From a virus, in IMG/VR virus record IMGVR_UViG_3300027759_003827, positions 24,817 to 88,816 of that record: 64,000 nucleotides of DNA; one strand, given 5' to 3'. The position numbers and the translations under genes are program-made. This document shows, one piece after another, positions 1 through 64,000 of the stretch (positions are counted from its first letter, which is position 1; each line of letters begins with the position of its first letter). The notes under the pieces are model-generated. The model worked only from the letters and a program-made list of their open reading frames with translations, was not told the DNA's origin and did no database searches.

Positions 1-26
1 AACTCTGTTACTACATTGAAGTTCAT
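1..26 (-). CDS. start of the next downstream gene, cut by the window edge
   Basis: An ATG at 24-26 opens a minus-strand frame reading MNFNVVTE to the edge. It lies three bases after the stop of the oxygenase gene, the spacing usual for this operon, and follows an AT-rich leader. Eight residues are too few to name a product. Confidence 0.45.
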
Positions 27-29
27 AGC

Positions 30-935
30 TTATTTATTTTGTAAGTAAGTCTTTACGTTGTTCTCATCATTACACCACTTTATTGCATACTGTCCTTCTA
101 GAGGTCTAGAGAACATTGGATGATAATGCTTACTACATCCTTTAAAGAAGTAATGGTTTGCTTGAGTCAAACGTGTCTTAGTGAAATCAGTTACACCTTC
201 TACATTACAGCCCCCGTGTAGCATATTAGCTGCCCATATTAAGGCTTGTCCCTTTTTAAGCTTTACTGTATACTTTTCTGCTTTTTTAGCTTTTACCAAG
301 TCAATTAAGAATTGCTCATACTTTGCATAGTTTACAGCTTCTCCGTTTTCAATTTCATCTGGATGAGGTAAGTTTAAGTTATGGTACTCGTATAAAGGCC
401 ATTTATGACTTCCTGGTACGATACTTAATGATCCGTTTGTTTCATCTACATCTTCAAGAGCGACCCAAACCCCTACCATCCATAATGCAGGTACAGTATG
501 AAAGTGTATAATGTCACTGTGTAGAGGTTGATTGCTTCCTTTTATAAAGTTAATAGTCGAGAAGGGAAATGGTTCCTTGTCGTACAAGAAAGATAAAGTA
601 TCTAATACAGCTGGATTTACAGTAAGGTTTGCAATTGCATCACTCTTTCTCCAGTGTTCAAAAATTCTTCTACTATCAGAATAGGTAAAGTGGTCTGCAT
701 GGTACTTTGTAGAATCATCTCCAAGTGCTGTATACATGTCTTTTACAGTGTTATCTATTTCTTCATCTGTTAGCTTCGTATCGACGATAAGGTATCCTTT
801 TTCGTGGTACTGTACGCACATCTCTTTTTGTTCTGGTGTTAGAGTTGTATCCTTTTCTAAAATATCATAAAAGAAAGGAGACTCTATCCAAGGTATGTCT
901 AGAGCGTGCTTGTCAGTAAAGTAATTTGTACTCAT
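30..935 (-). CDS. phytanoyl-CoA dioxygenase (PhyH)-like Fe(II)/2OG oxygenase
   Basis: A 301-residue protein with the PhyH layout. An HxD iron pair sits in QPLHSDIIHFHT (near residue 140), and the distal iron histidine is in WAANMLHGG (near residue 240). The glycine-rich stretch ETNGSLSIVPGSHKW between them is typical of the family. Members use iron, oxygen and 2-oxoglutarate to hydroxylate small molecules or carrier-bound groups. Its place at the end of a glycan and acyl cluster suggests a sugar or acyl substrate, which is inference. The start follows the leader AAATAATAAACT with no Shine-Dalgarno. Fold assignment is firm; substrate unknown. Confidence 0.85.
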   Translation of the reverse strand: MSTNYFTDKHALDIPWIESPFFYDILEKDTTLTPEQKEMCVQYHEKGYLIVDTKLTDEEIDNTVKDMYTALGDDSTKYHADHFTYSDSRRIFEHWRKSDAIANLTVNPAVLDTLSFLYDKEPFPFSTINFIKGSNQPLHSDIIHFHTVPALWMVGVWVALEDVDETNGSLSIVPGSHKWPLYEYHNLNLPHPDEIENGEAVNYAKYEQFLIDLVKAKKAEKYTVKLKKGQALIWAANMLHGGCNVEGVTDFTKTRLTQANHYFFKGCSKHYHPMFSRPLEGQYAIKWCNDENNVKTYLQNK

Positions 936-958
936 AGTTTATTATTTAAAATTTTATA

Positions 959-1603
959 TTATAATCCGCCGTCTATTCTTAAATTAACACCGCATACATA
1001 TTCGTTATCTACTATATAGTTAACTGTGTTATAAAGCTCTTCAATGCTTCCCCATCTCTTCAAGCCTATTTTCTCTTTAGCCATTTCTTGATATTTCTCT
1101 TCTACTCTATGACACATTCCTCCATCCCAATATCCTAACTGAATACTGTTACAAGTTATGCCGTACTTTATATTTTCTTTGTTAGCGTTACTTATAAATC
1201 TATCTACAAATGCTTTTGTTGCACAGTAGATTGAATTCTTAGGTACGTTTAATTCAGAAAATACCGATGAGATAGATATAATCCTTCCGTACTTCTTCTC
1301 TATCATTTTAGGTAAGCATGTTGATACGATATTAATATTTCCTTTTATGTTAACATCAATCATATCATTAATTGACTTTTGATCCTCTTCGTTAATCTTA
1401 CTTAAGAAAACATCGTATTTTAAACCGCTCATGTTTAATACTATATCAAACTCATAATCGGTAAAAAAGCTTTTTAACTCTTCAAAAGAAGTTACATCTA
1501 CATTCTTACTTCCAAGAGCAGTAACTTGATACTTCTGCTCTAGAAAAGGAATTAGCTTTTGACCAACTCCTCCTGTTGCTCCAAATACTACTATCTTTTT
1601 CAT
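959..1603 (-). CDS. short-chain dehydrogenase/reductase (FabG-like)
   Basis: A 214-residue Rossmann oxidoreductase. The N-terminal GATGGVG is the dinucleotide-binding glycine motif, LNMSG corresponds to the NAG motif, SISS holds the catalytic serine (near residue 108), and YCATKAF is the YxxxK catalytic pair (near 121-125). The catalytic set is intact, so an active NAD(P)H-dependent ketone reductase or dehydrogenase is expected. It lies one base after a KAS III-like gene and close to a hexapeptide acyltransferase. That makes reduction of a beta-ketoacyl group a plausible role (inference). The family is broad and a sugar substrate is also possible. Confidence 0.88.
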   Translation of the reverse strand: MKKIVVFGATGGVGQKLIPFLEQKYQVTALGSKNVDVTSFEELKSFFTDYEFDIVLNMSGLKYDVFLSKINEEDQKSINDMIDVNIKGNINIVSTCLPKMIEKKYGRIISISSVFSELNVPKNSIYCATKAFVDRFISNANKENIKYGITCNSIQLGYWDGGMCHRVEEKYQEMAKEKIGLKRWGSIEELYNTVNYIVDNEYVCGVNLRIDGGL

Positions 1604-1604
1604 A

Positions 1605-2555
1605 TTATCTAATATACTTTAATAATGTAACTCCCCATACCCAACCTGATCCTACTGCTGGCATTATTAAAACGTCTCCGTTCTTTATTTTATCTTCCCT
1701 ATAAGCTTTATCTAAAGCCATTGGAATAGATGCACCAGCTGTATTAGCGAAGTTAGTCATATTAAAGATAACCTTTTCTAATGGGAAATCCAAAATTTCT
1801 GATGTTTTAAATAAAACTCTATGTCCAGGTTGATGAGGTATCATCAAATCTATATCTTCGTTCGTTAAACTATGATTGTCCATCATTCTCTTAATGGAAT
1901 CCGGCAGTACTTTAGTAGCGAACTCATATACTGCACCTGCATTCATATTAAAATTCTCCCCGTGATAACAGGTAAATGAATCGCTAGGAGCAGTTTCGGT
2001 TCCAGTTCCGTCTCCGTATATTTCTGTATCAACCCAAGCGCCTTCTATTTTAGATAAGATAACTGCACCTGCACCGTCTCCAAAGAAAACACAGCTTCTA
2101 TTACTCCAATCTGTATTCTTAGAGTAAGCATCTGCTCCAATCAATAAAACATTTTTATATTGTCCTGTACTTACTAGGTTAGTTGCTAGTTGCATACCGT
2201 AAACAAATCCTCCACATACTGCATTTATATCAAAAGCCGGTCTTTTTAAATCTAGTTTACCGGCAGTTATACAGGCAGTAGAAGGAGCTATTCTATCTGG
2301 ACTAGATGTTGCTACTATAATTAGATCGATATCTTCTTTATCAAGCCCTGCATCTGCAATTGCATTTAAAGCTGCTTGATAGGCTAAATCAGAAGGTAGT
2401 TCGTCTGTAACAATACGTCTTTTATTTATACCTAAGTTCTTAGAAATCCATTCAGAGGTTGTACCTACGTTAAGGTCTTCTATATTCTTATTAGGAATCT
2501 CTTGCATTGGAACATAAGAACCAATTCCTTTTATACCTACGTTATCTAGTTTCAT
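1605..2555 (-). CDS. 3-oxoacyl-ACP synthase III (KAS III/FabH-like)
   Basis: A 316-residue thiolase-fold condensing enzyme of normal FabH length. The active-site cysteine is in DINAVCGGFVYG (near residue 113), the histidine in IPHQPGHRV (near 232) and the asparagine in NFANTAGAS (near 262), so the Cys-His-Asn triad is complete. KAS III enzymes condense an acyl-CoA with malonyl-ACP. It is flanked by an SDR and, three bases upstream, a hexapeptide acyltransferase. This could be a three-step route making and attaching a short hydroxyacyl group to a sugar (inference). Fatty-acid or quinolone chemistry cannot be excluded. Confidence 0.9.
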   Translation of the reverse strand: MKLDNVGIKGIGSYVPMQEIPNKNIEDLNVGTTSEWISKNLGINKRRIVTDELPSDLAYQAALNAIADAGLDKEDIDLIIVATSSPDRIAPSTACITAGKLDLKRPAFDINAVCGGFVYGMQLATNLVSTGQYKNVLLIGADAYSKNTDWSNRSCVFFGDGAGAVILSKIEGAWVDTEIYGDGTGTETAPSDSFTCYHGENFNMNAGAVYEFATKVLPDSIKRMMDNHSLTNEDIDLMIPHQPGHRVLFKTSEILDFPLEKVIFNMTNFANTAGASIPMALDKAYREDKIKNGDVLIMPAVGSGWVWGVTLLKYIR

Positions 2556-2558
2556 AGC

Positions 2559-3104
2559 TTATTTAATTTCAATGTTATAGCCTAATGCTTTTGCATACTC
2601 TGCAATTTTATCCTTTCTTCTACTCTTTAAAGGCTTAGCAGGACTTCCTATATAAACTGTCCAAGGTTCTATATTCTTATTAACAAAAGAATTAGCGCCT
2701 ATTACAGCTCCTTGTCCTATTGTTACACCTGGACTAATTACTACATTAGTTCCTATAGTAACAAACTCTTCAATAACTATAGGCTCCATTATAACTTCAT
2801 CTCTATATTCATCCGGTACCATTGGATTTGCTAATCCTTCTCCCATATGCTTCTCTGATGCACAAATTATTCTACACCCAGCTGCTATACCGCTAAAGTG
2901 TCCTACAGTTAGGGAAGTTTTTGGTCCTCCAATAATAGTAACATAGGGTCCTATATGAACATAATCGCCAATCGTTAAAGCAGTCGTACAGTAGAACCCG
3001 CTATCAATTGCACAGTTACTTCCTATCTCAACTAGCTGAGGTCTTTTTATCTCTACGTTAGGACTAACAAAGACATTTGTTCCTATACCTTTAATATTAT
3101 GCAT
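2559..3104 (-). CDS. left-handed beta-helix (hexapeptide-repeat) acyltransferase
   Basis: 181 residues from the chosen start. Imperfect hexapeptide repeats run through most of the chain, for example IGDYVHIGPYVTI, IEEFVTIGTNVVIS and IGQGAVIGANSFV. The end IGSPAKPLKSRR is typical of sugar O- or N-acyltransferases (WbbJ/NeuD/PglD type). The frame opens further up at 3137, but that would overlap the FkbM gene by 29 bases. The ATG at 3104 has the leader AAAGAATAATAAA and gives the usual few-base spacing. The likely job is acylation of a nucleotide sugar or glycan using an acyl donor, perhaps from the adjacent KAS III gene. Confidence 0.85.
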   Translation of the reverse strand: MHNIKGIGTNVFVSPNVEIKRPQLVEIGSNCAIDSGFYCTTALTIGDYVHIGPYVTIIGGPKTSLTVGHFSGIAAGCRIICASEKHMGEGLANPMVPDEYRDEVIMEPIVIEEFVTIGTNVVISPGVTIGQGAVIGANSFVNKNIEPWTVYIGSPAKPLKSRRKDKIAEYAKALGYNIEIK

Positions 3105-3108
3105 TTTA

Positions 3109-3726
3109 TTATTCTTTTGTCCAAGCCTCCCATACAAACGGATAGCTGTATTTTAATTTAAATCCTCTTACTTTTAATCCTTCATGAATAACTTCTTTTC
3201 TTTCTCTATCATTTTCAATTCCTAAATGAAACTGAACCTGTAGAGTTTTAATTCTATCTATAATTCCAGTTTCTAACATATTTTCTAAAATAGGATACTC
3301 ATCTCCTTCTATATTCATCTGTAAGAGGTTTACTTCTTTAATATCCCATTCATTTAATATACGATTTAAAGTTCTAAATTCAACCTCTACCGGTATACTA
3401 CTTTCTGCATTAGAAGAAGATCCATCATCGCTAAGGTATATTATTCCTTTTTTATCTTCTACTCCAACTCCTACGTTTAATAAATGTATACTACTTCGGT
3501 CTTTAAACTTATCAACCATTTGATTATAGAACTTTTCTATAGGTTCTATAGCATATACGTTACATTGAAACTTACTGTGTATTTGAGTAGCCCAAACTCC
3601 AGTAAAGCCTCCTAACTCTACGACAGTAGAATTTGTACTTAAGTTATGGTTCAGGATATGAGTATAATCTCCCTCATGATCTCTCCACAAAGCGAGATGA
3701 TAGTTATCTAAAGTTAATTCAGGCAT
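3109..3726 (-). CDS. FkbM-family methyltransferase
   Basis: A 205-residue class I SAM methyltransferase. VVELGGFTGVWATQ (near residue 35) is the SAM-binding motif I. NVYAIEPIEKFYNQM is the acidic motif after strand 2. LLQMNIEGDEYPIL matches the FkbM signature around an (I/V)EG(D/A)E core. FkbM enzymes O-methylate sugars and related small molecules and are common in phage and bacterial glycan loci. The gene overlaps the cupin gene by 8 bases and sits within the glycosyltransferase run, so a sugar acceptor is likely. Family is confident; substrate unknown. Confidence 0.85.
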   Translation of the reverse strand: MPELTLDNYHLALWRDHEGDYTHILNHNLSTNSTVVELGGFTGVWATQIHSKFQCNVYAIEPIEKFYNQMVDKFKDRSSIHLLNVGVGVEDKKGIIYLSDDGSSSNAESSIPVEVEFRTLNRILNEWDIKEVNLLQMNIEGDEYPILENMLETGIIDRIKTLQVQFHLGIENDRERKEVIHEGLKVRGFKLKYSYPFVWEAWTKE

Positions 3727-4135
3727 CTAAAAAAGTTTTATCAAGAGCTTGTCCTTCGTAAGGTCCAGTCTTATATTCATATACTAAGGTATTATCTTCT
3801 AGGATAAGGTAATTATGTCCTCCTTGTAGAGTAAAGCTAGCATCTCCTACTTCTAGTACTGGAGTTGCAAGGATAGTATTATCTAAGTCGTAGAAAGTAC
3901 ATTGAACTTTACCTTGAACTACTATCCAGCTCTCTTGAGCTATAACTAATCTATCTCTCTGCTTCCAAATATGCCTATGAGGTCTAAATGTTTTACCCTC
4001 TTCCATATTAAGAATAGAGCATTGAATAAAGTTCTCTTCAGATACTACATCCTGTCTTCCAGGTAGCATATCTTCTTTTCTTACAACGATATGTAATAAA
4101 GTTTCTGGTTCAATCTTTGAGTATATTTTCTCCAT
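3719..4135 (-). CDS. cupin-fold protein (WbuC-like)
   Basis: A 138-residue single-domain cupin candidate. FRPHRHIWKQRDRL carries the histidine pair expected in cupin motif 1. QESWIVVQGKVQCTFYD and the following GDASFTLQGGHNY resemble the strands and second motif. WbuC-type cupins occur in O-antigen loci, where their exact reaction is poorly defined. Its position between a FkbM methyltransferase and a GT11 enzyme supports a role in glycan assembly. It ends in TGA and overlaps the next gene's start by 8 bases. Confidence 0.7.
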   Translation of the reverse strand: MEKIYSKIEPETLLHIVVRKEDMLPGRQDVVSEENFIQCSILNMEEGKTFRPHRHIWKQRDRLVIAQESWIVVQGKVQCTFYDLDNTILATPVLEVGDASFTLQGGHNYLILEDNTLVYEYKTGPYEGQALDKTFLDA

Positions 4136-4136
4136 A

Positions 4137-4967
4137 TTATATTTTTATCCAATTATTAGGTATTAAATCTTCTGTATTTAAATGAGCATAAACCGGACCA
4201 AACCAAGTTGCAGGTGCAACTACTTTCTTGTTGGGGTTAGCGTTTAAATAAGCAGCCCACCAACTAAAAGAGCTATTAGCGATAATACTATCTCCGCATA
4301 GACTCATTATATAGAAATCCATCCAATCTACCCCGGAAGTATAGAAATGCTTATTAGGTATAAAGTCTAAGAGCTTTTTACTTTCTTCTAAATCATCACT
4401 GAAGACAAGGTAAGTTCTATTTTCTCCAATTTCTTTTACAGCTTGTTCATAAAACTCTCTAGTAATTAATGGATGATGATCTGGAAACTGAGTGTAATCT
4501 CCTCTACGTACGTGTAAGAAAGCTAAGTCACTTACATTAGGAATAAATTCTCGTATTTGAGCTTCTATTTCGTCTGTAGCTTTAAAAAGGTCTACTATCT
4601 TATCCTTATGTTTCTCAAAATACTTTTCACTTTGAAACTGTCCGTCTAATAATAAACTAGTTCCTGGAGTATATGGAATAGGGCTATAATTAAAGCTAGG
4701 CTCTGTATGGGTAGTATAAGGAGTTGGAAGTTTATCTATAAACTGAACATTTCTTAAAATATTACTGTAGTATACTCTGTAGTCAACATATCCTTGAGTA
4801 GCTGGCCTCCCTAAGCTTCCAGGTATGTAATGTATATCGCTAGGTCTAATAAACTCATTAGAGAAAATATAATCAACATTATTATCCCATGCAGCACTAA
4901 TTGATGCTGCTAGTTTAAACATAACATTACCTATTCCTCCTCTATGATTTGTGCTTATGTAATTCAT
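4137..4967 (-). CDS. glycosyltransferase family 11 (alpha-1,2-fucosyltransferase-like)
   Basis: A 276-residue GT11 protein. GGIGNVMFKLAASISAAW near the N-terminus matches the family's GGLGNQMFQYA start. LDGQFQSEKYF matches the LxGYFQSxKYF block, FLHVRRGDY is the HxRRGDY donor-binding motif (near residue 152), and NSSFSWWAAYLN is the NSSFSWW motif (near 232). All four hallmark blocks are present, so transfer of a fucosyl-type residue from a GDP-sugar is likely. It overlaps the GT2 gene upstream by four bases (ATGA). No GDP-fucose synthesis gene is visible here, so the donor would come from the host or elsewhere on the genome. Confidence 0.9.
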   Translation of the reverse strand: MNYISTNHRGGIGNVMFKLAASISAAWDNNVDYIFSNEFIRPSDIHYIPGSLGRPATQGYVDYRVYYSNILRNVQFIDKLPTPYTTHTEPSFNYSPIPYTPGTSLLLDGQFQSEKYFEKHKDKIVDLFKATDEIEAQIREFIPNVSDLAFLHVRRGDYTQFPDHHPLITREFYEQAVKEIGENRTYLVFSDDLEESKKLLDFIPNKHFYTSGVDWMDFYIMSLCGDSIIANSSFSWWAAYLNANPNKKVVAPATWFGPVYAHLNTEDLIPNNWIKI

Positions 4968-5716
4968 AATCTTTGCAAAGGTTTTAAATTTCTAATAAGG
5001 CTTTCGACTCTCTTCTGCTCCTCTAATCTAGATTTACTTTCTGATCCAGAATCATCTCCTGAATTATAAACGTATACTGGTTGATCAAATCTAATAATTC
5101 TATCTTTACCAGCCATTTCAACCATCGGCATACACATAGCAAAGTCTGCTGTAATATTCCAATACTTACCTGTCTCCGGATTAATTAAATACTCTTGAGG
5201 TACTTTATCAAATAACCATGCTTTATAAGTCTTTAAATGACTATAGGCAAAGGGACTCTGTCTTATATTATTATCATCAGGTAAGTGCATATGAAAATGA
5301 CCTCCTACTTTACCTGAAGGATACTCTATGTAATGTCCGTAAGTCATCCACACATTAGGATCTTGATAAGCTTCATTTAGATAATCGAAGACGAAAGGAT
5401 GTAATAGCCAATCATCTGCATCTACTTCTACTATAATATCGTCTGGATTTACTAGATTACGTTCTTTAAGTTTATTGTAGCAATACATAAAATTGCTTAT
5501 TTGACTATCTTTATCCTCGTTAGTTATGATATGAAACCTTTCATCTTGTGAAATACTTCTATATAACTCCCAAATAGTTTTATCTTGTGATACATCATAT
5601 GCATAAGCTGCAAGAAAGTTTTTATAGGATTGTTGCTTAATACTATTAACATTAAAGCCAACCCACTTCTCTTTGTTATAAACTGTCGATATAAGTATAA
5701 ACCTATTCTGTATCAT
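4964..5716 (-). CDS. glycosyltransferase family 2
   Basis: A 250-residue GT-A fold enzyme. The N-terminal LISTVYNKEKWVG is the usual GT2 opening, and VEVDADDWLLHP (near residue 99) carries the DxD-type metal and nucleotide-sugar motif. The later WNITADFAMCMPMVEMAG fits the acceptor side. It overlaps both neighbours by a few bases in a run of glycan genes. Donor and acceptor cannot be told from sequence. It may build the chain that the GT11 enzyme caps. Confidence 0.85.
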   Translation of the reverse strand: MIQNRFILISTVYNKEKWVGFNVNSIKQQSYKNFLAAYAYDVSQDKTIWELYRSISQDERFHIITNEDKDSQISNFMYCYNKLKERNLVNPDDIIVEVDADDWLLHPFVFDYLNEAYQDPNVWMTYGHYIEYPSGKVGGHFHMHLPDDNNIRQSPFAYSHLKTYKAWLFDKVPQEYLINPETGKYWNITADFAMCMPMVEMAGKDRIIRFDQPVYVYNSGDDSGSESKSRLEEQKRVESLIRNLKPLQRL

Positions 5717-6689
5717 TTAATTTTATTTTCATTTGTGACTTCCAAACCTCTAAGTCGTAATACTTTCTATAATTTGCTTTTGCTTGTCTACTGCAATGCT
5801 TATAAAAGTCTTCATCTTCTATAAGTTTCTTTGCAAGGTCTCTTGCAACCATAACGTCTTGTATCTCTACAGCTAGATCTGGTTGACAATAAGCTTGAGT
5901 ATCTACTGCGGCGTTTCCTATACAAGGTATGCCTAAGTAAGAACAGTTTAAGCTAAAGGTACCCGCTGCTACAGTAGGCATTAAATGTACTGCGTATTTA
6001 AAAGTGCTTAATTGCTTTATCCAATCAGTCCACATTACTCTAGGGAGGTGCTGTACTATCTGCTCTTCGCCCTCTCTTATAGCATGAGAAGTCTGTCCCC
6101 AAGTAGGAACTTTAAACTCTTGAGCTACCAAATAACTTTCAAAACCTCCGTACCATCTAGCAAAGTTACCTCCTATAATAGCCTTCTCTTCAGGCTTCCA
6201 TTCTATAGCTTTAATAGAATCTTCTATCATTAAAGAAGGAATAAGCATTATAGTTTTAGTTGGAAATAAACCAGCATAGTAATTTAAATCAGAGTGGTTA
6301 TGTGCAAAGATAGCATCTACTTTTGCAAGCATGTTATAAAAGTTTATCTGATCTGCTAATTCATAATCATTCCACCACCAGTGAGGTCCTTCTTGTACGT
6401 AGTAAATTTTCTTATTATTTTTCTTTAGTATCTCTATTAGATTCGAATTAAGTAATCCGCTTACTGGATTCTCTCCGTTAATTAGTCTTGAACCTTCAGC
6501 GCTTAAAAAGGTCTTACCTTTAGGAAAGATAATAAAAACGTGATCGTAATCTTGAACTTCTGCATAATGGTGAAGGTGCCTATGATCGGCATTAAGAGCA
6601 TGCATCCAAGCAAACTCTGTTCTCATATTAGAATGATTAGCAGGAACTTTGCCTTCAAACCCCATCTCTGTTAAAAAAGCTATTTTCAT
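5703..6689 (-). CDS. glycosyltransferase-like protein, GT-B type
   Basis: A 328-residue protein with a two-lobed look. The N-terminal half contains KIAFLTEMGFEG and YYVQEGPHWWWND. The C-terminal half holds IIGGNFARWYGG and LMPTVAAGTFSLNCSYLGIPCIGN, which resembles the donor-binding lobe of GT4-type enzymes, followed by a terminal helix region. The E-x7-E motif is not clear, so the assignment is to the superfamily only. It overlaps both GT2 neighbours and probably acts on the same glycan. Confidence 0.7.
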   Translation of the reverse strand: MKIAFLTEMGFEGKVPANHSNMRTEFAWMHALNADHRHLHHYAEVQDYDHVFIIFPKGKTFLSAEGSRLINGENPVSGLLNSNLIEILKKNNKKIYYVQEGPHWWWNDYELADQINFYNMLAKVDAIFAHNHSDLNYYAGLFPTKTIMLIPSLMIEDSIKAIEWKPEEKAIIGGNFARWYGGFESYLVAQEFKVPTWGQTSHAIREGEEQIVQHLPRVMWTDWIKQLSTFKYAVHLMPTVAAGTFSLNCSYLGIPCIGNAAVDTQAYCQPDLAVEIQDVMVARDLAKKLIEDEDFYKHCSRQAKANYRKYYDLEVWKSQMKIKLNDTE

Positions 6690-7303
6690 AATGCGCTATA
6701 AAAATTATTTTGTCTCTCTTGTCTTTCTATTCCTTTTGGATGATACAGGCAATAAGCTTCTTCAGCAGGTAACATTACATAATTATTATGTCCTGTAAGT
6801 ACTTCGTGAACCTTACTTGCCCAGTTTATCTTAGGGGAATTTTGAAGGATTCTAGTCTGATAATCAGGAAAGTTAACCCATCCTTTTTCATCAACTCTCC
6901 ATTGCCATTTGTTAATATGCTCTTGAGTTAACCCTTCTACTGTATTGATTCTAGGAACTAGAAGCAAATCTACTGTAGGATTAGATTGCAAGATAGCTGG
7001 AAGATTCTTTATAAGATTCTCACTTAGATATTCATCAGCATCTATTTGAAATATCCAAGCTCCGGTACAATGCTTCTTTAAATTATTCTTAAAAGCAGCA
7101 AAGTTTCCTTTTAGTGGAAACTCTATCACGTGAATAAAAGCTGAGTATTTATCTAAAACTCTATATACTTCAGGGGATGTATTGCCTTGATCACATTGCA
7201 CTACTACTTCCATATCGGAAGTTTGGTAAAACAGTAACTGAGCTAATAACCTGTCTAGTTCTTTATCTTCATTACATACAGGAATTGCGTAACTTATTCT
7301 CAT
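6686..7303 (-). CDS. glycosyltransferase family 2, short
   Basis: A 205-residue GT2 protein. ISYAIPVCNEDKELDRLL opens the fold, FQIDADEYL (near residue 90) is the DxD motif, and WRVDEKGWVNFPDYQTRIL plus ASKVHEVLTG matches the WaaE/KdtX-like GT2 subgroup in which the acceptor region contains KVHE. Such enzymes add single sugars to surface glycans. It overlaps the downstream glycosyltransferase by four bases. Substrates are unknown. Confidence 0.85.
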   Translation of the reverse strand: MRISYAIPVCNEDKELDRLLAQLLFYQTSDMEVVVQCDQGNTSPEVYRVLDKYSAFIHVIEFPLKGNFAAFKNNLKKHCTGAWIFQIDADEYLSENLIKNLPAILQSNPTVDLLLVPRINTVEGLTQEHINKWQWRVDEKGWVNFPDYQTRILQNSPKINWASKVHEVLTGHNNYVMLPAEEAYCLYHPKGIERQERQNNFYSAL

Positions 7304-7312
7304 AGTTTGCTT

Positions 7313-7762
7313 TTAAAATAATCCGATATAGTCGCAAGCTTCTATAAAATCTTCTCCAAAGTTCTGTAAAGACTTAGCATCCGATTTATAGGTTAAGCCT
7401 TTGTACTTAGGCTCTTTTTTTTCTTCTTCTGTTAACTCTACTACTTTAATAGCAGACCATTTAATATCTTCTGCTGATGTTCCGTTTAAGAAGACTGTAC
7501 CTCTATCTGGTAAGTTAATACTAATAGGATACCATACTCTACTTTCTTGATCTACGTACTTAACGTCTTTATAGAGTTCAGGTAAAGTTTCTTCGAATGC
7601 AGTAAAGTCAAACTCCCCTTCTTTCATTAAATCGTTAGTTTGAAATCCACACCCCCAACAGAAGTAATTATTCTTTGTCTCGTTAATAGGAGTTTTATAG
7701 CATCCATCACAGCCGCACTTAGGGCATATAATCATTTCGTCGTTAGTCATTAGTTTTATCAT
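7313..7762 (-). CDS. zinc-ribbon protein, function unknown
   Basis: 149 residues. Two CxxC pairs, CPKCGCDGC (near residue 13) and CWGCGF (near 35), form a classic zinc ribbon at the N-terminus. The rest is acidic with no recognised domain. Three in-frame ATGs are possible. The first overlaps the upstream gene by 20 bases, while the one at 7750 overlaps by 8 and is equally well placed. Zinc ribbons of this kind often bind nucleic acid or a protein partner. I cannot assign a role. Confidence 0.7.
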   Translation of the reverse strand: MIKLMTNDEMIICPKCGCDGCYKTPINETKNNYFCWGCGFQTNDLMKEGEFDFTAFEETLPELYKDVKYVDQESRVWYPISINLPDRGTVFLNGTSAEDIKWSAIKVVELTEEEKKEPKYKGLTYKSDAKSLQNFGEDFIEACDYIGLF

Positions 7763-8120
7763 TTAAGTCTGCAAAATAAGTTGCATACCAATTAGGTGCT
7801 CCGTTAGTCGTATAGGTTGTTCCTACACCTAAACCGCTACCAGTTGTGAATGTAATAGAAGTAGTTCCTGGTGTTGTTGTTATTCTAGTACCCGTAGGTG
7901 TTTCAGGACCTCTTGTTTCATATGGATTAATTCCTGTCCAATTTGGATAAACTGTTCTAAATGTATTAGGATCTGTCATTACTCCGCCCATTGGAACTGT
8001 GTTATCATCTACTTCAGCTAGCTTATCCTTCATTAGATCCCATTGCTTAGGAGTAATATTAAAATCATGCACTCCTTCAGTAAATCCTTTTAACCATATT
8101 ATAAATTCCTTACTAGTCAT
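7743..8120 (-). CDS. hypothetical protein with Thr/Gly-rich tail
   Basis: 125 residues. The first third (SKEFIIWLKGFTEGVHDFNITPKQW) resembles a short helical motif common in phage proteins. The second half is rich in Thr, Gly and Pro and low in complexity. No signal peptide or catalytic motif is visible. It lies between a GT4 gene and a zinc-ribbon gene with one-base spacing upstream, so it is co-transcribed with the glycan block. Function unknown. Confidence 0.6.
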   Translation of the reverse strand: MTSKEFIIWLKGFTEGVHDFNITPKQWDLMKDKLAEVDDNTVPMGGVMTDPNTFRTVYPNWTGINPYETRGPETPTGTRITTTPGTTSITFTTGSGLGVGTTYTTNGAPNWYATYFADLNDKTND

Positions 8121-8121
8121 A

Positions 8122-9402
8122 TTAGCTAATTTTAGTTAATTGAGGTAATTTAAACTCTACTTGTTTAGGTACATTAGCATACTTATCTAAATATCCTTTT
8201 AAGAATAATACCATATTATCAAAACTAAATTCAGTCTTAATTTTATGTCCTTGACGCTTACCTCTGTCTTCGTATTTCTTATAATGAGCAAATACATCCT
8301 CCATAGCTTTTGCTGCAAGGTTATGATCAATAGTAAACCATAATGCACCTGGTAGGATTAATCCTTGAGATTGAGCTGAAGGATGAGTTTGAGTTAACTC
8401 GCCTGGTATTAATACGGCGAACTCTCCATCTAAAAAATCTACTTGACCAGACCATCCAGAAGCGATTACAGGTTTCTTAGATAAACAAAACTCAGCAAGA
8501 GGCCTACCGTATCCTTCTCCCTTAGCAAATGATATCATTGCTTTTACTTTAGGATGATTATATAAGTTATTCATATCTTCATCGTCTAAGTCTCCGTGTA
8601 GTAAGTAAATGTTAGGTAAGTCTATACCTGGAACTAAGTTTCTAACAGCATCTATTTTCTTTAGTATCTCTTCTCTATCCATAATACAACTAGTAGAACT
8701 AGAAGTTTTTAATATAAGAGCAGGTTTATTTTTCTTACCTTTAAACGTATCTAAGAAAGTATAAATCATTTTACTTACGTTCTTTCTATCTTCTCCGAAC
8801 TCTCCTTGTAACCAGTGTCCTACAAACAGATAGCAAAACTCTTCTTTAATCTCGTCTAAGTCTAATACTAAATCTGTTTCAGGTAACTCGTCATCTACAA
8901 TAGAAAAATACTTATTTAAATCTACTCCTTCAAATAAAACCTCTACAGGCTTTTCTAATTTAAGTATTTCATTAGGGTTCTCTTGCTTACCGTAACTAGT
9001 AGCTTGTAGTACATTCTTAGCATGCTGAGAAGATACTAAGGTTAAATCCATTCTATTACATCCTTCAAGCCAGCTAGCATCACATACGGTAGTTTCAATA
9101 CCGGCTGTAACTCCTATACTAACTCTGCCTACGTGTTGAAATTCGTTTGGTATAGTTATTTGAAACCAGTAGTCTGGTTGCTTAGTTAAAGGTCCTTTTA
9201 ATAACAAAGGTATCATCCATCCCCACTCCTCTTTGTAATCTTCTAAGAAGCCCCAAGAAGTATTTCCCCATCTCTGAGGCATTATTTGAATATCCCATTC
9301 GTCTTTCTTTAACTCGTAAAGGGCTTTAATAAAATCTCTTGATCTTGCTCCATAACCTGAATAGGTATCTGGCGGTGCTGATATAACGCAGTATTGTTTC
9401 AT
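8122..9402 (-). CDS. glycosyltransferase family 4
   Basis: 426 residues, GT-B fold. PPDTYSGYGARSRDFIKAL near the N-terminus is the glycine-rich acceptor-side loop. The C-terminal lobe contains YLFVGHW, KPALILKTS and the E-x7-E block EGYGRPLAEFCLSKKPVIAS (near residue 295), which binds the nucleotide sugar. Length and motif order fit GT4 well. A second GT4 gene lies just upstream in the operon, suggesting sequential sugar additions. Target (virion, host surface or DNA) is not shown by the sequence. Confidence 0.88.
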   Translation of the reverse strand: MKQYCVISAPPDTYSGYGARSRDFIKALYELKKDEWDIQIMPQRWGNTSWGFLEDYKEEWGWMIPLLLKGPLTKQPDYWFQITIPNEFQHVGRVSIGVTAGIETTVCDASWLEGCNRMDLTLVSSQHAKNVLQATSYGKQENPNEILKLEKPVEVLFEGVDLNKYFSIVDDELPETDLVLDLDEIKEEFCYLFVGHWLQGEFGEDRKNVSKMIYTFLDTFKGKKNKPALILKTSSSTSCIMDREEILKKIDAVRNLVPGIDLPNIYLLHGDLDDEDMNNLYNHPKVKAMISFAKGEGYGRPLAEFCLSKKPVIASGWSGQVDFLDGEFAVLIPGELTQTHPSAQSQGLILPGALWFTIDHNLAAKAMEDVFAHYKKYEDRGKRQGHKIKTEFSFDNMVLFLKGYLDKYANVPKQVEFKLPQLTKIS

Positions 9403-9425
9403 GTTGTAAGTATAAACTTTATTTT

Positions 9426-10856
9426 TTAATAAACGATTGGATGTGCTGATTTTTTTCTTGGTTGCTTCTCTACCTTAATCAACTCGTATTTATGTCTTGG
9501 CTTCCATTTAGCAAATGTCTCTTCGATACCGTCAATAACGTTCTTAGACATCATTCTAGCCGATTGCATAGACTCTTCTGAAGTTACCCACTCTCTAGCT
9601 GCTTGACCTCTTTCTTCTCTTTCTTCTGGAGTTAATTTATAAACCTCTTCAATAGATGCTGCAATATCTCTAAAGTCAGCTCTATCGTCAAAGATATAAG
9701 GAGTTGGAATAGATCCTACAATACTCATATTGCTAGGGTATACCGGGAAGGCCCACTTACCGTGCTTCTTATAAGTACCGAAGTGATTAGAGCAAAACTT
9801 TTCATTAAAGTCAATCCACTCCCCTTTTTCATTTTCAAATCTTAATTGATCTTGCATACCGCCTGTAACTGTAGCTATGATTGGCTTACCGCACATCATT
9901 GACTCCGTTAAAGATAATCCCCATCCTTCATTAGAAGAGATTAGAGCAGTAACATCTGCGCAGTTATACATCGTACTCATTTGATGAGGAGTATATCTAT
10001 TTTCACAGAAGACTACTCTTTGATATTCTGGATCGCAGAATAACTCCACTACTGTAGGTAAGTCTGTACCATTCTCATCTAGTCTCTGAGTATGTAAAAG
10101 TAGAGCACATTTCTTAGCTTTCTCTTTTCCAATATTATCACAGAAGTGAGCATAAGCTAAAATTAAATCAGAAGTACATTTACGTCTAATATTTCTAGCA
10201 TTATATAAAACTACAAACTCAGGTTGATTATCTCCAAAATATTGCTTTCTCATTGCAACTACTTCAGGATCATTCTTATGCTTTACAGTAAAGATCTCTT
10301 CGTTAATACCGTGAGGTACATACTTAATAACTTTATCTTTAGCTTTTTCTCCTAATACTAATCTATTAATGTTAGCAGTTTGCTTTGAAATAGCTAATAA
10401 ACCGTCACAAGATTCATAGTAGGGTTTGTTATATAAAGGTGCAGGCAAGTCATCCCAGATGTTTAAATAAATCATAGGATACTTCTTTCTTAATTCACTC
10501 TCCATTTGAAATAACCAGATCCAGTATCTTGGATCGGTAAAGAACATAATAGCATCTGGCTTCTCCATCTCGATTATCTGACGAACCGTCTCTGGAGTAC
10601 CGTAGCCTGAAGTTGGGATTATAAACACCGAAGCATCTGGAATACCTGCAAGGTTATTTGTATCTTGACAGATATCAAACCTCTTCCCTTGGTCAGGATG
10701 CTGAATAGCAGCTCCTAAGTTTACCCAGTTAAAACGATGTGCTGTTCCAATGACAATCTCTTTAGCCATTGTTGAGATACCAGACGTAAATCTAATATCA
10801 TCGCAGAGTAGTAGAATTTTCTTTCTATCTGCCTGTGGGATGTAACCTTCTTTCAT
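9426..10856 (-). CDS. glycosyltransferase family 4
   Basis: 476 residues, GT-B fold. The N-terminus KILLLCDDIRFTSGISTMAKE is a standard acceptor-side opening. FVVLYNARNIRRK starts the C-terminal lobe, and NEGWGLSLTESMMCGKPII (near residue 305) is the E-x7-E nucleotide-sugar motif. An insertion of about 50 residues follows, before YIFDDRADF. It is longer than the downstream GT4. The leader before its ATG is AAAAGTTAC, without Shine-Dalgarno. Substrates unknown. Confidence 0.88.
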   Translation of the reverse strand: MKEGYIPQADRKKILLLCDDIRFTSGISTMAKEIVIGTAHRFNWVNLGAAIQHPDQGKRFDICQDTNNLAGIPDASVFIIPTSGYGTPETVRQIIEMEKPDAIMFFTDPRYWIWLFQMESELRKKYPMIYLNIWDDLPAPLYNKPYYESCDGLLAISKQTANINRLVLGEKAKDKVIKYVPHGINEEIFTVKHKNDPEVVAMRKQYFGDNQPEFVVLYNARNIRRKCTSDLILAYAHFCDNIGKEKAKKCALLLHTQRLDENGTDLPTVVELFCDPEYQRVVFCENRYTPHQMSTMYNCADVTALISSNEGWGLSLTESMMCGKPIIATVTGGMQDQLRFENEKGEWIDFNEKFCSNHFGTYKKHGKWAFPVYPSNMSIVGSIPTPYIFDDRADFRDIAASIEEVYKLTPEEREERGQAAREWVTSEESMQSARMMSKNVIDGIEETFAKWKPRHKYELIKVEKQPRKKSAHPIVY

Positions 10857-10863
10857 GTAACTT

Positions 10864-11070
10864 TTATTCTGTTGGTTTAGTATAACGTGCGTTTAATTGA
10901 TTGTTAATAGTCTTCTTAAACTCTTCGTCTGTTAAATATAAGAACATTGAGCGTTCTAACAAATTTCTCATGGTGATTTTATTCTTTACTGCTTCTGATT
11001 TAAAGGTATTGAATAAATCATCTTGAAGTCTGACTGTTGTAAGGATATCTCCTTTCTTTCCGATATGCAT
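10864..11070 (-). CDS. small ribbon-helix-helix-type DNA-binding protein
   Basis: 68 residues from the chosen start. TTVRLQDDLFNTFKSEAV followed by NKITMRNLLERSMFLYL has the strand-helix-helix pattern of ribbon-helix-helix regulators (MetJ/Arc, CopG). An earlier ATG at 11097 is in frame. The ATG at 11070 has a better leader (CATATATT) and sits 16 nt after a TATTTAT element, so I prefer it. It may be a phage transcription regulator. The match rests on pattern only. Confidence 0.65.
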   Translation of the reverse strand: MHIGKKGDILTTVRLQDDLFNTFKSEAVKNKITMRNLLERSMFLYLTDEEFKKTINNQLNARYTKPTE

Positions 11071-11086
11071 AATATATGATTTGTTA

Positions 11087-11093
11087 ATAAATA
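11087..11093 (-). promoter_or_regulatory. TATTTAT element, candidate phage promoter
   Basis: TATTTAT in coding orientation, 16 nt before the preferred start of the ribbon-helix-helix gene. It is one of ten copies at 13-28 nt from starts in this window. Confidence 0.4.
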
Positions 11094-11120
11094 TCACATA
11101 CCATATATAGAACTATATCC

Positions 11121-11984
11121 TTAATGATTCTTTTTATCACATAATTCCGGCTTATCAATATAAGGACAGAACCTACATTTATCGATGTTCTTTGTATATT
11201 TCTTTTCTTGATACTCTCCTTCTACGGTAAAAGCATCCTTAACGAAGTTCTGAATATCTTCGAAAGCATCGTTTACTTTCTTAGTACCGTTAGCAGGTTT
11301 AAACTCTTGTACTCTCTTAGGAGCAAACTCTAAATTCTCATTGATTTTCCTACGAACTATAAAGAACTGTACATCTATCTTGTCTTCTGGTATTCCCTTT
11401 AAATTTGAAAAGAATTTCTTGTAAAGAAGTATCTGATTAACTTTTACTTGATCTTTCTTTTCGTAATCAGACCAACCTCTTGTTGAGGTCTTAATATCGT
11501 AAATGATATACTTGTCTAGAGCTTTATCGTAAATAACTAAATCAATAAAGCCTTTCATAGTAACTTTATCATAACCTTCTACGATAGGACCTTTGATAGG
11601 GATCTCTATACCTATTAACTTACAATTTTTCTTGCTAAAGAATAATTTTCGTTTTCTCTTAAAGAAGTCTAAGATAGCTACAGCATCTTCATAGAACTCT
11701 GATAGTTCTTCCGGAGTAGAAAAATGACCTGCATAAGCATTTGCTTTATACAGTTCCATTAACTTAGTCTTAAAATAAGTAGGGAGATGTATCTTATCTG
11801 CTTCAGTAGCAGAACTATCAAACATTACTTGAAGATAATTCTGTAACGTTTCGTGAAAGGCTGTACCAAAGATTAAATGAATGCTAGGTTTAAAAGGCTG
11901 TAGCTTCTTAACATAATTTAAATACCATTGATGCGGACAATTCTTATAGATTTGATACTGAGAAAACGAAACAGTTTTACTCAC
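11121..11984 (-). CDS. PD-(D/E)XK exonuclease, RecB/Cas4 type with iron-sulfur cysteines
   Basis: 287 residues. SFSQYQIYKNCPHQWYLNYVKKL begins the fold with one cysteine. GFIDLVIYDKALDKYIIYDIKTS contains the D...(E/D)xK catalytic set (Asp near 148, DIKTS near 162). The C-terminus has CRFCPYIDKPELC, so four cysteines (one N-terminal, three C-terminal) could hold a [4Fe-4S] cluster as in Cas4 and AddB. The expected activity is single-strand-specific or end-trimming nuclease. It overlaps the MazG-like gene by 8 bases. It may need iron-sulfur supply, which the phage's own IscU/IscA could provide. Confidence 0.85.
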   Translation of the reverse strand: MSKTVSFSQYQIYKNCPHQWYLNYVKKLQPFKPSIHLIFGTAFHETLQNYLQVMFDSSATEADKIHLPTYFKTKLMELYKANAYAGHFSTPEELSEFYEDAVAILDFFKRKRKLFFSKKNCKLIGIEIPIKGPIVEGYDKVTMKGFIDLVIYDKALDKYIIYDIKTSTRGWSDYEKKDQVKVNQILLYKKFFSNLKGIPEDKIDVQFFIVRRKINENLEFAPKRVQEFKPANGTKKVNDAFEDIQNFVKDAFTVEGEYQEKKYTKNIDKCRFCPYIDKPELCDKKNH

Positions 11985-12168
11985 TCAGGGTTTGTTTAAT
12001 TTTTTCTAAATATAGAATAGCATCCATATGCTCTTGCTTAGCATGCTCAATCCATTCGAGTAAACTTAAGTCGGTACGATCTAAATCAACACCGTACTTA
12101 GCTTTACCCTTAGCAGCTCTTTCTTCAAACTGCTGAATAATGGAAGTTACGATTGAATCTAACTGCAT
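11977..12168 (-). CDS. small MazG-like all-alpha protein
   Basis: 63 residues. The pattern KYGVDLDRTDLSLLEWIEHA followed by HMDAILYLEKI is shared by small phage proteins related to all-alpha NTP pyrophosphatases. The acidic and histidine residues in the two helices could bind Mg-nucleotide. It overlaps the zinc-ribbon gene's stop by one base and the nuclease start by 8. Whether it hydrolyses nucleotides is inferred from the pattern. Confidence 0.65.
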   Translation of the reverse strand: MQLDSIVTSIIQQFEERAAKGKAKYGVDLDRTDLSLLEWIEHAKQEHMDAILYLEKIKQTLSE

Positions 12169-12386
12169 TATAATCCTAAGTTTTTAGGTTGAAACTTCTC
12201 GTTTACATATCCGCACTTAGTACATGCAAAGCTTGGGATAGGAACTAAAGCGTCTTGATCTGTACCTGCAATAAACTTACTTACTTCACGTAAGAAAGTT
12301 ACTTGGTTAAAGGTTTCGCAACCACACTCCTCGCATACGATAGGAGTAGTTTTGTCCATTGTAATGTTTAAATTCTGCTGTGCCAT
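12168..12386 (-). CDS. zinc-ribbon protein
   Basis: 72 residues with two CxxC pairs, CEECGCE (near 18) and CTKCGYV (near 56), separated by about 35 residues. This is a compact zinc-ribbon fold, common in phage transcription or DNA-associated factors. It is the first gene after the terminator at 12412-12452, so it probably has its own promoter or is reached by read-through. Function unknown. Confidence 0.7.
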   Translation of the reverse strand: MAQQNLNITMDKTTPIVCEECGCETFNQVTFLREVSKFIAGTDQDALVPIPSFACTKCGYVNEKFQPKNLGL

Positions 12387-12411
12387 ATTATTTGTTTTAT
12401 AATTTAAATGT

Positions 12412-12452
12412 AAAATAAAAAAGCCAATCTAACAACTTTTAGACTGGCTTTA
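12412..12452 (-). terminator. rho-independent terminator
   Basis: On the minus strand a 10-bp stem (AAGCCAGTCT / AGATTGGCTT, one G.U pair) with a 10-nt loop is followed by TTTTTTATTTTA. The single non-Watson-Crick position is G.U only in minus-strand RNA and A.C in plus-strand RNA, so the element acts on minus-strand transcripts. It ends the transcript of the 91-residue membrane-protein gene and the RNA block. Confidence 0.88.
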
Positions 12453-12455
12453 TTA

Positions 12456-12473
12456 AAGTTACTGTTCTTTAAC
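12456..12473 (-). repeat. downstream arm of an 18-bp inverted repeat around a small gene
   Basis: AAGTTACTGTTCTTTAAC on the plus strand is the exact reverse complement of 12774-12791. It lies between the stop of the 91-residue gene and its terminator. In the transcript the two arms could pair and enclose the whole coding region. Confidence 0.85.
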
Positions 12474-12479
12474 TAATTT

Positions 12480-12755
12480 TTATTTTTTAGTTATTAATTT
12501 GTTTTCTAATTTATCTATGCGTGAATCTATAATAGCAACTAGACTGTCCTGACGACTGTCCATTTCTCTGTGTATATTATCAAATTGATCGTTCATATCT
12601 CTATAAACATGTGATTGATTGTGATGTACACATCTTTCAACTTCCTTTAGATGTTCTTCTAATCTACTTACCTTAACGAAAGCATAAACAGCAACTATTG
12701 CAACAGCAATAACCACTACAAATGCTATCCCTAAAACGAATGATAGTGTTTCCAT
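12480..12755 (-). CDS. small single-span membrane protein with coiled coil
   Basis: 91 residues. Residues 5-28 (FVLGIAFVVVIAVAIVAVYA) form one strong transmembrane helix. The remainder is charged with heptad-like spacing, suggesting a cytoplasmic or periplasmic coiled coil. It has one of the few clear Shine-Dalgarno sequences in this window (AGGAG, 9 nt before ATG). It is enclosed by 18-bp inverted repeats and ends at a strong terminator. It may be an envelope or superinfection factor, but nothing in the sequence decides this. Confidence 0.75.
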   Translation of the reverse strand: METLSFVLGIAFVVVIAVAIVAVYAFVKVSRLEEHLKEVERCVHHNQSHVYRDMNDQFDNIHREMDSRQDSLVAIIDSRIDKLENKLITKK

Positions 12756-12764
12756 AATTTATTT

Positions 12765-12769
12765 CTCCT
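12765..12769 (-). promoter_or_regulatory. Shine-Dalgarno sequence (AGGAG)
   Basis: AGGAG followed by nine bases and ATG at 12755. Most other genes here have AT-only leaders, so this stands out and fixes the start. Confidence 0.7.
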
Positions 12770-12773
12770 GTAT

Positions 12774-12791
12774 GTTAAAGAACAGTAACTT
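12774..12791 (-). repeat. upstream arm of the 18-bp inverted repeat
   Basis: GTTAAAGAACAGTAACTT on the plus strand, an exact inverted copy of 12456-12473. It begins two bases past the 3' end of the tRNA-like RNA and ends just before the Shine-Dalgarno of the 91-residue gene. A 15-of-18 similar sequence (TACAGTTCTTTAAAATAT, minus strand) lies just before the tmRNA. Confidence 0.85.
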
Positions 12792-12792
12792 G

Positions 12793-12951
12793 CTGTAGGG
12801 GCTGGAATCGAACCAGCACGCTGCGATTCAATATAAGACAAATAAGCCGGCTTTGTGGTCAACCCATATCTTACATCTATCTCTGATCAGCACCCCCTAG
12901 ACGAGAGGGCACGTCTGCCACGAGGAGCGACCTCTTTTCCGCCACCCTACA
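12793..12951 (-). ncRNA. tRNA-like RNA with an expanded middle (159 nt)
   Basis: The ends form a perfect 7-bp acceptor stem (TGTAGGG / CCCTACA) with discriminator G and no encoded CCA. A perfect T arm (GCTGG TTCGATT CCAGC) adjoins the 3' strand. After TG comes GCG-GAAAAGAGGT-CGC, which matches the D arm of tRNA-Leu. Between D and T arms, where about 35-45 nt are expected, there are over 100 nt that can fold into several hairpins and hold no convincing anticodon arm. It may be an intron-bearing, degenerate or repurposed tRNA. The length is too short for an ordinary group I intron. Confidence 0.65.
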
Positions 12952-12956
12952 ATTTA

Positions 12957-13205
12957 TTAATCGATAACGTCTTCACTAAGGTCGATATCAAACTTCGATT
13001 GATTAATTCTAGCTTGCTCTGCTTCTTTAACCATTCTAATCCAGGTCATAGATACATCTACTGGAGCTAGAATCCAGGCCATCATTAATACCATAATAGA
13101 ATCCATTTCTGGAGATGTTCCGTAATCTAACCCTCTAGTTCTATACTTGATGTTAAGACGGTAGAAGCAGTAAATAATACAGATAATGTAGTAAATAAAA
13201 AACAT
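12957..13205 (-). CDS. small membrane protein, two predicted spans
   Basis: 82 residues from the chosen start. Residues 1-16 (MFFIYYIICIIYCFYR) and about 37-52 (IMVLMMAWILAPVDVSM) are hydrophobic. The tail is charged. The open frame extends to 13259, but that would run into tRNA-Gln. The ATG at 13205 lies just beyond the tRNA's 3' end and has the leader TTAAATTAT, so I choose it. The gene is wedged between tRNA-Gln and the tRNA-like RNA. Function unknown. Confidence 0.7.
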   Translation of the reverse strand: MFFIYYIICIIYCFYRLNIKYRTRGLDYGTSPEMDSIMVLMMAWILAPVDVSMTWIRMVKEAEQARINQSKFDIDLSEDVID

Positions 13206-13220
13206 ATAATTTAAGTTTAG

Positions 13221-13291
13221 TTCCCACTCATGGATTCGAACCACAACAAACAGTACCAAAAACTGTCGTACTACCGTTATACTAAATGGGA
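13221..13291 (-). tRNA. tRNA-Gln (anticodon TTG)
   Basis: Acceptor TCCCATT / AGTGGGA, anticodon arm ACAGT-TTTTGGT-ACTGT giving anticodon TTG (reads CAA), T loop TTCGAAT, discriminator A. 71 nt, CCA not encoded. The cloverleaf is complete with a few wobble pairs in the T stem. Confidence 0.93.
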
Positions 13292-13299
13292 TGAAAGAG

Positions 13300-13384
13300 C
13301 GGAAAGACAGGGATTCGAACCCCAGAACCTATTACAGTTGCCGGTTTTCAAGACCGGTGCATTCAACCACTCTGCCATCTTTCC
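13300..13384 (-). tRNA. tRNA-Ser (anticodon TGA)
   Basis: Acceptor GGAAAGA / TCTTTCC, anticodon arm CCGGT-CTTGAAA-ACCGG giving TGA (reads UCA), a long variable arm as expected for serine, T loop TTCGAAT, discriminator G. 85 nt, CCA not encoded. A hairpin ACCTAG / CTAGGT lies just 5' of it in the spacer. Confidence 0.94.
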
Positions 13385-13500
13385 GTTTAACCTAGCACCA
13401 TCTCTAGGTCGTGTCCCTTCTAAGGTGTTACCTCTGACTGTCCATGCATGGAGTGGGATTCTGTCTCTGGTTGGCGGTTCACTACTCCGCTTTAGCTCTG

Positions 13501-13573
13501 AGCCTCGCTACGGACTTGAACCGCAGACCTGCTGATTACAAATCAGCTGCTCTACCAGCTGAGCTAGCAAGGC
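13501..13573 (-). tRNA. tRNA-Thr (anticodon TGT)
   Basis: Acceptor GCCTTGC / GCGAGGC, D arm GCTC-AGCTGGTA-GAGC, anticodon arm GCTGA-TTTGTAA-TCAGC giving TGT (reads ACA), T loop TTCAAGT, discriminator T. 73 nt, CCA not encoded. The 116-bp spacer to tRNA-Ser has small hairpins but no gene that I can support. Confidence 0.94.
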
Positions 13574-13811
13574 AAATGCAACTTTTAAAGAGATTACCCT
13601 ATGAGTTGCCAACATCGCCGACATACGATTCGGGGCTATTAAGCGAGCAGATCTTACGGTATGCCACGGCCGTCTTCGTCGTTCCACGTTCGAACGATAA
13701 TAAATTCAGGAAAGTAGAAGATGGGTGCGTGGACATCTACTTTTACGATTGGCATTTCTAACCGCGAGGTACCCGCCCTTTCTACAGTTAAAGGATACAT
13801 TCCAATCAACC
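13574..13811 (-). ncRNA. structured, gene-poor stretch between tRNAs; candidate ncRNA
   Basis: About 240 nt downstream of a sigma70-like promoter and ending at tRNA-Thr. It is visibly richer in G+C than the surroundings. It contains several inverted repeats: GCAACT / AGTTGC beside tRNA-Thr, AAAGTAGA / TCTACTTT, GATTGG / CCAATC, and the palindrome CGTTCGAACG. No T arm and no known RNA family (RNase P, SRP, 6S) is recognisable. It could be a leader or processing spacer, a novel small RNA, or the coding region of a 48-residue peptide. Confidence 0.35.
13654..13800 (-). CDS. possible 48-residue peptide in the tRNA block
   Basis: An ATG-to-TAA frame of 48 codons begins MYPLTVERAG and contains MPIVKVDVHAPIFYF. 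It lies 11 nt after the predicted start of a sigma70-like promoter. Its leader (GGTTGATTGGA) lacks the AT-rich pattern seen elsewhere and a strong hairpin lies inside it. Chance alone could give a frame this long. Weak call; structured RNA is the main alternative. Confidence 0.22.
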   Translation of the reverse strand: MYPLTVERAGTSRLEMPIVKVDVHAPIFYFPEFIIVRTWNDEDGRGIP

Positions 13812-13817
13812 TTTAAT

Positions 13818-13845
13818 ATTATAACAACTACCTACAATTTTTCAA
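13818..13845 (-). promoter_or_regulatory. sigma70-like promoter in the tRNA block
   Basis: TTGAAA at 13840-13845 and TATAAT at 13818-13823 with a 16-bp spacer, on the minus strand. It would drive tRNA-Thr, -Ser, -Gln and the RNAs beyond. The match is closer to the general bacterial consensus than to the Bacteroidota form (TTTG / TANNTTTG). Confidence 0.5.
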
Positions 13846-13897
13846 AGTCGCCTCCTCGTCATGCGATGGTTATACCCGCGGCAGGTAGTAGTTTTTG

Positions 13898-13969
13898 TTG
13901 CAAGAGAAGGATTCGAACCTCCGACCCCTAGGTTATGAGCCTAGTGAGCTACCTCTGCTCTATCTTGCG
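13898..13969 (-). tRNA. tRNA-Met (anticodon CAT), initiator type
   Basis: Acceptor CGCAAGA opposite TCTTGCA leaves a C1.A72 mismatch, the mark of bacterial initiator tRNA. The D stem GAGC / GCTC gives the initiator A11:U24 pair. Anticodon arm CTAGG-CTCATAA-CCTAG reads CAT, with two rather than three G:C pairs next to the loop. T loop TTCGAAT, discriminator A, no encoded CCA. It starts three bases past the tmRNA 3' end, so both come from one transcript. Two of three initiator features are present. Confidence 0.9.
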
Positions 13970-13972
13970 GTA

Positions 13973-14401
13973 TGGTGGAGATGGAGGGATTCGAACCCTC
14001 GTCTCCAGAAGTATAAATAATACCATTCTTACATGCTTTAGATCTACATTTTAAGCTGATCAGTAAAGGGCCGTACAGTTAAGTACCAGTTACCACCACT
14101 TGGTTTTATGACTACCAAGAAACTCCCAGAAGGAGCAGAGCTATAATACTGAGACTATAGCGGGGTTCACAATCCTTATTTAATGAGTCGATTGTGAGTA
14201 CTCATCGAATTCTGTTCCAAGGTATTCGCACCCGATGCAATTAAGCCGCTACTGCGTACTCGTTCGCGCCTACGAAAGACATTAAGTCTTCGAAGGTCAT
14301 AGTTGACATTTCGTCGTTTGTTGTTCGATAGAATATTTGAGTTCTACCACCTCTTGCATGCGATACTATCCATCTCATCTGGATCAAGTCCAGGCATCCC
14401 C
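13973..14401 (-). ncRNA. ssrA: transfer-messenger RNA (tmRNA)
   Basis: 429 nt. Ends pair as GGGGATG / CATCTCC with encoded A-CCA, and the T arm is GAGGG-TTCGAAT-CCCTC, so the tRNA-like domain is clear. A pseudoknot-1 candidate is visible: AGAG pairs with CTC, and GGTAGAA pairs with TTCTATC, in crossed order, at RNA positions about 50-75. An open tag frame then runs to GCT-TAA-TTGC and ends ANEYAVAA. By spacing from the pseudoknot the resume codon lies near position 81-87, giving a tag of about 24-26 residues beginning near NDEM. A resume codon at position 132 would instead give GANEYAVAA, like host-type tags. It rescues stalled ribosomes with SmpB. Confidence 0.93.
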
Positions 14402-14418
14402 ATATTTTAAAGAACTGT

Positions 14419-14428
14419 ATTATAAATA
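14419..14428 (-). promoter_or_regulatory. candidate promoter of the tmRNA/tRNA transcript
   Basis: TATTTAT overlapping TATAAT on the minus strand, 17-20 nt before the mature tmRNA 5' end. It could serve either as a phage TATTTAT promoter or as a -10 box. Confidence 0.45.
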
Positions 14429-14445
14429 TATAGAAGTATATAATA

Positions 14446-14472
14446 AAAGACCTTTCTAACTACGTAGTCTTT
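14446..14472 (-). terminator. probable terminator after the lipoprotein gene
   Basis: Minus-strand hairpin AAAGAC / GTCTTT with an inner CTACGTAG palindrome, followed by TTTATTATAT. It separates the envelope block from the RNA block. The stem is weak, so the call is moderate. Confidence 0.5.
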
Positions 14473-14501
14473 GCAGGCCGGACACCCTGACGTCTTTTTC
14501 C

Positions 14502-14705
14502 TTACTTGATCTCTTCGTTACTAACTGGCTTCTCAGCTTCTACCTTATCCAAAGGTGTTACTGTTGAACCACCACCAGCAGTTGTATCAGCTACTACAGC
14601 TGTAGAATCTACAGTTACAGTAGTTGAATCAGTTTTTACTTCCGTAGAAGCGCCTCCGCATGCAGTTAATGCAGCGATAGCAAACATTGCGATTACTTTT
14701 TTCAT
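14502..14705 (-). CDS. small secreted lipoprotein
   Basis: 67 residues. MKKVIAMFAIAALTACGG is a lipoprotein signal peptide with lipobox LTAC, so the mature protein would be lipidated at Cys16. The remainder is Thr/Val-rich (TVTVDSTAVV) and acidic, with no domain. It is the last gene before the RNA block and lies 17 bases after the thioredoxin gene. It could be an outer-membrane spanin part or a surface decoy. Its length and composition do not settle this. Confidence 0.75.
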   Translation of the reverse strand: MKKVIAMFAIAALTACGGASTEVKTDSTTVTVDSTAVVADTTAGGGSTVTPLDKVEAEKPVSNEEIK

Positions 14706-14722
14706 CTTGTTCTTGTTTTTGT

Positions 14723-14974
14723 TTATTTAAATTGCGATAACACTTGGGTTAGTTGCGGCTTGGACATTACTCCGGAGTTTCTATAAACTACATTTCCGCT
14801 ATTCTCTACAATAATAGTAGGAACGCTTGACACGTTATATCTCTGTGCCATGTCTGGTTGTTGATCTACGTCAACATAATTAATGCCTACGCCTATTTCT
14901 GCGCTTACTGCTTGAACTGTAGGTTTAAACATTTTACATGGACCGCACCATGCTGCTGTAAAGTATAATACCAT
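14723..14974 (-). CDS. thioredoxin
   Basis: 83 residues, short for a thioredoxin (usually about 105) because the first strand and helix are missing. AAWCGPCKMFKP carries the WCGPC redox site at residues 9-13, NYVDVDQQPDMAQRYNV is the middle strand and helix, and SVPTIIV holds the cis-proline. It likely reduces disulfides in the cytoplasm. The class II ribonucleotide reductase at 38.4 kb needs such a reductant (inference). No signal peptide is seen. Confidence 0.92.
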   Translation of the reverse strand: MVLYFTAAWCGPCKMFKPTVQAVSAEIGVGINYVDVDQQPDMAQRYNVSSVPTIIVENSGNVVYRNSGVMSKPQLTQVLSQFK

Positions 14975-15001
14975 CTTTTATCTTTTTATAAATGTATGAA
15001 C

Positions 15002-15337
15002 TTATTCTGAATCATCCAACTTTACTGAATGCTTTTCTTGAACTCCTGGTAAAGCAATAATTACTGGTTCTACTTTGTATATAGAGTTTACAGTATGAGC
15101 TAAGTCGTATCCTTCTTGTTCTTCTATTTCTAATACTTGAGATGTATTAAAGAACCTATCTCCTTTAATCATAAGAAAGCATTGATGTTCATTAGACTTC
15201 TCTAGGTTAATAGTCCCTTCCTTAACGTACCCTTCATTAATTTGATTAGGATGTTCGTTGTTAAATTTATTATCCTTTAATTTAGTCAATCGTATTACCG
15301 TGTCTCTATACTTACTAAAATCTATTAGCTCGCTCAT
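15002..15337 (-). CDS. hypothetical protein
   Basis: 111 residues, acidic, begins SELIDFSKYRDTVIRLTKLKDNKFN. No membrane segment, cysteine motif or known catalytic pattern is visible. It follows the next hypothetical gene by one base, so the two are translated together. Function unknown. Confidence 0.65.
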   Translation of the reverse strand: MSELIDFSKYRDTVIRLTKLKDNKFNNEHPNQINEGYVKEGTINLEKSNEHQCFLMIKGDRFFNTSQVLEIEEQEGYDLAHTVNSIYKVEPVIIALPGVQEKHSVKLDDSE

Positions 15338-15338
15338 A

Positions 15339-15776
15339 TTATTTTATTTTAAATTTAATATTTTTCTTTCCTATTTTAATTGATTCTATAATTAAATCTT
15401 CATAGTCTCTTCCAAAAAACTCTTTTAAATTTCTTCCTCTAGAAAGGTAAGGGCCTCCTGAAGGATCTACCATATCGATAGTATCCTTATCTGAATAAAT
15501 ATATTCTCCAAATAGTTTATAGAGAGCATTATTATACCAACCAGTACCGTCTTTCTCAACGTATAATGCTTCCTCAAATTCTTCAAGAGTTAGTAATTGA
15601 TTCCCTTCCAATTTAGCGTCTATAATTGCACTTGTTACATACTTCTCGTATGCTACATCGTACTTGTTAGGCCAGCTATATCTAAAATAGGGACTATAAC
15701 CAGACATAGTTACAGTTTTTCCCTTATGGTCAAAGGTAATCTTATCGTTGTAGCGGTTATGGTAGATTGCTTTCAT
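15339..15776 (-). CDS. hypothetical protein
   Basis: 145 residues. It is rich in Tyr and Lys (YHNRYNDK, YSPYFRYSWPNKYDVAYEKYV) with a C-terminal basic strand. No domain recognised and no signal peptide. It is co-directional with and adjacent to the 111-residue gene. Function unknown. Confidence 0.65.
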   Translation of the reverse strand: MKAIYHNRYNDKITFDHKGKTVTMSGYSPYFRYSWPNKYDVAYEKYVTSAIIDAKLEGNQLLTLEEFEEALYVEKDGTGWYNNALYKLFGEYIYSDKDTIDMVDPSGGPYLSRGRNLKEFFGRDYEDLIIESIKIGKKNIKFKIK

Positions 15777-15815
15777 AGATTAAAATTAAGGAGACTTATT
15801 TAACCTACCAACTTT

Positions 15816-17066
15816 TTATATGTTTATTTTAGATCCAAGTGCAAATACGTACATCAATGGAATATCAGGATTAGTACTCATATTAACTTTTAAATTAATA
15901 TTTAATTTAAATTTCTTACTAAATCTAATATCTGTTCCAGCACCTGTAAAGAAGGAAACGTTAGCATCGTATGTAGCTTTCTTATCTTGTTGACCGAACA
16001 TTACAGGTGAGGAAATAAGGTATATTTCCGGAGATACTGTTTGTTTTCTACTAACTTGAAAGGGTCTAGTGTAGAAGGCTATGATAGAGGGCGATAACAT
16101 TATCTGAGTACCTGTTAAGATAAGGGAATTTCCACTTAAAGCAAGTCCTGCTACCGCTCCTTTGTTTAGAGGTTTTACAAAGGACCATCCGTAGAATATA
16201 AACTTATTATCCCAATCTGTTACATAAGTTACACTAGTAGAAGTTACTCCAAATACCTTTCCTTTCTTCATTATAATATCAGAAGTGCTTCCTCCAATAA
16301 CTACCTGCTTTAGGTCTGCTCTAACTGAAGTGCTTATTCCGTAACTAAACATACCTTCGTTTAAAGTCTTAGACATATTAACATTGAAGGTAGGTACTAT
16401 CATAGAGCCCATCTGTATTACTGATAAGTCTGCTTTAACGATAGGAGGATTAGCTTTACGTTCTTCTTTTTTCTTTTCTTGTTCTTTCTTCTTATTTTCA
16501 GATTTTTTCTCTGATTTAGATTCAGACTTAGATTCGTTACTTGAACTTTCTGATTTTGTTTCTCTTCCAGAACTCTCCGATGATGAGTTTGATGACGACG
16601 ACTCCCCAGAGGAGGATGAGGATTGGGAAGAAGAGGAGGATGAAGACGAGGTTGAAGAGGATGAGGAAGATATTGAAGTTCCTGATGTAGATACGGCTGC
16701 TGTAGAAGCAGCACTTGAGCTTGCTGCAGATGCTGCTGATGAAGCTGCTTGAGAGGCAGCATTGCTTGCTGCTTGTGCGGCCTGTTGTGCCACAGTTGCT
16801 ACTATTGCTATTGGACATGGTGTTGAGAAGATGTCATTAACCCATTTAGTTACTGTTCCTGATGCAAAGTCGGCATACGTAAAGATTCTAGACTTATTTC
16901 TAATAAGTACTAATACTCCAGGTTGATTAGATGAGATAGGAACTACTACTGTGTAAACTTTGTTATCACAGGGGTCAATGTAGGTTTGAACAATATTCTG
17001 ACCGTTCGCTTTATTAGCGAATATAAACGAAACTGATATTAAGACGGCTAGTATCCATTGTTTCAT
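15816..17066 (-). CDS. secreted Ser-rich protein with beta-barrel-like C-terminus
   Basis: 416 residues. A signal peptide (MKQWILAVLISVSFIFANKANG) is followed by a folded segment of about 70 residues, an Ala/Ser then Ser-run region (about 95-165), and a Lys/Glu-rich stretch to about 200. The last 210 residues show alternating amphipathic strands (for example MFSYGISTSVRADLKQVVIGG) ending in YVFALGSKINI, as in outer-membrane barrels. This suggests a phage-encoded envelope protein placed in the host outer membrane. A tail-fibre or virion role is less likely because of the signal peptide. It overlaps the next gene start by one base. Confidence 0.7.
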   Translation of the reverse strand: MKQWILAVLISVSFIFANKANGQNIVQTYIDPCDNKVYTVVVPISSNQPGVLVLIRNKSRIFTYADFASGTVTKWVNDIFSTPCPIAIVATVAQQAAQAASNAASQAASSAASAASSSAASTAAVSTSGTSISSSSSSTSSSSSSSSQSSSSSGESSSSNSSSESSGRETKSESSSNESKSESKSEKKSENKKKEQEKKKEERKANPPIVKADLSVIQMGSMIVPTFNVNMSKTLNEGMFSYGISTSVRADLKQVVIGGSTSDIIMKKGKVFGVTSTSVTYVTDWDNKFIFYGWSFVKPLNKGAVAGLALSGNSLILTGTQIMLSPSIIAFYTRPFQVSRKQTVSPEIYLISSPVMFGQQDKKATYDANVSFFTGAGTDIRFSKKFKLNINLKVNMSTNPDIPLMYVFALGSKINI

Positions 17067-17356
17067 TAATTTCTTCTAGAAGGACGAGAAGGTAATTGTC
17101 TTGGTGGAACAAAACGATGAGTTGGCCTTTGAGGTATCCAGCGTTGTGGTTGATATCTAGGTGTAATCCATCTTTGAATTATAATCGGAGTAAACTGTAT
17201 AGGAGCATATTGATAATCGTAAATTACTCTCTGCTTCCTAACTATTGAATCTTGCGGACTAACGAACACATACTGAACTGGGGTGCAGCTAGCTATAAAC
17301 ATTGTTATCCACAGTAGTAATATAAATGCTACACAGATTGAAATTATTTTTTTCAT
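17066..17356 (-). CDS. lipoprotein with Pro/Arg-rich tail
   Basis: 96 residues. The N-terminus MKKIISICVAFILLLWITMFIASC is a lipoprotein signal with lipobox IASC (Cys24). The mature part is rich in Pro, Arg and Gln (QPQRWIPQRPTHRFVPPRQ). It overlaps the Ser-rich barrel gene by one base, suggesting joint function at the outer membrane. The extended proline-rich tail could span periplasm or bind peptidoglycan (inference). No family recognised. Confidence 0.7.
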   Translation of the reverse strand: MKKIISICVAFILLLWITMFIASCTPVQYVFVSPQDSIVRKQRVIYDYQYAPIQFTPIIIQRWITPRYQPQRWIPQRPTHRFVPPRQLPSRPSRRN

Positions 17357-17357
17357 C

Positions 17358-17465
17358 TTACTTTACTTTATTTAAAATTACTTGATTAGCTTTCACTAAT
17401 TCTGCTTTCTTAACGCCAGATTTTTTAGATCTCATTGAACGCTTTTTCTTTGGTGCTGTTCCCAT
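17358..17465 (-). CDS. 35-residue basic peptide
   Basis: ATG at 17463-17465, TAA at 17358-17360. The peptide begins MGTAPKKKRSMRSKKSGVKK and has a Lys/Arg-rich first two thirds. The leader AAAAAGTAAATT fits the starts seen here. It fills the gap between the CsgG-like gene (stop 17469) and the lipoprotein (start 17356) with 1-3 base spacing, which supports translation. It might bind RNA or DNA. No family is recognised. Confidence 0.6.
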   Translation of the reverse strand: MGTAPKKKRSMRSKKSGVKKAELVKANQVILNKVK

Positions 17466-17468
17466 AAT

Positions 17469-18191
17469 TTACTTTTTAAAAACTTCTTTCTTAACCATGC
17501 GAGCTAGAATTCTTGCACAAGCAATATCTAAAGCTTTTTTGGTTGCAATTGAAACTGTTGATTGATTAAATTTAACTGGATCTACTGTAGCGTCTGAAAG
17601 GAAGGTTAACTCTCTAGTTGTCTTAGCTTCACCAAGTCCTGATGCTGCTATGATTTCTCCTGTCTCTGCATTTGTAAATCTAACTTGTAAGCCTAAACGA
17701 GTTACCATTTGATTCTTAACTCCGTTAGATAAATTTATTTCTTCGTCATCAGATACAGACCAGTCATATACCTCTACTTCTACAAAGTAATGTGCAAGTC
17801 TAATCTTACCTCTACCGTCTAATTTGTCTTGACTTATTCCAGCTTGTGATGCTTGAAACTGCTTGACCATTCTATTCTTAATCTCTGTCTTATCTTCTGT
17901 AAATGTAAAGCGATTAAGATTCTCTAAATATTCTAACGTGATATTAGCTACACCTAAACCTACTTTCTTCTCTTTAAGTTCTGGATATTGCTCGTAGACT
18001 TCATCACCAATACCGCATTTAAGAATTTGAATAGGTATCGTTGGTCCATCGTAGTCTAAGTATTGACTAATATCGATTTTAGTTTCGAAGCTTGCTTTGT
18101 ACTGCTCTGTCTTTGTTGACCCTATAGTTTGTGCAACAGCCACAGCACTGCTTAGTAAAAATAAACTTAATAAAGTTAATAACTTTTGCAT
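17469..18191 (-). CDS. secreted CsgG-like protein
   Basis: 240 residues. A signal peptide ends near AVAVAQ, with no lipobox, unlike true CsgG. The core resembles the CsgG/curli-assembly fold: a helix-strand region ending FVEVEVYDW, then TRLGLQVRFTNAETGEIIAASG and a terminal helix KKALDIACARILARMV. CsgG forms the outer-membrane pore for curli subunits, and CsgG-like genes have been reported in some marine T4-like phages. A periplasmic assembly factor is the likeliest form here. A second protein of this look lies at 21479-21961. Confidence 0.55.
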   Translation of the reverse strand: MQKLLTLLSLFLLSSAVAVAQTIGSTKTEQYKASFETKIDISQYLDYDGPTIPIQILKCGIGDEVYEQYPELKEKKVGLGVANITLEYLENLNRFTFTEDKTEIKNRMVKQFQASQAGISQDKLDGRGKIRLAHYFVEVEVYDWSVSDDEEINLSNGVKNQMVTRLGLQVRFTNAETGEIIAASGLGEAKTTRELTFLSDATVDPVKFNQSTVSIATKKALDIACARILARMVKKEVFKK

Positions 18192-18196
18192 ACATG

Positions 18197-18418
18197 TTAT
18201 TTCTTTTCTGGTTTTTCATACCAGATGTTATCTGGATCATTTTTAAATGTTCCGTCTATTTTCCACATAATAGCATTACCTACTTCTGTATTTAACTTTG
18301 GATCTACCTGCCAGGTAATTAACATAAAGACTTCAAAGCTTAAAGCTAGTATGGTCCATACAAAAAATAACTGTGCAAATCTCAAAAGTAACAAATCCTT
18401 AATTTTATTCATAAACAT
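18197..18418 (-). CDS. small single-span membrane protein
   Basis: 73 residues. Residues about 10-36 (LLLRFAQLFFVWTILALSFEVFMLITW) form one transmembrane helix. A soluble tail of about 35 residues follows, ending EKPEKK. It sits in a row of three small membrane genes between a CsgG-like gene and a lipoprotein. Phage lysis or envelope roles are possible. No family recognised. Confidence 0.68.
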   Translation of the reverse strand: MFMNKIKDLLLLRFAQLFFVWTILALSFEVFMLITWQVDPKLNTEVGNAIMWKIDGTFKNDPDNIWYEKPEKK

Positions 18419-18423
18419 ATATT

Positions 18424-18666
18424 TTAGTTTTCTTCTTCTTTCTTCTTACTGAACTTATCCCAAGTATCTCCTGCTACAGTAGCAATAGTGATAAGCATCA
18501 CCGCTTCTACTAATTTATCTGAAGGTTTGATATCTCCGTGAGAGAAGCTGTTTGCTAATAAAGTACCGCATAAAAATAGAGAGCATACAAAACCAATTAA
18601 TGGTTTCATTGAAATTGATCCTTTTTCATCTTTAAATAAGTCTATTACGAATTCTTTAAATGTCAT
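18424..18666 (-). CDS. two-span membrane protein, holin candidate
   Basis: 80 residues. A cytoplasmic amphipathic start (TFKEFVIDLFKDEKGSISMK) is followed by two hydrophobic helices (LIGFVCSLFLCGTLLA and EAVMLITIATVAGDTW) and a Lys/Glu tail. Size and topology fit class II holins and similar small phage proteins. No endolysin is evident beside it, apart from a hub peptidase far away, so lysis function is inference. Confidence 0.6.
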   Translation of the reverse strand: MTFKEFVIDLFKDEKGSISMKPLIGFVCSLFLCGTLLANSFSHGDIKPSDKLVEAVMLITIATVAGDTWDKFSKKKEEEN

Positions 18667-18690
18667 GATTGTTAATTTTGTTGTTATAAA

Positions 18691-19002
18691 TTACCATTGA
18701 GCGGGTTTTTCTTTAAACTCGTCTCCTTCTTTTTTCTTAACCGGAGCTGAAGGTTTAGTTTCTGCTGCTTTTTCTTTTATAACTACTGTTTTAGTTCCTC
18801 CAGCAGCCTGTTGTTGTTGCTGAGAGTTATTAATAATGATAGATGGTTGAGCTACTTGCTCTGTACGAGCTTCTTCTTTATGACCGCCAGTTAACTTAGT
18901 TGTAACCCATCCTCCTACTCCTAACGTTACTGTGCTTACTAGTGTAATAAGAATACCTTTAAAGGATTTTCCAGTTGATTCTTGTTCTACCTCTTCTGAC
19001 AT
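18691..19002 (-). CDS. small single-span membrane protein with charged tail
   Basis: 103 residues. Helix at about 14-32 (FKGILITLVSTVTLGVGGW), then a Gln-rich stretch and a Lys/Glu/Pro-rich tail. An N-in single span with a long, extended, charged periplasmic part resembles i-spanin-like architecture. The lipoprotein encoded seven bases downstream could be its outer-membrane partner. That pairing is inference from order and topology. Confidence 0.65.
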   Translation of the reverse strand: MSEEVEQESTGKSFKGILITLVSTVTLGVGGWVTTKLTGGHKEEARTEQVAQPSIIINNSQQQQQAAGGTKTVVIKEKAAETKPSAPVKKKEGDEFKEKPAQW

Positions 19003-19008
19003 ATTAAA

Positions 19009-19362
19009 TTATTTTATAATGATTGGAAATTTAGCTTCTTTTCCGCTTATATCTATAAATATCAAGTCGTAGTCCTTTTTTGCTAGATCTGATAAATTGT
19101 ATATCTTCTTAGTAACTATTTCTGTAGCTGTAAAACCATCTGTTTTAACGGGTTTTTCGCTTCCAAAAGGAATTATTTGCACAGAATACTTAGCTCCAAT
19201 AGTAGTTTCAAACTCAGCTGTAACTACATTGTCTATCTGCTTTATAGACTTAATGCTTGTTGAAGTAGCCGTAACTCCTAAATCAATTACTTGTTGAGGT
19301 GTAGGAGTAATCTTTGTACAAGCTACTAAGAACATAACCATTATTAATGCTGCTTTTTTCAT
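19009..19362 (-). CDS. secreted lipoprotein
   Basis: 117 residues. MKKAALIMVMFLVACTK is a lipoprotein signal with lipobox LVAC. The mature part has beta-strand patterns (VVTAEFETTIGAKYSVQIIPFG and YDLIFIDISGKEAKFPIII), like a small beta-sandwich. It lies between the charged-tail membrane protein and the cohesin-like protein, with one-base spacing to the latter. It may anchor or accompany that protein at the cell surface (inference). Confidence 0.7.
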   Translation of the reverse strand: MKKAALIMVMFLVACTKITPTPQQVIDLGVTATSTSIKSIKQIDNVVTAEFETTIGAKYSVQIIPFGSEKPVKTDGFTATEIVTKKIYNLSDLAKKDYDLIFIDISGKEAKFPIIIK

Positions 19363-19363
19363 T

Positions 19364-21475
19364 TTAGAAGTTGTTATATCCTGTTAATTTAATTTGTACT
19401 CTATTTAAATTAATGCCTAGTTGATTACCGTTGATCGCACTAGCATCCATTGTAGATGAAACATTTATAGATGTTAAAATGTCTACCCCGTTACCTATTG
19501 TTGAGAACTTTAATTTAAATGGAGTAGAAACTCCAGTAATAGCTGTTTTATTATTTTGATCTAAAGCTCCAAACTTAACCTTACCGTTCTTAGCGTTTGC
19601 AAATATAAACCAAGTATTGGGTAGAGTTGATACTAATTCTTCAAACTTAAGCTTAGTTGGATCATATTCGAACTGAAATTGTAAGCCTCCTACGTTAGCT
19701 CCTTTAGTATCAATTGCGACTGGTATTTCTATATTATTAGATGTTATAGTCGTGTTTGTTAAGTTAACATCTATAGCAGTTATATCATAAGGAGTATTAA
19801 TGAAACTCGTATTTGAAATAGACATATTTTTAAATACAGTATTAGTCTGTAAGCTATTCAAAGCATTTGTTTGAACTGTTGAAGTTCCGCTAGTAGAAGT
19901 TACAACTTGAGATGAATGAGATCTGTTTACATCTCCCCATAACAGGTATTTTAGGTTTAAGAAAGCATTTGTACCTAATACATCTGTCTTAAAGTAGGTC
20001 TTAGGATATGTAACAGTACTCCAGTTTGAAGTTGTTATGCTTCCCCAAGATGAATTAGGGTTCATATCAAAAGTAAACTCTGCTCTTAATGCATAATCTA
20101 CACCTCCGTTATTAATATCTCTTATATAGCTTAAATATACAGATGAACCGTCTTTAGCTTTAAGTAAAGTCGAAGGTACTCTATATTGAGCCCATGAAGC
20201 ATCTTCAGATACATACTCAACTGGACCTGTGTATATGTCAAATAATTGAACACTCTTAACTTTGTTAGGAAGAGTTCCTGTTGGAAACTTTCTCATATCG
20301 ATACGTAAAGTACTAAACGTAGTTCCTGGAGTTACATAGCTCCATTCTACCTGTCCGCCTATCGTAGCTACATCTGCTGCTCTCCAAGTAGGTAAGCTCA
20401 TCCAGCCGTTTGTACCTGCTACATATCCTACAGGTATCGTCATTAGAGTATCTAGTCCGGCAACTTGACCTAACAGTCTAGGTAAGTCTCCGCCGTCTAT
20501 TACCCTATTCCTATTAATGTCTGCAGCATACAGAGATTGGCCTGTATTTAAGTTAGTACCTTTAGTTCCGTCTAGTCCCATAGAAGTAAATTCGGCTTGT
20601 GCTGTAGTAAAGTCGGATATTGTAATAGCTGAATTATAAATTTTATAGATGCTGTCTATACTGTACATTAAAGTAACGTCGTATACTTTATTTGCTGCTA
20701 ATAGAGATTGATTAATATCTACAGATCCGTCAGATAACACTGAGAATAGTTGACCTTGGTTTGTAACTGTGTCTCTAAATGATAGCTTTAAATTAGATAA
20801 ATTATATAAATTAGAATTTAAGTCAACTTTTGCGGTTACATACTTACCGAAGTTCTGATTCATATTAATTTGAGTAGACAGTGGACTGTCCATAAATGTT
20901 GGAGCTTGAACACCTTGCGCATCCCATCCAGCAACAAAGTTCAATATAACAGGGTTGAATGAATTTGCTGTTGATGCTACCTTTAATTTAAATCTTACAA
21001 TTAACATTCTATCGTAAGATGTATAAGGCATTGCCGATGTTGTTGCCCAGGTTAAAGTTGCTCTAAGAATTGCATTAGAACCGTTAGCATTATACACGTA
21101 AGTTGCATTGGAAACATACCTCTGTGTACCGTTTGTATAAGTACTATTTCCTGCGTAAGTATAGCTAGGATAGTTTTGCCAAGATAGTTGTATGTTAGAA
21201 CCAGCAGGGAGTATTCCGCCGTTACCGCCAGTACCTGTATGATTAACTGAAACTACTTCAAAGTTTGTCATATCATACTGCAAATCAAACATTAGCTGTC
21301 TTGTAGTTGCATCGCTGTTACCGTTTGCTTGAATTATGACGTCAAACTGATCTCCTCTATTAATAGCACCGCCAGTTGTACTAGCAATAACTCTTGTATC
21401 AGAGAATTTAAATTTAATTTGTCCGAAAGATGTTAATCCTACAAACAGTAGGATAAGTGTCAATAAATGTTTCAT
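19364..21475 (-). CDS. secreted protein with cohesin-like and dockerin-like regions
   Basis: 703 residues. A signal peptide (about 1-18, TSFGQ) leads into a cohesin-like beta-sandwich (about 20-205; RQLMFDLQYDMTNFEVVSV is the typical second strand pair). A dockerin-like calcium loop, DINRNRVIDGGDLPRLLGQ, lies at about 319-337, a second weaker one near 515 (WGDVNRSHS), and another cohesin-like domain from about 575 to the end (GGLQFQFEYDPTKLKFEEL). Cohesin-dockerin pairs join extracellular proteins. Such a layout in a phage is unusual. It may be displayed on infected cells or form surface assemblies. Confidence 0.7.
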   Translation of the reverse strand: MKHLLTLILLFVGLTSFGQIKFKFSDTRVIASTTGGAINRGDQFDVIIQANGNSDATTRQLMFDLQYDMTNFEVVSVNHTGTGGNGGILPAGSNIQLSWQNYPSYTYAGNSTYTNGTQRYVSNATYVYNANGSNAILRATLTWATTSAMPYTSYDRMLIVRFKLKVASTANSFNPVILNFVAGWDAQGVQAPTFMDSPLSTQINMNQNFGKYVTAKVDLNSNLYNLSNLKLSFRDTVTNQGQLFSVLSDGSVDINQSLLAANKVYDVTLMYSIDSIYKIYNSAITISDFTTAQAEFTSMGLDGTKGTNLNTGQSLYAADINRNRVIDGGDLPRLLGQVAGLDTLMTIPVGYVAGTNGWMSLPTWRAADVATIGGQVEWSYVTPGTTFSTLRIDMRKFPTGTLPNKVKSVQLFDIYTGPVEYVSEDASWAQYRVPSTLLKAKDGSSVYLSYIRDINNGGVDYALRAEFTFDMNPNSSWGSITTSNWSTVTYPKTYFKTDVLGTNAFLNLKYLLWGDVNRSHSSQVVTSTSGTSTVQTNALNSLQTNTVFKNMSISNTSFINTPYDITAIDVNLTNTTITSNNIEIPVAIDTKGANVGGLQFQFEYDPTKLKFEELVSTLPNTWFIFANAKNGKVKFGALDQNNKTAITGVSTPFKLKFSTIGNGVDILTSINVSSTMDASAINGNQLGINLNRVQIKLTGYNNF

Positions 21476-21478
21476 GTC

Positions 21479-21961
21479 TTAAAATAATTTAGACATAACC
21501 GATACGCATGCTTTTTTTACTGCGTTTCTTTGTACGGTCGAGTTAAACTGACCTCCTTCATTTATTAATAACGTGGATGTACTTATTTCTGAGGATCTAT
21601 CTTCTGTAGTTATAGTCTTTAGTACTTTACCGAATCCGTCAGATAGAGTACCTCTCATCCTTATTACAACTTCACTTTTATCTTGGTGAAAAACAGAAAA
21701 TCCTTGTTTTGTCTGTTCTACATCAAAGAAAAAAATCTCTACATCTACAACATAATCTGCATCAAACTTGTCTACAAGACTAAACCCCTTATCTTGAAGA
21801 GCTTCTTGTAAGACGTTTTTAACGCCAAAAGCTAGGTTTTTATTTCCTGTAAGGGGACCTGCTTTAATATTATTTACTATTGTCCCAAGGGAGGCTTTAG
21901 TTTGAGCCTTTCCTGTAAGACTTAGTAAGAGCGTAACCATAATTAGGAGAAATACCCTCAT
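21479..21961 (-). CDS. secreted CsgG/LptE-like small protein
   Basis: 160 residues. Signal peptide to about residue 19 (LLSLTGKAQ), no lipobox. The pattern of NVLQEALQDKGFSLVDKFDADYVVDVEIFFFDVEQ, then VVIRMRGTLSDGFGKVL and a C-terminal helix VKKACVSVMSKLF mirrors the CsgG-like protein at 17469-18191. It is probably periplasmic. It lies three bases upstream of the cohesin-like gene, so it may assist its export or assembly (inference). Confidence 0.5.
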   Translation of the reverse strand: MRVFLLIMVTLLLSLTGKAQTKASLGTIVNNIKAGPLTGNKNLAFGVKNVLQEALQDKGFSLVDKFDADYVVDVEIFFFDVEQTKQGFSVFHQDKSEVVIRMRGTLSDGFGKVLKTITTEDRSSEISTSTLLINEGGQFNSTVQRNAVKKACVSVMSKLF

Positions 21962-21974
21962 TTACGGTTTAAAT

Positions 21975-21981
21975 ATAAATA
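21975..21981 (-). promoter_or_regulatory. TATTTAT element, candidate phage promoter
   Basis: TATTTAT on the minus strand, 13 nt before the start of the 160-residue secreted protein. It would begin the transcript of the envelope block. Confidence 0.45.
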
Positions 21982-21992
21982 GGATATATGTC

Positions 21993-22646
21993 TTACTTAA
22001 ACCTAAATCCAGTCAACTTTTCAACAGCTTGAACTGTAACTTGATGTGTATACAAGCCTTTAGGCTTATCAGGAGTATTATCAAAGATAAAAGCTAGATA
22101 TTGTTTATCTTTTACGGTATATATAACTTTCCAACATTGTTTTGGGACAGATACTCTTCCTATCTTTTTTGCAACACCTACTGAACCAGCCCATACACGT
22201 ACGCTATCTCGCTCTAAAGCGATAGTTCTTTCTAATACTTCTGAGGTTTTCCAGTCTCCTGCATTTAAGGAGTGATATTGAGGTGTCATATTACTCATAT
22301 AAAAGCATTCTGTTTGAATATCAGCAGTTTGACATTGATTTTCAGCAGCTGGCATATTATGGCCTCTATCTAACCCGCTTCCTACGTAATCGGTTTTAAT
22401 ATCAGTTTCCTGTATAAGTTGTGGATCAGGCTGAAATGCATCTTTGCGTGCTAACGGTGTTGGGCATCCTATTTTAGCTCTAGTAACATACCATTCAACT
22501 AATACTGGGTAGCGTTTAGACTTACTAAATACTGTAGTATAATTAGTGTGTTTGATACGAACTGTATCTTGAGCACTCAATGCAACAGATACGAATAGAC
22601 TTAGTAGTGCTATTAAAGCTAAAATTAAAATAAGTTTCTTTTTCAT
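21993..22646 (-). CDS. secreted DNA/RNA non-specific endonuclease (NUC/EndA family)
   Basis: 217 residues. Signal peptide MKKKLILILALIALLSLFVSVALSAQ. GLDRGHNMPAAEN contains the DRGH catalytic histidine motif (near residue 96), and NMTPQYHSLNAGDW holds the metal-binding asparagine region. The fold is the beta-beta-alpha Me nuclease. Export means it acts in the periplasm or outside the cell, perhaps on competing phage DNA, host DNA released on lysis, or extracellular DNA for nutrients. The three options cannot be separated from sequence. Confidence 0.88.
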   Translation of the reverse strand: MKKKLILILALIALLSLFVSVALSAQDTVRIKHTNYTTVFSKSKRYPVLVEWYVTRAKIGCPTPLARKDAFQPDPQLIQETDIKTDYVGSGLDRGHNMPAAENQCQTADIQTECFYMSNMTPQYHSLNAGDWKTSEVLERTIALERDSVRVWAGSVGVAKKIGRVSVPKQCWKVIYTVKDKQYLAFIFDNTPDKPKGLYTHQVTVQAVEKLTGFRFK

Positions 22647-22658
22647 ATATGTAAATAG

Positions 22659-22982
22659 TTATAATGCAAAGCTTTCTCCACATCCGCAAGTACGGGATGC
22701 ATTAGGATTTATAAATTGAAATCCTTTACCGTTTAGTCCACCGCTAAATTCTAACTCAGTTCCGTAGAGGTATAGTAGAGACTTCATATCTACAAGTATT
22801 TTTACCCCTTTATCTTCTGCAAGAGTATCAGTAGGCTGTTGCTCGGTATCAAATGAAAGATCATAAGATAAGCCGCTACACCCGCCGCCTTTTACTGCTA
22901 CTCTAACAAACGGAGTAATACATCCGCTTTCTTCTATTAATGCACTTAGTTTTTGTGCTGCTGTTTCTGATACTGTAATCAT
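22659..22982 (-). CDS. iscA: A-type iron-sulfur carrier (IscA/ErpA-like)
   Basis: 107 residues, usual length. The three conserved cysteines are present: GGGCSGLSY (near residue 35) and TCGCGESF at the C-terminus (near 99 and 101). A-type proteins carry Fe-S clusters from IscU to target enzymes. It overlaps iscU by one base, so the pair is translated together. Phage targets could include the Cas4-like nuclease and radical-SAM QueE. Confidence 0.93.
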   Translation of the reverse strand: MITVSETAAQKLSALIEESGCITPFVRVAVKGGGCSGLSYDLSFDTEQQPTDTLAEDKGVKILVDMKSLLYLYGTELEFSGGLNGKGFQFINPNASRTCGCGESFAL

Positions 22983-23392
22983 TATATGTGGCTTTCTTCA
23001 AATACTATTTCTTCTAAACCTTGCTTTTTTCTATAATCGTTTATTGCAGACTTGATAGCATCTTCTGCTAATACCGAACAGTGTATTTTAACGGGAGGTA
23101 GGTTTAATTCCTCTACTAAATCCATATTATCAATTGTTATCGCTTGATCTAAGGTTTTTCCTTTCAGCCATTCTGTTGCAACCGAGGATGATGCAATTGC
23201 TGAACCGCATCCAAATGTTTTAAATTTAGCATCAATAATTATATCGTTTTCTACTTCGATCTGTAATCTCATTACGTCTCCGCACTCTGGTGCTCCTACT
23301 AAACCTGTACCTACGTTAGATTTAGATTTATCTAAGGTTCCAACGTTTTTAGGATTAGAGTAGTGATCTAGTACTTTATCTGAATATGCCAT
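22982..23392 (-). CDS. iscU: iron-sulfur cluster scaffold IscU
   Basis: 136 residues. All three cluster-binding cysteines are visible in APECGDVM (near residue 37), FGCGSAIASSS (near 62) and LPPVKIHCSVLAEDA (near 105), with the conserved aspartate in CGD. The co-chaperone contact LPPVK is intact. It would assemble [2Fe-2S] and [4Fe-4S] clusters using host IscS. It follows the groEL terminator and a TATTTAT element. Fe-S scaffold plus carrier in one phage operon is uncommon. Confidence 0.94.
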   Translation of the reverse strand: MAYSDKVLDHYSNPKNVGTLDKSKSNVGTGLVGAPECGDVMRLQIEVENDIIIDAKFKTFGCGSAIASSSVATEWLKGKTLDQAITIDNMDLVEELNLPPVKIHCSVLAEDAIKSAINDYRKKQGLEEIVFEESHI

Positions 23393-23408
23393 ATTTGAGT
23401 TATTTTAA

Positions 23409-23415
23409 ATAAATA
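23409..23415 (-). promoter_or_regulatory. TATTTAT element, candidate phage promoter
   Basis: TATTTAT on the minus strand, 16 nt before iscU and immediately after the groEL terminator hairpin, where a new promoter would be expected. Confidence 0.5.
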
Positions 23416-23417
23416 GA

Positions 23418-23445
23418 GAAAGCTCTCCTTAATTGGAGAGCTCTC
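23418..23445 (-). terminator. terminator after groEL
   Basis: Perfect 8-bp stem AGCTCTCC / GGAGAGCT with loop AATTAA, followed by TTCTCTATTTATTT. It lies about 20 nt past the groEL stop. Confidence 0.78.
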
Positions 23446-23464
23446 TACTTCAAGGAAACCTTAA

Positions 23465-25102
23465 TTAATACATGCCCATGTTCGGGTCTTGTTCTTGCTT
23501 CTTCTTATCGTCTCTCTTTTCGAATATAACTGATTCTGTTGTTAGAATAGTTCCTGCTACAGATGCTGCATTCTCTAAAGCTGTACGAGTTACCTTAGCT
23601 GGATCTAATAAACCTGCTGTAAATGCATCTACTATTTCTTGCTTCTTAGCATCATAAGTAAAGGAATCTGCCTCTGTTGCATTTTTTAAGATTGAATAGT
23701 AATCTTCAATACCGCAGTTACTTAGGATAGTCTTAAATGGTGCGTAACACGTTTTCTTTACAATATCAAAACCTAATAATTCATCTGATGATGTTTCTCT
23801 AGGTAAGATTGGTAAATTGTTAACTGCTTTAATTAAAGCAATACCGCCACCAGGAACAACTCCTTCTGTTAATGCTGCTTTAGTAGCAAATAGAGCATCT
23901 TCTACTCTATCTTTTCTCTCTTTAATTTCAATATCAGAATTACCTCCTACTGAAATAATAGCTACACCGCCGACTAGTTTACCTAATCTTTCTTGTAATT
24001 TCTCTTTCTCGTAGAATGAAGTAGCTTTCTCAATTTGATCTTTAATCTCTTGAGCACGTGCTGTAATCTTCTCTACCTCTCCATTACCATCTACGATAGT
24101 AGTTGTTTCTTTAGCTACGTTAACTGTTCTAGCTTTACCGAACATCTCTAAAAGTTGAACAGGAGTTAATTTATCTAACTTGTGTCCTTTGTCTTTAGAG
24201 ATAACTGTACCGCCTGTTAAGATAGCTAAGTCCTCTAAAATTAAAGTTCTTCTTTCGCCAAAGTCTGGAGCTTTAACTGCTGCTACTGAAACAATACCTC
24301 TCATCTTATTTACAATCAAAGTAGCTAATGCTTCATCTTCGATATCTTCTGCAACGATTAATAAAGGTTTATTATCTGAATTTACTTTGCTTAATGCATT
24401 TAATAATTCAGCTGCTTTAGTAATACGTCCATCGTAAATTAAAATATAGGGTTCAGTTAGAGAAGCATTCATCGTAGTGTTATTAGTAACAAAATATGGA
24501 GATTTATAACCTCTATCAAATTGCATCCCTTCTACAATCTCTAAACTAGTTTCACCTGTTTTAGATTCTTCAATAGTAACGATACCTTCTCTTCCTACCT
24601 TTTCAATAGCTGTAGAAATTAAGTTCCCTACTTCTACATCGCCGTTAGCTGAGATAGTAGCTACTTGTTGGATTTGATCTTGCGAACTTACATCCTTAGC
24701 AATCTTTTTAATTTGCTCTACTATTTGTGCTACATACTTATCGATACCTTTTTTTACCTCTACTGGATTAGAACCTTGGTTAATTAACTTTAAACCTTCT
24801 TCTACCATAGTAGCTGCAAGTAAAGTAGATGTAGTAGTACCATCGCCTGCTTCGTTAGCAGACTTAATAGATACTTGCTTTACTAATTGTGCACCTAAAT
24901 CTTCTACTTGGTCTTCTAACTCATGAAATGACTTAGCTACTGTAACGCCGTCTTTAGTTACTTTTACTTCTCCTGATTGATCTTTAATCAATACTGTTCT
25001 ACCGCCTGGACCTAGTGTTGAGGATACGGAATGGTTTAATTGTCTAATACCTGCTAGTAATTTATTCTTTAGCTCAATTCCAAAAACTGTCTGTGTTGCC
25101 AT
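23465..25102 (-). CDS. groEL: chaperonin GroEL
   Basis: 545 residues, full length. Landmarks include [12 protein letters not shown] (apical ATP-site start), [12 protein letters not shown] (the GDGTT ATPase motif, near residue 86), [15 protein letters not shown] and [12 protein letters not shown] (near 405). The C-terminal tail is [13 protein letters not shown], lacking the GGM repeats usual in bacterial GroEL. It forms a two-gene operon with groES three bases upstream. It probably folds phage capsid or tail proteins. The tail difference may alter substrate handling. Confidence 0.97.
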
Positions 25103-25104
25103 AA

Positions 25105-25506
25105 TTATAATTCTTTTTGTTCGTTAAGGTCTGTTACAAAATAATGATCACCTGTGATGTCACCTTTTTTTAATTCTGCTTCCGTCTCTTTAAATACTTC
25201 CGCAATCGGATTTTCTGGTACAATTTTACTGTAAACGTCTTGCTCTTTTACGATAAAGTAATCTTCTCCCTCTACAGTTATTGATACAGATCCCATTTTC
25301 GGAATCAATACCTTATCTCCAACTGTTAGAGCCGAGTCTACATACTTATCAGAGTTATAGTTATATACTCTTGAAGTAGCTATCACTTCTCCTAATTCAG
25401 GTCTTTCTTTACCTAAGTCAGGTATAATGATATTACCTACTGTTTGTTCTTCTTCTTCGATTGGCTTAAGAACTAAATAGCCGTTAAGTGGATTTAATTT
25501 ACTCAT
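25105..25506 (-). CDS. groES: co-chaperonin GroES
   Basis: 133 residues, longer than the usual 95-100. LNPLNGYLVLKPIEEEEQTVGNIIIPD is the GroES start and mobile loop, and GDKVLIPKMGSVSITVEGEDYFIVKEQDVY is the beta-barrel end. About 35 extra residues follow at the C-terminus (ending DLNEQKEL) with no match that I recognise. The IIIP mobile-loop contact to GroEL is present. It is paired with groEL, so a phage-specific chaperonin couple is likely. Confidence 0.92.
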   Translation of the reverse strand: MSKLNPLNGYLVLKPIEEEEQTVGNIIIPDLGKERPELGEVIATSRVYNYNSDKYVDSALTVGDKVLIPKMGSVSITVEGEDYFIVKEQDVYSKIVPENPIAEVFKETEAELKKGDITGDHYFVTDLNEQKEL

Positions 25507-25521
25507 ATACTTTATTATTAT

Positions 25522-25716
25522 TTATTCTATTATAATTTCAAGATCAGGAATACTTCTCAGAAAAAAAAATTTATCTTCTTTTTTTAGTACAATATCTGCT
25601 TGCAGTCTCTCTTTCAAGTTCTCAACGATAGGATTATCGTCTACTCTTACAATTTCTACAATATAGTAGAGAGTATTATTAAAGGTAATAAATTCTTTTT
25701 TGATGAAAGGTATCAT
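25522..25716 (-). CDS. hypothetical protein upstream of groES
   Basis: 64 residues, begins MIPFIKKEFITFNNTLYYIVE. It has a beta-strand-rich pattern (YYIVEIVRVD, ADIVLKKEDKFFFL) and no cysteine or membrane motif. It sits between hsp20 and groES in the chaperone operon with 15-base spacing. An accessory role there is possible, but no family is recognised. Confidence 0.62.
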   Translation of the reverse strand: MIPFIKKEFITFNNTLYYIVEIVRVDDNPIVENLKERLQADIVLKKEDKFFFLRSIPDLEIIIE

Positions 25717-25723
25717 AACTGGT

Positions 25724-25737
25724 TACTTAGTAGGCCT
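25724..25737 (-). repeat. downstream arm of a 14-bp inverted repeat around hsp20
   Basis: TACTTAGTAGGCCT is the exact reverse complement of 26228-26241. It begins about six bases past the hsp20 stop. Both arms contain the palindrome core AGGCCT. The two arms would pair in the mRNA and enclose hsp20. Confidence 0.78.
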
Positions 25738-25742
25738 ACTTT

Positions 25743-26171
25743 TTATTTAGCTTTTAAAGCTTTAGGTGTGCTGATTTGTATTTGTTTTACAGCTTTACCT
25801 TCTGCAACTGGAATGCTTAAAATAAGCAGTCCTTTATCTAAAGATGCTTCTAACTTACCTAGATCAAATTTAGTTGAAATCTTCCATGTAATGTTAAAAG
25901 AGGATCTTTTAATACCTCTGTAAATAGGAATTTCTGCTGGTTCGTTAGGTTTTTCGTATGTAATACGTAATTGGTCTCCATCGACAATGATACTGATATC
26001 TTCTTTGTCAAGGCCTACTGTGGCTACTTCAAATCGAATGCCGTCTGTTGTTTCGTAAATGTCTACTGGGTGTGTGACTTTCTGCGTAATTGCAGAGAAG
26101 TGTGATTGTGTGTCGAATAAATCTCGCCATAATAGGTCGAATGGATCTAGCTCAAATGGTCTAAATGTCAT
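25743..26171 (-). CDS. small heat-shock protein, Hsp20/alpha-crystallin
   Basis: 142 residues. The N-terminal FELDPFDLLWRDLF is a typical flexible arm. The alpha-crystallin domain runs from about 30 to 125 (VDIYETTDGIRFEVATVGLDKEDI; LEASLDKGLLILSIPV), and the C-terminus has the IQI motif. It prevents aggregation of unfolding proteins. It leads a chaperone group with groES and groEL, but is set off by 14-bp inverted repeats on either side. T4-like cyanophages also carry hsp20. Confidence 0.93.
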   Translation of the reverse strand: MTFRPFELDPFDLLWRDLFDTQSHFSAITQKVTHPVDIYETTDGIRFEVATVGLDKEDISIIVDGDQLRITYEKPNEPAEIPIYRGIKRSSFNITWKISTKFDLGKLEASLDKGLLILSIPVAEGKAVKQIQISTPKALKAK

Positions 26172-26216
26172 TTTGTTTAGTTTTGTGTTCCCTTACGGTG
26201 AACGGTTTTAAAATTG

Positions 26217-26224
26217 TCTATAAC
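26217..26224 (-). promoter_or_regulatory. GTTATAGA element upstream of hsp20
   Basis: GTTATAGA on the minus strand, about 45 nt before the hsp20 ATG. The same octamer precedes queC and nrdJ at similar distance. Candidate early or middle promoter. Confidence 0.35.
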
Positions 26225-26227
26225 TTA

Positions 26228-26241
26228 AGGCCTACTAAGTA
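26228..26241 (-). repeat. upstream arm of the 14-bp inverted repeat around hsp20
   Basis: AGGCCTACTAAGTA, inverted copy of 25724-25737. With one extra base in the other arm, the match continues for two more bases (CC). It lies between the polA stop and the hsp20 leader. Confidence 0.78.
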
Positions 26242-26260
26242 CCTTATTTCTCATAAATAT

Positions 26261-28570
26261 CTAGTGTCCGTCTTTAAAGTTATTTGCTACTTCAGGAATT
26301 GCAATTAATTCTACGCCATCTAGCTTAGTTGTATTTTCCATACAGTCTTGGACAATTTCGCAAGCTCTTTTTACGTCCTCTATTCTTACTTGGCAAATCA
26401 ATTGATCATGTATCTGTGCAATTACCTGTCCTACTATATTTTCTTTACGGAATTTACGATTTATTTGTAACGCTGCACGGTTTACTATGCTTGCTGCGTA
26501 ACTCTGAATTTGATAGTTTAAAACGTTATTAAGAGCATTTTTATAATCTCTATACAATGTAGTAACTGCTTCTACTCCATAGCTTGCTTCTATACCTTTT
26601 CTAAACTTCCAGTCATCGAGAATTTTATCTCCGAAAGCTTCGTAGATCTCCTTTGCTTTAGGTAAATGTCTAATACGTCCTACCTTATTCTTAATATAGC
26701 CATACTCTTTTACAAACTTTCTAGAATTCTCTCTCCACTCTCTTAGTTGCGGGAACCCATTTAAGTAACCTTCTACAAGTCTCTCTCCTTCTTTTTTATC
26801 TATTTTTAGAGACATAGCTAATGCATATCCTGACATACCATAAGGTACACCTAAGGCATAGCCTTTTGCAGTTTGTCTTTTAACTGGATCTACTTTCTTT
26901 AAGAAGTTAGGTGCTTGAGTATGTGCACTAACACCTTCAAGCTTTTCTGTCTTAATAGCAATGTGAGAGTAGAAATCTAAATCGTTGTTAAAAATCTCTT
27001 TTAGTCCTTGATCGCCTGCTACTGTAGCAAATACTCTAGGCTCTAAAGATGCATAGTCAGTATCAAGTAGCTTCGTTCCTTCGTCGCAAATAAAGAAAGC
27101 TCTTACTACGTTAGTATAGCCTGTAAGTAAGGCCTCTTCTTGACCCTCTTCTAAAGGCTTAGGTAATTGCTGTAAGTCAGAACCGTATCTACCCGATACA
27201 GTACCGTTTTGTTTAAAGTACGGATAGAACTTTTCATCTTCTGCTGCATCTAAGAAGCGATCAATATAAGCTGTCTTAATCTTAGTAAGCTTATTATATA
27301 AACGTAAATGTTTAGCCCATGAGTACTTATCGCTAATAGACTGAATCATATCTTCATCGAATTGAGGCTTACCTTTATCTGTAGTTGACAACGGCTTTTC
27401 ACCTAGAACGTCAAATGCAATCTTACCTAGCTGATCTTTAGATTGAATATTAAAGAACTGTCCATCGTTATCTTCTTTCCATAGAGTCATACTAACCTTA
27501 GCAATCTGCTCTCTAGTTAAGTAACTTTCATCTCCCGTTATTAGAAAATCTTTAATAGTTGATTCTGGTAAGGATGTAATAGCTGATTTATTAATAGCAA
27601 ACTTACCTGTTCTTTCTGATCTAGGTAATTCAATACCACTTTGCTCTAATAGCCTTTGTGCAAAGGTACCTTTATGTTTAGGAGGATAAGCAGTTCTTGC
27701 CTGTTCTAATATCCAGCTTCTTACTTGAGGCAGAGCTAATAACTCTTTAACAACTAAAGTAGATTGCTCTTCTAAATCTTTTGTAATATTATTTTGAGTC
27801 TCTTGAATAAGAGCTACGTTAAGTCTAATTCCATGCTCTTCCATTGGTATAGTAACCTCTCTATAAACAGGCATTACTTCTTCCTCAAAAAAGAAATACT
27901 CTAATCCTTCAGCTTGAAGAATACCTAGAAAATGATTAAAAATACGTAAGGTTAAATCTGTATCGGCTGCTGCATACTTAGCAAGTATAGCCATATCTGC
28001 TTTATAAATCTCAAAATTATCTTTCGATACAGCACCGCCGTTTGCCTTAATACTAGCTTTTAATTCTAATTGCTCTTCGTTAGCTTCAGACTCTACATCT
28101 AATCCAATCTCTTTCTGTACCATCTTAGCAATAGACTTTAATCCAAAAGGATTACCAAATCCAAATGCACCTTCCTCTCTTACTGTATGAACGAGCAGAG
28201 CAGTGTCGGCATATAAAGCAGGAAGTAAATCTATACCGTAGAAATTTTTTGTAAATCGAACGTCAAAAGAAGCATTATGCATTACTAATTTTTTCTTTAG
28301 TAATTGACCTATAGCATACTTTGCTAATTTATCTGCATTTGTACCTCCTATCTCAAGCTCTACTAACTGCTCGTTCTTCCATTCACGAATTGGCATGTAA
28401 TAACCTTTACCAATCTCACCAGATACAGAAAAACCAATAATCGAGCCCTTACGGGGATTCAAACTATTGGTCTCTGTATCATACGCAACAAGTTCACTGC
28501 TGTTAATATGATCTATTAATTCTTTTAAAGTCTCCTTACTGTTGACTGTTACATAACTTTTTTCTTGCAT
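26261..28570 (-). CDS. DNA polymerase I (family A) with 3'-5' exonuclease
   Basis: 769 residues. Exonuclease motifs: AYDTETNSLNP (near 36), MHNASFDVRF (near 102) and YAAADTDLTLRIF (near 200). Polymerase motifs: LDTDYASLEPRVFA (A, near 503), KRQTAKGYALGVPYGMSGYA (B, near 570) and AQIHDQLIC (C, near 733). Motif C reads HDQ where HDE is usual. No 5' nuclease domain is present; a separate exonuclease gene at 42 kb can supply it. It is the likely replicative polymerase. It ends in TAG, so TAG is a normal stop in this genome. Confidence 0.95.
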   Translation of the reverse strand: MQEKSYVTVNSKETLKELIDHINSSELVAYDTETNSLNPRKGSIIGFSVSGEIGKGYYMPIREWKNEQLVELEIGGTNADKLAKYAIGQLLKKKLVMHNASFDVRFTKNFYGIDLLPALYADTALLVHTVREEGAFGFGNPFGLKSIAKMVQKEIGLDVESEANEEQLELKASIKANGGAVSKDNFEIYKADMAILAKYAAADTDLTLRIFNHFLGILQAEGLEYFFFEEEVMPVYREVTIPMEEHGIRLNVALIQETQNNITKDLEEQSTLVVKELLALPQVRSWILEQARTAYPPKHKGTFAQRLLEQSGIELPRSERTGKFAINKSAITSLPESTIKDFLITGDESYLTREQIAKVSMTLWKEDNDGQFFNIQSKDQLGKIAFDVLGEKPLSTTDKGKPQFDEDMIQSISDKYSWAKHLRLYNKLTKIKTAYIDRFLDAAEDEKFYPYFKQNGTVSGRYGSDLQQLPKPLEEGQEEALLTGYTNVVRAFFICDEGTKLLDTDYASLEPRVFATVAGDQGLKEIFNNDLDFYSHIAIKTEKLEGVSAHTQAPNFLKKVDPVKRQTAKGYALGVPYGMSGYALAMSLKIDKKEGERLVEGYLNGFPQLREWRENSRKFVKEYGYIKNKVGRIRHLPKAKEIYEAFGDKILDDWKFRKGIEASYGVEAVTTLYRDYKNALNNVLNYQIQSYAASIVNRAALQINRKFRKENIVGQVIAQIHDQLICQVRIEDVKRACEIVQDCMENTTKLDGVELIAIPEVANNFKDGH

Positions 28571-28573
28571 AAC

Positions 28574-29593
28574 TTATATTACTTCCTGGTTTTCTAAAAG
28601 GTCTTTTGCTTCCTGGTAAGTGATCATAAATTCTTTCTTTCTACCTCTAAACTCTTTAACAATATCTAGCTCTTGACAAAGTACAGTAAAGGTCTTTAAG
28701 TCCTTCTGAGAAGCAGTTATCTTCTGTGTCTGTACTAGGGATTGAAACTTGTTAAAAGATAAGGTTTGATCACCTACTACCTTCTTACCGTTCTGATAAT
28801 ACAATTTAAGTAATTTTAAATTAAGCTCCAACTGTTTAAACTTAGGAGTCTGTAGTAGTTTTTTAGTCTCTTCATAGCTACCTAGAGTATAGAAGGCGTC
28901 AAAGCCAACTCCGATTAAAACAATTAACTCTAGGAAAATCGTTATAAAAAGGAATGCAGTTGAGTTTTCCATATTCTTATCCATAGCGGTGTTCGCTTTG
29001 GTCTGTGTTTTCGTTTCAAGCTGTAAGATCTTAGCATCTTTTGCTTGCTGTAGGACATTAACGATTGAATCTTTATAGATCCTATCAGCTTTTCTGCTTC
29101 CAGGTTGGCTACGGTAATAGGCAATTTCTTTATCATAATACTTTGCTATTGAATCTTGCTTTAGAGTTGTAGTAGAGTCTACTGCTGTAGCTATTATTTC
29201 TGAGTTATCAACAAGTCTATGTGCACCTTTAATAGACAAGTAGAAGCTACCTGCTATTAAGAAACAGCAAATCATACCAGCTACAAATATTCCGCCTGTC
29301 ATTTTCTTAACCTGTAATACGGTTGTAAAGAATTGCTCTAATGTAAACCTCTTTGTTAATTCATACCCTGTTAGGAATAGTCCGACAAAGATAGTGAAGA
29401 ACATATCTTGAAAAGGAAATAGAGCGGGTATAGAGTTTGTAACAGACTTAACAAAGAAGTACCCGAAGTAAATCAAAAAGATATTACCTAAAAAAGAAAA
29501 GTAATACAAGATCTTATCAAGGGTCAAGTAATTTTGCTCTAATTTAAAGACCTCTAGCTTTAATTTAAGCTTGTTAAATTTATCTATTTTCAT
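28574..29593 (-). CDS. multi-span membrane protein, function unknown
   Basis: 339 residues. Four hydrophobic segments: about 27-48 (LYYFSFLGNIFLIYFGYFFV), 60-76, 97-117 (GGIFVAGMICCFLIAGSFYLS) and 210-232 (FLFITIFLELIVLIGVGF). Between spans three and four lies a charged, helical stretch of about 90 residues. A C-terminal cytoplasmic part of about 100 residues is Lys-rich and helical. It may shape or dock the replication machinery on the membrane, because it is next to polA, but nothing shows this directly. Confidence 0.7.
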   Translation of the reverse strand: MKIDKFNKLKLKLEVFKLEQNYLTLDKILYYFSFLGNIFLIYFGYFFVKSVTNSIPALFPFQDMFFTIFVGLFLTGYELTKRFTLEQFFTTVLQVKKMTGGIFVAGMICCFLIAGSFYLSIKGAHRLVDNSEIIATAVDSTTTLKQDSIAKYYDKEIAYYRSQPGSRKADRIYKDSIVNVLQQAKDAKILQLETKTQTKANTAMDKNMENSTAFLFITIFLELIVLIGVGFDAFYTLGSYEETKKLLQTPKFKQLELNLKLLKLYYQNGKKVVGDQTLSFNKFQSLVQTQKITASQKDLKTFTVLCQELDIVKEFRGRKKEFMITYQEAKDLLENQEVI

Positions 29594-29594
29594 A

Positions 29595-29756
29595 TTATAA
29601 TTCTTCTGCTATACCTAGCAACTCGGCTATTATAAGTAGGGCACCAGCTAAAGGTAACCTACCGAATATTAAAGCAAATCCTGCTCCAAATCTAAAGCCT
29701 GATTTAACTAAGCTAATGTAAAAATGCCAATTTGTATGTGATTCTTTTTGTTGCAT
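29595..29756 (-). CDS. 53-residue membrane-associated peptide
   Basis: ATG at 29754-29756 overlaps the upstream gene's TAA by one base (TAATG), with TAA at 29595-29597. The peptide begins MQQKESHTNWHFYISLVKSG, then a hydrophobic helix (GFALIFGRLPLAGALLIIAEL) and the end GIAEEL. The tight junctions on both sides and the clean topology support a real gene. I recall similar small proteins in other T4-like phages. Function unknown. Confidence 0.7.
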   Translation of the reverse strand: MQQKESHTNWHFYISLVKSGFRFGAGFALIFGRLPLAGALLIIAELLGIAEEL

Positions 29757-30262
29757 TACCCTCTTTGTTTATCGTTTTGCCATTGTCCATCATATAATTC
29801 AGCAACCTCTTCACACTTATGGAAGTATATTTGAGCTACTCTAGCATCTTCTTCAATAAAGATAGTTTCATTTACTCTCATTACACAGCCCATAAATTCA
29901 GTTTCAAATCCTGGATCGAATACTGATGAGTGAATAATTGTACCGTTTCTTAATAGAGAGGATCTTTGTCTAATTAAGCCTACATAGTCTGCAGGTAACT
30001 TGCATCCTTCCCAGAAAGTAATTTCATAGGTACCAGGATATAATAACCATCCCATATTACCGTCTAACTGTACTTTCTTAGTCTCAGTATAGACTGCTAA
30101 GTTAGTTTTATTCTTTAATACTACTCCAAATTTATCTTGAGGATTCTGTCTAATTTGTTTAACTGTCTGTAAAGATAAATCATACCCTACTTGAGCTTTA
30201 CCTTTAGACTGCTGTTCTAATTTAAGTAGACCTTTCTCTACTATTTGATCTGCATTCAGCAT
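29756..30262 (-). CDS. dCTP deaminase / dUTPase-family protein
   Basis: 168 residues. The pattern RQRSSLLRNGTIIHSSVFDPGFE matches the substrate-binding core of the trimeric dCTP deaminase and dUTPase family, in which RSS(L/S)xR and the GxxDPG(F/Y)xG region bind nucleotide. ARVAQIYFHKCEEV followed by LYDGQWQ resembles the C-terminal part of dCTP deaminases. It would adjust dUTP/dCTP pools before replication. I cannot decide deaminase versus dUTPase with certainty. Confidence 0.85.
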   Translation of the reverse strand: MLNADQIVEKGLLKLEQQSKGKAQVGYDLSLQTVKQIRQNPQDKFGVVLKNKTNLAVYTETKKVQLDGNMGWLLYPGTYEITFWEGCKLPADYVGLIRQRSSLLRNGTIIHSSVFDPGFETEFMGCVMRVNETIFIEEDARVAQIYFHKCEEVAELYDGQWQNDKQRG

Positions 30263-30264
30263 AA

Positions 30265-30432
30265 TTATTTTTTCTTTTTTGTATATGGAAACATTCTATT
30301 TAAAATATTCTTTCTTCTAGTACATCCACAATCTTCATACCCAAGCATATGAGCAATCTTATCTGCTAGTCTATCAATATAGAAAAACTTTAGCACTTTA
30401 GCAACCGTATCTCCTAGTCCTTGTGATTTCAT
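30265..30432 (-). CDS. 55-residue small protein
   Basis: ATG at 30430-30432 overlaps the folE stop by one base, with TAA at 30265-30267. It begins MKSQGLGDTVAKVLKFFYID and has YEDCGCTRRKNILNRMFPY near the end. A CxC plus basic end and the GLGDTV start are features I have seen in small proteins of large tailed phages. Function unknown. Tight overlap on the upstream side supports translation. Confidence 0.7.
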   Translation of the reverse strand: MKSQGLGDTVAKVLKFFYIDRLADKIAHMLGYEDCGCTRRKNILNRMFPYTKKKK

Positions 30433-31142
30433 TATTTACGTGGATAACCTTTAGCAAATTCATAAAATTCTAATCTAGCTGAATCTTCATTTAAGAATGA
30501 TCCGCTTAACTTAGATGTCTTCATACTAGCACCTTGATGCTTAACTCCTCTACAGCTTACGCAGTTATGAGTAGCTTCAATCATTACTGCAACTCCTATA
30601 TTACCTTCGCAAATCTGATCTACTGCATTGTGAATGGCTACAGTTAATTGCTCTTGAATTGCGCCTCTTCTACTAAAATGCTCTACTATACGATTTAATT
30701 TACTTAAACCTACTACTCTACCTTCTAAAGTAGGAATATAAGCAATATGACATAAACCGTTAATAGTCTGATGATGGTGAGAACACATACTCGTAATAGG
30801 AATACCTCCTTCGAATACTACGCCGTCATAGCCATCGCTTGGAAAGCTCGTAACAAAATCTAATGGCTCATACCTACCTTTCCATAAGTCATTTACATAA
30901 GCTTTAGCTACTCTTCTTGGAGTATTAGAACTATTAGGATCGTTCTCCCAGTCTACACCTAATGCAGTTAGAAACTTACCGTAATGCACAGTAGCTTCTT
31001 CAATAATAGCTAACTTTTGCTTATCACTTAAAGAATACTGGCCGTTCTTAATAGCATCTCTTAAATAAGTGCTAATACCATTGGCGAAACCTGGTTGAGC
31101 TAATTCTAAGCTCTCAATATCTATGTTTTTATTTCTATTCAT
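30432..31142 (-). CDS. folE: GTP cyclohydrolase I
   Basis: 236 residues. TSMCSHHHQTINGLCHIAYIP has the zinc ligands Cys and His of FolE. GLSKLNRIVEHFSRR is the signature region, and HNCVSCRGVKHQGASM gives the second zinc cysteine and the catalytic histidine region. FolE converts GTP to dihydroneopterin triphosphate, the first step towards 7-deazaguanine. With queD, queE, queC, queF and dpdA nearby, its role is DNA modification rather than folate supply (inference from context). Confidence 0.95.
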   Translation of the reverse strand: MNRNKNIDIESLELAQPGFANGISTYLRDAIKNGQYSLSDKQKLAIIEEATVHYGKFLTALGVDWENDPNSSNTPRRVAKAYVNDLWKGRYEPLDFVTSFPSDGYDGVVFEGGIPITSMCSHHHQTINGLCHIAYIPTLEGRVVGLSKLNRIVEHFSRRGAIQEQLTVAIHNAVDQICEGNIGVAVMIEATHNCVSCRGVKHQGASMKTSKLSGSFLNEDSARLEFYEFAKGYPRK

Positions 31143-31150
31143 ATTGTATA

Positions 31151-31660
31151 TTATAAGTATTTTGAAATCTGCTCTAAACGTTCTTCTACCGTACCTGTTA
31201 AAGTTACGACTTTTTCTGCAGGGATATACTCTGCTATAAACTTTTGTATAATTCCGTCGATCTTAATCTGTAACTCAGCACTTAATCTATCTGGATCATC
31301 TACAAAGTCAAACTCGATAGGAATATAAAAGAAGTACTCTACTTGATCTTTAGTCTTTTCGAATAACTCTCTAATCTCGTCAATATTAACATTAGGAGTT
31401 AAGATTCGTGAATAGATAATACAGTCAACTAAACTACGAGTACTAATTACATTTTTATGAGTTAAGTAGTTTTGATAAGCCCAAGCAGATAACTCATTAA
31501 TTGCATACTGCTTCTCGTCATTAGATAACTCTAACATCTTACCAATCTTAATTACAGGACGCGAAAATCCGTCTGTAACATAATAATCAGGAAATCTGGT
31601 AGATACCTCTTTTAATAAGGTAGTCTTACCAGTTCCATGCGATCCTATTAATATCTTCAT
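31151..31660 (-). CDS. P-loop NTPase (AAA_28/NadR-like)
   Basis: 169 residues. IGSHGTGKTTLLKEVS at the N-terminus is a Walker A motif, and STRSLVDCIIYS (near 79) resembles the DxxxY segment of nucleoside/NadR-type kinases. The remainder fits a small alpha/beta kinase. It lies between the formyltransferase and folE genes. It might phosphorylate a nucleotide intermediate or act as a regulatory ATPase. The family link is structural, not functional. Confidence 0.72.
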   Translation of the reverse strand: MKILIGSHGTGKTTLLKEVSTRFPDYYVTDGFSRPVIKIGKMLELSNDEKQYAINELSAWAYQNYLTHKNVISTRSLVDCIIYSRILTPNVNIDEIRELFEKTKDQVEYFFYIPIEFDFVDDPDRLSAELQIKIDGIIQKFIAEYIPAEKVVTLTGTVEERLEQISKYL

Positions 31661-31682
31661 AAATGTCTTTTAGTAAAAATAG

Positions 31683-32252
31683 CTACTTTTTATCAAACTT
31701 CCAAATATTAGTAAAGAAATGTACCCAAGAACTTAGAGAAGTCTCTCGAAGTATGGCATAAGCTTCATCTATAGTATTTGCTCTGTTCATAACCTGATAA
31801 GCGGATACAATCTCACCGGCATCTAATTCCGGAATTACTTTATGAACTACTGATCCACAGTACGGATACTTCTCTTGATTTCCAGCAATATCCTCTTGCT
31901 TATTAAAGCCTTTCAATTCTGGATATACAGTAATTAGAGCTGGATGACCATTAAACATTTGGCCTTTAAATTGAATAAATACGTCTTCTGGAATAATTCG
32001 TAAGAATCCGTGTAACGTAACTAGTTCTTTTTCTAGTATTCCTGATCTTAAGTATTGATCTACAGTAGGCTTATTAGGAAGTACTACTATCTCTACATTA
32101 TTTTTCCCAAAGATTCTCATGTTCTTTTCAGAAATGTTAGTAACTCTATTAGTTACAAGTAAACTAGGGAGAATCCCAAGCATTTCACTAATAGCTATTA
32201 CTTCAGAACCTGTCTGAGATACTAGTACTCCCCAATTGCTTAACACTTTCAT
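31683..32252 (-). CDS. formyltransferase, DpdN-like (preQ1 formylation candidate)
   Basis: 189 residues with the PurN-type formyltransferase core. The triad is visible: Asn101 and His103 in NGHPALI, and Asp144 in VIPELDAGEIV, with LHGFLRIIP before them. Such enzymes transfer formyl from 10-formyl-THF to an amine. It overlaps queF by one base and sits one gene from dpdA. Phage DpdN was predicted to formylate dPreQ1 in DNA to 7-(formylamino)methyl-7-deazaguanine. The neighbourhood fits that closely. Purine synthesis is unlikely because no other pur gene is present. Confidence 0.75.
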   Translation of the reverse strand: MKVLSNWGVLVSQTGSEVIAISEMLGILPSLLVTNRVTNISEKNMRIFGKNNVEIVVLPNKPTVDQYLRSGILEKELVTLHGFLRIIPEDVFIQFKGQMFNGHPALITVYPELKGFNKQEDIAGNQEKYPYCGSVVHKVIPELDAGEIVSAYQVMNRANTIDEAYAILRETSLSSWVHFFTNIWKFDKK

Positions 32253-33169
32253 TATTGTCCCATTGCTTTTTTAGTATAGTAGCCTGTATCAATTAATGCA
32301 CGAGGAATTAATTCTTCTCTAGTTGCACGAACAGGATTGATATCTAATGAACCTCGTCTTGCATACAACAACATTACTACACAATCTTTAACGTCAGGAT
32401 GCTTTGTAATAGCTGTAAATAACTTCTCGCTACAGAATTCATGAAATTCGTTTACTTCACGTAATGCAATTACCTCTTTCAAAAGACCTTGTAAATCTAC
32501 ACGTCCTTTCCTAGTAGTAATATGGAAATAAGCAGCACCTGTATCTTTCTGCTTTGTATGTCTACATCTTGATCTCAAGATACCAGTCATTACAGAGATA
32601 TCGTCAGACGTTTCAGCAGGTATAATAGTAAAGTGATTTTCTTTACCGGAGTAATCGGTAATTTCCATCTCTTCTAATTTCTTATTACCTACCATACGAA
32701 ATAAATCGTAGTAGCCTTCTCCTGGATCGCCTTCGAACATTAATTGCTCTCCTTCTCTAAAGAATGATACTCTTACTTCTTTACCAATGCATGCACTGAT
32801 ATCTTTCTTTACTTGATTCTCATAATTCTCAACAGCTTCAACAATCGTATCGCCCATCTTACACATATCGAATGTATTAAGGTATAACTTAAACGATTTT
32901 GATTCTACCATAAATTCTGAATCAGCAGGACATACTATTTTTAACGTACCTGCAATAGGTAGGCCGTTATTTAACAAGAAGGTTGATTCATGACAATGCC
33001 ACGTATCGTAACCTACAAATTCATCTCCTTTAATACCCCAGTCTCCACGAGCTAATGCTCTTGGCATAGGGTTTAATTGACTTGGATCAAAGGTGTCTGT
33101 ATAGACTGCATATGAGTTAGCTGACCCTAAGGTTTTAGCAGCTACTTCTGACATATTACTTGCTGACAT
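32252..33169 (-). CDS. queF: 7-cyano-7-deazaguanine (preQ0) reductase QueF
   Basis: 305 residues, bimodular (E. coli type). The N-terminal half has ESKSFKLYLNTF (89-100). The C-terminal half has SRCRHTKQKDTGA with the catalytic cysteine (Cys202) and aspartate (Asp209), then EFHEFCSEKLF and RRGSLDINPVR. QueF reduces preQ0 to preQ1 with NADPH. Its presence implies that the phage base is at the preQ1 level. It overlaps dpdA by 14 bases and the formyltransferase by one. The usual CPVTxQPD is altered to CRHTKQKD, but key residues are kept. Confidence 0.92.
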   Translation of the reverse strand: MSASNMSEVAAKTLGSANSYAVYTDTFDPSQLNPMPRALARGDWGIKGDEFVGYDTWHCHESTFLLNNGLPIAGTLKIVCPADSEFMVESKSFKLYLNTFDMCKMGDTIVEAVENYENQVKKDISACIGKEVRVSFFREGEQLMFEGDPGEGYYDLFRMVGNKKLEEMEITDYSGKENHFTIIPAETSDDISVMTGILRSRCRHTKQKDTGAAYFHITTRKGRVDLQGLLKEVIALREVNEFHEFCSEKLFTAITKHPDVKDCVVMLLYARRGSLDINPVRATREELIPRALIDTGYYTKKAMGQ

Positions 33170-33938
33170 AATTACGGAATGTTTTTATATTTTTAAAGAT
33201 AAGGTTTATTTGTTCTTCTGACAACTTAATATCTAAGTTATCAGCAAGTTTTGCTTTTGGTTTAGGTACATTTAAACCATGAGGTCCTAATTCGTTTCCT
33301 ACCCATCCGTTAATAACAGGTGAGCTAGTATCTAGCGAGTAGATAAGTCCTCTTAGTACAGTATTTAGATAGTTAATTAGGATAAACTCTACTGGATTTT
33401 GACATCCTAGTAAGTGAAATTTAGGTAATCCGATTCCCATGTTGAATCTATTTGCATACCACCAGTTTAAAAATCTAGTTCTTACTGTTACATAATCTGA
33501 GTCTTTAACTAGGTCAAAAGGTAATGCGATAATATCTACTCTCTCTTTTAGGTAGTAGTCGATACACTCTGCAATTTGCTCAAAGGTATCTCCTTGACAT
33601 ACGCCAATATATTTCTGTCCTTCTACTCTGTAACTACCTAAATACTCTTTTGCATTAAGTAAAGTTTGATCATAATCATTAACTACATCAGGAAGTACAA
33701 GATGGGTAGGAAGATACTCTTTACCTAACTCGTATAACTCCTCCATCGGTATGGATCTACCTAATTCAAATGCTGAATTGTCTAATATAGAGTATTCTGC
33801 TGTTTGTAGCTTCTTCTTATAAAAATCAGCATATTCTGTATCTAAGCTTAGTAAATGACCTAGTACATAAGGGTAATCACTTACCTCATCATGACGATCA
33901 AATAACGCTTTTGGTATTTCGTGTGAAATTAAAGGCAT
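33156..33938 (-). CDS. dpdA: phage 7-deazaguanine DNA transglycosylase DpdA
   Basis: 260 residues, TGT-related. ILDNSAFELG (Asp53) and SLDTSSPV (Asp203) hold the two aspartates expected for base exchange in the TGT/DpdA fold. YIGVCQGDT and LLGCQNP are the ligand-binding loops. Phage DpdA replaces guanine in DNA by a 7-deazaguanine. No tRNA-type zinc site is apparent, consistent with DNA rather than tRNA action. It is flanked by queC and queF in one operon. Confidence 0.88.
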   Translation of the reverse strand: MPLISHEIPKALFDRHDEVSDYPYVLGHLLSLDTEYADFYKKKLQTAEYSILDNSAFELGRSIPMEELYELGKEYLPTHLVLPDVVNDYDQTLLNAKEYLGSYRVEGQKYIGVCQGDTFEQIAECIDYYLKERVDIIALPFDLVKDSDYVTVRTRFLNWWYANRFNMGIGLPKFHLLGCQNPVEFILINYLNTVLRGLIYSLDTSSPVINGWVGNELGPHGLNVPKPKAKLADNLDIKLSEEQINLIFKNIKTFRNYVSK

Positions 33939-33941
33939 AAT

Positions 33942-34787
33942 TTATTTTTTATATTCTGATAAAACTTTTTCTACTTGCGTTTTTGCAAACTGCCAGCTAA
34001 CAGGTCCCATTTCGTCTGCATACTCTACCGGATCAGGACGACCTAGCTTAATAAACGCTTCGATACGTTCTACTGATGCTGCTGACTTATAATCAGAATA
34101 CCAGATACCTTGAGTATCGGACCATGAATGTCTAATAAAGATCGGCTTATAAGAAGTATTCGTACGCTTATATACTTCATTAAAATCTAAACCTAATGCT
34201 TCACACGATCTTAAACCATCTTCTAGAATTTCAAATTTAGTTACATCTAAGTAGGGGGTATAAACTGATATTAAATCAGCATCCCAATTACCAGCTTTAA
34301 ATGCTTCCATATCTGCATCTCTAAATTCCTGACGGCAGTCAGGGTAAATTGCATGATCTCCTGCGTGAATACCCATTGCAATAGCTACTTCTTGGCCAAT
34401 AGAACAATCATCCGTAATAGGTTTAGTTGCAATTGATAGAGCAGCTGCTTGAATCAAAGAGCTAAATATCTTATTACGATTGGGTACAACAGTTGCTTTC
34501 ATATTATCCTGTTCGTAATGTCCTTCTGGTACATCTGCACCGCCTGTTACTAAAGCTGAGTTCAATAACTGTTGTAATCCATCTAATTTAATAACCTGGT
34601 ACTTTACTTTTTGATTTTTAGAGCTTAAGTACTCTACTAAAGATTTAGCTCTTTCAAGCTCTACTTTATGCTTTTGACCATAATCAAAGCCTAATGCTGT
34701 TACTTCGTAGCCGTTAGCTAATAAGTGTAATAAAAGAGATGAAGAATCCATCCCGCCTGATAATGATAAAACTGCTTGTTTTGCCAT
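33942..34787 (-). CDS. queC: 7-cyano-7-deazaguanine synthase QueC, zinc site altered
   Basis: 281 residues. The PP-loop SLSGGMDSSS (near residue 8), FDYGQKH, VPNRN and GDHAIYPDCRQEF match QueC. The C-terminal zinc site, normally CxGxCxxC-type cysteines before ER..AF...DP, is replaced by a segment with YSDYKSAASVERIEAF. At least three of four cysteines are missing. QueC converts 7-carboxy-7-deazaguanine to preQ0 with ATP and ammonia. The active-site half is intact, so activity is likely. The altered tail may be phage-specific. Confidence 0.9.
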   Translation of the reverse strand: MAKQAVLSLSGGMDSSSLLLHLLANGYEVTALGFDYGQKHKVELERAKSLVEYLSSKNQKVKYQVIKLDGLQQLLNSALVTGGADVPEGHYEQDNMKATVVPNRNKIFSSLIQAAALSIATKPITDDCSIGQEVAIAMGIHAGDHAIYPDCRQEFRDADMEAFKAGNWDADLISVYTPYLDVTKFEILEDGLRSCEALGLDFNEVYKRTNTSYKPIFIRHSWSDTQGIWYSDYKSAASVERIEAFIKLGRPDPVEYADEMGPVSWQFAKTQVEKVLSEYKK

Positions 34788-34837
34788 TTTGTTTAAAATT
34801 TAAAATTTAGAGCGTATTATTTTGTACGTCGATTAGC

Positions 34838-34845
34838 TCTATAAC
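34838..34845 (-). promoter_or_regulatory. GTTATAGA element upstream of queC
   Basis: GTTATAGA on the minus strand, about 50 nt before the queC ATG. Same octamer as before hsp20 and nrdJ. Confidence 0.35.
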
Positions 34846-34849
34846 CGAA

Positions 34850-35056
34850 TTATTTTTTATCTTCTTTACCGTTAAGGTCCTTCTGTAGAGAGAGTATTTG
34901 ACTAGTAATGTTACCAACTAGGGTTCCTAACTGTGCCCAAATATCATCACACTCTTTCTCTAACTTATTAATGAGTCTTAGTTGGTATATCTGTAATCCT
35001 ACAAGTATTAATATAATACCAATGTATAAATGTTCTGGTGTAAATGTAACTGTCAT
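34850..35056 (-). CDS. small single-span membrane protein
   Basis: 68 residues. A hydrophobic helix at about 10-27 (LYIGIILILVGLQIYQL) is followed by a charged helical tail (LINKLEKECDDIWAQLG) with coiled-coil spacing. It is similar in layout to the 91-residue membrane protein at 12480. No family recognised. Confidence 0.65.
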   Translation of the reverse strand: MTVTFTPEHLYIGIILILVGLQIYQLRLINKLEKECDDIWAQLGTLVGNITSQILSLQKDLNGKEDKK

Positions 35057-35068
35057 TAATTAAAGGTA

Positions 35069-35323
35069 TTATTTTTTGTTCGTTTCAACAACTTCATTCA
35101 TAAATTCGTTAAACTCTAATGTTCCTGGAAATGCTATAAAGTTAGTATTATCCATTACTCTCTGTAATGCTTTAATAGTGAGGTCTCTATTCTTAGTATC
35201 AATTATTAAAGGTTCTAGAATATACTCTTCTGCCGATCCGTCTTTACGATTAAGGTAAAATAAAGTACCGGCTACCTCTCCTAATGCTTCGTAGTATTCT
35301 TTAGCTGTTGTTGTAGACTTCAT
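35069..35323 (-). CDS. hypothetical protein
   Basis: 84 residues, acidic, begins MKSTTTAKEYYEALGEVAGTLF. No cysteine motif, membrane helix or known fold. It overlaps the upstream zinc-finger gene by 23 bases; no later in-frame ATG near the start would remove the overlap. Function unknown. Confidence 0.6.
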   Translation of the reverse strand: MKSTTTAKEYYEALGEVAGTLFYLNRKDGSAEEYILEPLIIDTKNRDLTIKALQRVMDNTNFIAFPGTLEFNEFMNEVVETNKK

Positions 35324-35552
35324 AGTATAACTTTCTTATTTTAGCGCCTAATTCTTGATCGTTAGATGTACTTTTAATCATATCGACTTCTACTGCTAAT
35401 AATCTTCTATCAGGAAAATTTATATCTGATTCTTTTCGTTGTTCATATTCGAAACCTAATACACATGCTAAGTGGTCGGTTCCTGCTAAGTAATCAAATT
35501 CAACTTGGTCAGTTGGTTTGCCACAAAACTGGCAAGTGTAAGGTGTGCTCAT
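35301..35552 (-). CDS. small zinc-finger-like protein
   Basis: 83 residues. CQFCGKPTDQVEFDYLAGTDHLACVLGFE near the N-terminus has CxxC plus a later His and Cys, fitting a treble-clef or similar zinc finger. The rest is helical and charged. It lies between a SAM methyltransferase and an 84-residue gene. It may bind nucleic acid. Function unknown. Confidence 0.65.
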   Translation of the reverse strand: MSTPYTCQFCGKPTDQVEFDYLAGTDHLACVLGFEYEQRKESDINFPDRRLLAVEVDMIKSTSNDQELGAKIRKLYYEVYNNS

Positions 35553-35557
35553 AACGG

Positions 35558-36130
35558 TTATTTTTTCTCTATTTCTATTATAATATCATCGAATCTACCT
35601 TTATTTTCTCTTAAATCAAAAACTCTATAGCTTTTAATCTTTGTTTTATCTACATAGGAGTCTATTAACTCGGTCCATAAAAATTCCTGTACGTCTTCTA
35701 TAATTAACTTTCCGCCAGGCTTTACCTTATCGATCCATTTCTGAGCGCTTATAACCATAGAGGCTAGAGTATGAGGTCCATCATCGATTATATAGTCAAA
35801 AGAATTATCTTCAAAGCTATTAATGGTTTCATCTGAGAAGCCGTCTACAATCATTAGTTCTATTCTACTGTAATTTGATAGTGATCTAGGCAAAGAGTCA
35901 TTACATTCGATTCCGGTAATTTTTCCTTCTGTAAACCATTCACTCCATAGCCTAAGACTATCTCCCTGAGCTACTCCTATTTCTAATAGGTTAATATCGC
36001 GATCTCTATTTTCGAATTCACGCTCATAATACCCGCTAAGATAGCTATGATCAGTTTCTTTATCAGAGGTCCATTCTACATGGTGATTACTGTCTATTAA
36101 CTTACTTGCGTTCAGTTCTGTTAGAGTCAT
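35558..36130 (-). CDS. class I SAM-dependent methyltransferase
   Basis: 190 residues. INLLEIGVAQGDSLRLWSEW (near residue 46) is the SAM-binding motif I. ITGIECND is the acidic motif, FDYIIDDGPHTLASMV holds the motif IV-like acidic residues, and KPGGKLIIED follows. The layout resembles Methyltransf_24 and cephalosporin-hydroxylase-like proteins acting on small molecules. It lies inside the 7-deazaguanine gene group, so a base-modifying role is conceivable. It does not look like the described DpdM, which has a different fold. Confidence 0.8.
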   Translation of the reverse strand: MTLTELNASKLIDSNHHVEWTSDKETDHSYLSGYYEREFENRDRDINLLEIGVAQGDSLRLWSEWFTEGKITGIECNDSLPRSLSNYSRIELMIVDGFSDETINSFEDNSFDYIIDDGPHTLASMVISAQKWIDKVKPGGKLIIEDVQEFLWTELIDSYVDKTKIKSYRVFDLRENKGRFDDIIIEIEKK

Positions 36131-36142
36131 ACTGTTGTTTTA

Positions 36143-36430
36143 TTATTTCCAAAATTGATACCAACGCTTTTTAGGAGCTGGTTGACATTTACTAAAAGGG
36201 TTATCGCCGAATGATACTGCTTTACAGTACTTAGATGTCATCATGTTTAAGAATATTTCATGATACTCTTCGGGTATTGTATCAAAATCGGCTTGTACTT
36301 TAATATCTAAGGAAATACTTCTCTTACCGTTAACTACTAGTGTTAGTATTTCATGACACGTTACTAATTTAGAAGTAGTCATGATTAAATTATTACCAGA
36401 ACCTAAATTTATTTCTTCCATACTATACAT
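36143..36430 (-). CDS. hypothetical protein
   Basis: 95 residues. It begins MYSMEEINLGSGNNLIMTTSKL and ends KKRWYQFWK, a basic aromatic tail. Two cysteines (CHEI, YCKA) are isolated. It overlaps queE by 8 bases. A domain cannot be recognised. Confidence 0.6.
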   Translation of the reverse strand: MYSMEEINLGSGNNLIMTTSKLVTCHEILTLVVNGKRSISLDIKVQADFDTIPEEYHEIFLNMMTSKYCKAVSFGDNPFSKCQPAPKKRWYQFWK

Positions 36431-37256
36431 TTAAAGTTTTATTCCAGGCTGCGATATGCAATCTAGTTAATCCTCTAAATTTATATTTCTTAGCCATCTC
36501 CATTACAAATCGAGTTCTTTCTTCGAAGTTAGCTGCATCATCTAAACCTGGCATACAGATTACATTCTCTAAAGGAATATAAAAGGGTTCAATAAAGTCT
36601 CTAAAGATTTCTTTAACATCCTCTTCAGTACTAATAACAAACTTAAATTGGTAGTTATCGTGCTCCATAATACGATTAATAGCTTTAGGAACAATACGTT
36701 GTTTTACTGTCATACCCGAGTTATCCAACTTAGGTGAACAGTTAATTTGATCTAAGCTCTGAAATAATTCTTCTTCGATAAAATTAGTACCGTTAGTTTC
36801 GATTTCATAGTAGGTATTACGCAAAGAACCTTCTATATCCATCCAATATTCAGTAAAGTTATTAATTGCTACTTGATGTCCTGCAATAGTAGGTTCACCT
36901 CCGGTCCAGATAACACGTACGCGACCATCTAGAATATCCTCGTATACTCCTTCCTCTTTAAATCTATCAAGTAAGTATTGAAACTCTTTATCTTCTCCTC
37001 TCCATAACCACTGAGATGTAGAATCACAAGTCCAGGTAGCTTTACCTTCTTTAACTAAATCGCCTTCGAAGATTTCACCGTCTTCTAGTAATTGCTCTTT
37101 CATTAAATTATTTGTAAATGCTCTAGACATACCGCACGTTAGGTTACAAATACCTAAACGAACGAAGTATGCAGGAATACCGCTGCTTATGCCTTCGCCT
37201 TGAACTGTATAAAAGTCACTAGTAATAAGTAACTTATTTGGATCTATCTTACTCAT
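36423..37256 (-). CDS. queE: 7-carboxy-7-deazaguanine synthase QueE (radical SAM)
   Basis: 277 residues. TVQGEGISSGIPAYFVRLG is the QueE start. The cluster loop reads CNLTCGMS, with the third cysteine about 40 residues later in TWTCDSTSQW, so the usual CxxxCxxC loop carries a long insertion. VIWTGGEPTI is the GGEP motif for SAM, and NGTNFIEEE and VKQRIVPKAIN follow. QueE converts 6-carboxytetrahydropterin to CDG using a [4Fe-4S] cluster. It is part of the dedicated pathway here. The insertion is the odd feature. Confidence 0.92.
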   Translation of the reverse strand: MSKIDPNKLLITSDFYTVQGEGISSGIPAYFVRLGICNLTCGMSRAFTNNLMKEQLLEDGEIFEGDLVKEGKATWTCDSTSQWLWRGEDKEFQYLLDRFKEEGVYEDILDGRVRVIWTGGEPTIAGHQVAINNFTEYWMDIEGSLRNTYYEIETNGTNFIEEELFQSLDQINCSPKLDNSGMTVKQRIVPKAINRIMEHDNYQFKFVISTEEDVKEIFRDFIEPFYIPLENVICMPGLDDAANFEERTRFVMEMAKKYKFRGLTRLHIAAWNKTLNV

Positions 37257-37404
37257 TAGTTACTGTTTTAGGGGTTTCTACTTTTTTAAATTGAGCCTTC
37301 CATTCAGATTTAGGTATAAACTTCCACTCCCTAGTAGCTTGATCAGCCTTTTCATTTGTTATTCGGATAATTTCTCCGGTCTTAGAACTCTTTAAACATT
37401 TCAT
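37249..37404 (-). CDS. 51-residue small protein with strong Shine-Dalgarno
   Basis: ATG at 37402-37404, TAA at 37249-37251, overlapping the queE start by 8 bases. It begins MKCLKSSKTGEIIRITNEKA and contains EWKFIPKSEWK. A perfect GGAGG lies five bases before the ATG, which is rare in this window and strongly supports the start. The pattern KTGEI...W.F.PKSEWK is one I associate with small phage proteins. Function unknown. Confidence 0.75.
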   Translation of the reverse strand: MKCLKSSKTGEIIRITNEKADQATREWKFIPKSEWKAQFKKVETPKTVTNE

Positions 37405-37410
37405 AGTTTC

Positions 37411-37415
37411 CTCCA
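37411..37415 (-). promoter_or_regulatory. Shine-Dalgarno sequence (GGAGG)
   Basis: GGAGG followed by AAACT and ATG at 37404. One of only two strong Shine-Dalgarno sites that I noted in the window. Confidence 0.75.
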
Positions 37416-37433
37416 TGTTTTATTGTGATTAAA

Positions 37434-37718
37434 TTATTTTTTATCTACATAATGATGTAGCTTATTTCTTAACCTATCAATTCGTATTTGACAGTACCAT
37501 TTTCCCATATTACTAGATGCATTAGCATATCTTTCTTGCCAGTACTTAATACCTTTATTAGTCTTAGCATTAGCTTCTTCTAGGTAGTCTATATCCCAAT
37601 AGCTATTATTCTCCTGTATCTCTTCATCGGTAGGAATATAAGGATTTTCTTCTTCCCACTTTTCAATAAGCATCTTGCGTCGAGACTTCTCTTGTTTTTT
37701 TTCAAATTTCTTTTCCAT
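37434..37718 (-). CDS. hypothetical basic-acidic protein
   Basis: 94 residues, highly charged, begins MEKKFEKKQEKSRRKMLIEK and contains WQERYANASSNMGKWY. Predicted mostly helical. It overlaps the queD stop by one base. No family recognised. Confidence 0.6.
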   Translation of the reverse strand: MEKKFEKKQEKSRRKMLIEKWEEENPYIPTDEEIQENNSYWDIDYLEEANAKTNKGIKYWQERYANASSNMGKWYCQIRIDRLRNKLHHYVDKK

Positions 37719-38185
37719 TACCCTATATAAATTGCTGAGTTTCTTTTATTCTCAAAGAATTCTACTTGTGCTACTCTAACGCGGTTATTTGTCTCTTCCT
37801 GTACAAAAGTATTTATTTTACCGTAAATATACTTTGCAAATTGCTCTGCACCTACAGGGCCTTCAAGGATTCTTAACTGTACTACTCCTCTCTTATCTAA
37901 CTCTTTAAAGATCTCCAATTCAGGATCATCTGGTGCTAATACCGTAGTATGATCGAACATATAATCCATCCATTGCTTAGCGTTCATACCGTCAATTTGA
38001 GTTTTAGCTCTCTTCATACCGCCAAAGTCCCATACCCAATTTCTATGATCTAACTCTCCTTCAAAAGTTATTCTAAATTCAATATCGTAACCATGTAAAA
38101 ATCTACAATGCGTACCTTCAGCAGCCCATTGACGGAATACGGTACTAAACCCGTCGTATAATTTTGTTGATTGAAATTTGCTCAT
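37718..38185 (-). CDS. queD: 6-carboxytetrahydropterin synthase QueD (PTPS family, variant ligands)
   Basis: 155 residues. FSTVFRQWAAEGTHCRFLHGYDIEF holds the active-site cysteine and the LHG histidine. NWVWDFGGMK and MFDHTTVLAPDD carry the DFG..K and catalytic DHT..L motifs. In canonical QueD the first segment has zinc histidines (AAH and HGH), but here these read VFR and HGY. This is the FRQW...LHGY subgroup of the PTPS family. It would turn dihydroneopterin triphosphate into 6-carboxytetrahydropterin in the 7-deazaguanine route. Confidence 0.88.
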   Translation of the reverse strand: MSKFQSTKLYDGFSTVFRQWAAEGTHCRFLHGYDIEFRITFEGELDHRNWVWDFGGMKRAKTQIDGMNAKQWMDYMFDHTTVLAPDDPELEIFKELDKRGVVQLRILEGPVGAEQFAKYIYGKINTFVQEETNNRVRVAQVEFFENKRNSAIYIG

Positions 38186-38203
38186 AACGTATTTTTTATA
38201 AAA

Positions 38204-38398
38204 TTAAGTATTTTCTCTCAGATAACCAAATTCTTGTGCAAGTACTTGACAGCTTTTTTTATGTTTATCTCTATATGGACAATGTCTACATCCATTCCCA
38301 CAACACTGTCCTCTTTGAGAATGGAAAAGGGCCGTAAAAATGACCCTTTCCCCTTCCAAATAATAATGTATTCCTTGTATGAATTCTTTTTTTTCCAT
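38204..38398 (-). CDS. DUF5522-type small Cys-rich protein
   Basis: 64 residues from the ATG at 38398. A frame from 38419 exists but would overlap nrdJ by about 20 bases. GIHYYLEGERVIFTALFHSQRG and CCGNGCRHCPYRDKHKK match the DUF5522 pattern found in Bacteroidota and relatives, with a CCGxGCRHCPY motif likely to hold metal. It follows nrdJ immediately. Role unknown; the family supports a Bacteroidota host. Confidence 0.82.
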   Translation of the reverse strand: MEKKEFIQGIHYYLEGERVIFTALFHSQRGQCCGNGCRHCPYRDKHKKSCQVLAQEFGYLRENT

Positions 38399-38399
38399 C

Positions 38400-40256
38400 T
38401 TATTGAACTTCACAAGCACCGCCAGCGCAAGCTGCTTCTCCCATTAAGTTAGTATTGTCTGCAAATTCGACAACTTTAGATAAATCTATATTATGTAAAG
38501 ACTTCATCATTTCGTCGTACTTCTCTTCTGTACAGTCTTCGAAAGGTGCTTGAATATAAGTTCCGCCGTCGTAAGGTAGTACTGATAAGCCATTGTAGAA
38601 TTTTTTATTATCCCACATCCACTTTCCTACCTCTTCCCACTGATCTGCTTTAATAGAAACTGTAGCTGAAATATTATGTGTATTCTGACCTGTTCTATGA
38701 CCTGGTTTAACCCAGTTTTGATATACAGACTTAACTCTTTCAAGAAGATCTAAAGCAGACTCGTGTCTTAAAATAGATCCTGCTGGAGCTTTTTGCGGTA
38801 CAGAGATAACTGCTGTATCATGAGGTCTAAAATATTCATCTTCGATAAGCTCTGGATGATTAATTGCTAGGTAGGTGTATATAGATTCGTTCTTACCTAC
38901 TCTAATTCTTCTAATATAGAAATCATTATGCCATGCATGAATTCCAGATGATGTTCCTAATGCTAAAGAAGAAGTTCCTGAAGGCTTTACTGTAGTAGTT
39001 CTAGCTGCTTTATTAATTCCTAATAGCTTAGCTACTCTCTCATTTTCTTCATTAACAATCTTAGTTGCTTGCTTAAGATCTAACTGTTGAACTTTACCAG
39101 AACCAATACCTGTCATTCCTACGCCTATTAAAGCGTCTTTTTCGGTTGTTCTTTGCCAGATAGGACGTAAGTAATGGAAGCTAGTATAAGATGCTTGTAA
39201 CGTACCGATAAAAGCTGCTGCTTTTACTCTTGCATTTAAATCAGCTTGATCTACAACATCTGAAACATTTACTTCACATAAGTTACAGAATTGGAATGGA
39301 CGTAAAGCAATCTCGCAACATGGATTAGTTCCCCAATCTTTATCATTGCTTAAATAAATGCCAGGTTCACCAGCACCGCTTGCCTTAATTTTGTCCCACA
39401 AGCCGAAGAAAAATTCCTCAGTCACCTTATTTCTTAATAAGACTGCTGAGTTGTTAGCTCTTCCGCGCTGTGGGTTAAGTTCCCACCATGCACCTGACTT
39501 AGCTGAAATCATATTATCGTCATCTGCACTAAAGAGGCTGATTAAAGCTGCTCTTCTAATACCGCCTGTCAATACTGCATCTGCAATATGACATACTATA
39601 TCGTGTACTTCAATAGAAGTTAGTTTATCGTTACTTTCTTTGCTATCTAAAATTCCTTGAATCTTAATTAAGCATTCTTTTAATGGTTGAGGTCCTGGTG
39701 CTTTACCGCCAGTAGTGATTAAAGCAGCTCCTTTGGCTCTAATATCTGAAAAGTCAAATGCTGGAGTTGATCCGCCTTCAAAATAAGAGCGAACTAATAC
39801 CTTAACTGCATCAGCCCATCCTTCAATAGAATCGCCAATTAAAAAACGTCTAGTTTTCTTTGGATCTGGTTTTCTGATTTCAGGTAATTGCTCAACGTGA
39901 TGCTTTTGTACTGAATAACCTACCCCAGTACCGCCTAGCAATAAGAACATCGTTTCTCCAAAGGCTCTCCAATCATCAATCGGAAGATAAGCACAGTTAT
40001 AGATACGGTTAGGGCTAATTTCAATAGGTTTACCTGCAAACTGCATTGAACGCATTGAAGGTAATGCTTTTCTATCGTAAACATACTGATAAGCATCTTC
40101 AATTTCTTCCTGTAACTGCGGAAATTTCTTTAAGTGCATTGCTTTGTTTCTATCTACTAACTCTTTCCATGTCTCCCTTCTCTGTACTTCGGGATTAAAT
40201 TTGGCATACTTCATATATACCGTAATGTCACTTAAAATGCTCTGTGAAATGTCCAT
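38400..40256 (-). CDS. nrdJ: class II (adenosylcobalamin-dependent) ribonucleotide reductase
   Basis: 618 residues. YNCAYLPIDDWRAFGETMFLLLGGTG has the first redox cysteine. NPCCEIALRPFQFCNLCEVN carries the catalytic cysteine region, and VKPSGTSSLALGTSSGIH and the C-terminal CAGGACEVQ pair are also present. The short monomeric form fits RTPR/NrdJ. It reduces ribonucleotides with B12 and works with or without oxygen. The thioredoxin encoded at 14.7 kb may recycle its cysteines. B12 must come from the host or medium. Confidence 0.93.
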   Translation of the reverse strand: MDISQSILSDITVYMKYAKFNPEVQRRETWKELVDRNKAMHLKKFPQLQEEIEDAYQYVYDRKALPSMRSMQFAGKPIEISPNRIYNCAYLPIDDWRAFGETMFLLLGGTGVGYSVQKHHVEQLPEIRKPDPKKTRRFLIGDSIEGWADAVKVLVRSYFEGGSTPAFDFSDIRAKGAALITTGGKAPGPQPLKECLIKIQGILDSKESNDKLTSIEVHDIVCHIADAVLTGGIRRAALISLFSADDDNMISAKSGAWWELNPQRGRANNSAVLLRNKVTEEFFFGLWDKIKASGAGEPGIYLSNDKDWGTNPCCEIALRPFQFCNLCEVNVSDVVDQADLNARVKAAAFIGTLQASYTSFHYLRPIWQRTTEKDALIGVGMTGIGSGKVQQLDLKQATKIVNEENERVAKLLGINKAARTTTVKPSGTSSLALGTSSGIHAWHNDFYIRRIRVGKNESIYTYLAINHPELIEDEYFRPHDTAVISVPQKAPAGSILRHESALDLLERVKSVYQNWVKPGHRTGQNTHNISATVSIKADQWEEVGKWMWDNKKFYNGLSVLPYDGGTYIQAPFEDCTEEKYDEMMKSLHNIDLSKVVEFADNTNLMGEAACAGGACEVQ

Positions 40257-40321
40257 TTTTCGTCGTTTTTTATAATATTAAAGATACGTTTTTCATTCGA
40301 GGGTTTTACACCGTCGTTAAG

Positions 40322-40329
40322 TCTATAAC
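40322..40329 (-). promoter_or_regulatory. GTTATAGA element upstream of nrdJ
   Basis: GTTATAGA on the minus strand, about 65 nt before the nrdJ ATG. Same octamer as upstream of queC and hsp20. Confidence 0.35.
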
Positions 40330-40343
40330 TTATTTAGTTGAAT

Positions 40344-40556
40344 CTACAGGTTTTTGTTTAGACCGTCTTGAAAGACTGTCTCAAGGTATGTATCAGCAGC
40401 AGTAGGAGGTCTAAAGGTAGGATCTACCATATTTCTATCTACTAAATTGTTAGTGCCATTTTTCTCCATTTCAAATACAAACTCTTCATAAGTAGTTTGA
40501 TCTACAGGAGGCGCTAGTGCTGTCTTTTTTTCGTTATATAATTCAGTTAAACTCAT
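40344..40556 (-). CDS. hypothetical small protein
   Basis: 70 residues, begins MSLTELYNEKKTALAPPVDQ, and contains the repeated-looking NGTNNLVDRNMVDPTFRPP. No domain recognised. It is preceded by a TATTTAT element 20 nt before its ATG, between the helicase and nrdJ genes. Function unknown. Confidence 0.6.
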   Translation of the reverse strand: MSLTELYNEKKTALAPPVDQTTYEEFVFEMEKNGTNNLVDRNMVDPTFRPPTAADTYLETVFQDGLNKNL

Positions 40557-40576
40557 ATTAGATACCTTTTGTAGTA

Positions 40577-40583
40577 ATAAATA
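40577..40583 (-). promoter_or_regulatory. TATTTAT element, candidate phage promoter
   Basis: TATTTAT on the minus strand, 20 nt before the start of the 70-residue gene. Confidence 0.42.
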
Positions 40584-40586
40584 GCA

Positions 40587-41963
40587 TTATTTACCTAATT
40601 CAAAGAATCTTTGCTGCAAATAATTCCTCTCTTCTGCACTGAAATTAGTAGTCGGGGCCTTAGTTCCTTGATTACCATTTTCTACAGTAAATTCTCCTTC
40701 TTCCATCTCTCTTTCTAAAATTTCTATATTACCGTTTTCAGTGTTAATTTTCATTGGATAAGTCATTCCATCGCCGCCATATCGATTCTTCATAATATGT
40801 GCTCTTCCAGTTCCATTCATCTTATCTAACCTTTTTCTTGATAAAGACATTGCAAAGTCTGCAATCATAACCTTGTTATAAGAACCAGCTGCCTTATCTC
40901 CTTCGATTACATCATCTTTCGCACCTGCTCTATTCACTTGAGATACAGTCCAAATCGGCAACTTTAAGTCCCTTGCTAAAGCCTTTGTGGAGATATAAAT
41001 ATCATCAATTTCATCCTTTCTGTCAATAGACTTACGCTTAGACTTTAATAAATCCACGTAGTCAATAATAATTAAATCCGGTCTAGTACCGAGGTCAGTC
41101 ATCTTTTGAATATGAGATTCAATAGAAGATATAGATGCTTTACCCATTGAGAATTCTTTGATAATTAACTTTCCTTTAAGCTTCTCAATCATCTCATTTA
41201 CTTCTGTTCTATGCAAACCTAACTCTTGTACTTTAAGTCCTGTAAACGTAGCATCATATCTCCTACCCATATACCCTTCTGATAATTCTAAGGTATAGTG
41301 AGCAACAGTATAACCTAACGATACAGGCATAGCTCCTAGAGCAGTTAGCATCCAGCTCTTACCTCCGCCTGGGTTACCGAAAATAATTCCTACATCTCCT
41401 GCTCCTAATCCTCCCTGTAATAATTCATTAACGTGAGGCCAAGGCGTTGGTATAGGGTTTCTATCTTCTGCTCTATAACGAGTTTCAGTATCTTTCTCGT
41501 ACTCGTGACCTAGGTTCTTATCCATACCAGCTTTTAATGCTGAATCAATTAAATACCTAATATCATCGTACTGTCCTTTTTCTAATAAATCAACTGAAGA
41601 CATTAAAGCTTTCTTTAGCTGTTGGTTCTTACAGAAATTAGCAAACTCCTGCTCTACATACTCCTGGTCTTCGTTAGATGCTTTATAAGCTTCTTTTAAC
41701 TGCTCAATAACAGATACTTTTAATACCTCGTTATCAATTTTTTTAACCTCTACTTGTAATGCATCAAGAGAAGGTGTAGTATGGTACTTATAATGATATT
41801 TTAAAATCTCTTCTATAATCCACTTATGTGCCGGATTATCAAAATACTCTTCCTCTAGTATATCGTGTATGTTCTGTAAAAATTCTTTATGTCTTAGTAA
41901 GCTCGATAACACCTTTACTTGAAAGCCTACACCGTATTGATTCAACTGATTTAAAACTGCCAT
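40587..41963 (-). CDS. DnaB-type replicative helicase
   Basis: 458 residues. An N-terminal helical domain (to about 130) is followed by a RecA-like ATPase. IIFGNPGGGKSWMLTALG is Walker A (near residue 194), and DLIIIDYVDLLKS is Walker B (near 295). PIWTVSQVNRAGAKDDV carries the Gln/Arg sensor region, and SLSRKRLDKMNGTGRAHIMKNRYG is the DnaB C-terminal signature. It unwinds DNA at the fork. No primase is visible in the window. It is in one operon with the exonuclease, UvsX and SSB genes. Confidence 0.93.
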   Translation of the reverse strand: MAVLNQLNQYGVGFQVKVLSSLLRHKEFLQNIHDILEEEYFDNPAHKWIIEEILKYHYKYHTTPSLDALQVEVKKIDNEVLKVSVIEQLKEAYKASNEDQEYVEQEFANFCKNQQLKKALMSSVDLLEKGQYDDIRYLIDSALKAGMDKNLGHEYEKDTETRYRAEDRNPIPTPWPHVNELLQGGLGAGDVGIIFGNPGGGKSWMLTALGAMPVSLGYTVAHYTLELSEGYMGRRYDATFTGLKVQELGLHRTEVNEMIEKLKGKLIIKEFSMGKASISSIESHIQKMTDLGTRPDLIIIDYVDLLKSKRKSIDRKDEIDDIYISTKALARDLKLPIWTVSQVNRAGAKDDVIEGDKAAGSYNKVMIADFAMSLSRKRLDKMNGTGRAHIMKNRYGGDGMTYPMKINTENGNIEILEREMEEGEFTVENGNQGTKAPTTNFSAEERNYLQQRFFELGK

Positions 41964-41995
41964 AACTGATTCTCTTTATTCTTTAATATAGTAAA

Positions 41996-43033
41996 CTATT
42001 CTTGATCTTTCAACTCATACCCCGTTAATTTTGCAAAAGTTTCACCTAACCATATTTGAGGGCTAAGTAAAGTCTTGCCTAATAAGTCTTCGTTGTATAA
42101 CTTTACAAACTTAATAGGGTCGTAACCGTTATTCGGGTTATTTAGTAAGTGATCTACTACAGCTTTATCTTCTTGAGGTATATTTGGATTATGTAAATCC
42201 ATTAACTTCCTGTTTATGTCCAATTGATAGCTATAGTTAAGTATATCACCGTAATGTTTACTTTTTGTTATATTTTGTTTTGCATACTCTAATAAAACTA
42301 ATAATCTAAACTTCTCTTTTTCTTTTAATTGAGGAAAAAGCTTTATTAACGTCTTTGCACCAATACCTTTTACCCCGGGTACATTATCGCCTTTATCTCC
42401 TAGTATAACTTTACCTACTAAAAAGTTTTGAGGTGTAATTCCGTACTCTTTTACTACTCTAGCCGGGTCGTAGATTATCTTCTTAACTGGTGAGTAAACT
42501 GTAATTTTATCCGATACGAGCTGTAAGTAATCTTGATCAGTAGATAGTATAGTTACTTTTTCAGGAAACCTAGTTGCAAGGTATCCAATTACGTCGTCTG
42601 CTTCAATTTTATCTATTGCAATTAAGTCAACAGGTAAACACTTTAAGTAAGCTACTAAGCGTAAAATTTGATTAGTGATAGACTCAGATTCTTCTTCCTG
42701 ATTATCAAATGCATCCCAGTTTGAGATCTTAGTAATATGTCTATTAGCTTTATACTCTGGATAAAGGTACCTCTTATTTGTTGAACCGCCAACGCCGTCA
42801 AAAACTAAAATAACCCTAGTAGGCTGTAATTGTTTTATAACTGCACCGACTGATTTTAAGAAGCCTCCTAATCCTCCTACGTGATTACCCGCTGGATTGA
42901 TATGGTGTATTGCTACAAAACTACGTAAAAACGTATTTAACGAGTCTATAATAAGAACCCTGCTATTTTTATGCAGGGTTGTTACCGGTTCACTTTCCAT
43001 TTCCGCAAACATTTTTCTATAGTCTGTATTCAT
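41996..43033 (-). CDS. 5'-3' exonuclease / flap endonuclease (T4 RNase H-like)
   Basis: 345 residues from the ATG at 43033. The longer frame to 43078 would overlap uvsX by 41 bases, while 43033 has the leader AAGAATAATATT. RVLIIDSLNTFLRSF (metal Asp), RVILVFDGVGG, EYKANR, DKIEADDVIGYL and TILSTDQDYLQL hold the acidic metal ligands. GDKGDNVPGVKGIGAKTLIKLF is the helix-hairpin-helix region. It removes RNA primers and flaps, complementing the polymerase, which has no 5' nuclease domain. Confidence 0.92.
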   Translation of the reverse strand: MNTDYRKMFAEMESEPVTTLHKNSRVLIIDSLNTFLRSFVAIHHINPAGNHVGGLGGFLKSVGAVIKQLQPTRVILVFDGVGGSTNKRYLYPEYKANRHITKISNWDAFDNQEEESESITNQILRLVAYLKCLPVDLIAIDKIEADDVIGYLATRFPEKVTILSTDQDYLQLVSDKITVYSPVKKIIYDPARVVKEYGITPQNFLVGKVILGDKGDNVPGVKGIGAKTLIKLFPQLKEKEKFRLLVLLEYAKQNITKSKHYGDILNYSYQLDINRKLMDLHNPNIPQEDKAVVDHLLNNPNNGYDPIKFVKLYNEDLLGKTLLSPQIWLGETFAKLTGYELKDQE

Positions 43034-43037
43034 AATA

Positions 43038-44114
43038 TTATTCTTCTGAAGCATCAAAAATATCTTTACTATCCTCATCGGTCTCTATTACTACCTCGAA
43101 GTCGGTAGCTCCTAAAGTCTTTAACCATCCTTTCGAGTACTGTTTCTTATAGGCATCAATAGCTTGCTTAGTATCATCAATAAAACCATGTGCAGTCATA
43201 ATAACTCTACCTGCAGATGTTACGTCGTTAACGTGGTTTTTATCGCAACTAACTTTAGTACGCTTTGCAAACTCTACATCTTTACCGTTCTTGGTTGCTT
43301 TAATCTTATTTGTACCAGAACTAGTAACATTACCGAAAGTAACAATTAATGAAGAATCAAAATACATCGTATCCCCGCCTTTATTTTTCATCTTAGGCTG
43401 TGCCATGATGTTTTCTGCTTTAGCTACCCAGATTTTATTTACTGCTAGCATTGAGTTGGTATAAGGTTGACTTTCTTTACGTGATAATACGATTTTTTGG
43501 TTAATAAAGTTACCGAATGTCTTAGACATAGCGCCTGCATTCCATTCGTTATTATTCTTATTAGAGTTTACAGACATTTCACAAGGTATACTGCCTACTG
43601 AATCCCATAAAAATAATAAATCATAAGGTAATTTACCGTTCTTCTGTTCGTCAAGTAAATCTGCAATAAATGCACCTACGTCTTCAATAGTATTTAATCT
43701 TTCTCTATCAATATACAAGAAAAATCCTTTATAATCCTTTACTACTCCATTGTCATCAGCTACTTCTTCATACTCTAATCCCATTAACCTAGCATGCTCC
43801 CAATTCCACTTCATCTCGGTAACAATAAAAACAGGTAAGACGCCCATTTTCTGGGCGCTTACTGCTGCTTCTAAGAGAGCTGTTGTTTTACCGGTGTCAG
43901 AGTGACCGCGGAGTAGTGTAATATGGCCTTGTGGGATGCCAGGTATAGATAAACAGTCTTGAAATGCTTTTGATAAAGGTATCCATTTTTGTTCTTTCAT
44001 CTTAATCGATGTACTAGATAAGTTCTTTGCTTCTTTAAAGCTATCTAGATTAAAGGTACCCTTTAGGGCACCAGCTATACTCTCATTAAGAGAAGCTTTA
44101 GTTCCTTTTACCAT
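43038..44114 (-). CDS. RecA/UvsX-like recombinase
   Basis: 358 residues. ITLLRGHSDTGKTTALLEAA is Walker A (near residue 64), and DLLFLWDSVGSIPCEM is Walker B (near 167). KIVLSRKESQPYTNSMLAVNK corresponds to the loop 1 region. T4 UvsX-like proteins share this arrangement. It drives strand exchange and recombination-dependent replication. The gene is next to the ssDNA-binding protein with 8-base spacing, as in T4-like clusters. Confidence 0.9.
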   Translation of the reverse strand: MVKGTKASLNESIAGALKGTFNLDSFKEAKNLSSTSIKMKEQKWIPLSKAFQDCLSIPGIPQGHITLLRGHSDTGKTTALLEAAVSAQKMGVLPVFIVTEMKWNWEHARLMGLEYEEVADDNGVVKDYKGFFLYIDRERLNTIEDVGAFIADLLDEQKNGKLPYDLLFLWDSVGSIPCEMSVNSNKNNNEWNAGAMSKTFGNFINQKIVLSRKESQPYTNSMLAVNKIWVAKAENIMAQPKMKNKGGDTMYFDSSLIVTFGNVTSSGTNKIKATKNGKDVEFAKRTKVSCDKNHVNDVTSAGRVIMTAHGFIDDTKQAIDAYKKQYSKGWLKTLGATDFEVVIETDEDSKDIFDASEE

Positions 44115-44122
44115 GTAATTGT

Positions 44123-44941
44123 TTATTTAAATAATTCGTCGAACTCGTCGTCAATGCTTGCTTTAGGTTTAGCGTTTAAAGCAAACGATGCTGGTTTATT
44201 AGCAGGAGCTGGTGCTTCTACTACGGGTGCAGTAGGTGCAGCTGGAGTTGCTGGTTCATCAGTAGCAGCTTCAGGGTGTAGCCAACTTAACAAAGATTCT
44301 TTCATCTCATCATAAGAATATTTCTTAAAGATAGTGAATACCTCTGGTTGAGTATTTAACCACTTTTCTACTTCTGCTGCTTCTTCTGATAAAGGAGTAG
44401 TTTTAGTACGAACACGTACTTTAGATTGGTTATAACCAGTACCGTTAGCAGCTGCATCGGTAGTTTCGATCGTAATATCACGACCCTCAATTACGTCTGT
44501 GTAATCTCCTACATCAGGATCGTCAGCTAATGATAATAATTCAGCATAAATTTGCTTACCGAACTCCCATAAGCGTACGCCCTTCTCTTCTTCACCTCTA
44601 ACGATGACAGGAGCGAATACACGCATCTTAGGTTCTAATTTCTTAGACATAACCCAGTTCTCTTTATCTCCTGCTGTAGCTAATTGCTTAGCAAATTCAA
44701 CAATTGGATCTTTTTCACCGAAGTTAACTAATGAAATCATAGTACGGTTACCAATACCGTAATGTACTAATACTTCCTTAAAAGGATTTGATCTGTCCCA
44801 TGTTGCAGGAACGATACGAACGCTGTGTTTACCCACAGTAGGTTTCCATAAGATCAAGGACATGTCTCTTTTTTGACCGCCTGACTTTTGGTTCTGTAAC
44901 GAGTTAAGTTTCGACTTAATCGCAGATAGGTCCATTGCCAT
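44123..44941 (-). CDS. single-stranded DNA-binding protein (gp32-like)
   Basis: 272 residues. A basic N-terminus precedes an OB-fold-like core (SLILWKPTVGKHSVRIVPATW; ENWVMSKKLEPKMRVFAPVIVRGEEEKGV). A linker rich in Ala and Pro (about 228-255) leads to the acidic tail DDEFDELFK, as in gp32 and SSB proteins. No zinc CxxC motif is present, unlike T4 gp32. It coats ssDNA and recruits helicase, polymerase and UvsX through the tail (family knowledge). Confidence 0.88.
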   Translation of the reverse strand: MAMDLSAIKSKLNSLQNQKSGGQKRDMSLILWKPTVGKHSVRIVPATWDRSNPFKEVLVHYGIGNRTMISLVNFGEKDPIVEFAKQLATAGDKENWVMSKKLEPKMRVFAPVIVRGEEEKGVRLWEFGKQIYAELLSLADDPDVGDYTDVIEGRDITIETTDAAANGTGYNQSKVRVRTKTTPLSEEAAEVEKWLNTQPEVFTIFKKYSYDEMKESLLSWLHPEAATDEPATPAAPTAPVVEAPAPANKPASFALNAKPKASIDDEFDELFK

Positions 44942-45008
44942 AACTTATTGTTTTAGTTTAAAATTTACTTTATAAGGAAATGTAAGTAAAAAAATCCGAA
45001 CTAGCAAC

Positions 45009-45428
45009 TTATAAGTTAACTATTTTGTGGATTTTTGTAGAAAGTTTTCTTAAGTCGTCGCCTTGAGTTAGAAGTACAGTATTTCTGTAATTCTGCCACT
45101 CTACTCTAAAGGACGTGTCTAAGATTCCCTCGTTTAGGGATTTAATTAGAAGGTTTAAACTGTTAATCGTGTATAACGTATTAGTTTCCTTCTTTCTATG
45201 TAAAAGTATTGTATTTGGAAGTACTCTTGTATTAGTACTTTGAACTTCAATATTGTAAGTGCACAAAAATTCATCAGAATCTTCAGATTCTAATACAAAT
45301 ATCTTTCCGTACATGATTACGTATTCGGATTTAATCGTATCTAAAACCTCTTCTAGCTTGTCTTTAGGAGAGAATGTGCAAAATAACTTATTCTTCAATT
45401 GATCTTGTGTTAACTGTATAAATTCCAT
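45009..45428 (-). CDS. hypothetical protein in the replication cluster
   Basis: 139 residues. It begins MEFIQLTQDQLKNKLFCTFS and shows beta-strand patterns (YVIMYGKIFVLESEDSDEFLCTYNIEV) with no clear motif. It lies between the SSB gene and a divergent PolA-like gene. A TATTTAT sequence overlaps the bases just before its ATG. Function unknown; a replication accessory role is possible from position. Confidence 0.6.
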   Translation of the reverse strand: MEFIQLTQDQLKNKLFCTFSPKDKLEEVLDTIKSEYVIMYGKIFVLESEDSDEFLCTYNIEVQSTNTRVLPNTILLHRKKETNTLYTINSLNLLIKSLNEGILDTSFRVEWQNYRNTVLLTQGDDLRKLSTKIHKIVNL

Positions 45429-45450
45429 AATAAATAGTTCGTTCTTAGTG

Positions 45451-46746
45451 TTAAAAGTTATAGTTATTGCTTTTTTTAGCCTTTACCTTAAATCTATCCG
45501 CTTCTAGGATATCTTTAATATGAGATAGGGTACCTTTTCCGTCTGATGCTGCATAATCAATTAATATCGAATCGTATACAACTAAAAGCACTTTGCTTTG
45601 TTTATCTTGAAGATAGCTTTTTAGCTTATCTAGTTTTTTAACGTTGTTTACTGTCTCTAAACATTGAATATAGTAGTTAAATAGCTTTTGAGGATTAGCA
45701 TTCTCTAGTGTAAGTCTTCTTTTATTCGGTAATTCCAAAAAACCGCTTCCTTTATAGGTAGTCCACATGGCATCTACTGCGATTGCTACGTCTTTAAAGA
45801 ATTCAATGTGCTTATACTCATCCTCTACTCCGTTATACATCTGTCTGAACGTAATTTTCTTAGCTTCTTGATATTCTTCAGACGTTAATTCGTCTTTTTC
45901 AAAGTACTGCTTACCTAAATACTCGTGAATTGACTCATTTTGCGGTATTTCAGTTCCCATTTTATTGGCAATCAACCTTAAATGATATCCGTCAAAATCA
46001 AACTCTACAAAAGCATCGTTTTCCGGTATAAAAGCCGTTCTAGAGCCATTTTCTTTATTAAAAGCAAGGAAGTTTATACTATTAAATGCGTTAGTAGGAC
46101 GTGAAGTAATATTATACAGGTTATAACTCGAATAAACCCTACTATCCCTTAAAGATCTCCCTTTCCAAGGAGTTTCAAAGTACTTATCAAAGAGCTTTTC
46201 ATCTACTAAGATTCCCTGCTCTTCTACCCATTTATACACTTCAGTGTATTTGTTCTGCCATTCAGCATTTGACTCTCTTCCTGCATAGTCTTTAACCATT
46301 TCAAACATACATTCACATCTTTCGTAATGCTTTGAGATCGGAATAAAGGTATTTACCTGTGAGGAATATTTAAACTTCTCGTAGTAGTCTAAATGTACAG
46401 GTGTATAGCATTGTACGTCTGGAATTTTACCTTCTATATCAAGTACAGTAAAGAATAAATCAATTCCGTTAGTTAGATTTAAAAAATAAGAATGCCATTT
46501 TTTATCTAATAAGTATATTTTAGGGATACCTTTTAAAAAGGTCTGAATTTGATCGATAGAGAGGGAAAAGGCTTCTGAATGGTTAATTGGAATAATATAT
46601 CCTTTCTTAAAATCATTATAGTATAAGACGCACGGTGTAGTTAAAGCTGGATGAGTATGTTCAGAAAGAGCCATTAACTCAACAAAGCATTTTTCAGGTC
46701 TAGGCAGCTGTGAAAGCTGTTCTTCGGTCTCAACAATGAAATACAT
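45451..46746 (-). CDS. divergent, shortened family A DNA polymerase-like protein
   Basis: 431 residues. AFVEFDFDGYHLRLIANKMG matches motif A (YSQIELRxLAH-type) with its Asp. EAKKITFRQMYNGVEDEY is like motif B, but the canonical R...K...YG is weakened. LLVVYDSILIDY is motif C with YDS in place of HDE. The exonuclease-like N-terminus is poorly preserved. With a full-length PolA at 26.3 kb, this is a second copy. It may be a specialised polymerase, a processivity partner, or non-catalytic. Confidence 0.72.
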   Translation of the reverse strand: MYFIVETEEQLSQLPRPEKCFVELMALSEHTHPALTTPCVLYYNDFKKGYIIPINHSEAFSLSIDQIQTFLKGIPKIYLLDKKWHSYFLNLTNGIDLFFTVLDIEGKIPDVQCYTPVHLDYYEKFKYSSQVNTFIPISKHYERCECMFEMVKDYAGRESNAEWQNKYTEVYKWVEEQGILVDEKLFDKYFETPWKGRSLRDSRVYSSYNLYNITSRPTNAFNSINFLAFNKENGSRTAFIPENDAFVEFDFDGYHLRLIANKMGTEIPQNESIHEYLGKQYFEKDELTSEEYQEAKKITFRQMYNGVEDEYKHIEFFKDVAIAVDAMWTTYKGSGFLELPNKRRLTLENANPQKLFNYYIQCLETVNNVKKLDKLKSYLQDKQSKVLLVVYDSILIDYAASDGKGTLSHIKDILEADRFKVKAKKSNNYNF

Positions 46747-46769
46747 AACTTTTATTTACAGTAAATATA

Positions 46770-47453
46770 CTACATACTTCCCGAAGTAGCAACTGATACT
46801 TCAGTTATTTTTGCAAATTTAGTATAATCCCCTCCAATATACTCTACAATACCTCTAAAGCTTTTTTGTTTTGCTTCTGTTACACGTTTATTAGTAGTGT
46901 AAACCCCTCCTATAATTTGATACTGAGATTTTCTTGTATCGTACGTTGGTCCTGTTAATTGCCAAAGCATATCTGCAGTTTCGTACGATAGTAGTCCCTT
47001 ATCAACATTTCCATTTCCTACTTGAGCCCAGTCTTGCTCTGAAATCTCCATAATAAACCCTGTTCCAGATACTTTTTTAGCAAAGTACCTTGTAAAATAA
47101 CCTCTTGCGTAATCACCATCTATTGGTATAGGTATGTAAGGGTTTAATTCTATTAAACTACCGGCAAGTTGTCTATTTGCTTGATCATAAGCAGCAGAAG
47201 AACTAGGTATTACAGTTATATTATTAATAGGATTGGTAAGAACAGTATTAGTCTTATTACGTGCCCTAAAAAGGCTTATCGGAATTAATTCTATATTTGT
47301 TCCTAAGGCTGGAGTTATACCTGTAAAAAATTTGTTATTGTAAGTTGCATAATATCTCCCGGCATAGGTAGTTCCGTCAGGTAATACAAATTCATTACCT
47401 CTAGTATACTTGTTTGTCTCTACTCTACTCAATGGATAATACTTTAACGACAT
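46770..47453 (-). CDS. putative baseplate or tail protein
   Basis: 227 residues, rich in Tyr, Thr and Gly (YYATYNNKFFTGITPALG), with no signal peptide. It lies three bases past the giant hub gene in transcription order, which suggests a tail role. The pattern GYFTRYFAKKVSGTGFIMEIS could be a beta-rich virion domain. No family recognised, so the call rests on position. Confidence 0.6.
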   Translation of the reverse strand: MSLKYYPLSRVETNKYTRGNEFVLPDGTTYAGRYYATYNNKFFTGITPALGTNIELIPISLFRARNKTNTVLTNPINNITVIPSSSAAYDQANRQLAGSLIELNPYIPIPIDGDYARGYFTRYFAKKVSGTGFIMEISEQDWAQVGNGNVDKGLLSYETADMLWQLTGPTYDTRKSQYQIIGGVYTTNKRVTEAKQKSFRGIVEYIGGDYTKFAKITEVSVATSGSM

Positions 47454-47456
47454 ACT

Positions 47457-50400
47457 CTATATAGTTATACCTATTATTTTATAATATTCTCTTAAATAAG
47501 GTAAAGCATCTGGCGATGTCTCCTTCCATTTATTTGTATGCCATAAATCATACTCTGCTAATGCTTTATTTACTATGCTAGTTGTATCACCTTGAGGAGG
47601 TCTAAGTACTACAAAGTAATCAGTTTTTCCTAACTGCCCTCCACTTAATGCAAGACTCTTTTTCCCTACAGTATTACCCACATTACCTCCAATTCCTGTA
47701 GCTACGTTACCGTTTACAGCAGTTATAATATCTCCATGACCTGCTCCCGACCAAGTTCTGGTCGTAAAAGTCAGAGTATTTCCATTTCTATTTGCTACTA
47801 CTAGATCTCCTGCTTGAATTTTGGTCTTACCTGGATCTAAGACCTGCCAGCCGTTAGGTTTACTTCTTAGAGCTTGCGCATATTCACTATGATACGAATT
47901 ATAAGGAAAATTACTTACTCCTGCCTGTTTCATTACATAACTAATAAAGCCAGCACTCCACGGGTACTTGCTGTTAAATTCATCGCTTAGTGTAGTTATA
48001 GAAGCTAAAGATATTTGTAAGGCATCTGATCTTTTTCCAGGTGTTTCTATTAGTACTGGTGTTTTTAATTTTATCATCTGTCCTTTTATCTTAGTTAGCC
48101 ATTCATTATTTTGAATAGTATGTACTAACCCAGTTACAATAAAGGCAATTTTAGTCTTACCGCCTTCTCCTTGGTAGGTATAAGGCAACCTATCATTTGG
48201 AACAGTAAAACCATTCATCATCATTATACCGCTTATACCGTCTACTGTCAACTCTAACTCAAGAGGTATGTACGGAGAGGCACTAGTTAGGGGATTTGAT
48301 GATTTTGCTTTAGACATTCTTTCAAGGTAGTAGTTCTTAGCGGCTTCGATATTTTTAGGGTTATACCCTTCAAATTTACCATATAAACATTGTACGTGAC
48401 TATTAAATAAATCTGCTGCTTCCTGGTCAGAAGTAGCTCCGCTTTTGTTTACTACAGTAGCATTATTTCCTATAGTAGGATCTTCTTTTGATCGGGAATA
48501 CCTATCTTCATAAAACGTATTTAAGTGGCTATACGGAGAATGGTCTTTAGAGTTTACTGATCCTGTTTCTGCTTGTGCAGATATTGCAATTTTACTTGCT
48601 AATTTAGAAGAAATTACAGTATTAAGGCGAAATTCTCTCGTTATACTCTTTGTTCCTACTATTGATATTGATCCTGGTGCTTCTGGAGATGCAATAATAG
48701 ATCCGTCTAAAGGTAATTGTCCGGAAGTTACGGGAGTAGTAGCATTTTTTGCACCTTGTTCTGTCTGACTTAATACTGTATCTTTTAAAGGTACCCATTG
48801 GTCATCTACTATTTGTATCGTATTAGATTCATCTAGATAACTAACTCTAAAAGAGTTTACTCCTCCTAAACACTTATTAATATCTATTAGAATTTGATCT
48901 AAAAAAGGCTTAAGGTTGACTGCATGTTCAGGATCGTTTCTTGACATATTAAGGCATAGATCTAATAGGTACTGTGTATTTACAAGTATACTCATTAGAT
49001 TGCCTTTATATTTAGCAGAATCTGTTCCATCATTTGTCGTAAAACTTGCTCCTCCTTTTTCAAGGTCTTGTGTTACTACGTTATTTGTCTCTGTATTAAA
49101 AAGCGGTGGGGAAAGTTTTTTTATAATCTCATCAGTAGTAAAAAGTTTTCTATAGTATTTTTGACCTTTTTGCATAGGGATCATACATATAGTAGGATCT
49201 ATAGAAAACTGTTGAGGTATAGTAAAGCAAAAATTAGTTGTTGGATTAAAATCAATGTAAATAAAAGGATGCTTTTTAGTGCCTATTGGGTTTGTACTTA
49301 CAGCTGGTGCACCTGTTTTACGAGATTGGTTAGAATCGTAAATTAAACACATATTATTTAAAAACGCAAGTAAGTATCCGAGAGTTATGTATGTTGGAGA
49401 TCTAACATCATTTACAACACCTTCTACTCCGCCCTGTTTGTATTTTATAACATAAGCTTTGCAAAGGGCTTTAAAATCTACAGCATCAACTTTCTTATAC
49501 GTCTCTACTGAGCTATCCCCTATTATAGCACTACTAAAGCCTTTTATTGCATAATTTAATAACTTAAATTCTGTAAAATTTTCACCTTTAACTATTGTAA
49601 AGTCTGGGTTAGTTGTTTTACCTGTTGCATCAAAGACATTATTTAGAGCTCCATCTGTATAAAACTTTCTTGTAGTTTCTAAGATATCATGTACATAGAC
49701 TCCTGTCTTCTTTAATGCTGCTGCTTGTGCTTGTGCTTGTACGATTGTAAGCATGGCTTGTAAAGCGGAACTAAATCCTTCAGGAGATTTTGTTTGAGCT
49801 ATATCCGCCTGTGTTATAGTAGTGTCTGCAGTTCCGGTATTTGCTGAAGTAGCTCTATTACCGGTTGCGTCATACTTCTTACCGTTTACTTTAAAATCGT
49901 AAAAAGGAGTAAGGTTATTAGTAGTTATAGTTAGTGTAACGGGTACTGATGGAGCTACATTATTAGCGCGGGTAATTGCTGGGTATTCCTTTCCTTTAAA
50001 ATCGGCAGTAACATCTGCTTGCTCTTTTGGGCCGTTATACGCAACGTTAGGTACTTTGATACCGGTCCAGGTTGCAGTAATTGTAAAGTCATTATCTAAA
50101 ATAGGGGCGACACTATTGGCTTTTTTATTGCCATTATGTTTTAGACTTATCGCAGGATAAATCACTGAATTGGCTCCTCCAAGCCATTGATCTATTGCAG
50201 TAGTTACTTGATTTGCGGTAGGTGAATAGTTAACCCATTCTGCAGGCACGTTTACTGTTATCTTTAGGTCAACATATCCTACAATATACTGCTCTACTGT
50301 GGAATTCGGGTTATCTTCCTGATAAAACGGTTTGTCGTATCGAGTTCCGTACGTTGTACTAACTAAGTCTGGCCAACCCTCGTAGCCTGTAGTTCCTTCT

Positions 50401-51953
50401 ATCTTACCAGGAATAGGTACTTCTCTACCCTTTGGACCGAGTTGGTAAGTAGCTATAGCTCCTATCGCTTTATTTAAATATGAACCTTTTAAATCAAAAA
50501 ATAAATCTAATGCGTCAGTCTCTTTACCTGTTCCATCGTCATATCCAAATGTTGCTTCTTTTAGTAGTCTATTAAGTACAGTAAGATCTAAGCTTGCACC
50601 TAAGGTGTCTGAAGTTTGTACTCTTAAAAATTCAGTAAGGTGTCTTATATAAAAGCCTGCGAACTTTTTAATATATCCTGCTTTTACGGCTGGATCTGTA
50701 AATACATTAAACGCACTATCTGGGATAAAGACGACCCATTCGGTGCCAGAAAGAGGTCCGTCTATACTTCCAAATGCTTTAGCTTCTAAGGCCTCTACAG
50801 TAGGTATTGGAAATCCGTATTCAATTAAAAACTTTGTATAGGTATATGTACTCTCCTTATGTATGTACTTATGTATAAGCTTATAAAGCTCGGTAAGAGA
50901 TGTTGATGCAGCTTCTGGAGGCTCTGCAGGTTTTACTTGTGCATTTGCAGATCCGGCAGCTAATTGAGCTGCAAGATCTTCGTTAATTTTTTTCTGTATA
51001 GCTATCTGTTTTAAGATATACTCTTGAAGTCTTTCATATTCTTCAATCTGTCCAGCTGGTAAAGTATAGGATTGATTTGCTTTCGTTGAATCCATTATAG
51101 CACCATGACCTATCAACTTTACAGTACAGTCGTAGCCTCCATCTTGAGTGGCATTAAAGTTAAATCCGGTTACTATACCGTACATTCCTCCGTAATTTCC
51201 GTCTGTCTCTCTCGTCTTGGTATTAATTTTAGTTATTATATCTTCTTTTCTTAAATTATCATTAAAAAGCCCTTCAATTCCGTATATATTATCTGTTTGA
51301 AAGGTACCGTCATTAAGGTAGTACTGTGTATGTCCCCATTCGAGTATCATAGAATAACCTAACCTAAAATAAAGAGCTTCAATAACATTAAGCTGGTTTA
51401 AATTGTTAACTCTAAAATTAACGGTAGCTTGTCTTAATGAACCTAAACGTCCTAAAGTTTCTATTGTTACAGAAGTTAGACCAGGCATTGGAACAAATCC
51501 TAGTTCTGTCGTACCTCCGAGACCGTAAGCACCTAATGTAACACCTGTAAGATTTGCTCTATTATCTGCACTTATTCCTTCTCTTAAGTTAATCCCGTCC
51601 CCAACTTGTACAGAAGTGCCTGCTTCAAGTATCCAATCCTGTGCTAAACTATCTTCTTTATCAAGTAGTCCTGTTCCTAGAGCATTATATATTTGCTTAG
51701 TTGTAACGTCGTATGGCTTAGCTGCTTTTTCATTCTCATTAATTTTTTCTAAAGTTCTACCAATTACATTAACAGAGGATGCAAGACGTACCCATGCTGT
51801 TTTATTGGCTAAAAATAAAACCTCTTCAAGACCCCTTTTATTTTCTGCTGTTCCGCCAGTACTGTTACGATTAGCTCTTATATCAAACTGAGATAAGACA
51901 TAGCTTCGAAAAGGAGCGCCGAGAACATTGGATAATTTTATATTAGAATCCAT
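47457..51953 (-). CDS. large baseplate hub protein with C-terminal peptidase-like domain
   Basis: 1498 residues. The N-terminal 300 residues include VTIETLGRLGSLRQATVNFRV and YSMILEWGHT, like gp27-type hub domains. The middle is long and beta-rich. A C-terminal region (about 1360-1470) reads YPWSAGFISYVMKQAGVSNF, then AGDLVVANRNG and GHGDIITAVNG. This matches DUF2272/CHAP-like cell-wall peptidases. It is therefore a candidate hub plus puncturing or wall-degrading enzyme. It overlaps the LysM wedge gene by 11 bases. Confidence 0.82.
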   Translation of the reverse strand: MDSNIKLSNVLGAPFRSYVLSQFDIRANRNSTGGTAENKRGLEEVLFLANKTAWVRLASSVNVIGRTLEKINENEKAAKPYDVTTKQIYNALGTGLLDKEDSLAQDWILEAGTSVQVGDGINLREGISADNRANLTGVTLGAYGLGGTTELGFVPMPGLTSVTIETLGRLGSLRQATVNFRVNNLNQLNVIEALYFRLGYSMILEWGHTQYYLNDGTFQTDNIYGIEGLFNDNLRKEDIITKINTKTRETDGNYGGMYGIVTGFNFNATQDGGYDCTVKLIGHGAIMDSTKANQSYTLPAGQIEEYERLQEYILKQIAIQKKINEDLAAQLAAGSANAQVKPAEPPEAASTSLTELYKLIHKYIHKESTYTYTKFLIEYGFPIPTVEALEAKAFGSIDGPLSGTEWVVFIPDSAFNVFTDPAVKAGYIKKFAGFYIRHLTEFLRVQTSDTLGASLDLTVLNRLLKEATFGYDDGTGKETDALDLFFDLKGSYLNKAIGAIATYQLGPKGREVPIPGKIEGTTGYEGWPDLVSTTYGTRYDKPFYQEDNPNSTVEQYIVGYVDLKITVNVPAEWVNYSPTANQVTTAIDQWLGGANSVIYPAISLKHNGNKKANSVAPILDNDFTITATWTGIKVPNVAYNGPKEQADVTADFKGKEYPAITRANNVAPSVPVTLTITTNNLTPFYDFKVNGKKYDATGNRATSANTGTADTTITQADIAQTKSPEGFSSALQAMLTIVQAQAQAAALKKTGVYVHDILETTRKFYTDGALNNVFDATGKTTNPDFTIVKGENFTEFKLLNYAIKGFSSAIIGDSSVETYKKVDAVDFKALCKAYVIKYKQGGVEGVVNDVRSPTYITLGYLLAFLNNMCLIYDSNQSRKTGAPAVSTNPIGTKKHPFIYIDFNPTTNFCFTIPQQFSIDPTICMIPMQKGQKYYRKLFTTDEIIKKLSPPLFNTETNNVVTQDLEKGGASFTTNDGTDSAKYKGNLMSILVNTQYLLDLCLNMSRNDPEHAVNLKPFLDQILIDINKCLGGVNSFRVSYLDESNTIQIVDDQWVPLKDTVLSQTEQGAKNATTPVTSGQLPLDGSIIASPEAPGSISIVGTKSITREFRLNTVISSKLASKIAISAQAETGSVNSKDHSPYSHLNTFYEDRYSRSKEDPTIGNNATVVNKSGATSDQEAADLFNSHVQCLYGKFEGYNPKNIEAAKNYYLERMSKAKSSNPLTSASPYIPLELELTVDGISGIMMMNGFTVPNDRLPYTYQGEGGKTKIAFIVTGLVHTIQNNEWLTKIKGQMIKLKTPVLIETPGKRSDALQISLASITTLSDEFNSKYPWSAGFISYVMKQAGVSNFPYNSYHSEYAQALRSKPNGWQVLDPGKTKIQAGDLVVANRNGNTLTFTTRTWSGAGHGDIITAVNGNVATGIGGNVGNTVGKKSLALSGGQLGKTDYFVVLRPPQGDTTSIVNKALAEYDLWHTNKWKETSPDALPYLREYYKIIGITI

Positions 51954-52251
51954 TATTTACAGAATTATAATTGTTTAGTATTATTTTAAGGTTGATTGGA
52001 ATTCTTAATTGAATACCAATAGGAGGGTATATTGAATCCCCGGGTAAAGCGTTTGCTGATGCAATAACCCACCACAGACTTGAATCCTGATAGAAGTCTT
52101 GTGCGATTAAATCTAATCGATCATTAACTGTTGTAATAACATAATAATCAGAATTAGTTGGCTGTACTTCTGGGTAGATGTTAGTCTCGTAGTAAGTACT
52201 TCCGGTTAAATTTAGTCTTGTGACAGGTATATTTTTATATCTTGATTGCAT
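51943..52251 (-). CDS. LysM-domain baseplate wedge protein (gp53-like)
   Basis: 102 residues. DRLDLIAQDFYQDSSLWWVIASANAL followed by IQLRIPINLK is a LysM-like fold, as in T4 gp53 and phage baseplate wedge proteins where LysM organises the inner baseplate. It lies between the hub and a 618-residue baseplate protein. Size and place agree. Confidence 0.82.
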   Translation of the reverse strand: MQSRYKNIPVTRLNLTGSTYYETNIYPEVQPTNSDYYVITTVNDRLDLIAQDFYQDSSLWWVIASANALPGDSIYPPIGIQLRIPINLKIILNNYNSVNNGF

Positions 52252-52253
52252 TA

Positions 52254-54110
52254 TTACTGTGTTTGACTTGCTTGGTTAATAACACCTTGAGCTACTACTG
52301 CGGTTGATTGTAAGAAATCTCCGTTATTTGCAAGCAACGGTACAAAGTTGTTATTTAGAGTTACTCTTCGCGGTAATATATCCATAATAGGTTTAAAGCT
52401 ACATTGTACTGAAACCATATGAGGTAATTGTCTTACGTCATCTTCTCCTTGCTTAATACCTGTTGTTGCTTCAGTTCGAAAGGCTTGAGCAGTAGTAGCA
52501 GGATCTCCTGAGTTTATAAATTCGTTTAATTGAATTTCCCAAGGCGTGTTACCATTATCAATAGTCACGTTTACACTCTCTAAAAAACCCGGTACTCTAT
52601 AAAGATAATCACCAATTGTCAATTTAACAACACTTCCGCGCATTAAATTATAAGTTGCAGAATAGTCAGGATACACTTGTGATACGAGATGATTTAGCTT
52701 TTGATACATTGGTTTAAGTTCTTGTCTACTTTGCGCAAACATTTTAAAGCTAAAGCCAATACTTCTATCAAATCCTTGGTAAGTTCTAAAAGTCTCACCT
52801 CTACCCACATACTTAAACGTATTATAACTAGCTTGATTACTATCACTAATTTGGCCATCTAGAAAAGCTCTGAAAACTAAAGCTGCAGCAGTTGACCCGT
52901 CAGGATCATCGTTATCTATACACTCAAAAGCAAATTTTATAATATCGTTTGTAGCTAAAAGATTTCCCTTATCGTCTTCTAGATCCCAAGGCTTTTGATT
53001 GCTTGTATTAAAGTAAAAAGGTGCTAAAGCATTTAACTTATCTACACCGGTATTATTAGTAGTATCAGTATAGTTAACTCTAGCTCTAGGTGCGCCTGGA
53101 TTACCAATATTTAACCTTGTAACTATATCGGTTTTAGCTCCGTAGTTATCCGCATTGTACGGAATAACTGGTGTTTGTCCGTCGTTTGTTTGCTTTCTAA
53201 AGTCTTGAATCTTAGCCTGAGTTGGTGATCCAGGATTAGTTGTACGAGTATCTTGTGCAGCAAGCTGTTGATATGTAAATGCTATAGCAGAGTAAGGGCG
53301 TTGAATTCCTGCTACAGTAAATCCATTAGTGTATTCTATTTTTGCAGCATCGGTATCTGTATATCTAAAAATTCTTGTAAAGCCATCTCCGTAAGTAGAG
53401 CCTGGACCTCCTGGATAATTGAATAATTGATTTTGTATAGATGAAATACCTAATCTATCTACTAGAAGAGGGTCAATTCCTATAGCATAAGTTGTATCTG
53501 AGCTTACAAGAAAGTTTTTATTGCTTATTAACTTTAAAGCACGTAAAATAGAAAGTCTATTAGTGGCTGTTGTATTGTTTTGAGGTGCACCTACAATGTA
53601 TTGATAAGTTTGTCGTACAGATTCATATACACTAGGGCTATTACCGTGTCTATTAAAGTGAGTTCCAGTACCTTGAACACCTACCTGTGCAATAGTATTT
53701 GCGGGATTGTATACTTGTGTAACGGGTATAACTGCATTGCCTAAGGATAATCCTACAAACTGTAATGAATTAGGTACTTGAGTTTTAGGATTAGTTAACT
53801 GTAATCCTTTTTGTTTTTGTATAAAAGCAGTACCTTGTGGTGCAGATTTAAAAAACCTCTTTATACGTTCAGTATCTATTACTGCTGCCTTAGTAGTATA
53901 TGTTCCATTTACTAGAGAGCTTATCGCTCCCCCTCTTACTGGGTAATCTAAGCTAGTTCTATTAAGCTCATAAAAGTCTTTAAAATCCGTAGGGGTATTA
54001 ACAGTCTCAATAGGAGCTTGAATAAATGGTTGACCGCTATCTCCGCCTCCAGGCTGATCCATGCCAAATCGTAAGCTAGTAAGGTTTGTCTTGAAGTTAA
54101 TTAACGGCAT
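52254..54110 (-). CDS. baseplate/tail-tube-associated protein
   Basis: 618 residues. A long low-complexity N-terminal half (rich in Asn, Thr, Gln) leads to a folded C-terminal part about 430-590 (TYNLMRGSVVKLTIGDYLYRV, then GFLESVNVTIDNGNTPWEIQLNE and VSVQCSFKPI). That strand pattern resembles tail tube initiators or gp48/gp54-type proteins. It sits between LysM wedge and tape measure, which supports this, but the assignment is not firm. Confidence 0.65.
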   Translation of the reverse strand: MPLINFKTNLTSLRFGMDQPGGGDSGQPFIQAPIETVNTPTDFKDFYELNRTSLDYPVRGGAISSLVNGTYTTKAAVIDTERIKRFFKSAPQGTAFIQKQKGLQLTNPKTQVPNSLQFVGLSLGNAVIPVTQVYNPANTIAQVGVQGTGTHFNRHGNSPSVYESVRQTYQYIVGAPQNNTTATNRLSILRALKLISNKNFLVSSDTTYAIGIDPLLVDRLGISSIQNQLFNYPGGPGSTYGDGFTRIFRYTDTDAAKIEYTNGFTVAGIQRPYSAIAFTYQQLAAQDTRTTNPGSPTQAKIQDFRKQTNDGQTPVIPYNADNYGAKTDIVTRLNIGNPGAPRARVNYTDTTNNTGVDKLNALAPFYFNTSNQKPWDLEDDKGNLLATNDIIKFAFECIDNDDPDGSTAAALVFRAFLDGQISDSNQASYNTFKYVGRGETFRTYQGFDRSIGFSFKMFAQSRQELKPMYQKLNHLVSQVYPDYSATYNLMRGSVVKLTIGDYLYRVPGFLESVNVTIDNGNTPWEIQLNEFINSGDPATTAQAFRTEATTGIKQGEDDVRQLPHMVSVQCSFKPIMDILPRRVTLNNNFVPLLANNGDFLQSTAVVAQGVINQASQTQ

Positions 54111-54111
54111 C

Positions 54112-54342
54112 TTATGATTTATTAGAGGCTTTTAAGAAATCTAAATATGTTGGTTGTGGTTTTGCGCCATAAGTAACGTCTAGTGGATTCTGACTTACAG
54201 GGATTACAGAGGAAGCTAAAAGAACGGAAGAGCCTCTTAATACTGTCGCTACGTTTTGAGGAGTTCCTTCGAACTGTCCTGTAAGGTTAGTTTTACCTTG
54301 CTTACTTAACTGCGAATTCTTTATTTGACCTAATACTGACAT
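54112..54342 (-). CDS. small virion-region protein
   Basis: 76 residues, begins MSVLGQIKNSQLSKQGKTNLTGQ. It is a short basic protein with no domain. It lies between the tape measure and the 618-residue baseplate gene with one-base spacing on both sides. A structural or assembly role is likely from position only. Confidence 0.6.
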   Translation of the reverse strand: MSVLGQIKNSQLSKQGKTNLTGQFEGTPQNVATVLRGSSVLLASSVIPVSQNPLDVTYGAKPQPTYLDFLKASNKS

Positions 54343-54343
54343 T

Positions 54344-56659
54344 TTAGACTACGTTTAATTGCTGTTGATTAGCATTTTTAAAGATAATTTGACCTATTTT
54401 AGCTCCATCTATATAAACATCTCCTGTACTTTTACCGTTTCCAGAAGTTACATTTGTTCCTGAAGGTGTATAAGAGGTTGAACTACTTGCAGTTGAAGAA
54501 GCTGGAGTTGATGCAGCGCTCATACCAGTGCTAGGTATTGAGGTAGTACTGCTAGGCATTGCAGTTGTTTCGCCTCCTCCTCCTGCTCCGCTAGCACCGG
54601 TATCCCCTGGAGCTCCTAAACTATCCATTCCGCTCATTGATGAATTATAGGCTAAGTACCCCATTAACGTTGCGAATGCTGCTGCACCTACTGCTATAGC
54701 GCCTGGCCCTAAATAGGCTGATCCTGCTGTTACAGAACTTGCTGCACCAGCAGCTTTTGTTGTCGCTATAGCTGTTTCCCCTGCTAAACGAGAGGCCATT
54801 GTACTAAGCTCTTGCCTACTCATTGCTAAGTTTATAGCGTTTGCTGTTTTTATAGCAAAGCTATATGATGCTGCTGCTGCTAATAGACCGACAATGCCTG
54901 CAAATACTGTTTTAAGATTTTTCATGTTAGCTAACCAATCAGCGACTTTAGTAATCATTGGAAGCAGTACAGTTGCCATTTGTGCAATAGAATTTTTAAT
55001 AGCATCCATTGTAGCAGCAAGTTTTTCTGATACTGAGGCTTGTTGTGCACTATTTACTGCTTCTTCTCCTAATGTAGCTACTATTTGCTGTCTTGTTTTG
55101 TGTTGTGCAACTAGTATATCATACTGAGTACGTAAATCAGCGCCTGCAGCTTCACCTAGTACTTTTGCTTTTTCTTGATCTCTGAACATTTCTGCAATTG
55201 AATCTCTACTCATACCTATGGCTTCCGCTTTAGCTCTCTGTGAGATAGAATCTAATTGATTCCATTTTGCATTATCGCCGATAAGTCTATTAAGCTCTAC
55301 CATTAGCCCTTTAGTATCATGAGAAAGGGCAAGCTGTCTTGCTTTAGATAACTCTAAATTTTCGCCTGTTAGTACTTCGGCTTCAAATTGCTTTTGTATA
55401 CTAGTTTCAAAATCTAAAAACTGATCTTGAGTTGCATTAATTTTATCAAGAGTAGTACCTAATGCTTTGGCTTGTATTACTGCTCCTGTTAACTCTTTAT
55501 AATTACCTCTAAAATTTTGATATACGGTTGCAGATACTTTGCCGACTTCTTCTAGTACCTGCTTTTCTGATAATTCTAATTTAACTCTTGCACCAGTTTC
55601 TTTAGTAATACCTGAGATGGTTTTATAAGTTCCCATTAGAGTATCTCCTGATTTTTTAGCAGCAAACTGTAGTAATGCCATACTTTCAGCAGAAGCGCCA
55701 GTACGTCTTTCAATTAGAGCGGTACTTAAGTTAAACTCTTGACTTTGTTTAACAATAAACCCTAACTGATTCTGTACACCTTCGTATGATTTTTCTAATT
55801 GATCGGCAGTTACACCTAATTGTAAGTTAGCTTTTGCAAGCTCTATGAAACCAGTCCTTAATTCTTTTCCTCTAGCTACACTAACTCCTAAATTTTTAGC
55901 TGTTTCAAACTGTTTAGATTCAAAGTCGGCAGCTAATTTAGCAAGAGCAATAAATCCAGTCACTATACCAGGGAGGACTGTTGTAAGGTCTGTTAAGCTA
56001 TCGCCTGCTGTTTTAAAAGTTTCTTTTATTCCAGCGCCCATTACTCCAAGCTGCCCTTTCCCTTCACCGGCTGCTTTTTGCATTTTTTCAAGAATCTTTT
56101 CTGCATTGACAAGTTGTCCTACAATAGGTACTTGTGCAAGACCTTTAAAGATTTTACCGAGATTACCCATAGAAGATTCGATCTTTCTTGCGTACATCTC
56201 TTGCTGTGCATATACTGCTAATTGTTCTTTCTGCTTTTCTTTAAGCTCTCTTGTCATCTTAAGGAAAGTGCTTGCAGAGATTAATTGGTTCTTTCGAGCA
56301 TTTTTAATATCTATCTCTGCTTGTGCAGTTCTCTTTAAAAATTCGTTTTTTTGCTTAGTTATATCTCTTTCCTTAATAGACCCGTCTGCTATAGCTATCT
56401 GTGTTTTTAAGATATCTTGGCTAGATTTAGCCATGCTCTGAAGATCTTTATTAATACCAGAAGCAACTGATTTTCCCCAATCTCTAGTCTGTCTAGCAGC
56501 ATCCGATAGGTTATCGTTAATTTCGTCTTTAAGAAGTCTGCCTATACTCTCAAAAGAATCTTTTAGTATTTCTACTGTTTCTTTTAACTGTTCAAATTTT
56601 TCATTAGTCTTTCCAGCTTCGTCAGAAGTATTTCCGCCACCACCAGTTGAAGTAGCCAT
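54344..56659 (-). CDS. tape measure protein
   Basis: 771 residues from the ATG at 56659 (MATSTGGGG). An earlier ATG at 56683 lies only four bases after a TATTTAT element, so the later start is preferred. Long charged coiled coils (about 15-180), then Ala/Gly-rich hydrophobic helices (about 230-260 and 595-670), and a Ser/Thr-rich C-terminus are typical of tape measures. It sets tail length and is ejected into the cell. It lies after the gp26-like frameshift gene, as expected. Confidence 0.85.
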   Translation of the reverse strand: MATSTGGGGNTSDEAGKTNEKFEQLKETVEILKDSFESIGRLLKDEINDNLSDAARQTRDWGKSVASGINKDLQSMAKSSQDILKTQIAIADGSIKERDITKQKNEFLKRTAQAEIDIKNARKNQLISASTFLKMTRELKEKQKEQLAVYAQQEMYARKIESSMGNLGKIFKGLAQVPIVGQLVNAEKILEKMQKAAGEGKGQLGVMGAGIKETFKTAGDSLTDLTTVLPGIVTGFIALAKLAADFESKQFETAKNLGVSVARGKELRTGFIELAKANLQLGVTADQLEKSYEGVQNQLGFIVKQSQEFNLSTALIERRTGASAESMALLQFAAKKSGDTLMGTYKTISGITKETGARVKLELSEKQVLEEVGKVSATVYQNFRGNYKELTGAVIQAKALGTTLDKINATQDQFLDFETSIQKQFEAEVLTGENLELSKARQLALSHDTKGLMVELNRLIGDNAKWNQLDSISQRAKAEAIGMSRDSIAEMFRDQEKAKVLGEAAGADLRTQYDILVAQHKTRQQIVATLGEEAVNSAQQASVSEKLAATMDAIKNSIAQMATVLLPMITKVADWLANMKNLKTVFAGIVGLLAAAASYSFAIKTANAINLAMSRQELSTMASRLAGETAIATTKAAGAASSVTAGSAYLGPGAIAVGAAAFATLMGYLAYNSSMSGMDSLGAPGDTGASGAGGGGETTAMPSSTTSIPSTGMSAASTPASSTASSSTSYTPSGTNVTSGNGKSTGDVYIDGAKIGQIIFKNANQQQLNVV

Positions 56660-56687
56660 GTAAAATTTACGTAGTAAGTCCATGTAT

Positions 56688-56694
56688 ATAAATA
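56688..56694 (-). promoter_or_regulatory. TATTTAT element, candidate phage promoter
   Basis: TATTTAT on the minus strand, 28 nt before the preferred tape-measure start. Confidence 0.45.
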
Positions 56695-56704
56695 GAGAAA
56701 GTGC

Positions 56705-57004
56705 CTATTTTTTAGACACTTTGCTCGTATATGTAGGTATTGCTTTAGTTGAGTTTGGAATTCCTGGTTTTGCTAGAGGTTTATTAGCTGTAACTAATTT
56801 TCCTTTGTTACTAGCTTGATCGTTTGCTTCTTGCTGTTTTTCGTAAAAATCATTCATAGTTTTATAAGTGAAATTACGTAGCCAAATAGGCATATTATAT
56901 ACAGTCTCCCAATTATAACCTCCTTTTCCGTAGAATACTATCTCATGTATTTGGGTAAAGAGAGCGGATCTATACTCCTGTGGAAGGATAAAAAAAGGAA
57001 GCTT
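56705..57004 (-). CDS. frameshift extension of the gp26-like gene (gp51-like C-terminal part)
   Basis: The +1 frame relative to the 254-residue gene is open from 57004 to the TAA at 56705 (99 codons). It contains RSALFTQIHEIVFYGKGGY and NMPIWLRNFTYKTMNDFYE, a conserved-looking domain. No ATG, GTG or TTG occurs before the Met at 56893. A start there would cut the domain in two. The two frames overlap by about 35 nt around a T7 run at 56990-56996. A fused product of about 346 residues would resemble the paired tape-measure chaperones of other phages. An assembly error in the T run is the alternative. Confidence 0.68.
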   Translation of the reverse strand, partial: KLPFFILPQEYRSALFTQIHEIVFYGKGGYNWETVYNMPIWLRNFTYKTMNDFYEKQQEANDQASNKGKLVTANKPLAKPGIPNSTKAIPTYTSKVSKK

Positions 57005-57734
57005 CTATTGGTAGATCTACACCCTCCTGTGTGTAGCCGTCTGAACCGACAAAAGTAAAAGTTAAGTTTAGGTCTGGAGTTATTTTTCTCATATAATTTC
57101 TTAAAGCTCTAGCATCGGTAGCTAATAAGTAGGTATCTACAAACTCTCTAATGTCTTTCTTGTCTCTACTACCGTTAATTGATACGATAGATTGTTTTAG
57201 TCTTGTAGTAACGTCTGCAGATAAGTTAATTTTTTTAAGTCCCTTTAATTCAATTTCAATCTGCTTTTCATCTCTATGAGTTAGTATTTTAAAAATAATT
57301 TCGTTTTTAGACTGAGGTAAGGTGAATGTAAACTCATTTAAATTCTTACATAAATCGTAATCAACTTCTTTATTCTTTATTTCTGCAAGATCGATAGTAA
57401 TAAGCTCTTCCTCTCCTGTAATCGGATGAGGATACTTAGTTTGGTAGTCTTTACCGTAACCTAAAATACGTGCTGCAATTAAAATTGCATTTTTATCACC
57501 TACTGTTAAGTCGTCGTAGTTAATTTTAGATACAATAAGGGATTGAAATAATTTATCAAATACTACTCCTTGACGGATATAGTTTTGATTAGATAAAATA
57601 TCCTCTTCTTTAGCAGTCATGTATTTCATTTCGATTTTGCCAGAAGATAAAGGATTCTCTAAAGGATACAAAAGTCCTTTTGAAGGTAGTTCAACAGTCT
57701 CTGTAGGGAGACTCATTTTTGGTTGGTTTTCCAT
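56970..57734 (-). CDS. T4 gp26-like baseplate/tail assembly chaperone
   Basis: 254 residues. VELPSKGLLYPLENPLSSGKIEMKYMT followed by AKEEDILSN matches the T4 baseplate-hub family (PF12322). The rest is helical with the FTFVGSDGYTQEGVDLPIEAS end. The 3' end contains TTTTTTT, after which the +1 frame continues into a further conserved domain. Its spot between tail tube and tape measure matches gp26 and the usual tail chaperone position. Likely two products: short form and frameshifted long form. Confidence 0.85.
   Translation of the reverse strand: MENQPKMSLPTETVELPSKGLLYPLENPLSSGKIEMKYMTAKEEDILSNQNYIRQGVVFDKLFQSLIVSKINYDDLTVGDKNAILIAARILGYGKDYQTKYPHPITGEEELITIDLAEIKNKEVDYDLCKNLNEFTFTLPQSKNEIIFKILTHRDEKQIEIELKGLKKINLSADVTTRLKQSIVSINGSRDKKDIREFVDTYLLATDARALRNYMRKITPDLNLTFTFVGSDGYTQEGVDLPIEASFFYPSTGV
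56990..56996 (-). other. T7 slippery site, probable programmed +1 (or -2) frameshift
   Basis: Seven T on the minus strand, reading TCC TTT TTT TAT in the zero frame. A +1 or -2 shift here leads into the frame of 56705-57004. The window in which both frames are open is about 35 nt (from 57004 to the TAG at 56970-56972), and this is the only homopolymer in it. Confidence 0.6.
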
Positions 57735-57757
57735 AATCTTAATTTAGTTATATATCA

Positions 57758-57764
57758 ATAAATA
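57758..57764 (-). promoter_or_regulatory. TATTTAT element, candidate phage promoter
   Basis: TATTTAT on the minus strand, 23 nt before the gp26-like start and just after the tail-tube terminator. Confidence 0.5.
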
Positions 57765-57785
57765 TCTAAGATATAGCTTTTTTAC

Positions 57786-57812
57786 ATAAAAAAACCGCCA
57801 AAAAGGCGGCTT
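57786..57812 (-). terminator. rho-independent terminator after the tail tube gene
   Basis: Minus strand GCCGCC-TTTTT-GGCGGT followed by TTTTTTAT. The strong 6-bp stem with U tract lies 20-45 nt past the tube stop and fits high-level expression of that gene. Confidence 0.9.
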
Positions 57813-57831
57813 TCTTAATATTCTTAATCGA

Positions 57832-58317
57832 TTAGTAGTTAAGGATACAATAATCCATTCCTATACCTAATTCAATTGTGATAGCGTCTTGATTAGACCA
57901 ATCGTAAGAACCAAAGTTTGATGTCTTAACGAAAGCTCCTTTGATAATCCACTCTGATACTACATCGCCTACTGGTCCTAAGATAGATAAGTTAAGGTCT
58001 TTTTTGTAGAAGTCAGAATAACCATCACGGCCAGTTACTGATTCATGTGATAAACGAATCCACTCCATTACGGCTTGTTGACCTGAAGGAGAGATTGGGT
58101 TGTATAAGTTTAAAGTCATATCTTGCCACTCAGCCTTACCCTTAATCTTACGGTAAACGTTGATATGGTCGATTTTAACTTCGTTCAAGTTGATGTTTGG
58201 TGCAGTTGCACTTTTGATCATAAATGAAGGGATACCGTCAATATACATGATGAAACGGTTCTGAACGGTTGGTTCAAAGGCCGTAAACATAATTTCATTT
58301 GGATCTAATACTGGCAT
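57832..58317 (-). CDS. tail tube protein (gp19-like)
   Basis: 161 residues, close to T4 gp19 (163). FEPTVQNRFIMYIDGIPSFMI opens the fold, KGKAEWQDMTLNLYNPISPSG is the central strand pair, and the end GIGMDYCILNY matches the tube family. It polymerises inside the sheath. Own promoter element and own terminator flank it. Confidence 0.92.
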   Translation of the reverse strand: MPVLDPNEIMFTAFEPTVQNRFIMYIDGIPSFMIKSATAPNINLNEVKIDHINVYRKIKGKAEWQDMTLNLYNPISPSGQQAVMEWIRLSHESVTGRDGYSDFYKKDLNLSILGPVGDVVSEWIIKGAFVKTSNFGSYDWSNQDAITIELGIGMDYCILNY

Positions 58318-58334
58318 TTTATTCTATGTTTTAT

Positions 58335-58341
58335 ATAAATA
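58335..58341 (-). promoter_or_regulatory. TATTTAT element, candidate phage promoter
   Basis: TATTTAT on the minus strand, 17 nt before the tail tube start. Confidence 0.5.
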
Positions 58342-58360
58342 TCTATTAATGCAAAACTTA

Positions 58361-59218
58361 TTAACGGCAATGATGCATGGAAACTACTGTATATTCACCT
58401 TCGTCATTATATCTACGGCATTCACCGTTTCTTACTTCGTAATGGTGCTCATATTCCTTTAAAGTATCTTCATTCGGACCGAAAGTCTTACCTGGATTTA
58501 CTGAATGTGTTTCTCCTGGTTGATTACCGCCTACTTTTCTATCCATGTGTGCAGAAGCAGCACCGCCTACAGCTTTATAAGCTTGCTTAAAACCGTCAAT
58601 ACCTTTAAGGTTATTATCTTTCATATATGCTACGATATCCTTAATGATAGCTGCTGTAAGGACTACTCCTGGAATTAAACCAACTAATGCTGCAATACCT
58701 TCGCTAGAGATTTCGTTTTGTGGACCAAAAGTTTTACTTGTATCAACACCATGTCCTTGACCAGGTGTGTTGCCTCCCATCTGTTTATCTATAGCACCGC
58801 TAAGTTTTTGAGCTGCTTTAAAACTTTTTGGGTGTTTTTTCTCCCACCACTTGTGCATTTTATCGATAGCAAGAGGTGCTAATCCAATAGCTGCCATACC
58901 TGCTGCGATAGCTTCCCAAGATGTAGCTGGATCTATTTCGTTTAATTGACCTTCTTCTGCTACATTCATCTCCATTTCTTTCATCTTCTCCATCTTCTTA
59001 GTATCTGCTTGAGCATGTACTTCTCCCATCATCGCTTCGGCGTCAGTTTTTTGAACTTCCGGAGAAGTTGCTTGAGACTTAGATTGCTTCGGTGTCTTAG
59101 GTTGTTTAACTGCTACAGTATAACCGTCGTTAGCTTTTGCTTCTTTAAGAATCTCTTTTGTCAGAGATTCAAACAATTGCTTAGATAAATGTAATCTAAC
59201 TTTTGTATTATTCTTCAT
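58361..59218 (-). CDS. virion-region protein with internal repeat
   Basis: 285 residues. The start RLHLSKQLFESLTKEILKEA is helical. A Lys/Glu-rich linker follows. Two hydrophobic helices (about 105-118 and 175-195) each precede a related block: MGGNTPGQGHGVDTSKTFGP (about 147-167) and VGGNQPGETHSVNPGKTFGP (about 235-255). This duplication is clear by eye. It lies between tube and sheath, so a virion or assembly role is likely. No family recognised. Confidence 0.65.
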   Translation of the reverse strand: MKNNTKVRLHLSKQLFESLTKEILKEAKANDGYTVAVKQPKTPKQSKSQATSPEVQKTDAEAMMGEVHAQADTKKMEKMKEMEMNVAEEGQLNEIDPATSWEAIAAGMAAIGLAPLAIDKMHKWWEKKHPKSFKAAQKLSGAIDKQMGGNTPGQGHGVDTSKTFGPQNEISSEGIAALVGLIPGVVLTAAIIKDIVAYMKDNNLKGIDGFKQAYKAVGGAASAHMDRKVGGNQPGETHSVNPGKTFGPNEDTLKEYEHHYEVRNGECRRYNDEGEYTVVSMHHCR

Positions 59219-59240
59219 CGAGTTGTTTTTTTATTCTTTA

Positions 59241-61013
59241 TTAACCGAATGTTACTCCAGTTGGTAATACGTTGAAATCTAATTGGATGTATTCAGCTGT
59301 TCTAGTTGGCTGTAAGTAGATAGCACCTACAAGTAAGTTTCTATCGATTACATCTGGTGTGTTATTGGTTTCGTCCATTACCACTCTGAATGCATATAAA
59401 CCTTGTCTCTGTTGTACATACTCTAAGTAAGGGTTAACTTGAGATAAGAATTTATTTCTAGTTACAGCAGTATTTTGTTCAAATACTAATGTTTCTGCAA
59501 TTTGACCAATATATCCCTTCAATGCGATTAATAAACGTCTTACATTTACTCTATCTAAAGCAGAAGCTCTAGCTTGTAAAGTCTTTTGACCATATACTAC
59601 TGTACCTTGACCTGGGAATACTGCGATTGGGTTTACTTTACCTGTATATAAAGTGTTTCTTTGTGCTACTGTTAATCTTCTTTCTGGCTGGATTACTGTT
59701 GGTAAACCTCCTCTGTTAAGACCTGCAGGTGCAAACCACTCAGCAGATACTTTATCATTGTATTCATATACTCCTGGGATAATAGTAGAGGCCGGTACGA
59801 AGTTTAATCTACCTGTTTCTTGGGATCTTACTTGAACCCAAGGCCAATATGTAGCACCGTATGAATTATCGTAAGATTGAGCTCCAGTAGTTACTGCTGT
59901 AATATTTTGATTGTATCCAACCATGTCAACTACTGCAATAGCATCACCGCGGTTTTGAACCGTGCTTAATAAAGTAGATACTTGACTTGCAGCGTTCTGA
60001 TTAGTAATACCTGGTGCGTAAATTGCGTTATAAGCATAGGCATCTGAATTTGCAAGTAAGCTAATTGCGACGTCGTAGTCATTATTAACTAGACCTTGAA
60101 TATTGTTAGCAGCAGCTGTTGCAGCTACTGTTGGAATTTGTTCGAATAAATTTAATGCAACAGAAGCACTTCCGTTTGATAATAAACCTCCGTATAAAGC
60201 ACCAGTTGCACCACCAAAGCTACCGTTTGCAGATCCGCTACCGTTTAAAGGAATAGAAGCTGTATAAGCCGCATATGCTCGACCTTGCGGATCTAAGTAG
60301 TTTGGTGTTGGAAAATATACGCTAGATACTCTAATATAATTAGATCTGTTAGGGTAACTGCCTGTTATATTTAAATAAGCAGCACCGCTTTCATCATAAG
60401 CCACTCTTTGATCTTGATCTCCAATTACGTATGCAATATAGTTGTTTTGATTTGGATCTAGAGATAAATTAGTCCAGGTTTCTAATACTGTTTGTCCTTG
60501 TGTGTAATCATTTCCTTGTCTAACAAGTAGAGTAAAGTACCCTGAAGCCGAATCAGCTTGAGAGATCTGCCATCTAACGTTGTCAGCAGAACCAGAAGGT
60601 AACAAGCCGTTAGTTGCTGTAGTAGCGCCTTGGCTATTATTCATCACTGTACCTACTGATAAAGTACTTATTTGGAAAGAAGCTGAACCTAAGCTATTAA
60701 CAACTGTAGAAGAAGTAGCTGCAGTATAAGAACCACTCGCTACTCTCGTTACTAACAACGAAGTACCTCCTTGTTGGAAGTAGTTGTAAGCTGCTTGAGA
60801 AGTTAAGTACTCTTGTGTATTACCTCCAGAAATGAAAGTAGTTCCGTACTTAGCTTTATACTCTGAGTATGAAGTTACAAGGGTTGGGATATTCACTTTT
60901 CCTACTACTGTAGGGCCGATTAAAGCCGATCCTACTGTAATTGGACCTGCTGTTATTTGAGAAAGGTCGTTTTCTCTAAGGAAAACGCCAGGACTAATTA
61001 ATGCTTCTGCCAT
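59241..61013 (-). CDS. tail sheath protein (gp18-like)
   Basis: 590 residues (T4 gp18 is 659). The N-terminus ALISPGVFLRENDLSQITAG is the standard sheath start (PGVxxxE). The C-terminal VNPYLEYVQQRQGLYAFRVV, then DETNNTPDVIDRNLLVGAIYLQPT and AEYIQLDFNVLPTGVTFG are the conserved contracting domain. It forms the contractile outer tail layer. It has a TATTTAT element 21 nt upstream. Confidence 0.96.
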   Translation of the reverse strand: MAEALISPGVFLRENDLSQITAGPITVGSALIGPTVVGKVNIPTLVTSYSEYKAKYGTTFISGGNTQEYLTSQAAYNYFQQGGTSLLVTRVASGSYTAATSSTVVNSLGSASFQISTLSVGTVMNNSQGATTATNGLLPSGSADNVRWQISQADSASGYFTLLVRQGNDYTQGQTVLETWTNLSLDPNQNNYIAYVIGDQDQRVAYDESGAAYLNITGSYPNRSNYIRVSSVYFPTPNYLDPQGRAYAAYTASIPLNGSGSANGSFGGATGALYGGLLSNGSASVALNLFEQIPTVAATAAANNIQGLVNNDYDVAISLLANSDAYAYNAIYAPGITNQNAASQVSTLLSTVQNRGDAIAVVDMVGYNQNITAVTTGAQSYDNSYGATYWPWVQVRSQETGRLNFVPASTIIPGVYEYNDKVSAEWFAPAGLNRGGLPTVIQPERRLTVAQRNTLYTGKVNPIAVFPGQGTVVYGQKTLQARASALDRVNVRRLLIALKGYIGQIAETLVFEQNTAVTRNKFLSQVNPYLEYVQQRQGLYAFRVVMDETNNTPDVIDRNLLVGAIYLQPTRTAEYIQLDFNVLPTGVTFG

Positions 61014-61034
61014 TTTATGTGTTTATTTCTGATA

Positions 61035-61041
61035 ATAAATA
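61035..61041 (-). promoter_or_regulatory. TATTTAT element, candidate phage promoter
   Basis: TATTTAT on the minus strand, 21 nt before the tail sheath start. Confidence 0.5.
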
Positions 61042-61066
61042 GCTGGTAATGATGGCAAAACCTAAT

Positions 61067-61321
61067 TTATTGTATTGGTGTGATAACGCCGGTTTCTACG
61101 TCGATAGAACCATTACCGTACTTAGTGCCAAACCCTGTCAATAGGGCTTTTTCTTTTAAAGCGTTCTGCTTAATAATACTGTTTAAATTCTCAATCTCAA
61201 ACTCTAAAAGAGTCTTTTTGTAATTTAAATCACCTAAAACTCCGATTGTTTCGAAGATTTCTTCTCTAAGACCTTGGAACTCTTTAAGTTCTTCCTGTGT
61301 TAACGTAACTTTTTCTGACAT
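61067..61321 (-). CDS. small coiled-coil protein
   Basis: 84 residues. Long helix EELKEFQGLREEIFETIGVLG then KTLLEFEIENLNSIIKQNAL with heptad spacing. A Gly-rich end (GFGTKYGNGSIDVETG) resembles small phage proteins with a KYGxGxIDxxTG tail. It lies between sheath and a small membrane protein. It may be a chaperone or scaffold; no family assigned. Confidence 0.66.
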   Translation of the reverse strand: MSEKVTLTQEELKEFQGLREEIFETIGVLGDLNYKKTLLEFEIENLNSIIKQNALKEKALLTGFGTKYGNGSIDVETGVITPIQ

Positions 61322-61322
61322 T

Positions 61323-61559
61323 TTACTTCTTTTTTGCTTGTTTAACTATTGCTTTAGCGTCTTTAGCTGCTTTTGAAGCTTTTTTCGCTACTTCATTCTT
61401 AGGAGCTACCTTTTCTACCTTTTCTACTACTTCTACTACTTCTTCAACTGCTGGAGTAATCGCTTCCTTTGCGTTTTCAATAGCTTTAGAGATCTTAGAC
61501 TTGTTTAGTAAGTAAGCAACAGCTACTGCTACTACTACAATAATGATTCCGAATAACAT
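61323..61559 (-). CDS. small single-span membrane protein with Lys/Ala/Val tail
   Basis: 78 residues. Transmembrane helix at 2-19 (LFGIIIVVVAVAVAYLLN), then a Glu/Val/Lys-rich helix ending KAIVKQAKKK. It is similar to small envelope proteins elsewhere in this genome. Preceded by a TATTTAT element 26 nt upstream. Function unknown. Confidence 0.66.
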   Translation of the reverse strand: MLFGIIIVVVAVAVAYLLNKSKISKAIENAKEAITPAVEEVVEVVEKVEKVAPKNEVAKKASKAAKDAKAIVKQAKKK

Positions 61560-61585
61560 ATAATTAAATTTTGGTGTTGTATTAT

Positions 61586-61592
61586 ATAAATA
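61586..61592 (-). promoter_or_regulatory. TATTTAT element, candidate phage promoter
   Basis: TATTTAT on the minus strand, 26 nt before the start of the 78-residue membrane protein. Confidence 0.43.
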
Positions 61593-61622
61593 TATAACTA
61601 TTTTAAAGAATTAACTAACTTC

Positions 61623-62375
61623 TTACAGTATTTTATTTTCTTTTAAGAAATTATATAGGTTATTTGCATAGATTCTGTTGTGTTCAGGGCCAGGATGTGC
61701 ACCATCTGATCCATAGTCTCTATAATTCCTATAATCATCGTCAAATCGATTAGGTTCTTCTATAGCTTTATATACATGGGCTCCATTCCATACAAACGGA
61801 GTATTTTTAGTCTGTAAAAAATATTTAATCAATAAGTGGTTCTTATACCAGTTAACAGTTCCATCTTCTTTATTAGTAATATTAGATAAATGATGGTATG
61901 TCTCTCTTCCTGCGGGGTCTTCTTTAAAGTACCCCCAAGGATTCCATGCAAAAGGTTCAACTCCTCCTTCATTAGTATAGTAGTCTCTTCTATCTTGGTT
62001 TGGATACATTATTAAAACCAAGTCTGGTTTAATTAAGTCGTAATATGTTAATAAACATCTTGAAACGTAATCGCTACTTCTACCTCCGAATCCGAAGTTT
62101 AAATCTACTGCGTTAGGTATTAGTTTACAGAGTTGATGTGACCAGGTTTTATTATCATCTACTCCTACTCCTTCTGTATGTGAACAGCCTAAAGACATTA
62201 CCTTAAATCCTTCTCTAGTAGGTTCATCTCCTCTAAATCCTAAAGAGTTATAAGTGTAAGTGTTTTCTCCTGAGTTATCAGATCCTGATGTCTTATACAC
62301 TTTACTTTTTCTTGCTTCTAACTTCCACTTATAGGAAGATACTTCAAACGTATCTGGTGTCCAATATTTTATCAT
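61623..62375 (-). CDS. SGNH/GDSL-like hydrolase
   Basis: 250 residues. VMSLGCSHTEGVGV carries the block I serine (GxSxT in place of GDS). NFGFGGRSSDYVSR resembles block II/III glycine-asparagine positions, and DGAHPGPEHN has the block V Asp-x-x-His pair (near residue 227). The set fits SGNH esterases/acetyltransferases, which trim acyl groups on glycans. It overlaps the sulfotransferase-like gene by four bases. Substrate unknown. Confidence 0.78.
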   Translation of the reverse strand: MIKYWTPDTFEVSSYKWKLEARKSKVYKTSGSDNSGENTYTYNSLGFRGDEPTREGFKVMSLGCSHTEGVGVDDNKTWSHQLCKLIPNAVDLNFGFGGRSSDYVSRCLLTYYDLIKPDLVLIMYPNQDRRDYYTNEGGVEPFAWNPWGYFKEDPAGRETYHHLSNITNKEDGTVNWYKNHLLIKYFLQTKNTPFVWNGAHVYKAIEEPNRFDDDYRNYRDYGSDGAHPGPEHNRIYANNLYNFLKENKIL

Positions 62376-62932
62376 AGTAGAGTTTTAATATTAGTTTCTA
62401 AGTTGATTCTGTACTTTTTTCCGTAGGGAAATCCTATGTTTTCTAGGCCTTCAATACTTAAATACTCTAATACTCTTTTAAAACCGCTACCGTAGTATAG
62501 TTCTTCGTAAGATACTCTAAAATAATCCTTAGCTAAATAATGTTCTTTAAAAACTCTTTTTACTTCTTTAAAAGATTTCTCTTCTTTTTCATTTTTTAAA
62601 CTACTGTACACCCATTGATCTCCCCAATTATTTTCAATAGTAGCATTTATCCATGAATCTAACTGCTCTCTTTCATTCTCTCTGTACAATAGTATTACTT
62701 TATCAGAGATTGAAATTAACTCATTAAAATGCAATCCATTACCTAAGATCTCTTTTACAAGTAAGTGTTCTGTAGAGTATTTCCACTCAGAAGGCGGCGT
62801 ACTGCCTTTGAACCATTTCATCTTTGAATTTGTCATTGGTTCAAACAGGACAGTAAAGTCTTGCTTAGAACAAAACCAATTTGCTAAATTAGTCGAACCA
62901 GATCTAGGCTCTGCTAAAATTGTTATAATCAC
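62372..62932 (-). CDS. sulfotransferase-like P-loop protein
   Basis: 186 residues. TILAEPRSGSTNLANWFCSK at the N-terminus matches the PAPS-binding 5' loop (PRSGST). VILLYRENEREQLDSWINA resembles the 3'-phosphate binding region (LxRxNxxxQxxS). The C-terminus has the YEELY helix. Such enzymes move a sulfo group to sugars or proteins, or are related phage paralogues. A second related protein lies at 63492. Donor synthesis genes are not visible. Confidence 0.78.
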   Translation of the reverse strand: MIITILAEPRSGSTNLANWFCSKQDFTVLFEPMTNSKMKWFKGSTPPSEWKYSTEHLLVKEILGNGLHFNELISISDKVILLYRENEREQLDSWINATIENNWGDQWVYSSLKNEKEEKSFKEVKRVFKEHYLAKDYFRVSYEELYYGSGFKRVLEYLSIEGLENIGFPYGKKYRINLETNIKTLL

Positions 62933-63483
62933 AGTAAAGTTTTTTTATCTGAATTATTTCGTTTTAAAGTAATCCAGGTTACTAATGAAAACCTACTACC
63001 GTTTGTTATTGGTGTTACTTTGTGTAGTAAATTTGAATTAAAAATAAATAAATTTCCAATACCCTTTTCAAAAGTATATTCTAACATATTTGATTCTTTA
63101 TATAATAAATCTCCGCCTTCATAATCATTATTTAATTGTATTACAGCTGTGTAAAATCTATCTCTAAATATCTCACCATCTCCAGAATCACTATGCCAAT
63201 CATAGTGTCCTCCAATATCATATTTTATAAATTGAAATTTATTAATAGGACCTAGTTCATACCCTTTTAATTTAATTTCTTCTTTTAGTAAAGCTTCTAA
63301 CTTTGATTGCAAAATTTCATTTTCAATTCTAACTATTTTTGCGTCTCTTATTTTTTTAAGTTCTTGTAAGCTGAGATTACTTCCTATATTTCCATTTTCT
63401 AATTCTTTTTTAGAATTTTCATTAATGATAACTTCACACTCATTTTTATTTAAAAAATCTTTAAATGTTTTTATAAATTGCAT
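62929..63483 (-). CDS. 2OG-Fe(II) oxygenase, prolyl 4-hydroxylase-like
   Basis: 184 residues. HYDWHSDSGDG (HxD-type metal pair, near residue 103), QLNNDYEGGDLLYKE, FNSNLLHKVTPITNGSRFSLVTW (distal His and the Arg that binds 2-oxoglutarate). The strand order fits the P4H superfamily common in T4-like phages. The target could be a protein or base. It overlaps the sulfotransferase-like gene by four bases. Confidence 0.85.
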   Translation of the reverse strand: MQFIKTFKDFLNKNECEVIINENSKKELENGNIGSNLSLQELKKIRDAKIVRIENEILQSKLEALLKEEIKLKGYELGPINKFQFIKYDIGGHYDWHSDSGDGEIFRDRFYTAVIQLNNDYEGGDLLYKESNMLEYTFEKGIGNLFIFNSNLLHKVTPITNGSRFSLVTWITLKRNNSDKKTLL

Positions 63484-63491
63484 TCTAAATT

Positions 63492-64000
63492 TTATATTAA
63501 AGATTTTATATTTTTTGTAGAGGCACTATCTAACCTATATCTATTTTTAATATCTAAAAACATCTTAAAGTATTCTTCAACATGTTCTATCTCCAAATAC
63601 TTAAATAAGTTGTCGAAGCTATTATAGTATAAGTCTTCGTAGTAGAAAACCTTAGCATTTAGATGCTCTTCTAGTTCTTGGATTCTGCTCTTCTCATCTA
63701 ACAGTACCTTATCCATTTCATCCATGAAAAAGTCTAACTTTTCATCAATAAGATATCTAGTGGGTTCCAGGAAAGAATTGTGCTTAGCAGCATATGCTAG
63801 GCTTTCAGTTTGTTCTTTGTGATTCCTTCTCGACAATACAAGAATTTTGTCAAAGTCCTGTTTAACAGCTTCGTAGGGAATTTGCTTATAAAAAAACAAT
63901 CCGATAGCTGATTTTACAAATACGTTCTTGCTAGATACGATTTGAGTGTACTCTACTTTATTCTTTGCTTCTAATTCAGCGACTAAAGGAGACCAGGGTT
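63492..64000 (-). CDS. sulfotransferase-like protein, 5' end outside the window
   Basis: The frame is open from the window edge (reading PWSPLVAELEAKNKVEYTQI) to the stop at 63492, so at least 168 residues. An apparent TTG start at 63899 is not needed. KILVLSRRNHKEQTESLAYA matches the 3'-phosphate binding part, and KVFYYEDLYY the later helix of sulfotransferase-like proteins. The P-loop lies beyond the edge. It resembles the protein at 62372 in arrangement. Confidence 0.72.
   Translation of the reverse strand, partial: PWSPLVAELEAKNKVEYTQIVSSKNVFVKSAIGLFFYKQIPYEAVKQDFDKILVLSRRNHKEQTESLAYAAKHNSFLEPTRYLIDEKLDFFMDEMDKVLLDEKSRIQELEEHLNAKVFYYEDLYYNSFDNLFKYLEIEHVEEYFKMFLDIKNRYRLDSASTKNIKSLI

Follow-up and report, generated by a model that had tools for sequence, protein, structure and literature searches.

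In the 64,000-nucleotide stretch of viral DNA analysed here (the window; positions 24,817 to 88,816 of IMG/VR record IMGVR_UViG_3300027759_003827), two overlapping reading frames on the minus strand very probably encode one tail assembly chaperone, which would be made in a short and a long form by a +1 slip at UUU_UUU_U, as sequence comparison suggests. The frame of the gp26-like gene stops at 56970-56972 and the last stop in the +1 frame lies at 57005-57007. From 57004 the +1 frame is open for 99 codons of the minus strand, up to a stop at 56705-56707, and its first ATG, GTG or TTG is the 38th codon, at 56893. A conventional ORF covers only the last 62 codons (56705-56893), omitting 32 of the 94 residues that would follow the slip, and is probably not a gene by itself, given that no start is conserved among the relatives. 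The fused product would comprise about 342 residues. An earlier sequence-only reading had described this arrangement correctly, namely a domain open solely in the +1 frame, lacking an upstream start and joined to the 254-residue gene at a T7 run within a short overlap, of which a 62-residue ORF would miss a third. It had likewise placed the pair properly between the tail tube and tape measure genes, the usual place of tail assembly chaperones (Table 1). The tape measure protein was recognised by its similarity to the protein annotated as such in Flavobacterium phage immuto (27% identity over 412 aa, E 3e-22), and the tail tube protein by a match to phrog_4542 (7e-23) and by 64% identity to the immuto protein in the same position.

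Table 1. Features of the chaperone locus, with positions in the window unless a relative is named
Feature	Position	Strand	Basis
Tail tube protein, next upstream gene	57832..58317	-	phrog_4542; immuto counterpart
Short form (TAC-N) of the gp26-like tail assembly chaperone, 254 aa	56970..57734	-	PF12322, phrog_150, AlphaFold model
Two-frame overlap of 35 nt, within which the shift must fall	56970..57004	-	Stops of both frames
T7 shift site, read in the gp26 frame as TCC TTT TTT TAT	56990..56996	-	Sequence; TTT[TC]TTT in 139/139 relatives
Hidden domain of gp51-C type (TAC-C), 94 codons in the +1 frame	56708..56989	-	Frame, selection, hhalign, predicted helices
62-aa ORF, truncated part of the hidden domain	56705..56893	-	Gene-finder-type ORF
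Tape measure protein, next downstream gene	54344..56683	-	Identity to Flavobacterium phage immuto
Split form, gp51-like domain with its own ATG	L194:2217-2540 and L199:2214-2511		

Elsewhere the window carries a phage-encoded tmRNA (13973-14401, minus strand; Rfam RF00023, 70 bits) with the tag ANEYAVAA, adjoined by genes for tRNA-Gln, -Ser, -Thr and -Met at 13220-13969. A minus-strand block between the sheath region and the window end (61623-63899) contains a 2OG-Fe(II) oxygenase (PF13640, 1.7e-13), a sulfotransferase-like ORF judged by its N-terminus, with no Pfam match, and a GDSL-like ORF scoring below its cutoff.

The 254-residue product matches PF12322 at 30.8 bits (curated cutoff 24.5) and the baseplate hub family phrog_150 at 2.8e-14. 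Its AlphaFold model has a pLDDT of 92.7, and its BFVD matches are T4-like baseplate hub proteins, that of SP-15 among them. In the PDB list, the match of the TAC-N model to the solved HK97 chaperone 2ob9 is weak (E 2.5, probability 0.23, TMt 0.48), and the gp26 alignment found nothing when searched against PDB sequences. The hidden domain aligns with the last ~45 residues of gp51 from T4 and other Straboviridae (hhalign probability 93, E 3.5e-7). The family phrog_634, “baseplate hub assembly catalyst,” was matched by 11 of 66 members, with cyanophage-type members reaching 3e-29, and the hidden domain of the window on its own stayed below significance against it. The term “gp51-like” used in the earlier reading is apt for the C-terminal module but not beyond it; in T4, gp26 is as much a member of PF12322 as gp51. 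The two halves were modelled apart. The hidden domain (mean pLDDT 71) is predicted to form three helices, spanning residues 4-20, 27-31 and 35-62, and to end in a tail of low confidence.

Scanning viral contigs twice yielded 160 relatives, which together with the window's own genome make 161 loci. The second ORF lies in the +1/-2 frame in 161/161, so that the canonical -1 site X_XXY_YYZ does not apply here, and none has an in-frame fusion. Join and selection counts were made on the 139 non-identical sequences, and since the relatives share ancestry, naive probabilities computed from such counts overstate independence and serve as a guide only. The comparison of the overlap and the T7 run across related phages, proposed in the earlier reading, finds a join that always reads TTT[TC]TTT, i.e. 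TTT-(T/C)TT-T (139/139), in the variants TTTTTTTGG (102 sequences), TTTCTTTGG (16), TTTTTTTA (13), TTTTTTTTC (7) and TTTCTTTA (1); TTTCTTT replaces T7 in 17 of them. The first codon is invariably TTT despite the use of TTC elsewhere in these genes (937 TTT against 234 TTC), which argues for a constraint at the nucleotide level. Furthermore, the codon preceding T7 ends in T in only 7 of 122 cases, compared with 68.5 expected from codon usage, indicating that the -1 heptamer U_UUU_UUU is avoided.

The stretch from the gp26 stop to the first ATG is free of stops in the domain frame (0/139 sequences with one), whereas the other frames are interrupted in 114 and 136 sequences. By this sequence measure it is also under purifying selection in the domain frame: the median pN/pS is 0.36 there, and 1.6 and 1.7 in the others. 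No start position for the hidden domain is shared among the relatives, and 88 of 136 lack any ATG before the GG[YF] motif. Downstream of the site no conserved RNA structure was found (mean z -0.6 to -1.0, a signal not above that on the upstream side), a stimulatory hairpin gave no clear signal there, and the shift site has no Rfam match. Judged by this conservation, the frameshift at the join is conserved and programmed, not an error, which lends strong support to the programmed frameshift from a gp26-like to a gp51-like domain that had been read from the window alone.

The final frame could be reached by a +1 slip or by a -2 slip of the type known from phage Mu, and the earlier reading had admitted both. 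The frame relation that it gave stands, while the joins of other lineages favour the +1 direction. At the window's T7 the two slips re-pair equally well (UUU to UUU). A Mu-like -2 slip on UUU_UUU_U, which would give the same fusion with one extra phenylalanine, is nevertheless unlikely. It arrives in the same frame, the A-site tRNA would re-pair perfectly at T7, codon 1 is invariably TTT in the window's clade, and -2 slips occur naturally in Mu and in arteriviruses (PMC5009743). However, the join is TTC TTT TGG in L184-L198 and TTT CTA TTC in L165, both nested within the window's own supported 18-row clade; it is TTC TTT CGT in GXN1, TTT TTT CAC in SP-15, TTT TTT AGT in LIS04 and CTR TTT C in the Streptomyces phages of the BRock group (CUG_UUU_CGC in BRock itself). 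At TTC TTT TGG, TTC TTT CGT, TTT CTA TTC and CTR TTT C, re-pairing after -2 fails, whereas the +1 movement from UUU to UUY works. Re-pairing after -2 is also poor at the 17 TTT CTT T sites, and a tandem -2 slip would leave the P-site codon mispaired in nearly all sequences. Every +1 locus whose join is resolved has UUU in the P site with U or C next to it. As for the codon in the A site, the window has UUU/UAU, 118 of the 139 relatives have UGG, and the Streptomyces phages have CGN or CAG. Because the sister-lineage joins permit +1 and several of them do not permit -2, +1 rather than -2 is the favoured direction in the window's phage. The two directions would be distinguishable by the tryptic junction peptide, predicted to end in EASFFILPQEYR without an extra Phe after +1, and in EASFFFILPQEYR with an extra Phe after -2.

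The remaining explanations do without ribosomal slipping. RNA polymerase slippage might bring a share of transcripts into frame, and T7 is indeed a homopolymer, but neither TTTCTTT (17/139), which argues against simple slippage on a homopolymer, nor CTR TTT C in the BRock group is a homopolymer of slipping length, and other lineages carry the classic ribosomal heptamer U_UUU_UUC; we regard this as very improbable. Marginally less credit still goes to separate translation of the second domain, from the ATG at 56893 or by re-initiation past the gp26 stop. The earlier reading had named as a case that would speak against a frameshift any relative in which the second domain has a start codon of its own, and such relatives exist: in L194 and L199 an ATG lies 3-5 nt past the gp26 stop and opens a hidden-type domain with an extended N-terminus. 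They are, however, the only two, and precisely those without UUU at the join (TTC TTG TAT in L194, TTC CTT TGG in L199), although both are nested in the +1 clade, so that their separate starts support the role of the slip site rather than weaken it. In the window itself the first possible start at 56893 would remove part of a domain that is under selection, many relatives are ATG-less before GG[YF], and no start position is common to all. A sequencing or assembly error in T7, with the gene truly continuous, has a negligible chance, for although homopolymers are prone to such errors, the same frame relation recurs at every locus, from many metagenomes as well as the isolates immuto and Mel-JY01, and the site occurs as TTTCTTT too, which refutes the error for the family.

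For the +1 slip, the two frames, their conservation, the selection on site and hidden domain, and the position of the genes are read directly from the sequences, and from these we infer ribosomal slipping, its +1 direction in this phage, the ratio of the two forms and their part in assembly. The majority of ribosomes would terminate at 56970 and yield the short gp26-type protein (TAC-N). In a minority the P-site tRNA-Phe would advance by a single base at UUU_UUU_U, from UUU to an overlapping UUU, and the slipped ribosome would continue into the hidden domain to yield the long form (TAC-NC). By analogy with gpG and gpGT of lambda, the short form may coat the tape measure protein, while the long form may recruit tube subunits.

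Vladimirov, Gautam and Davidson reportedly identified the tail chaperone genes of T4-like phages in a 2022 article in Virology. In lambda, the gpG/gpGT frameshift is a -1 shift on GGGAAAG. Like the present pair, that of lambda consists of two overlapping ORFs flanked by the tail tube and tape measure genes, the second without a start of its own, but it differs in direction (+1 on UUU_Y in the window) and, as far as can be told from sequence, in protein family. According to a review, long-tailed phages other than T4 conserve the G-T frameshift (PMC5009743). Two papers that cite the 2022 article state that some T4-like phages have one short and one fused chaperone gene (PMC10885494), and that TAC-N genes of the T4-like kind carry poly-T signals for a -1 shift (PMC12846349), in contrast to the +1/-2 relation in the window. 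The literature thus already contains both the chaperone role of T4 gp26/gp51 and, for T4-like phages, a -1 shift. In the literature searched, from which the 2022 Virology paper on T4 was absent, the +1 UUU_Y variant, the switch of direction and the rare split form seem to be unreported. With T4 gp26/gp51 the window's phage shares the N-terminal PF12322 part, the gp51 C-terminal module and, probably, the short and long chaperone forms. The difference is that Straboviridae have two paralogous genes, a short gp26 and a long gp51 that is read in frame, as opposed to one gene with a frameshift. T4 gp26 (L171:3803-4429) ends in GAG TTC TTT GAG TTA CTA TAA, with Phe-Phe kept and the hidden domain absent, and gene 25 starts immediately after it. 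Phage Mu is alike in that its -2 shift serves a tail chaperone and leads to the same final frame as +1, but it differs in that -2 re-pairing is lost in the window's sister lineages. The closest parallel to the slip itself is the +1 site of influenza A PA-X, UCC_UUU_CGU (PMC3498833), where the P-site tRNA-Phe likewise moves from UUU to UUY; UUC_UUU_CGU of GXN1 and the BRock site are similar to it. The window's UUU_UUU_UAU, by contrast, lacks the rare CGN codon and belongs to a tail chaperone in a bacterial host.

Other members of PF12322 have other arrangements. Cyanophage (Kyanoviridae) gp26/gp51 has a homologous two-domain layout, but the domain lies in the -1 frame at NNU_UUU_UUC (61 of 63 cyanophage-type sequences, all those that could be assigned), and this -1 shift falls on the same Phe-Phe codons as the shift of the +1 lineages. 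Among isolates, Atu_ph07 and PA5oct have a -1 site at U_UUU_UUC, CM1 and XacN1 at U_UUU_UUU, and the uncultured relative L170 is also -1. On the gp26 tree, which has long and poorly resolved deep branches, the five states require 6 changes; SP-15 and RM378 as queries of the viral contigs retrieved no further relatives. We lean, if only slightly, toward regarding the Phe-Phe codons of PF12322 chaperones as a switchable recoding point. The window's lineage and Thornevirus-like, Rhodothermus and Streptomyces phages would shift +1 there at UUU_Y, and cyanophages, like several phages with large genomes, -1 at U_UUU_UUY, whereas gene duplication would take the place of the shift in Straboviridae, and a split with a separate start for the domain would do so in a single nested lineage. 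On this view, the influenza PA-X +1 site would have a broad counterpart among bacterial viruses in UUU_Y.

In existing records, the region of the hidden domain is annotated only as short separate ORFs in S-RIM50 (L174:3220-3357), immuto (L162:4845-4955) and SP-15 (L164:4821-4940), and the 45-aa ORF that carries the cyanophage label “gp51” is the hidden domain in truncated form. The second domain is absent or truncated in the records of immuto, SP-15, LIS04, GXN1 and S-RIM50, whose annotation can be corrected. A large metagenomic group of T4-type phages appears to retain the tail chaperone frameshift, and the choice of +1 or -1 by lineage at the same two codons would offer a natural experiment on what sets the direction of a slip.
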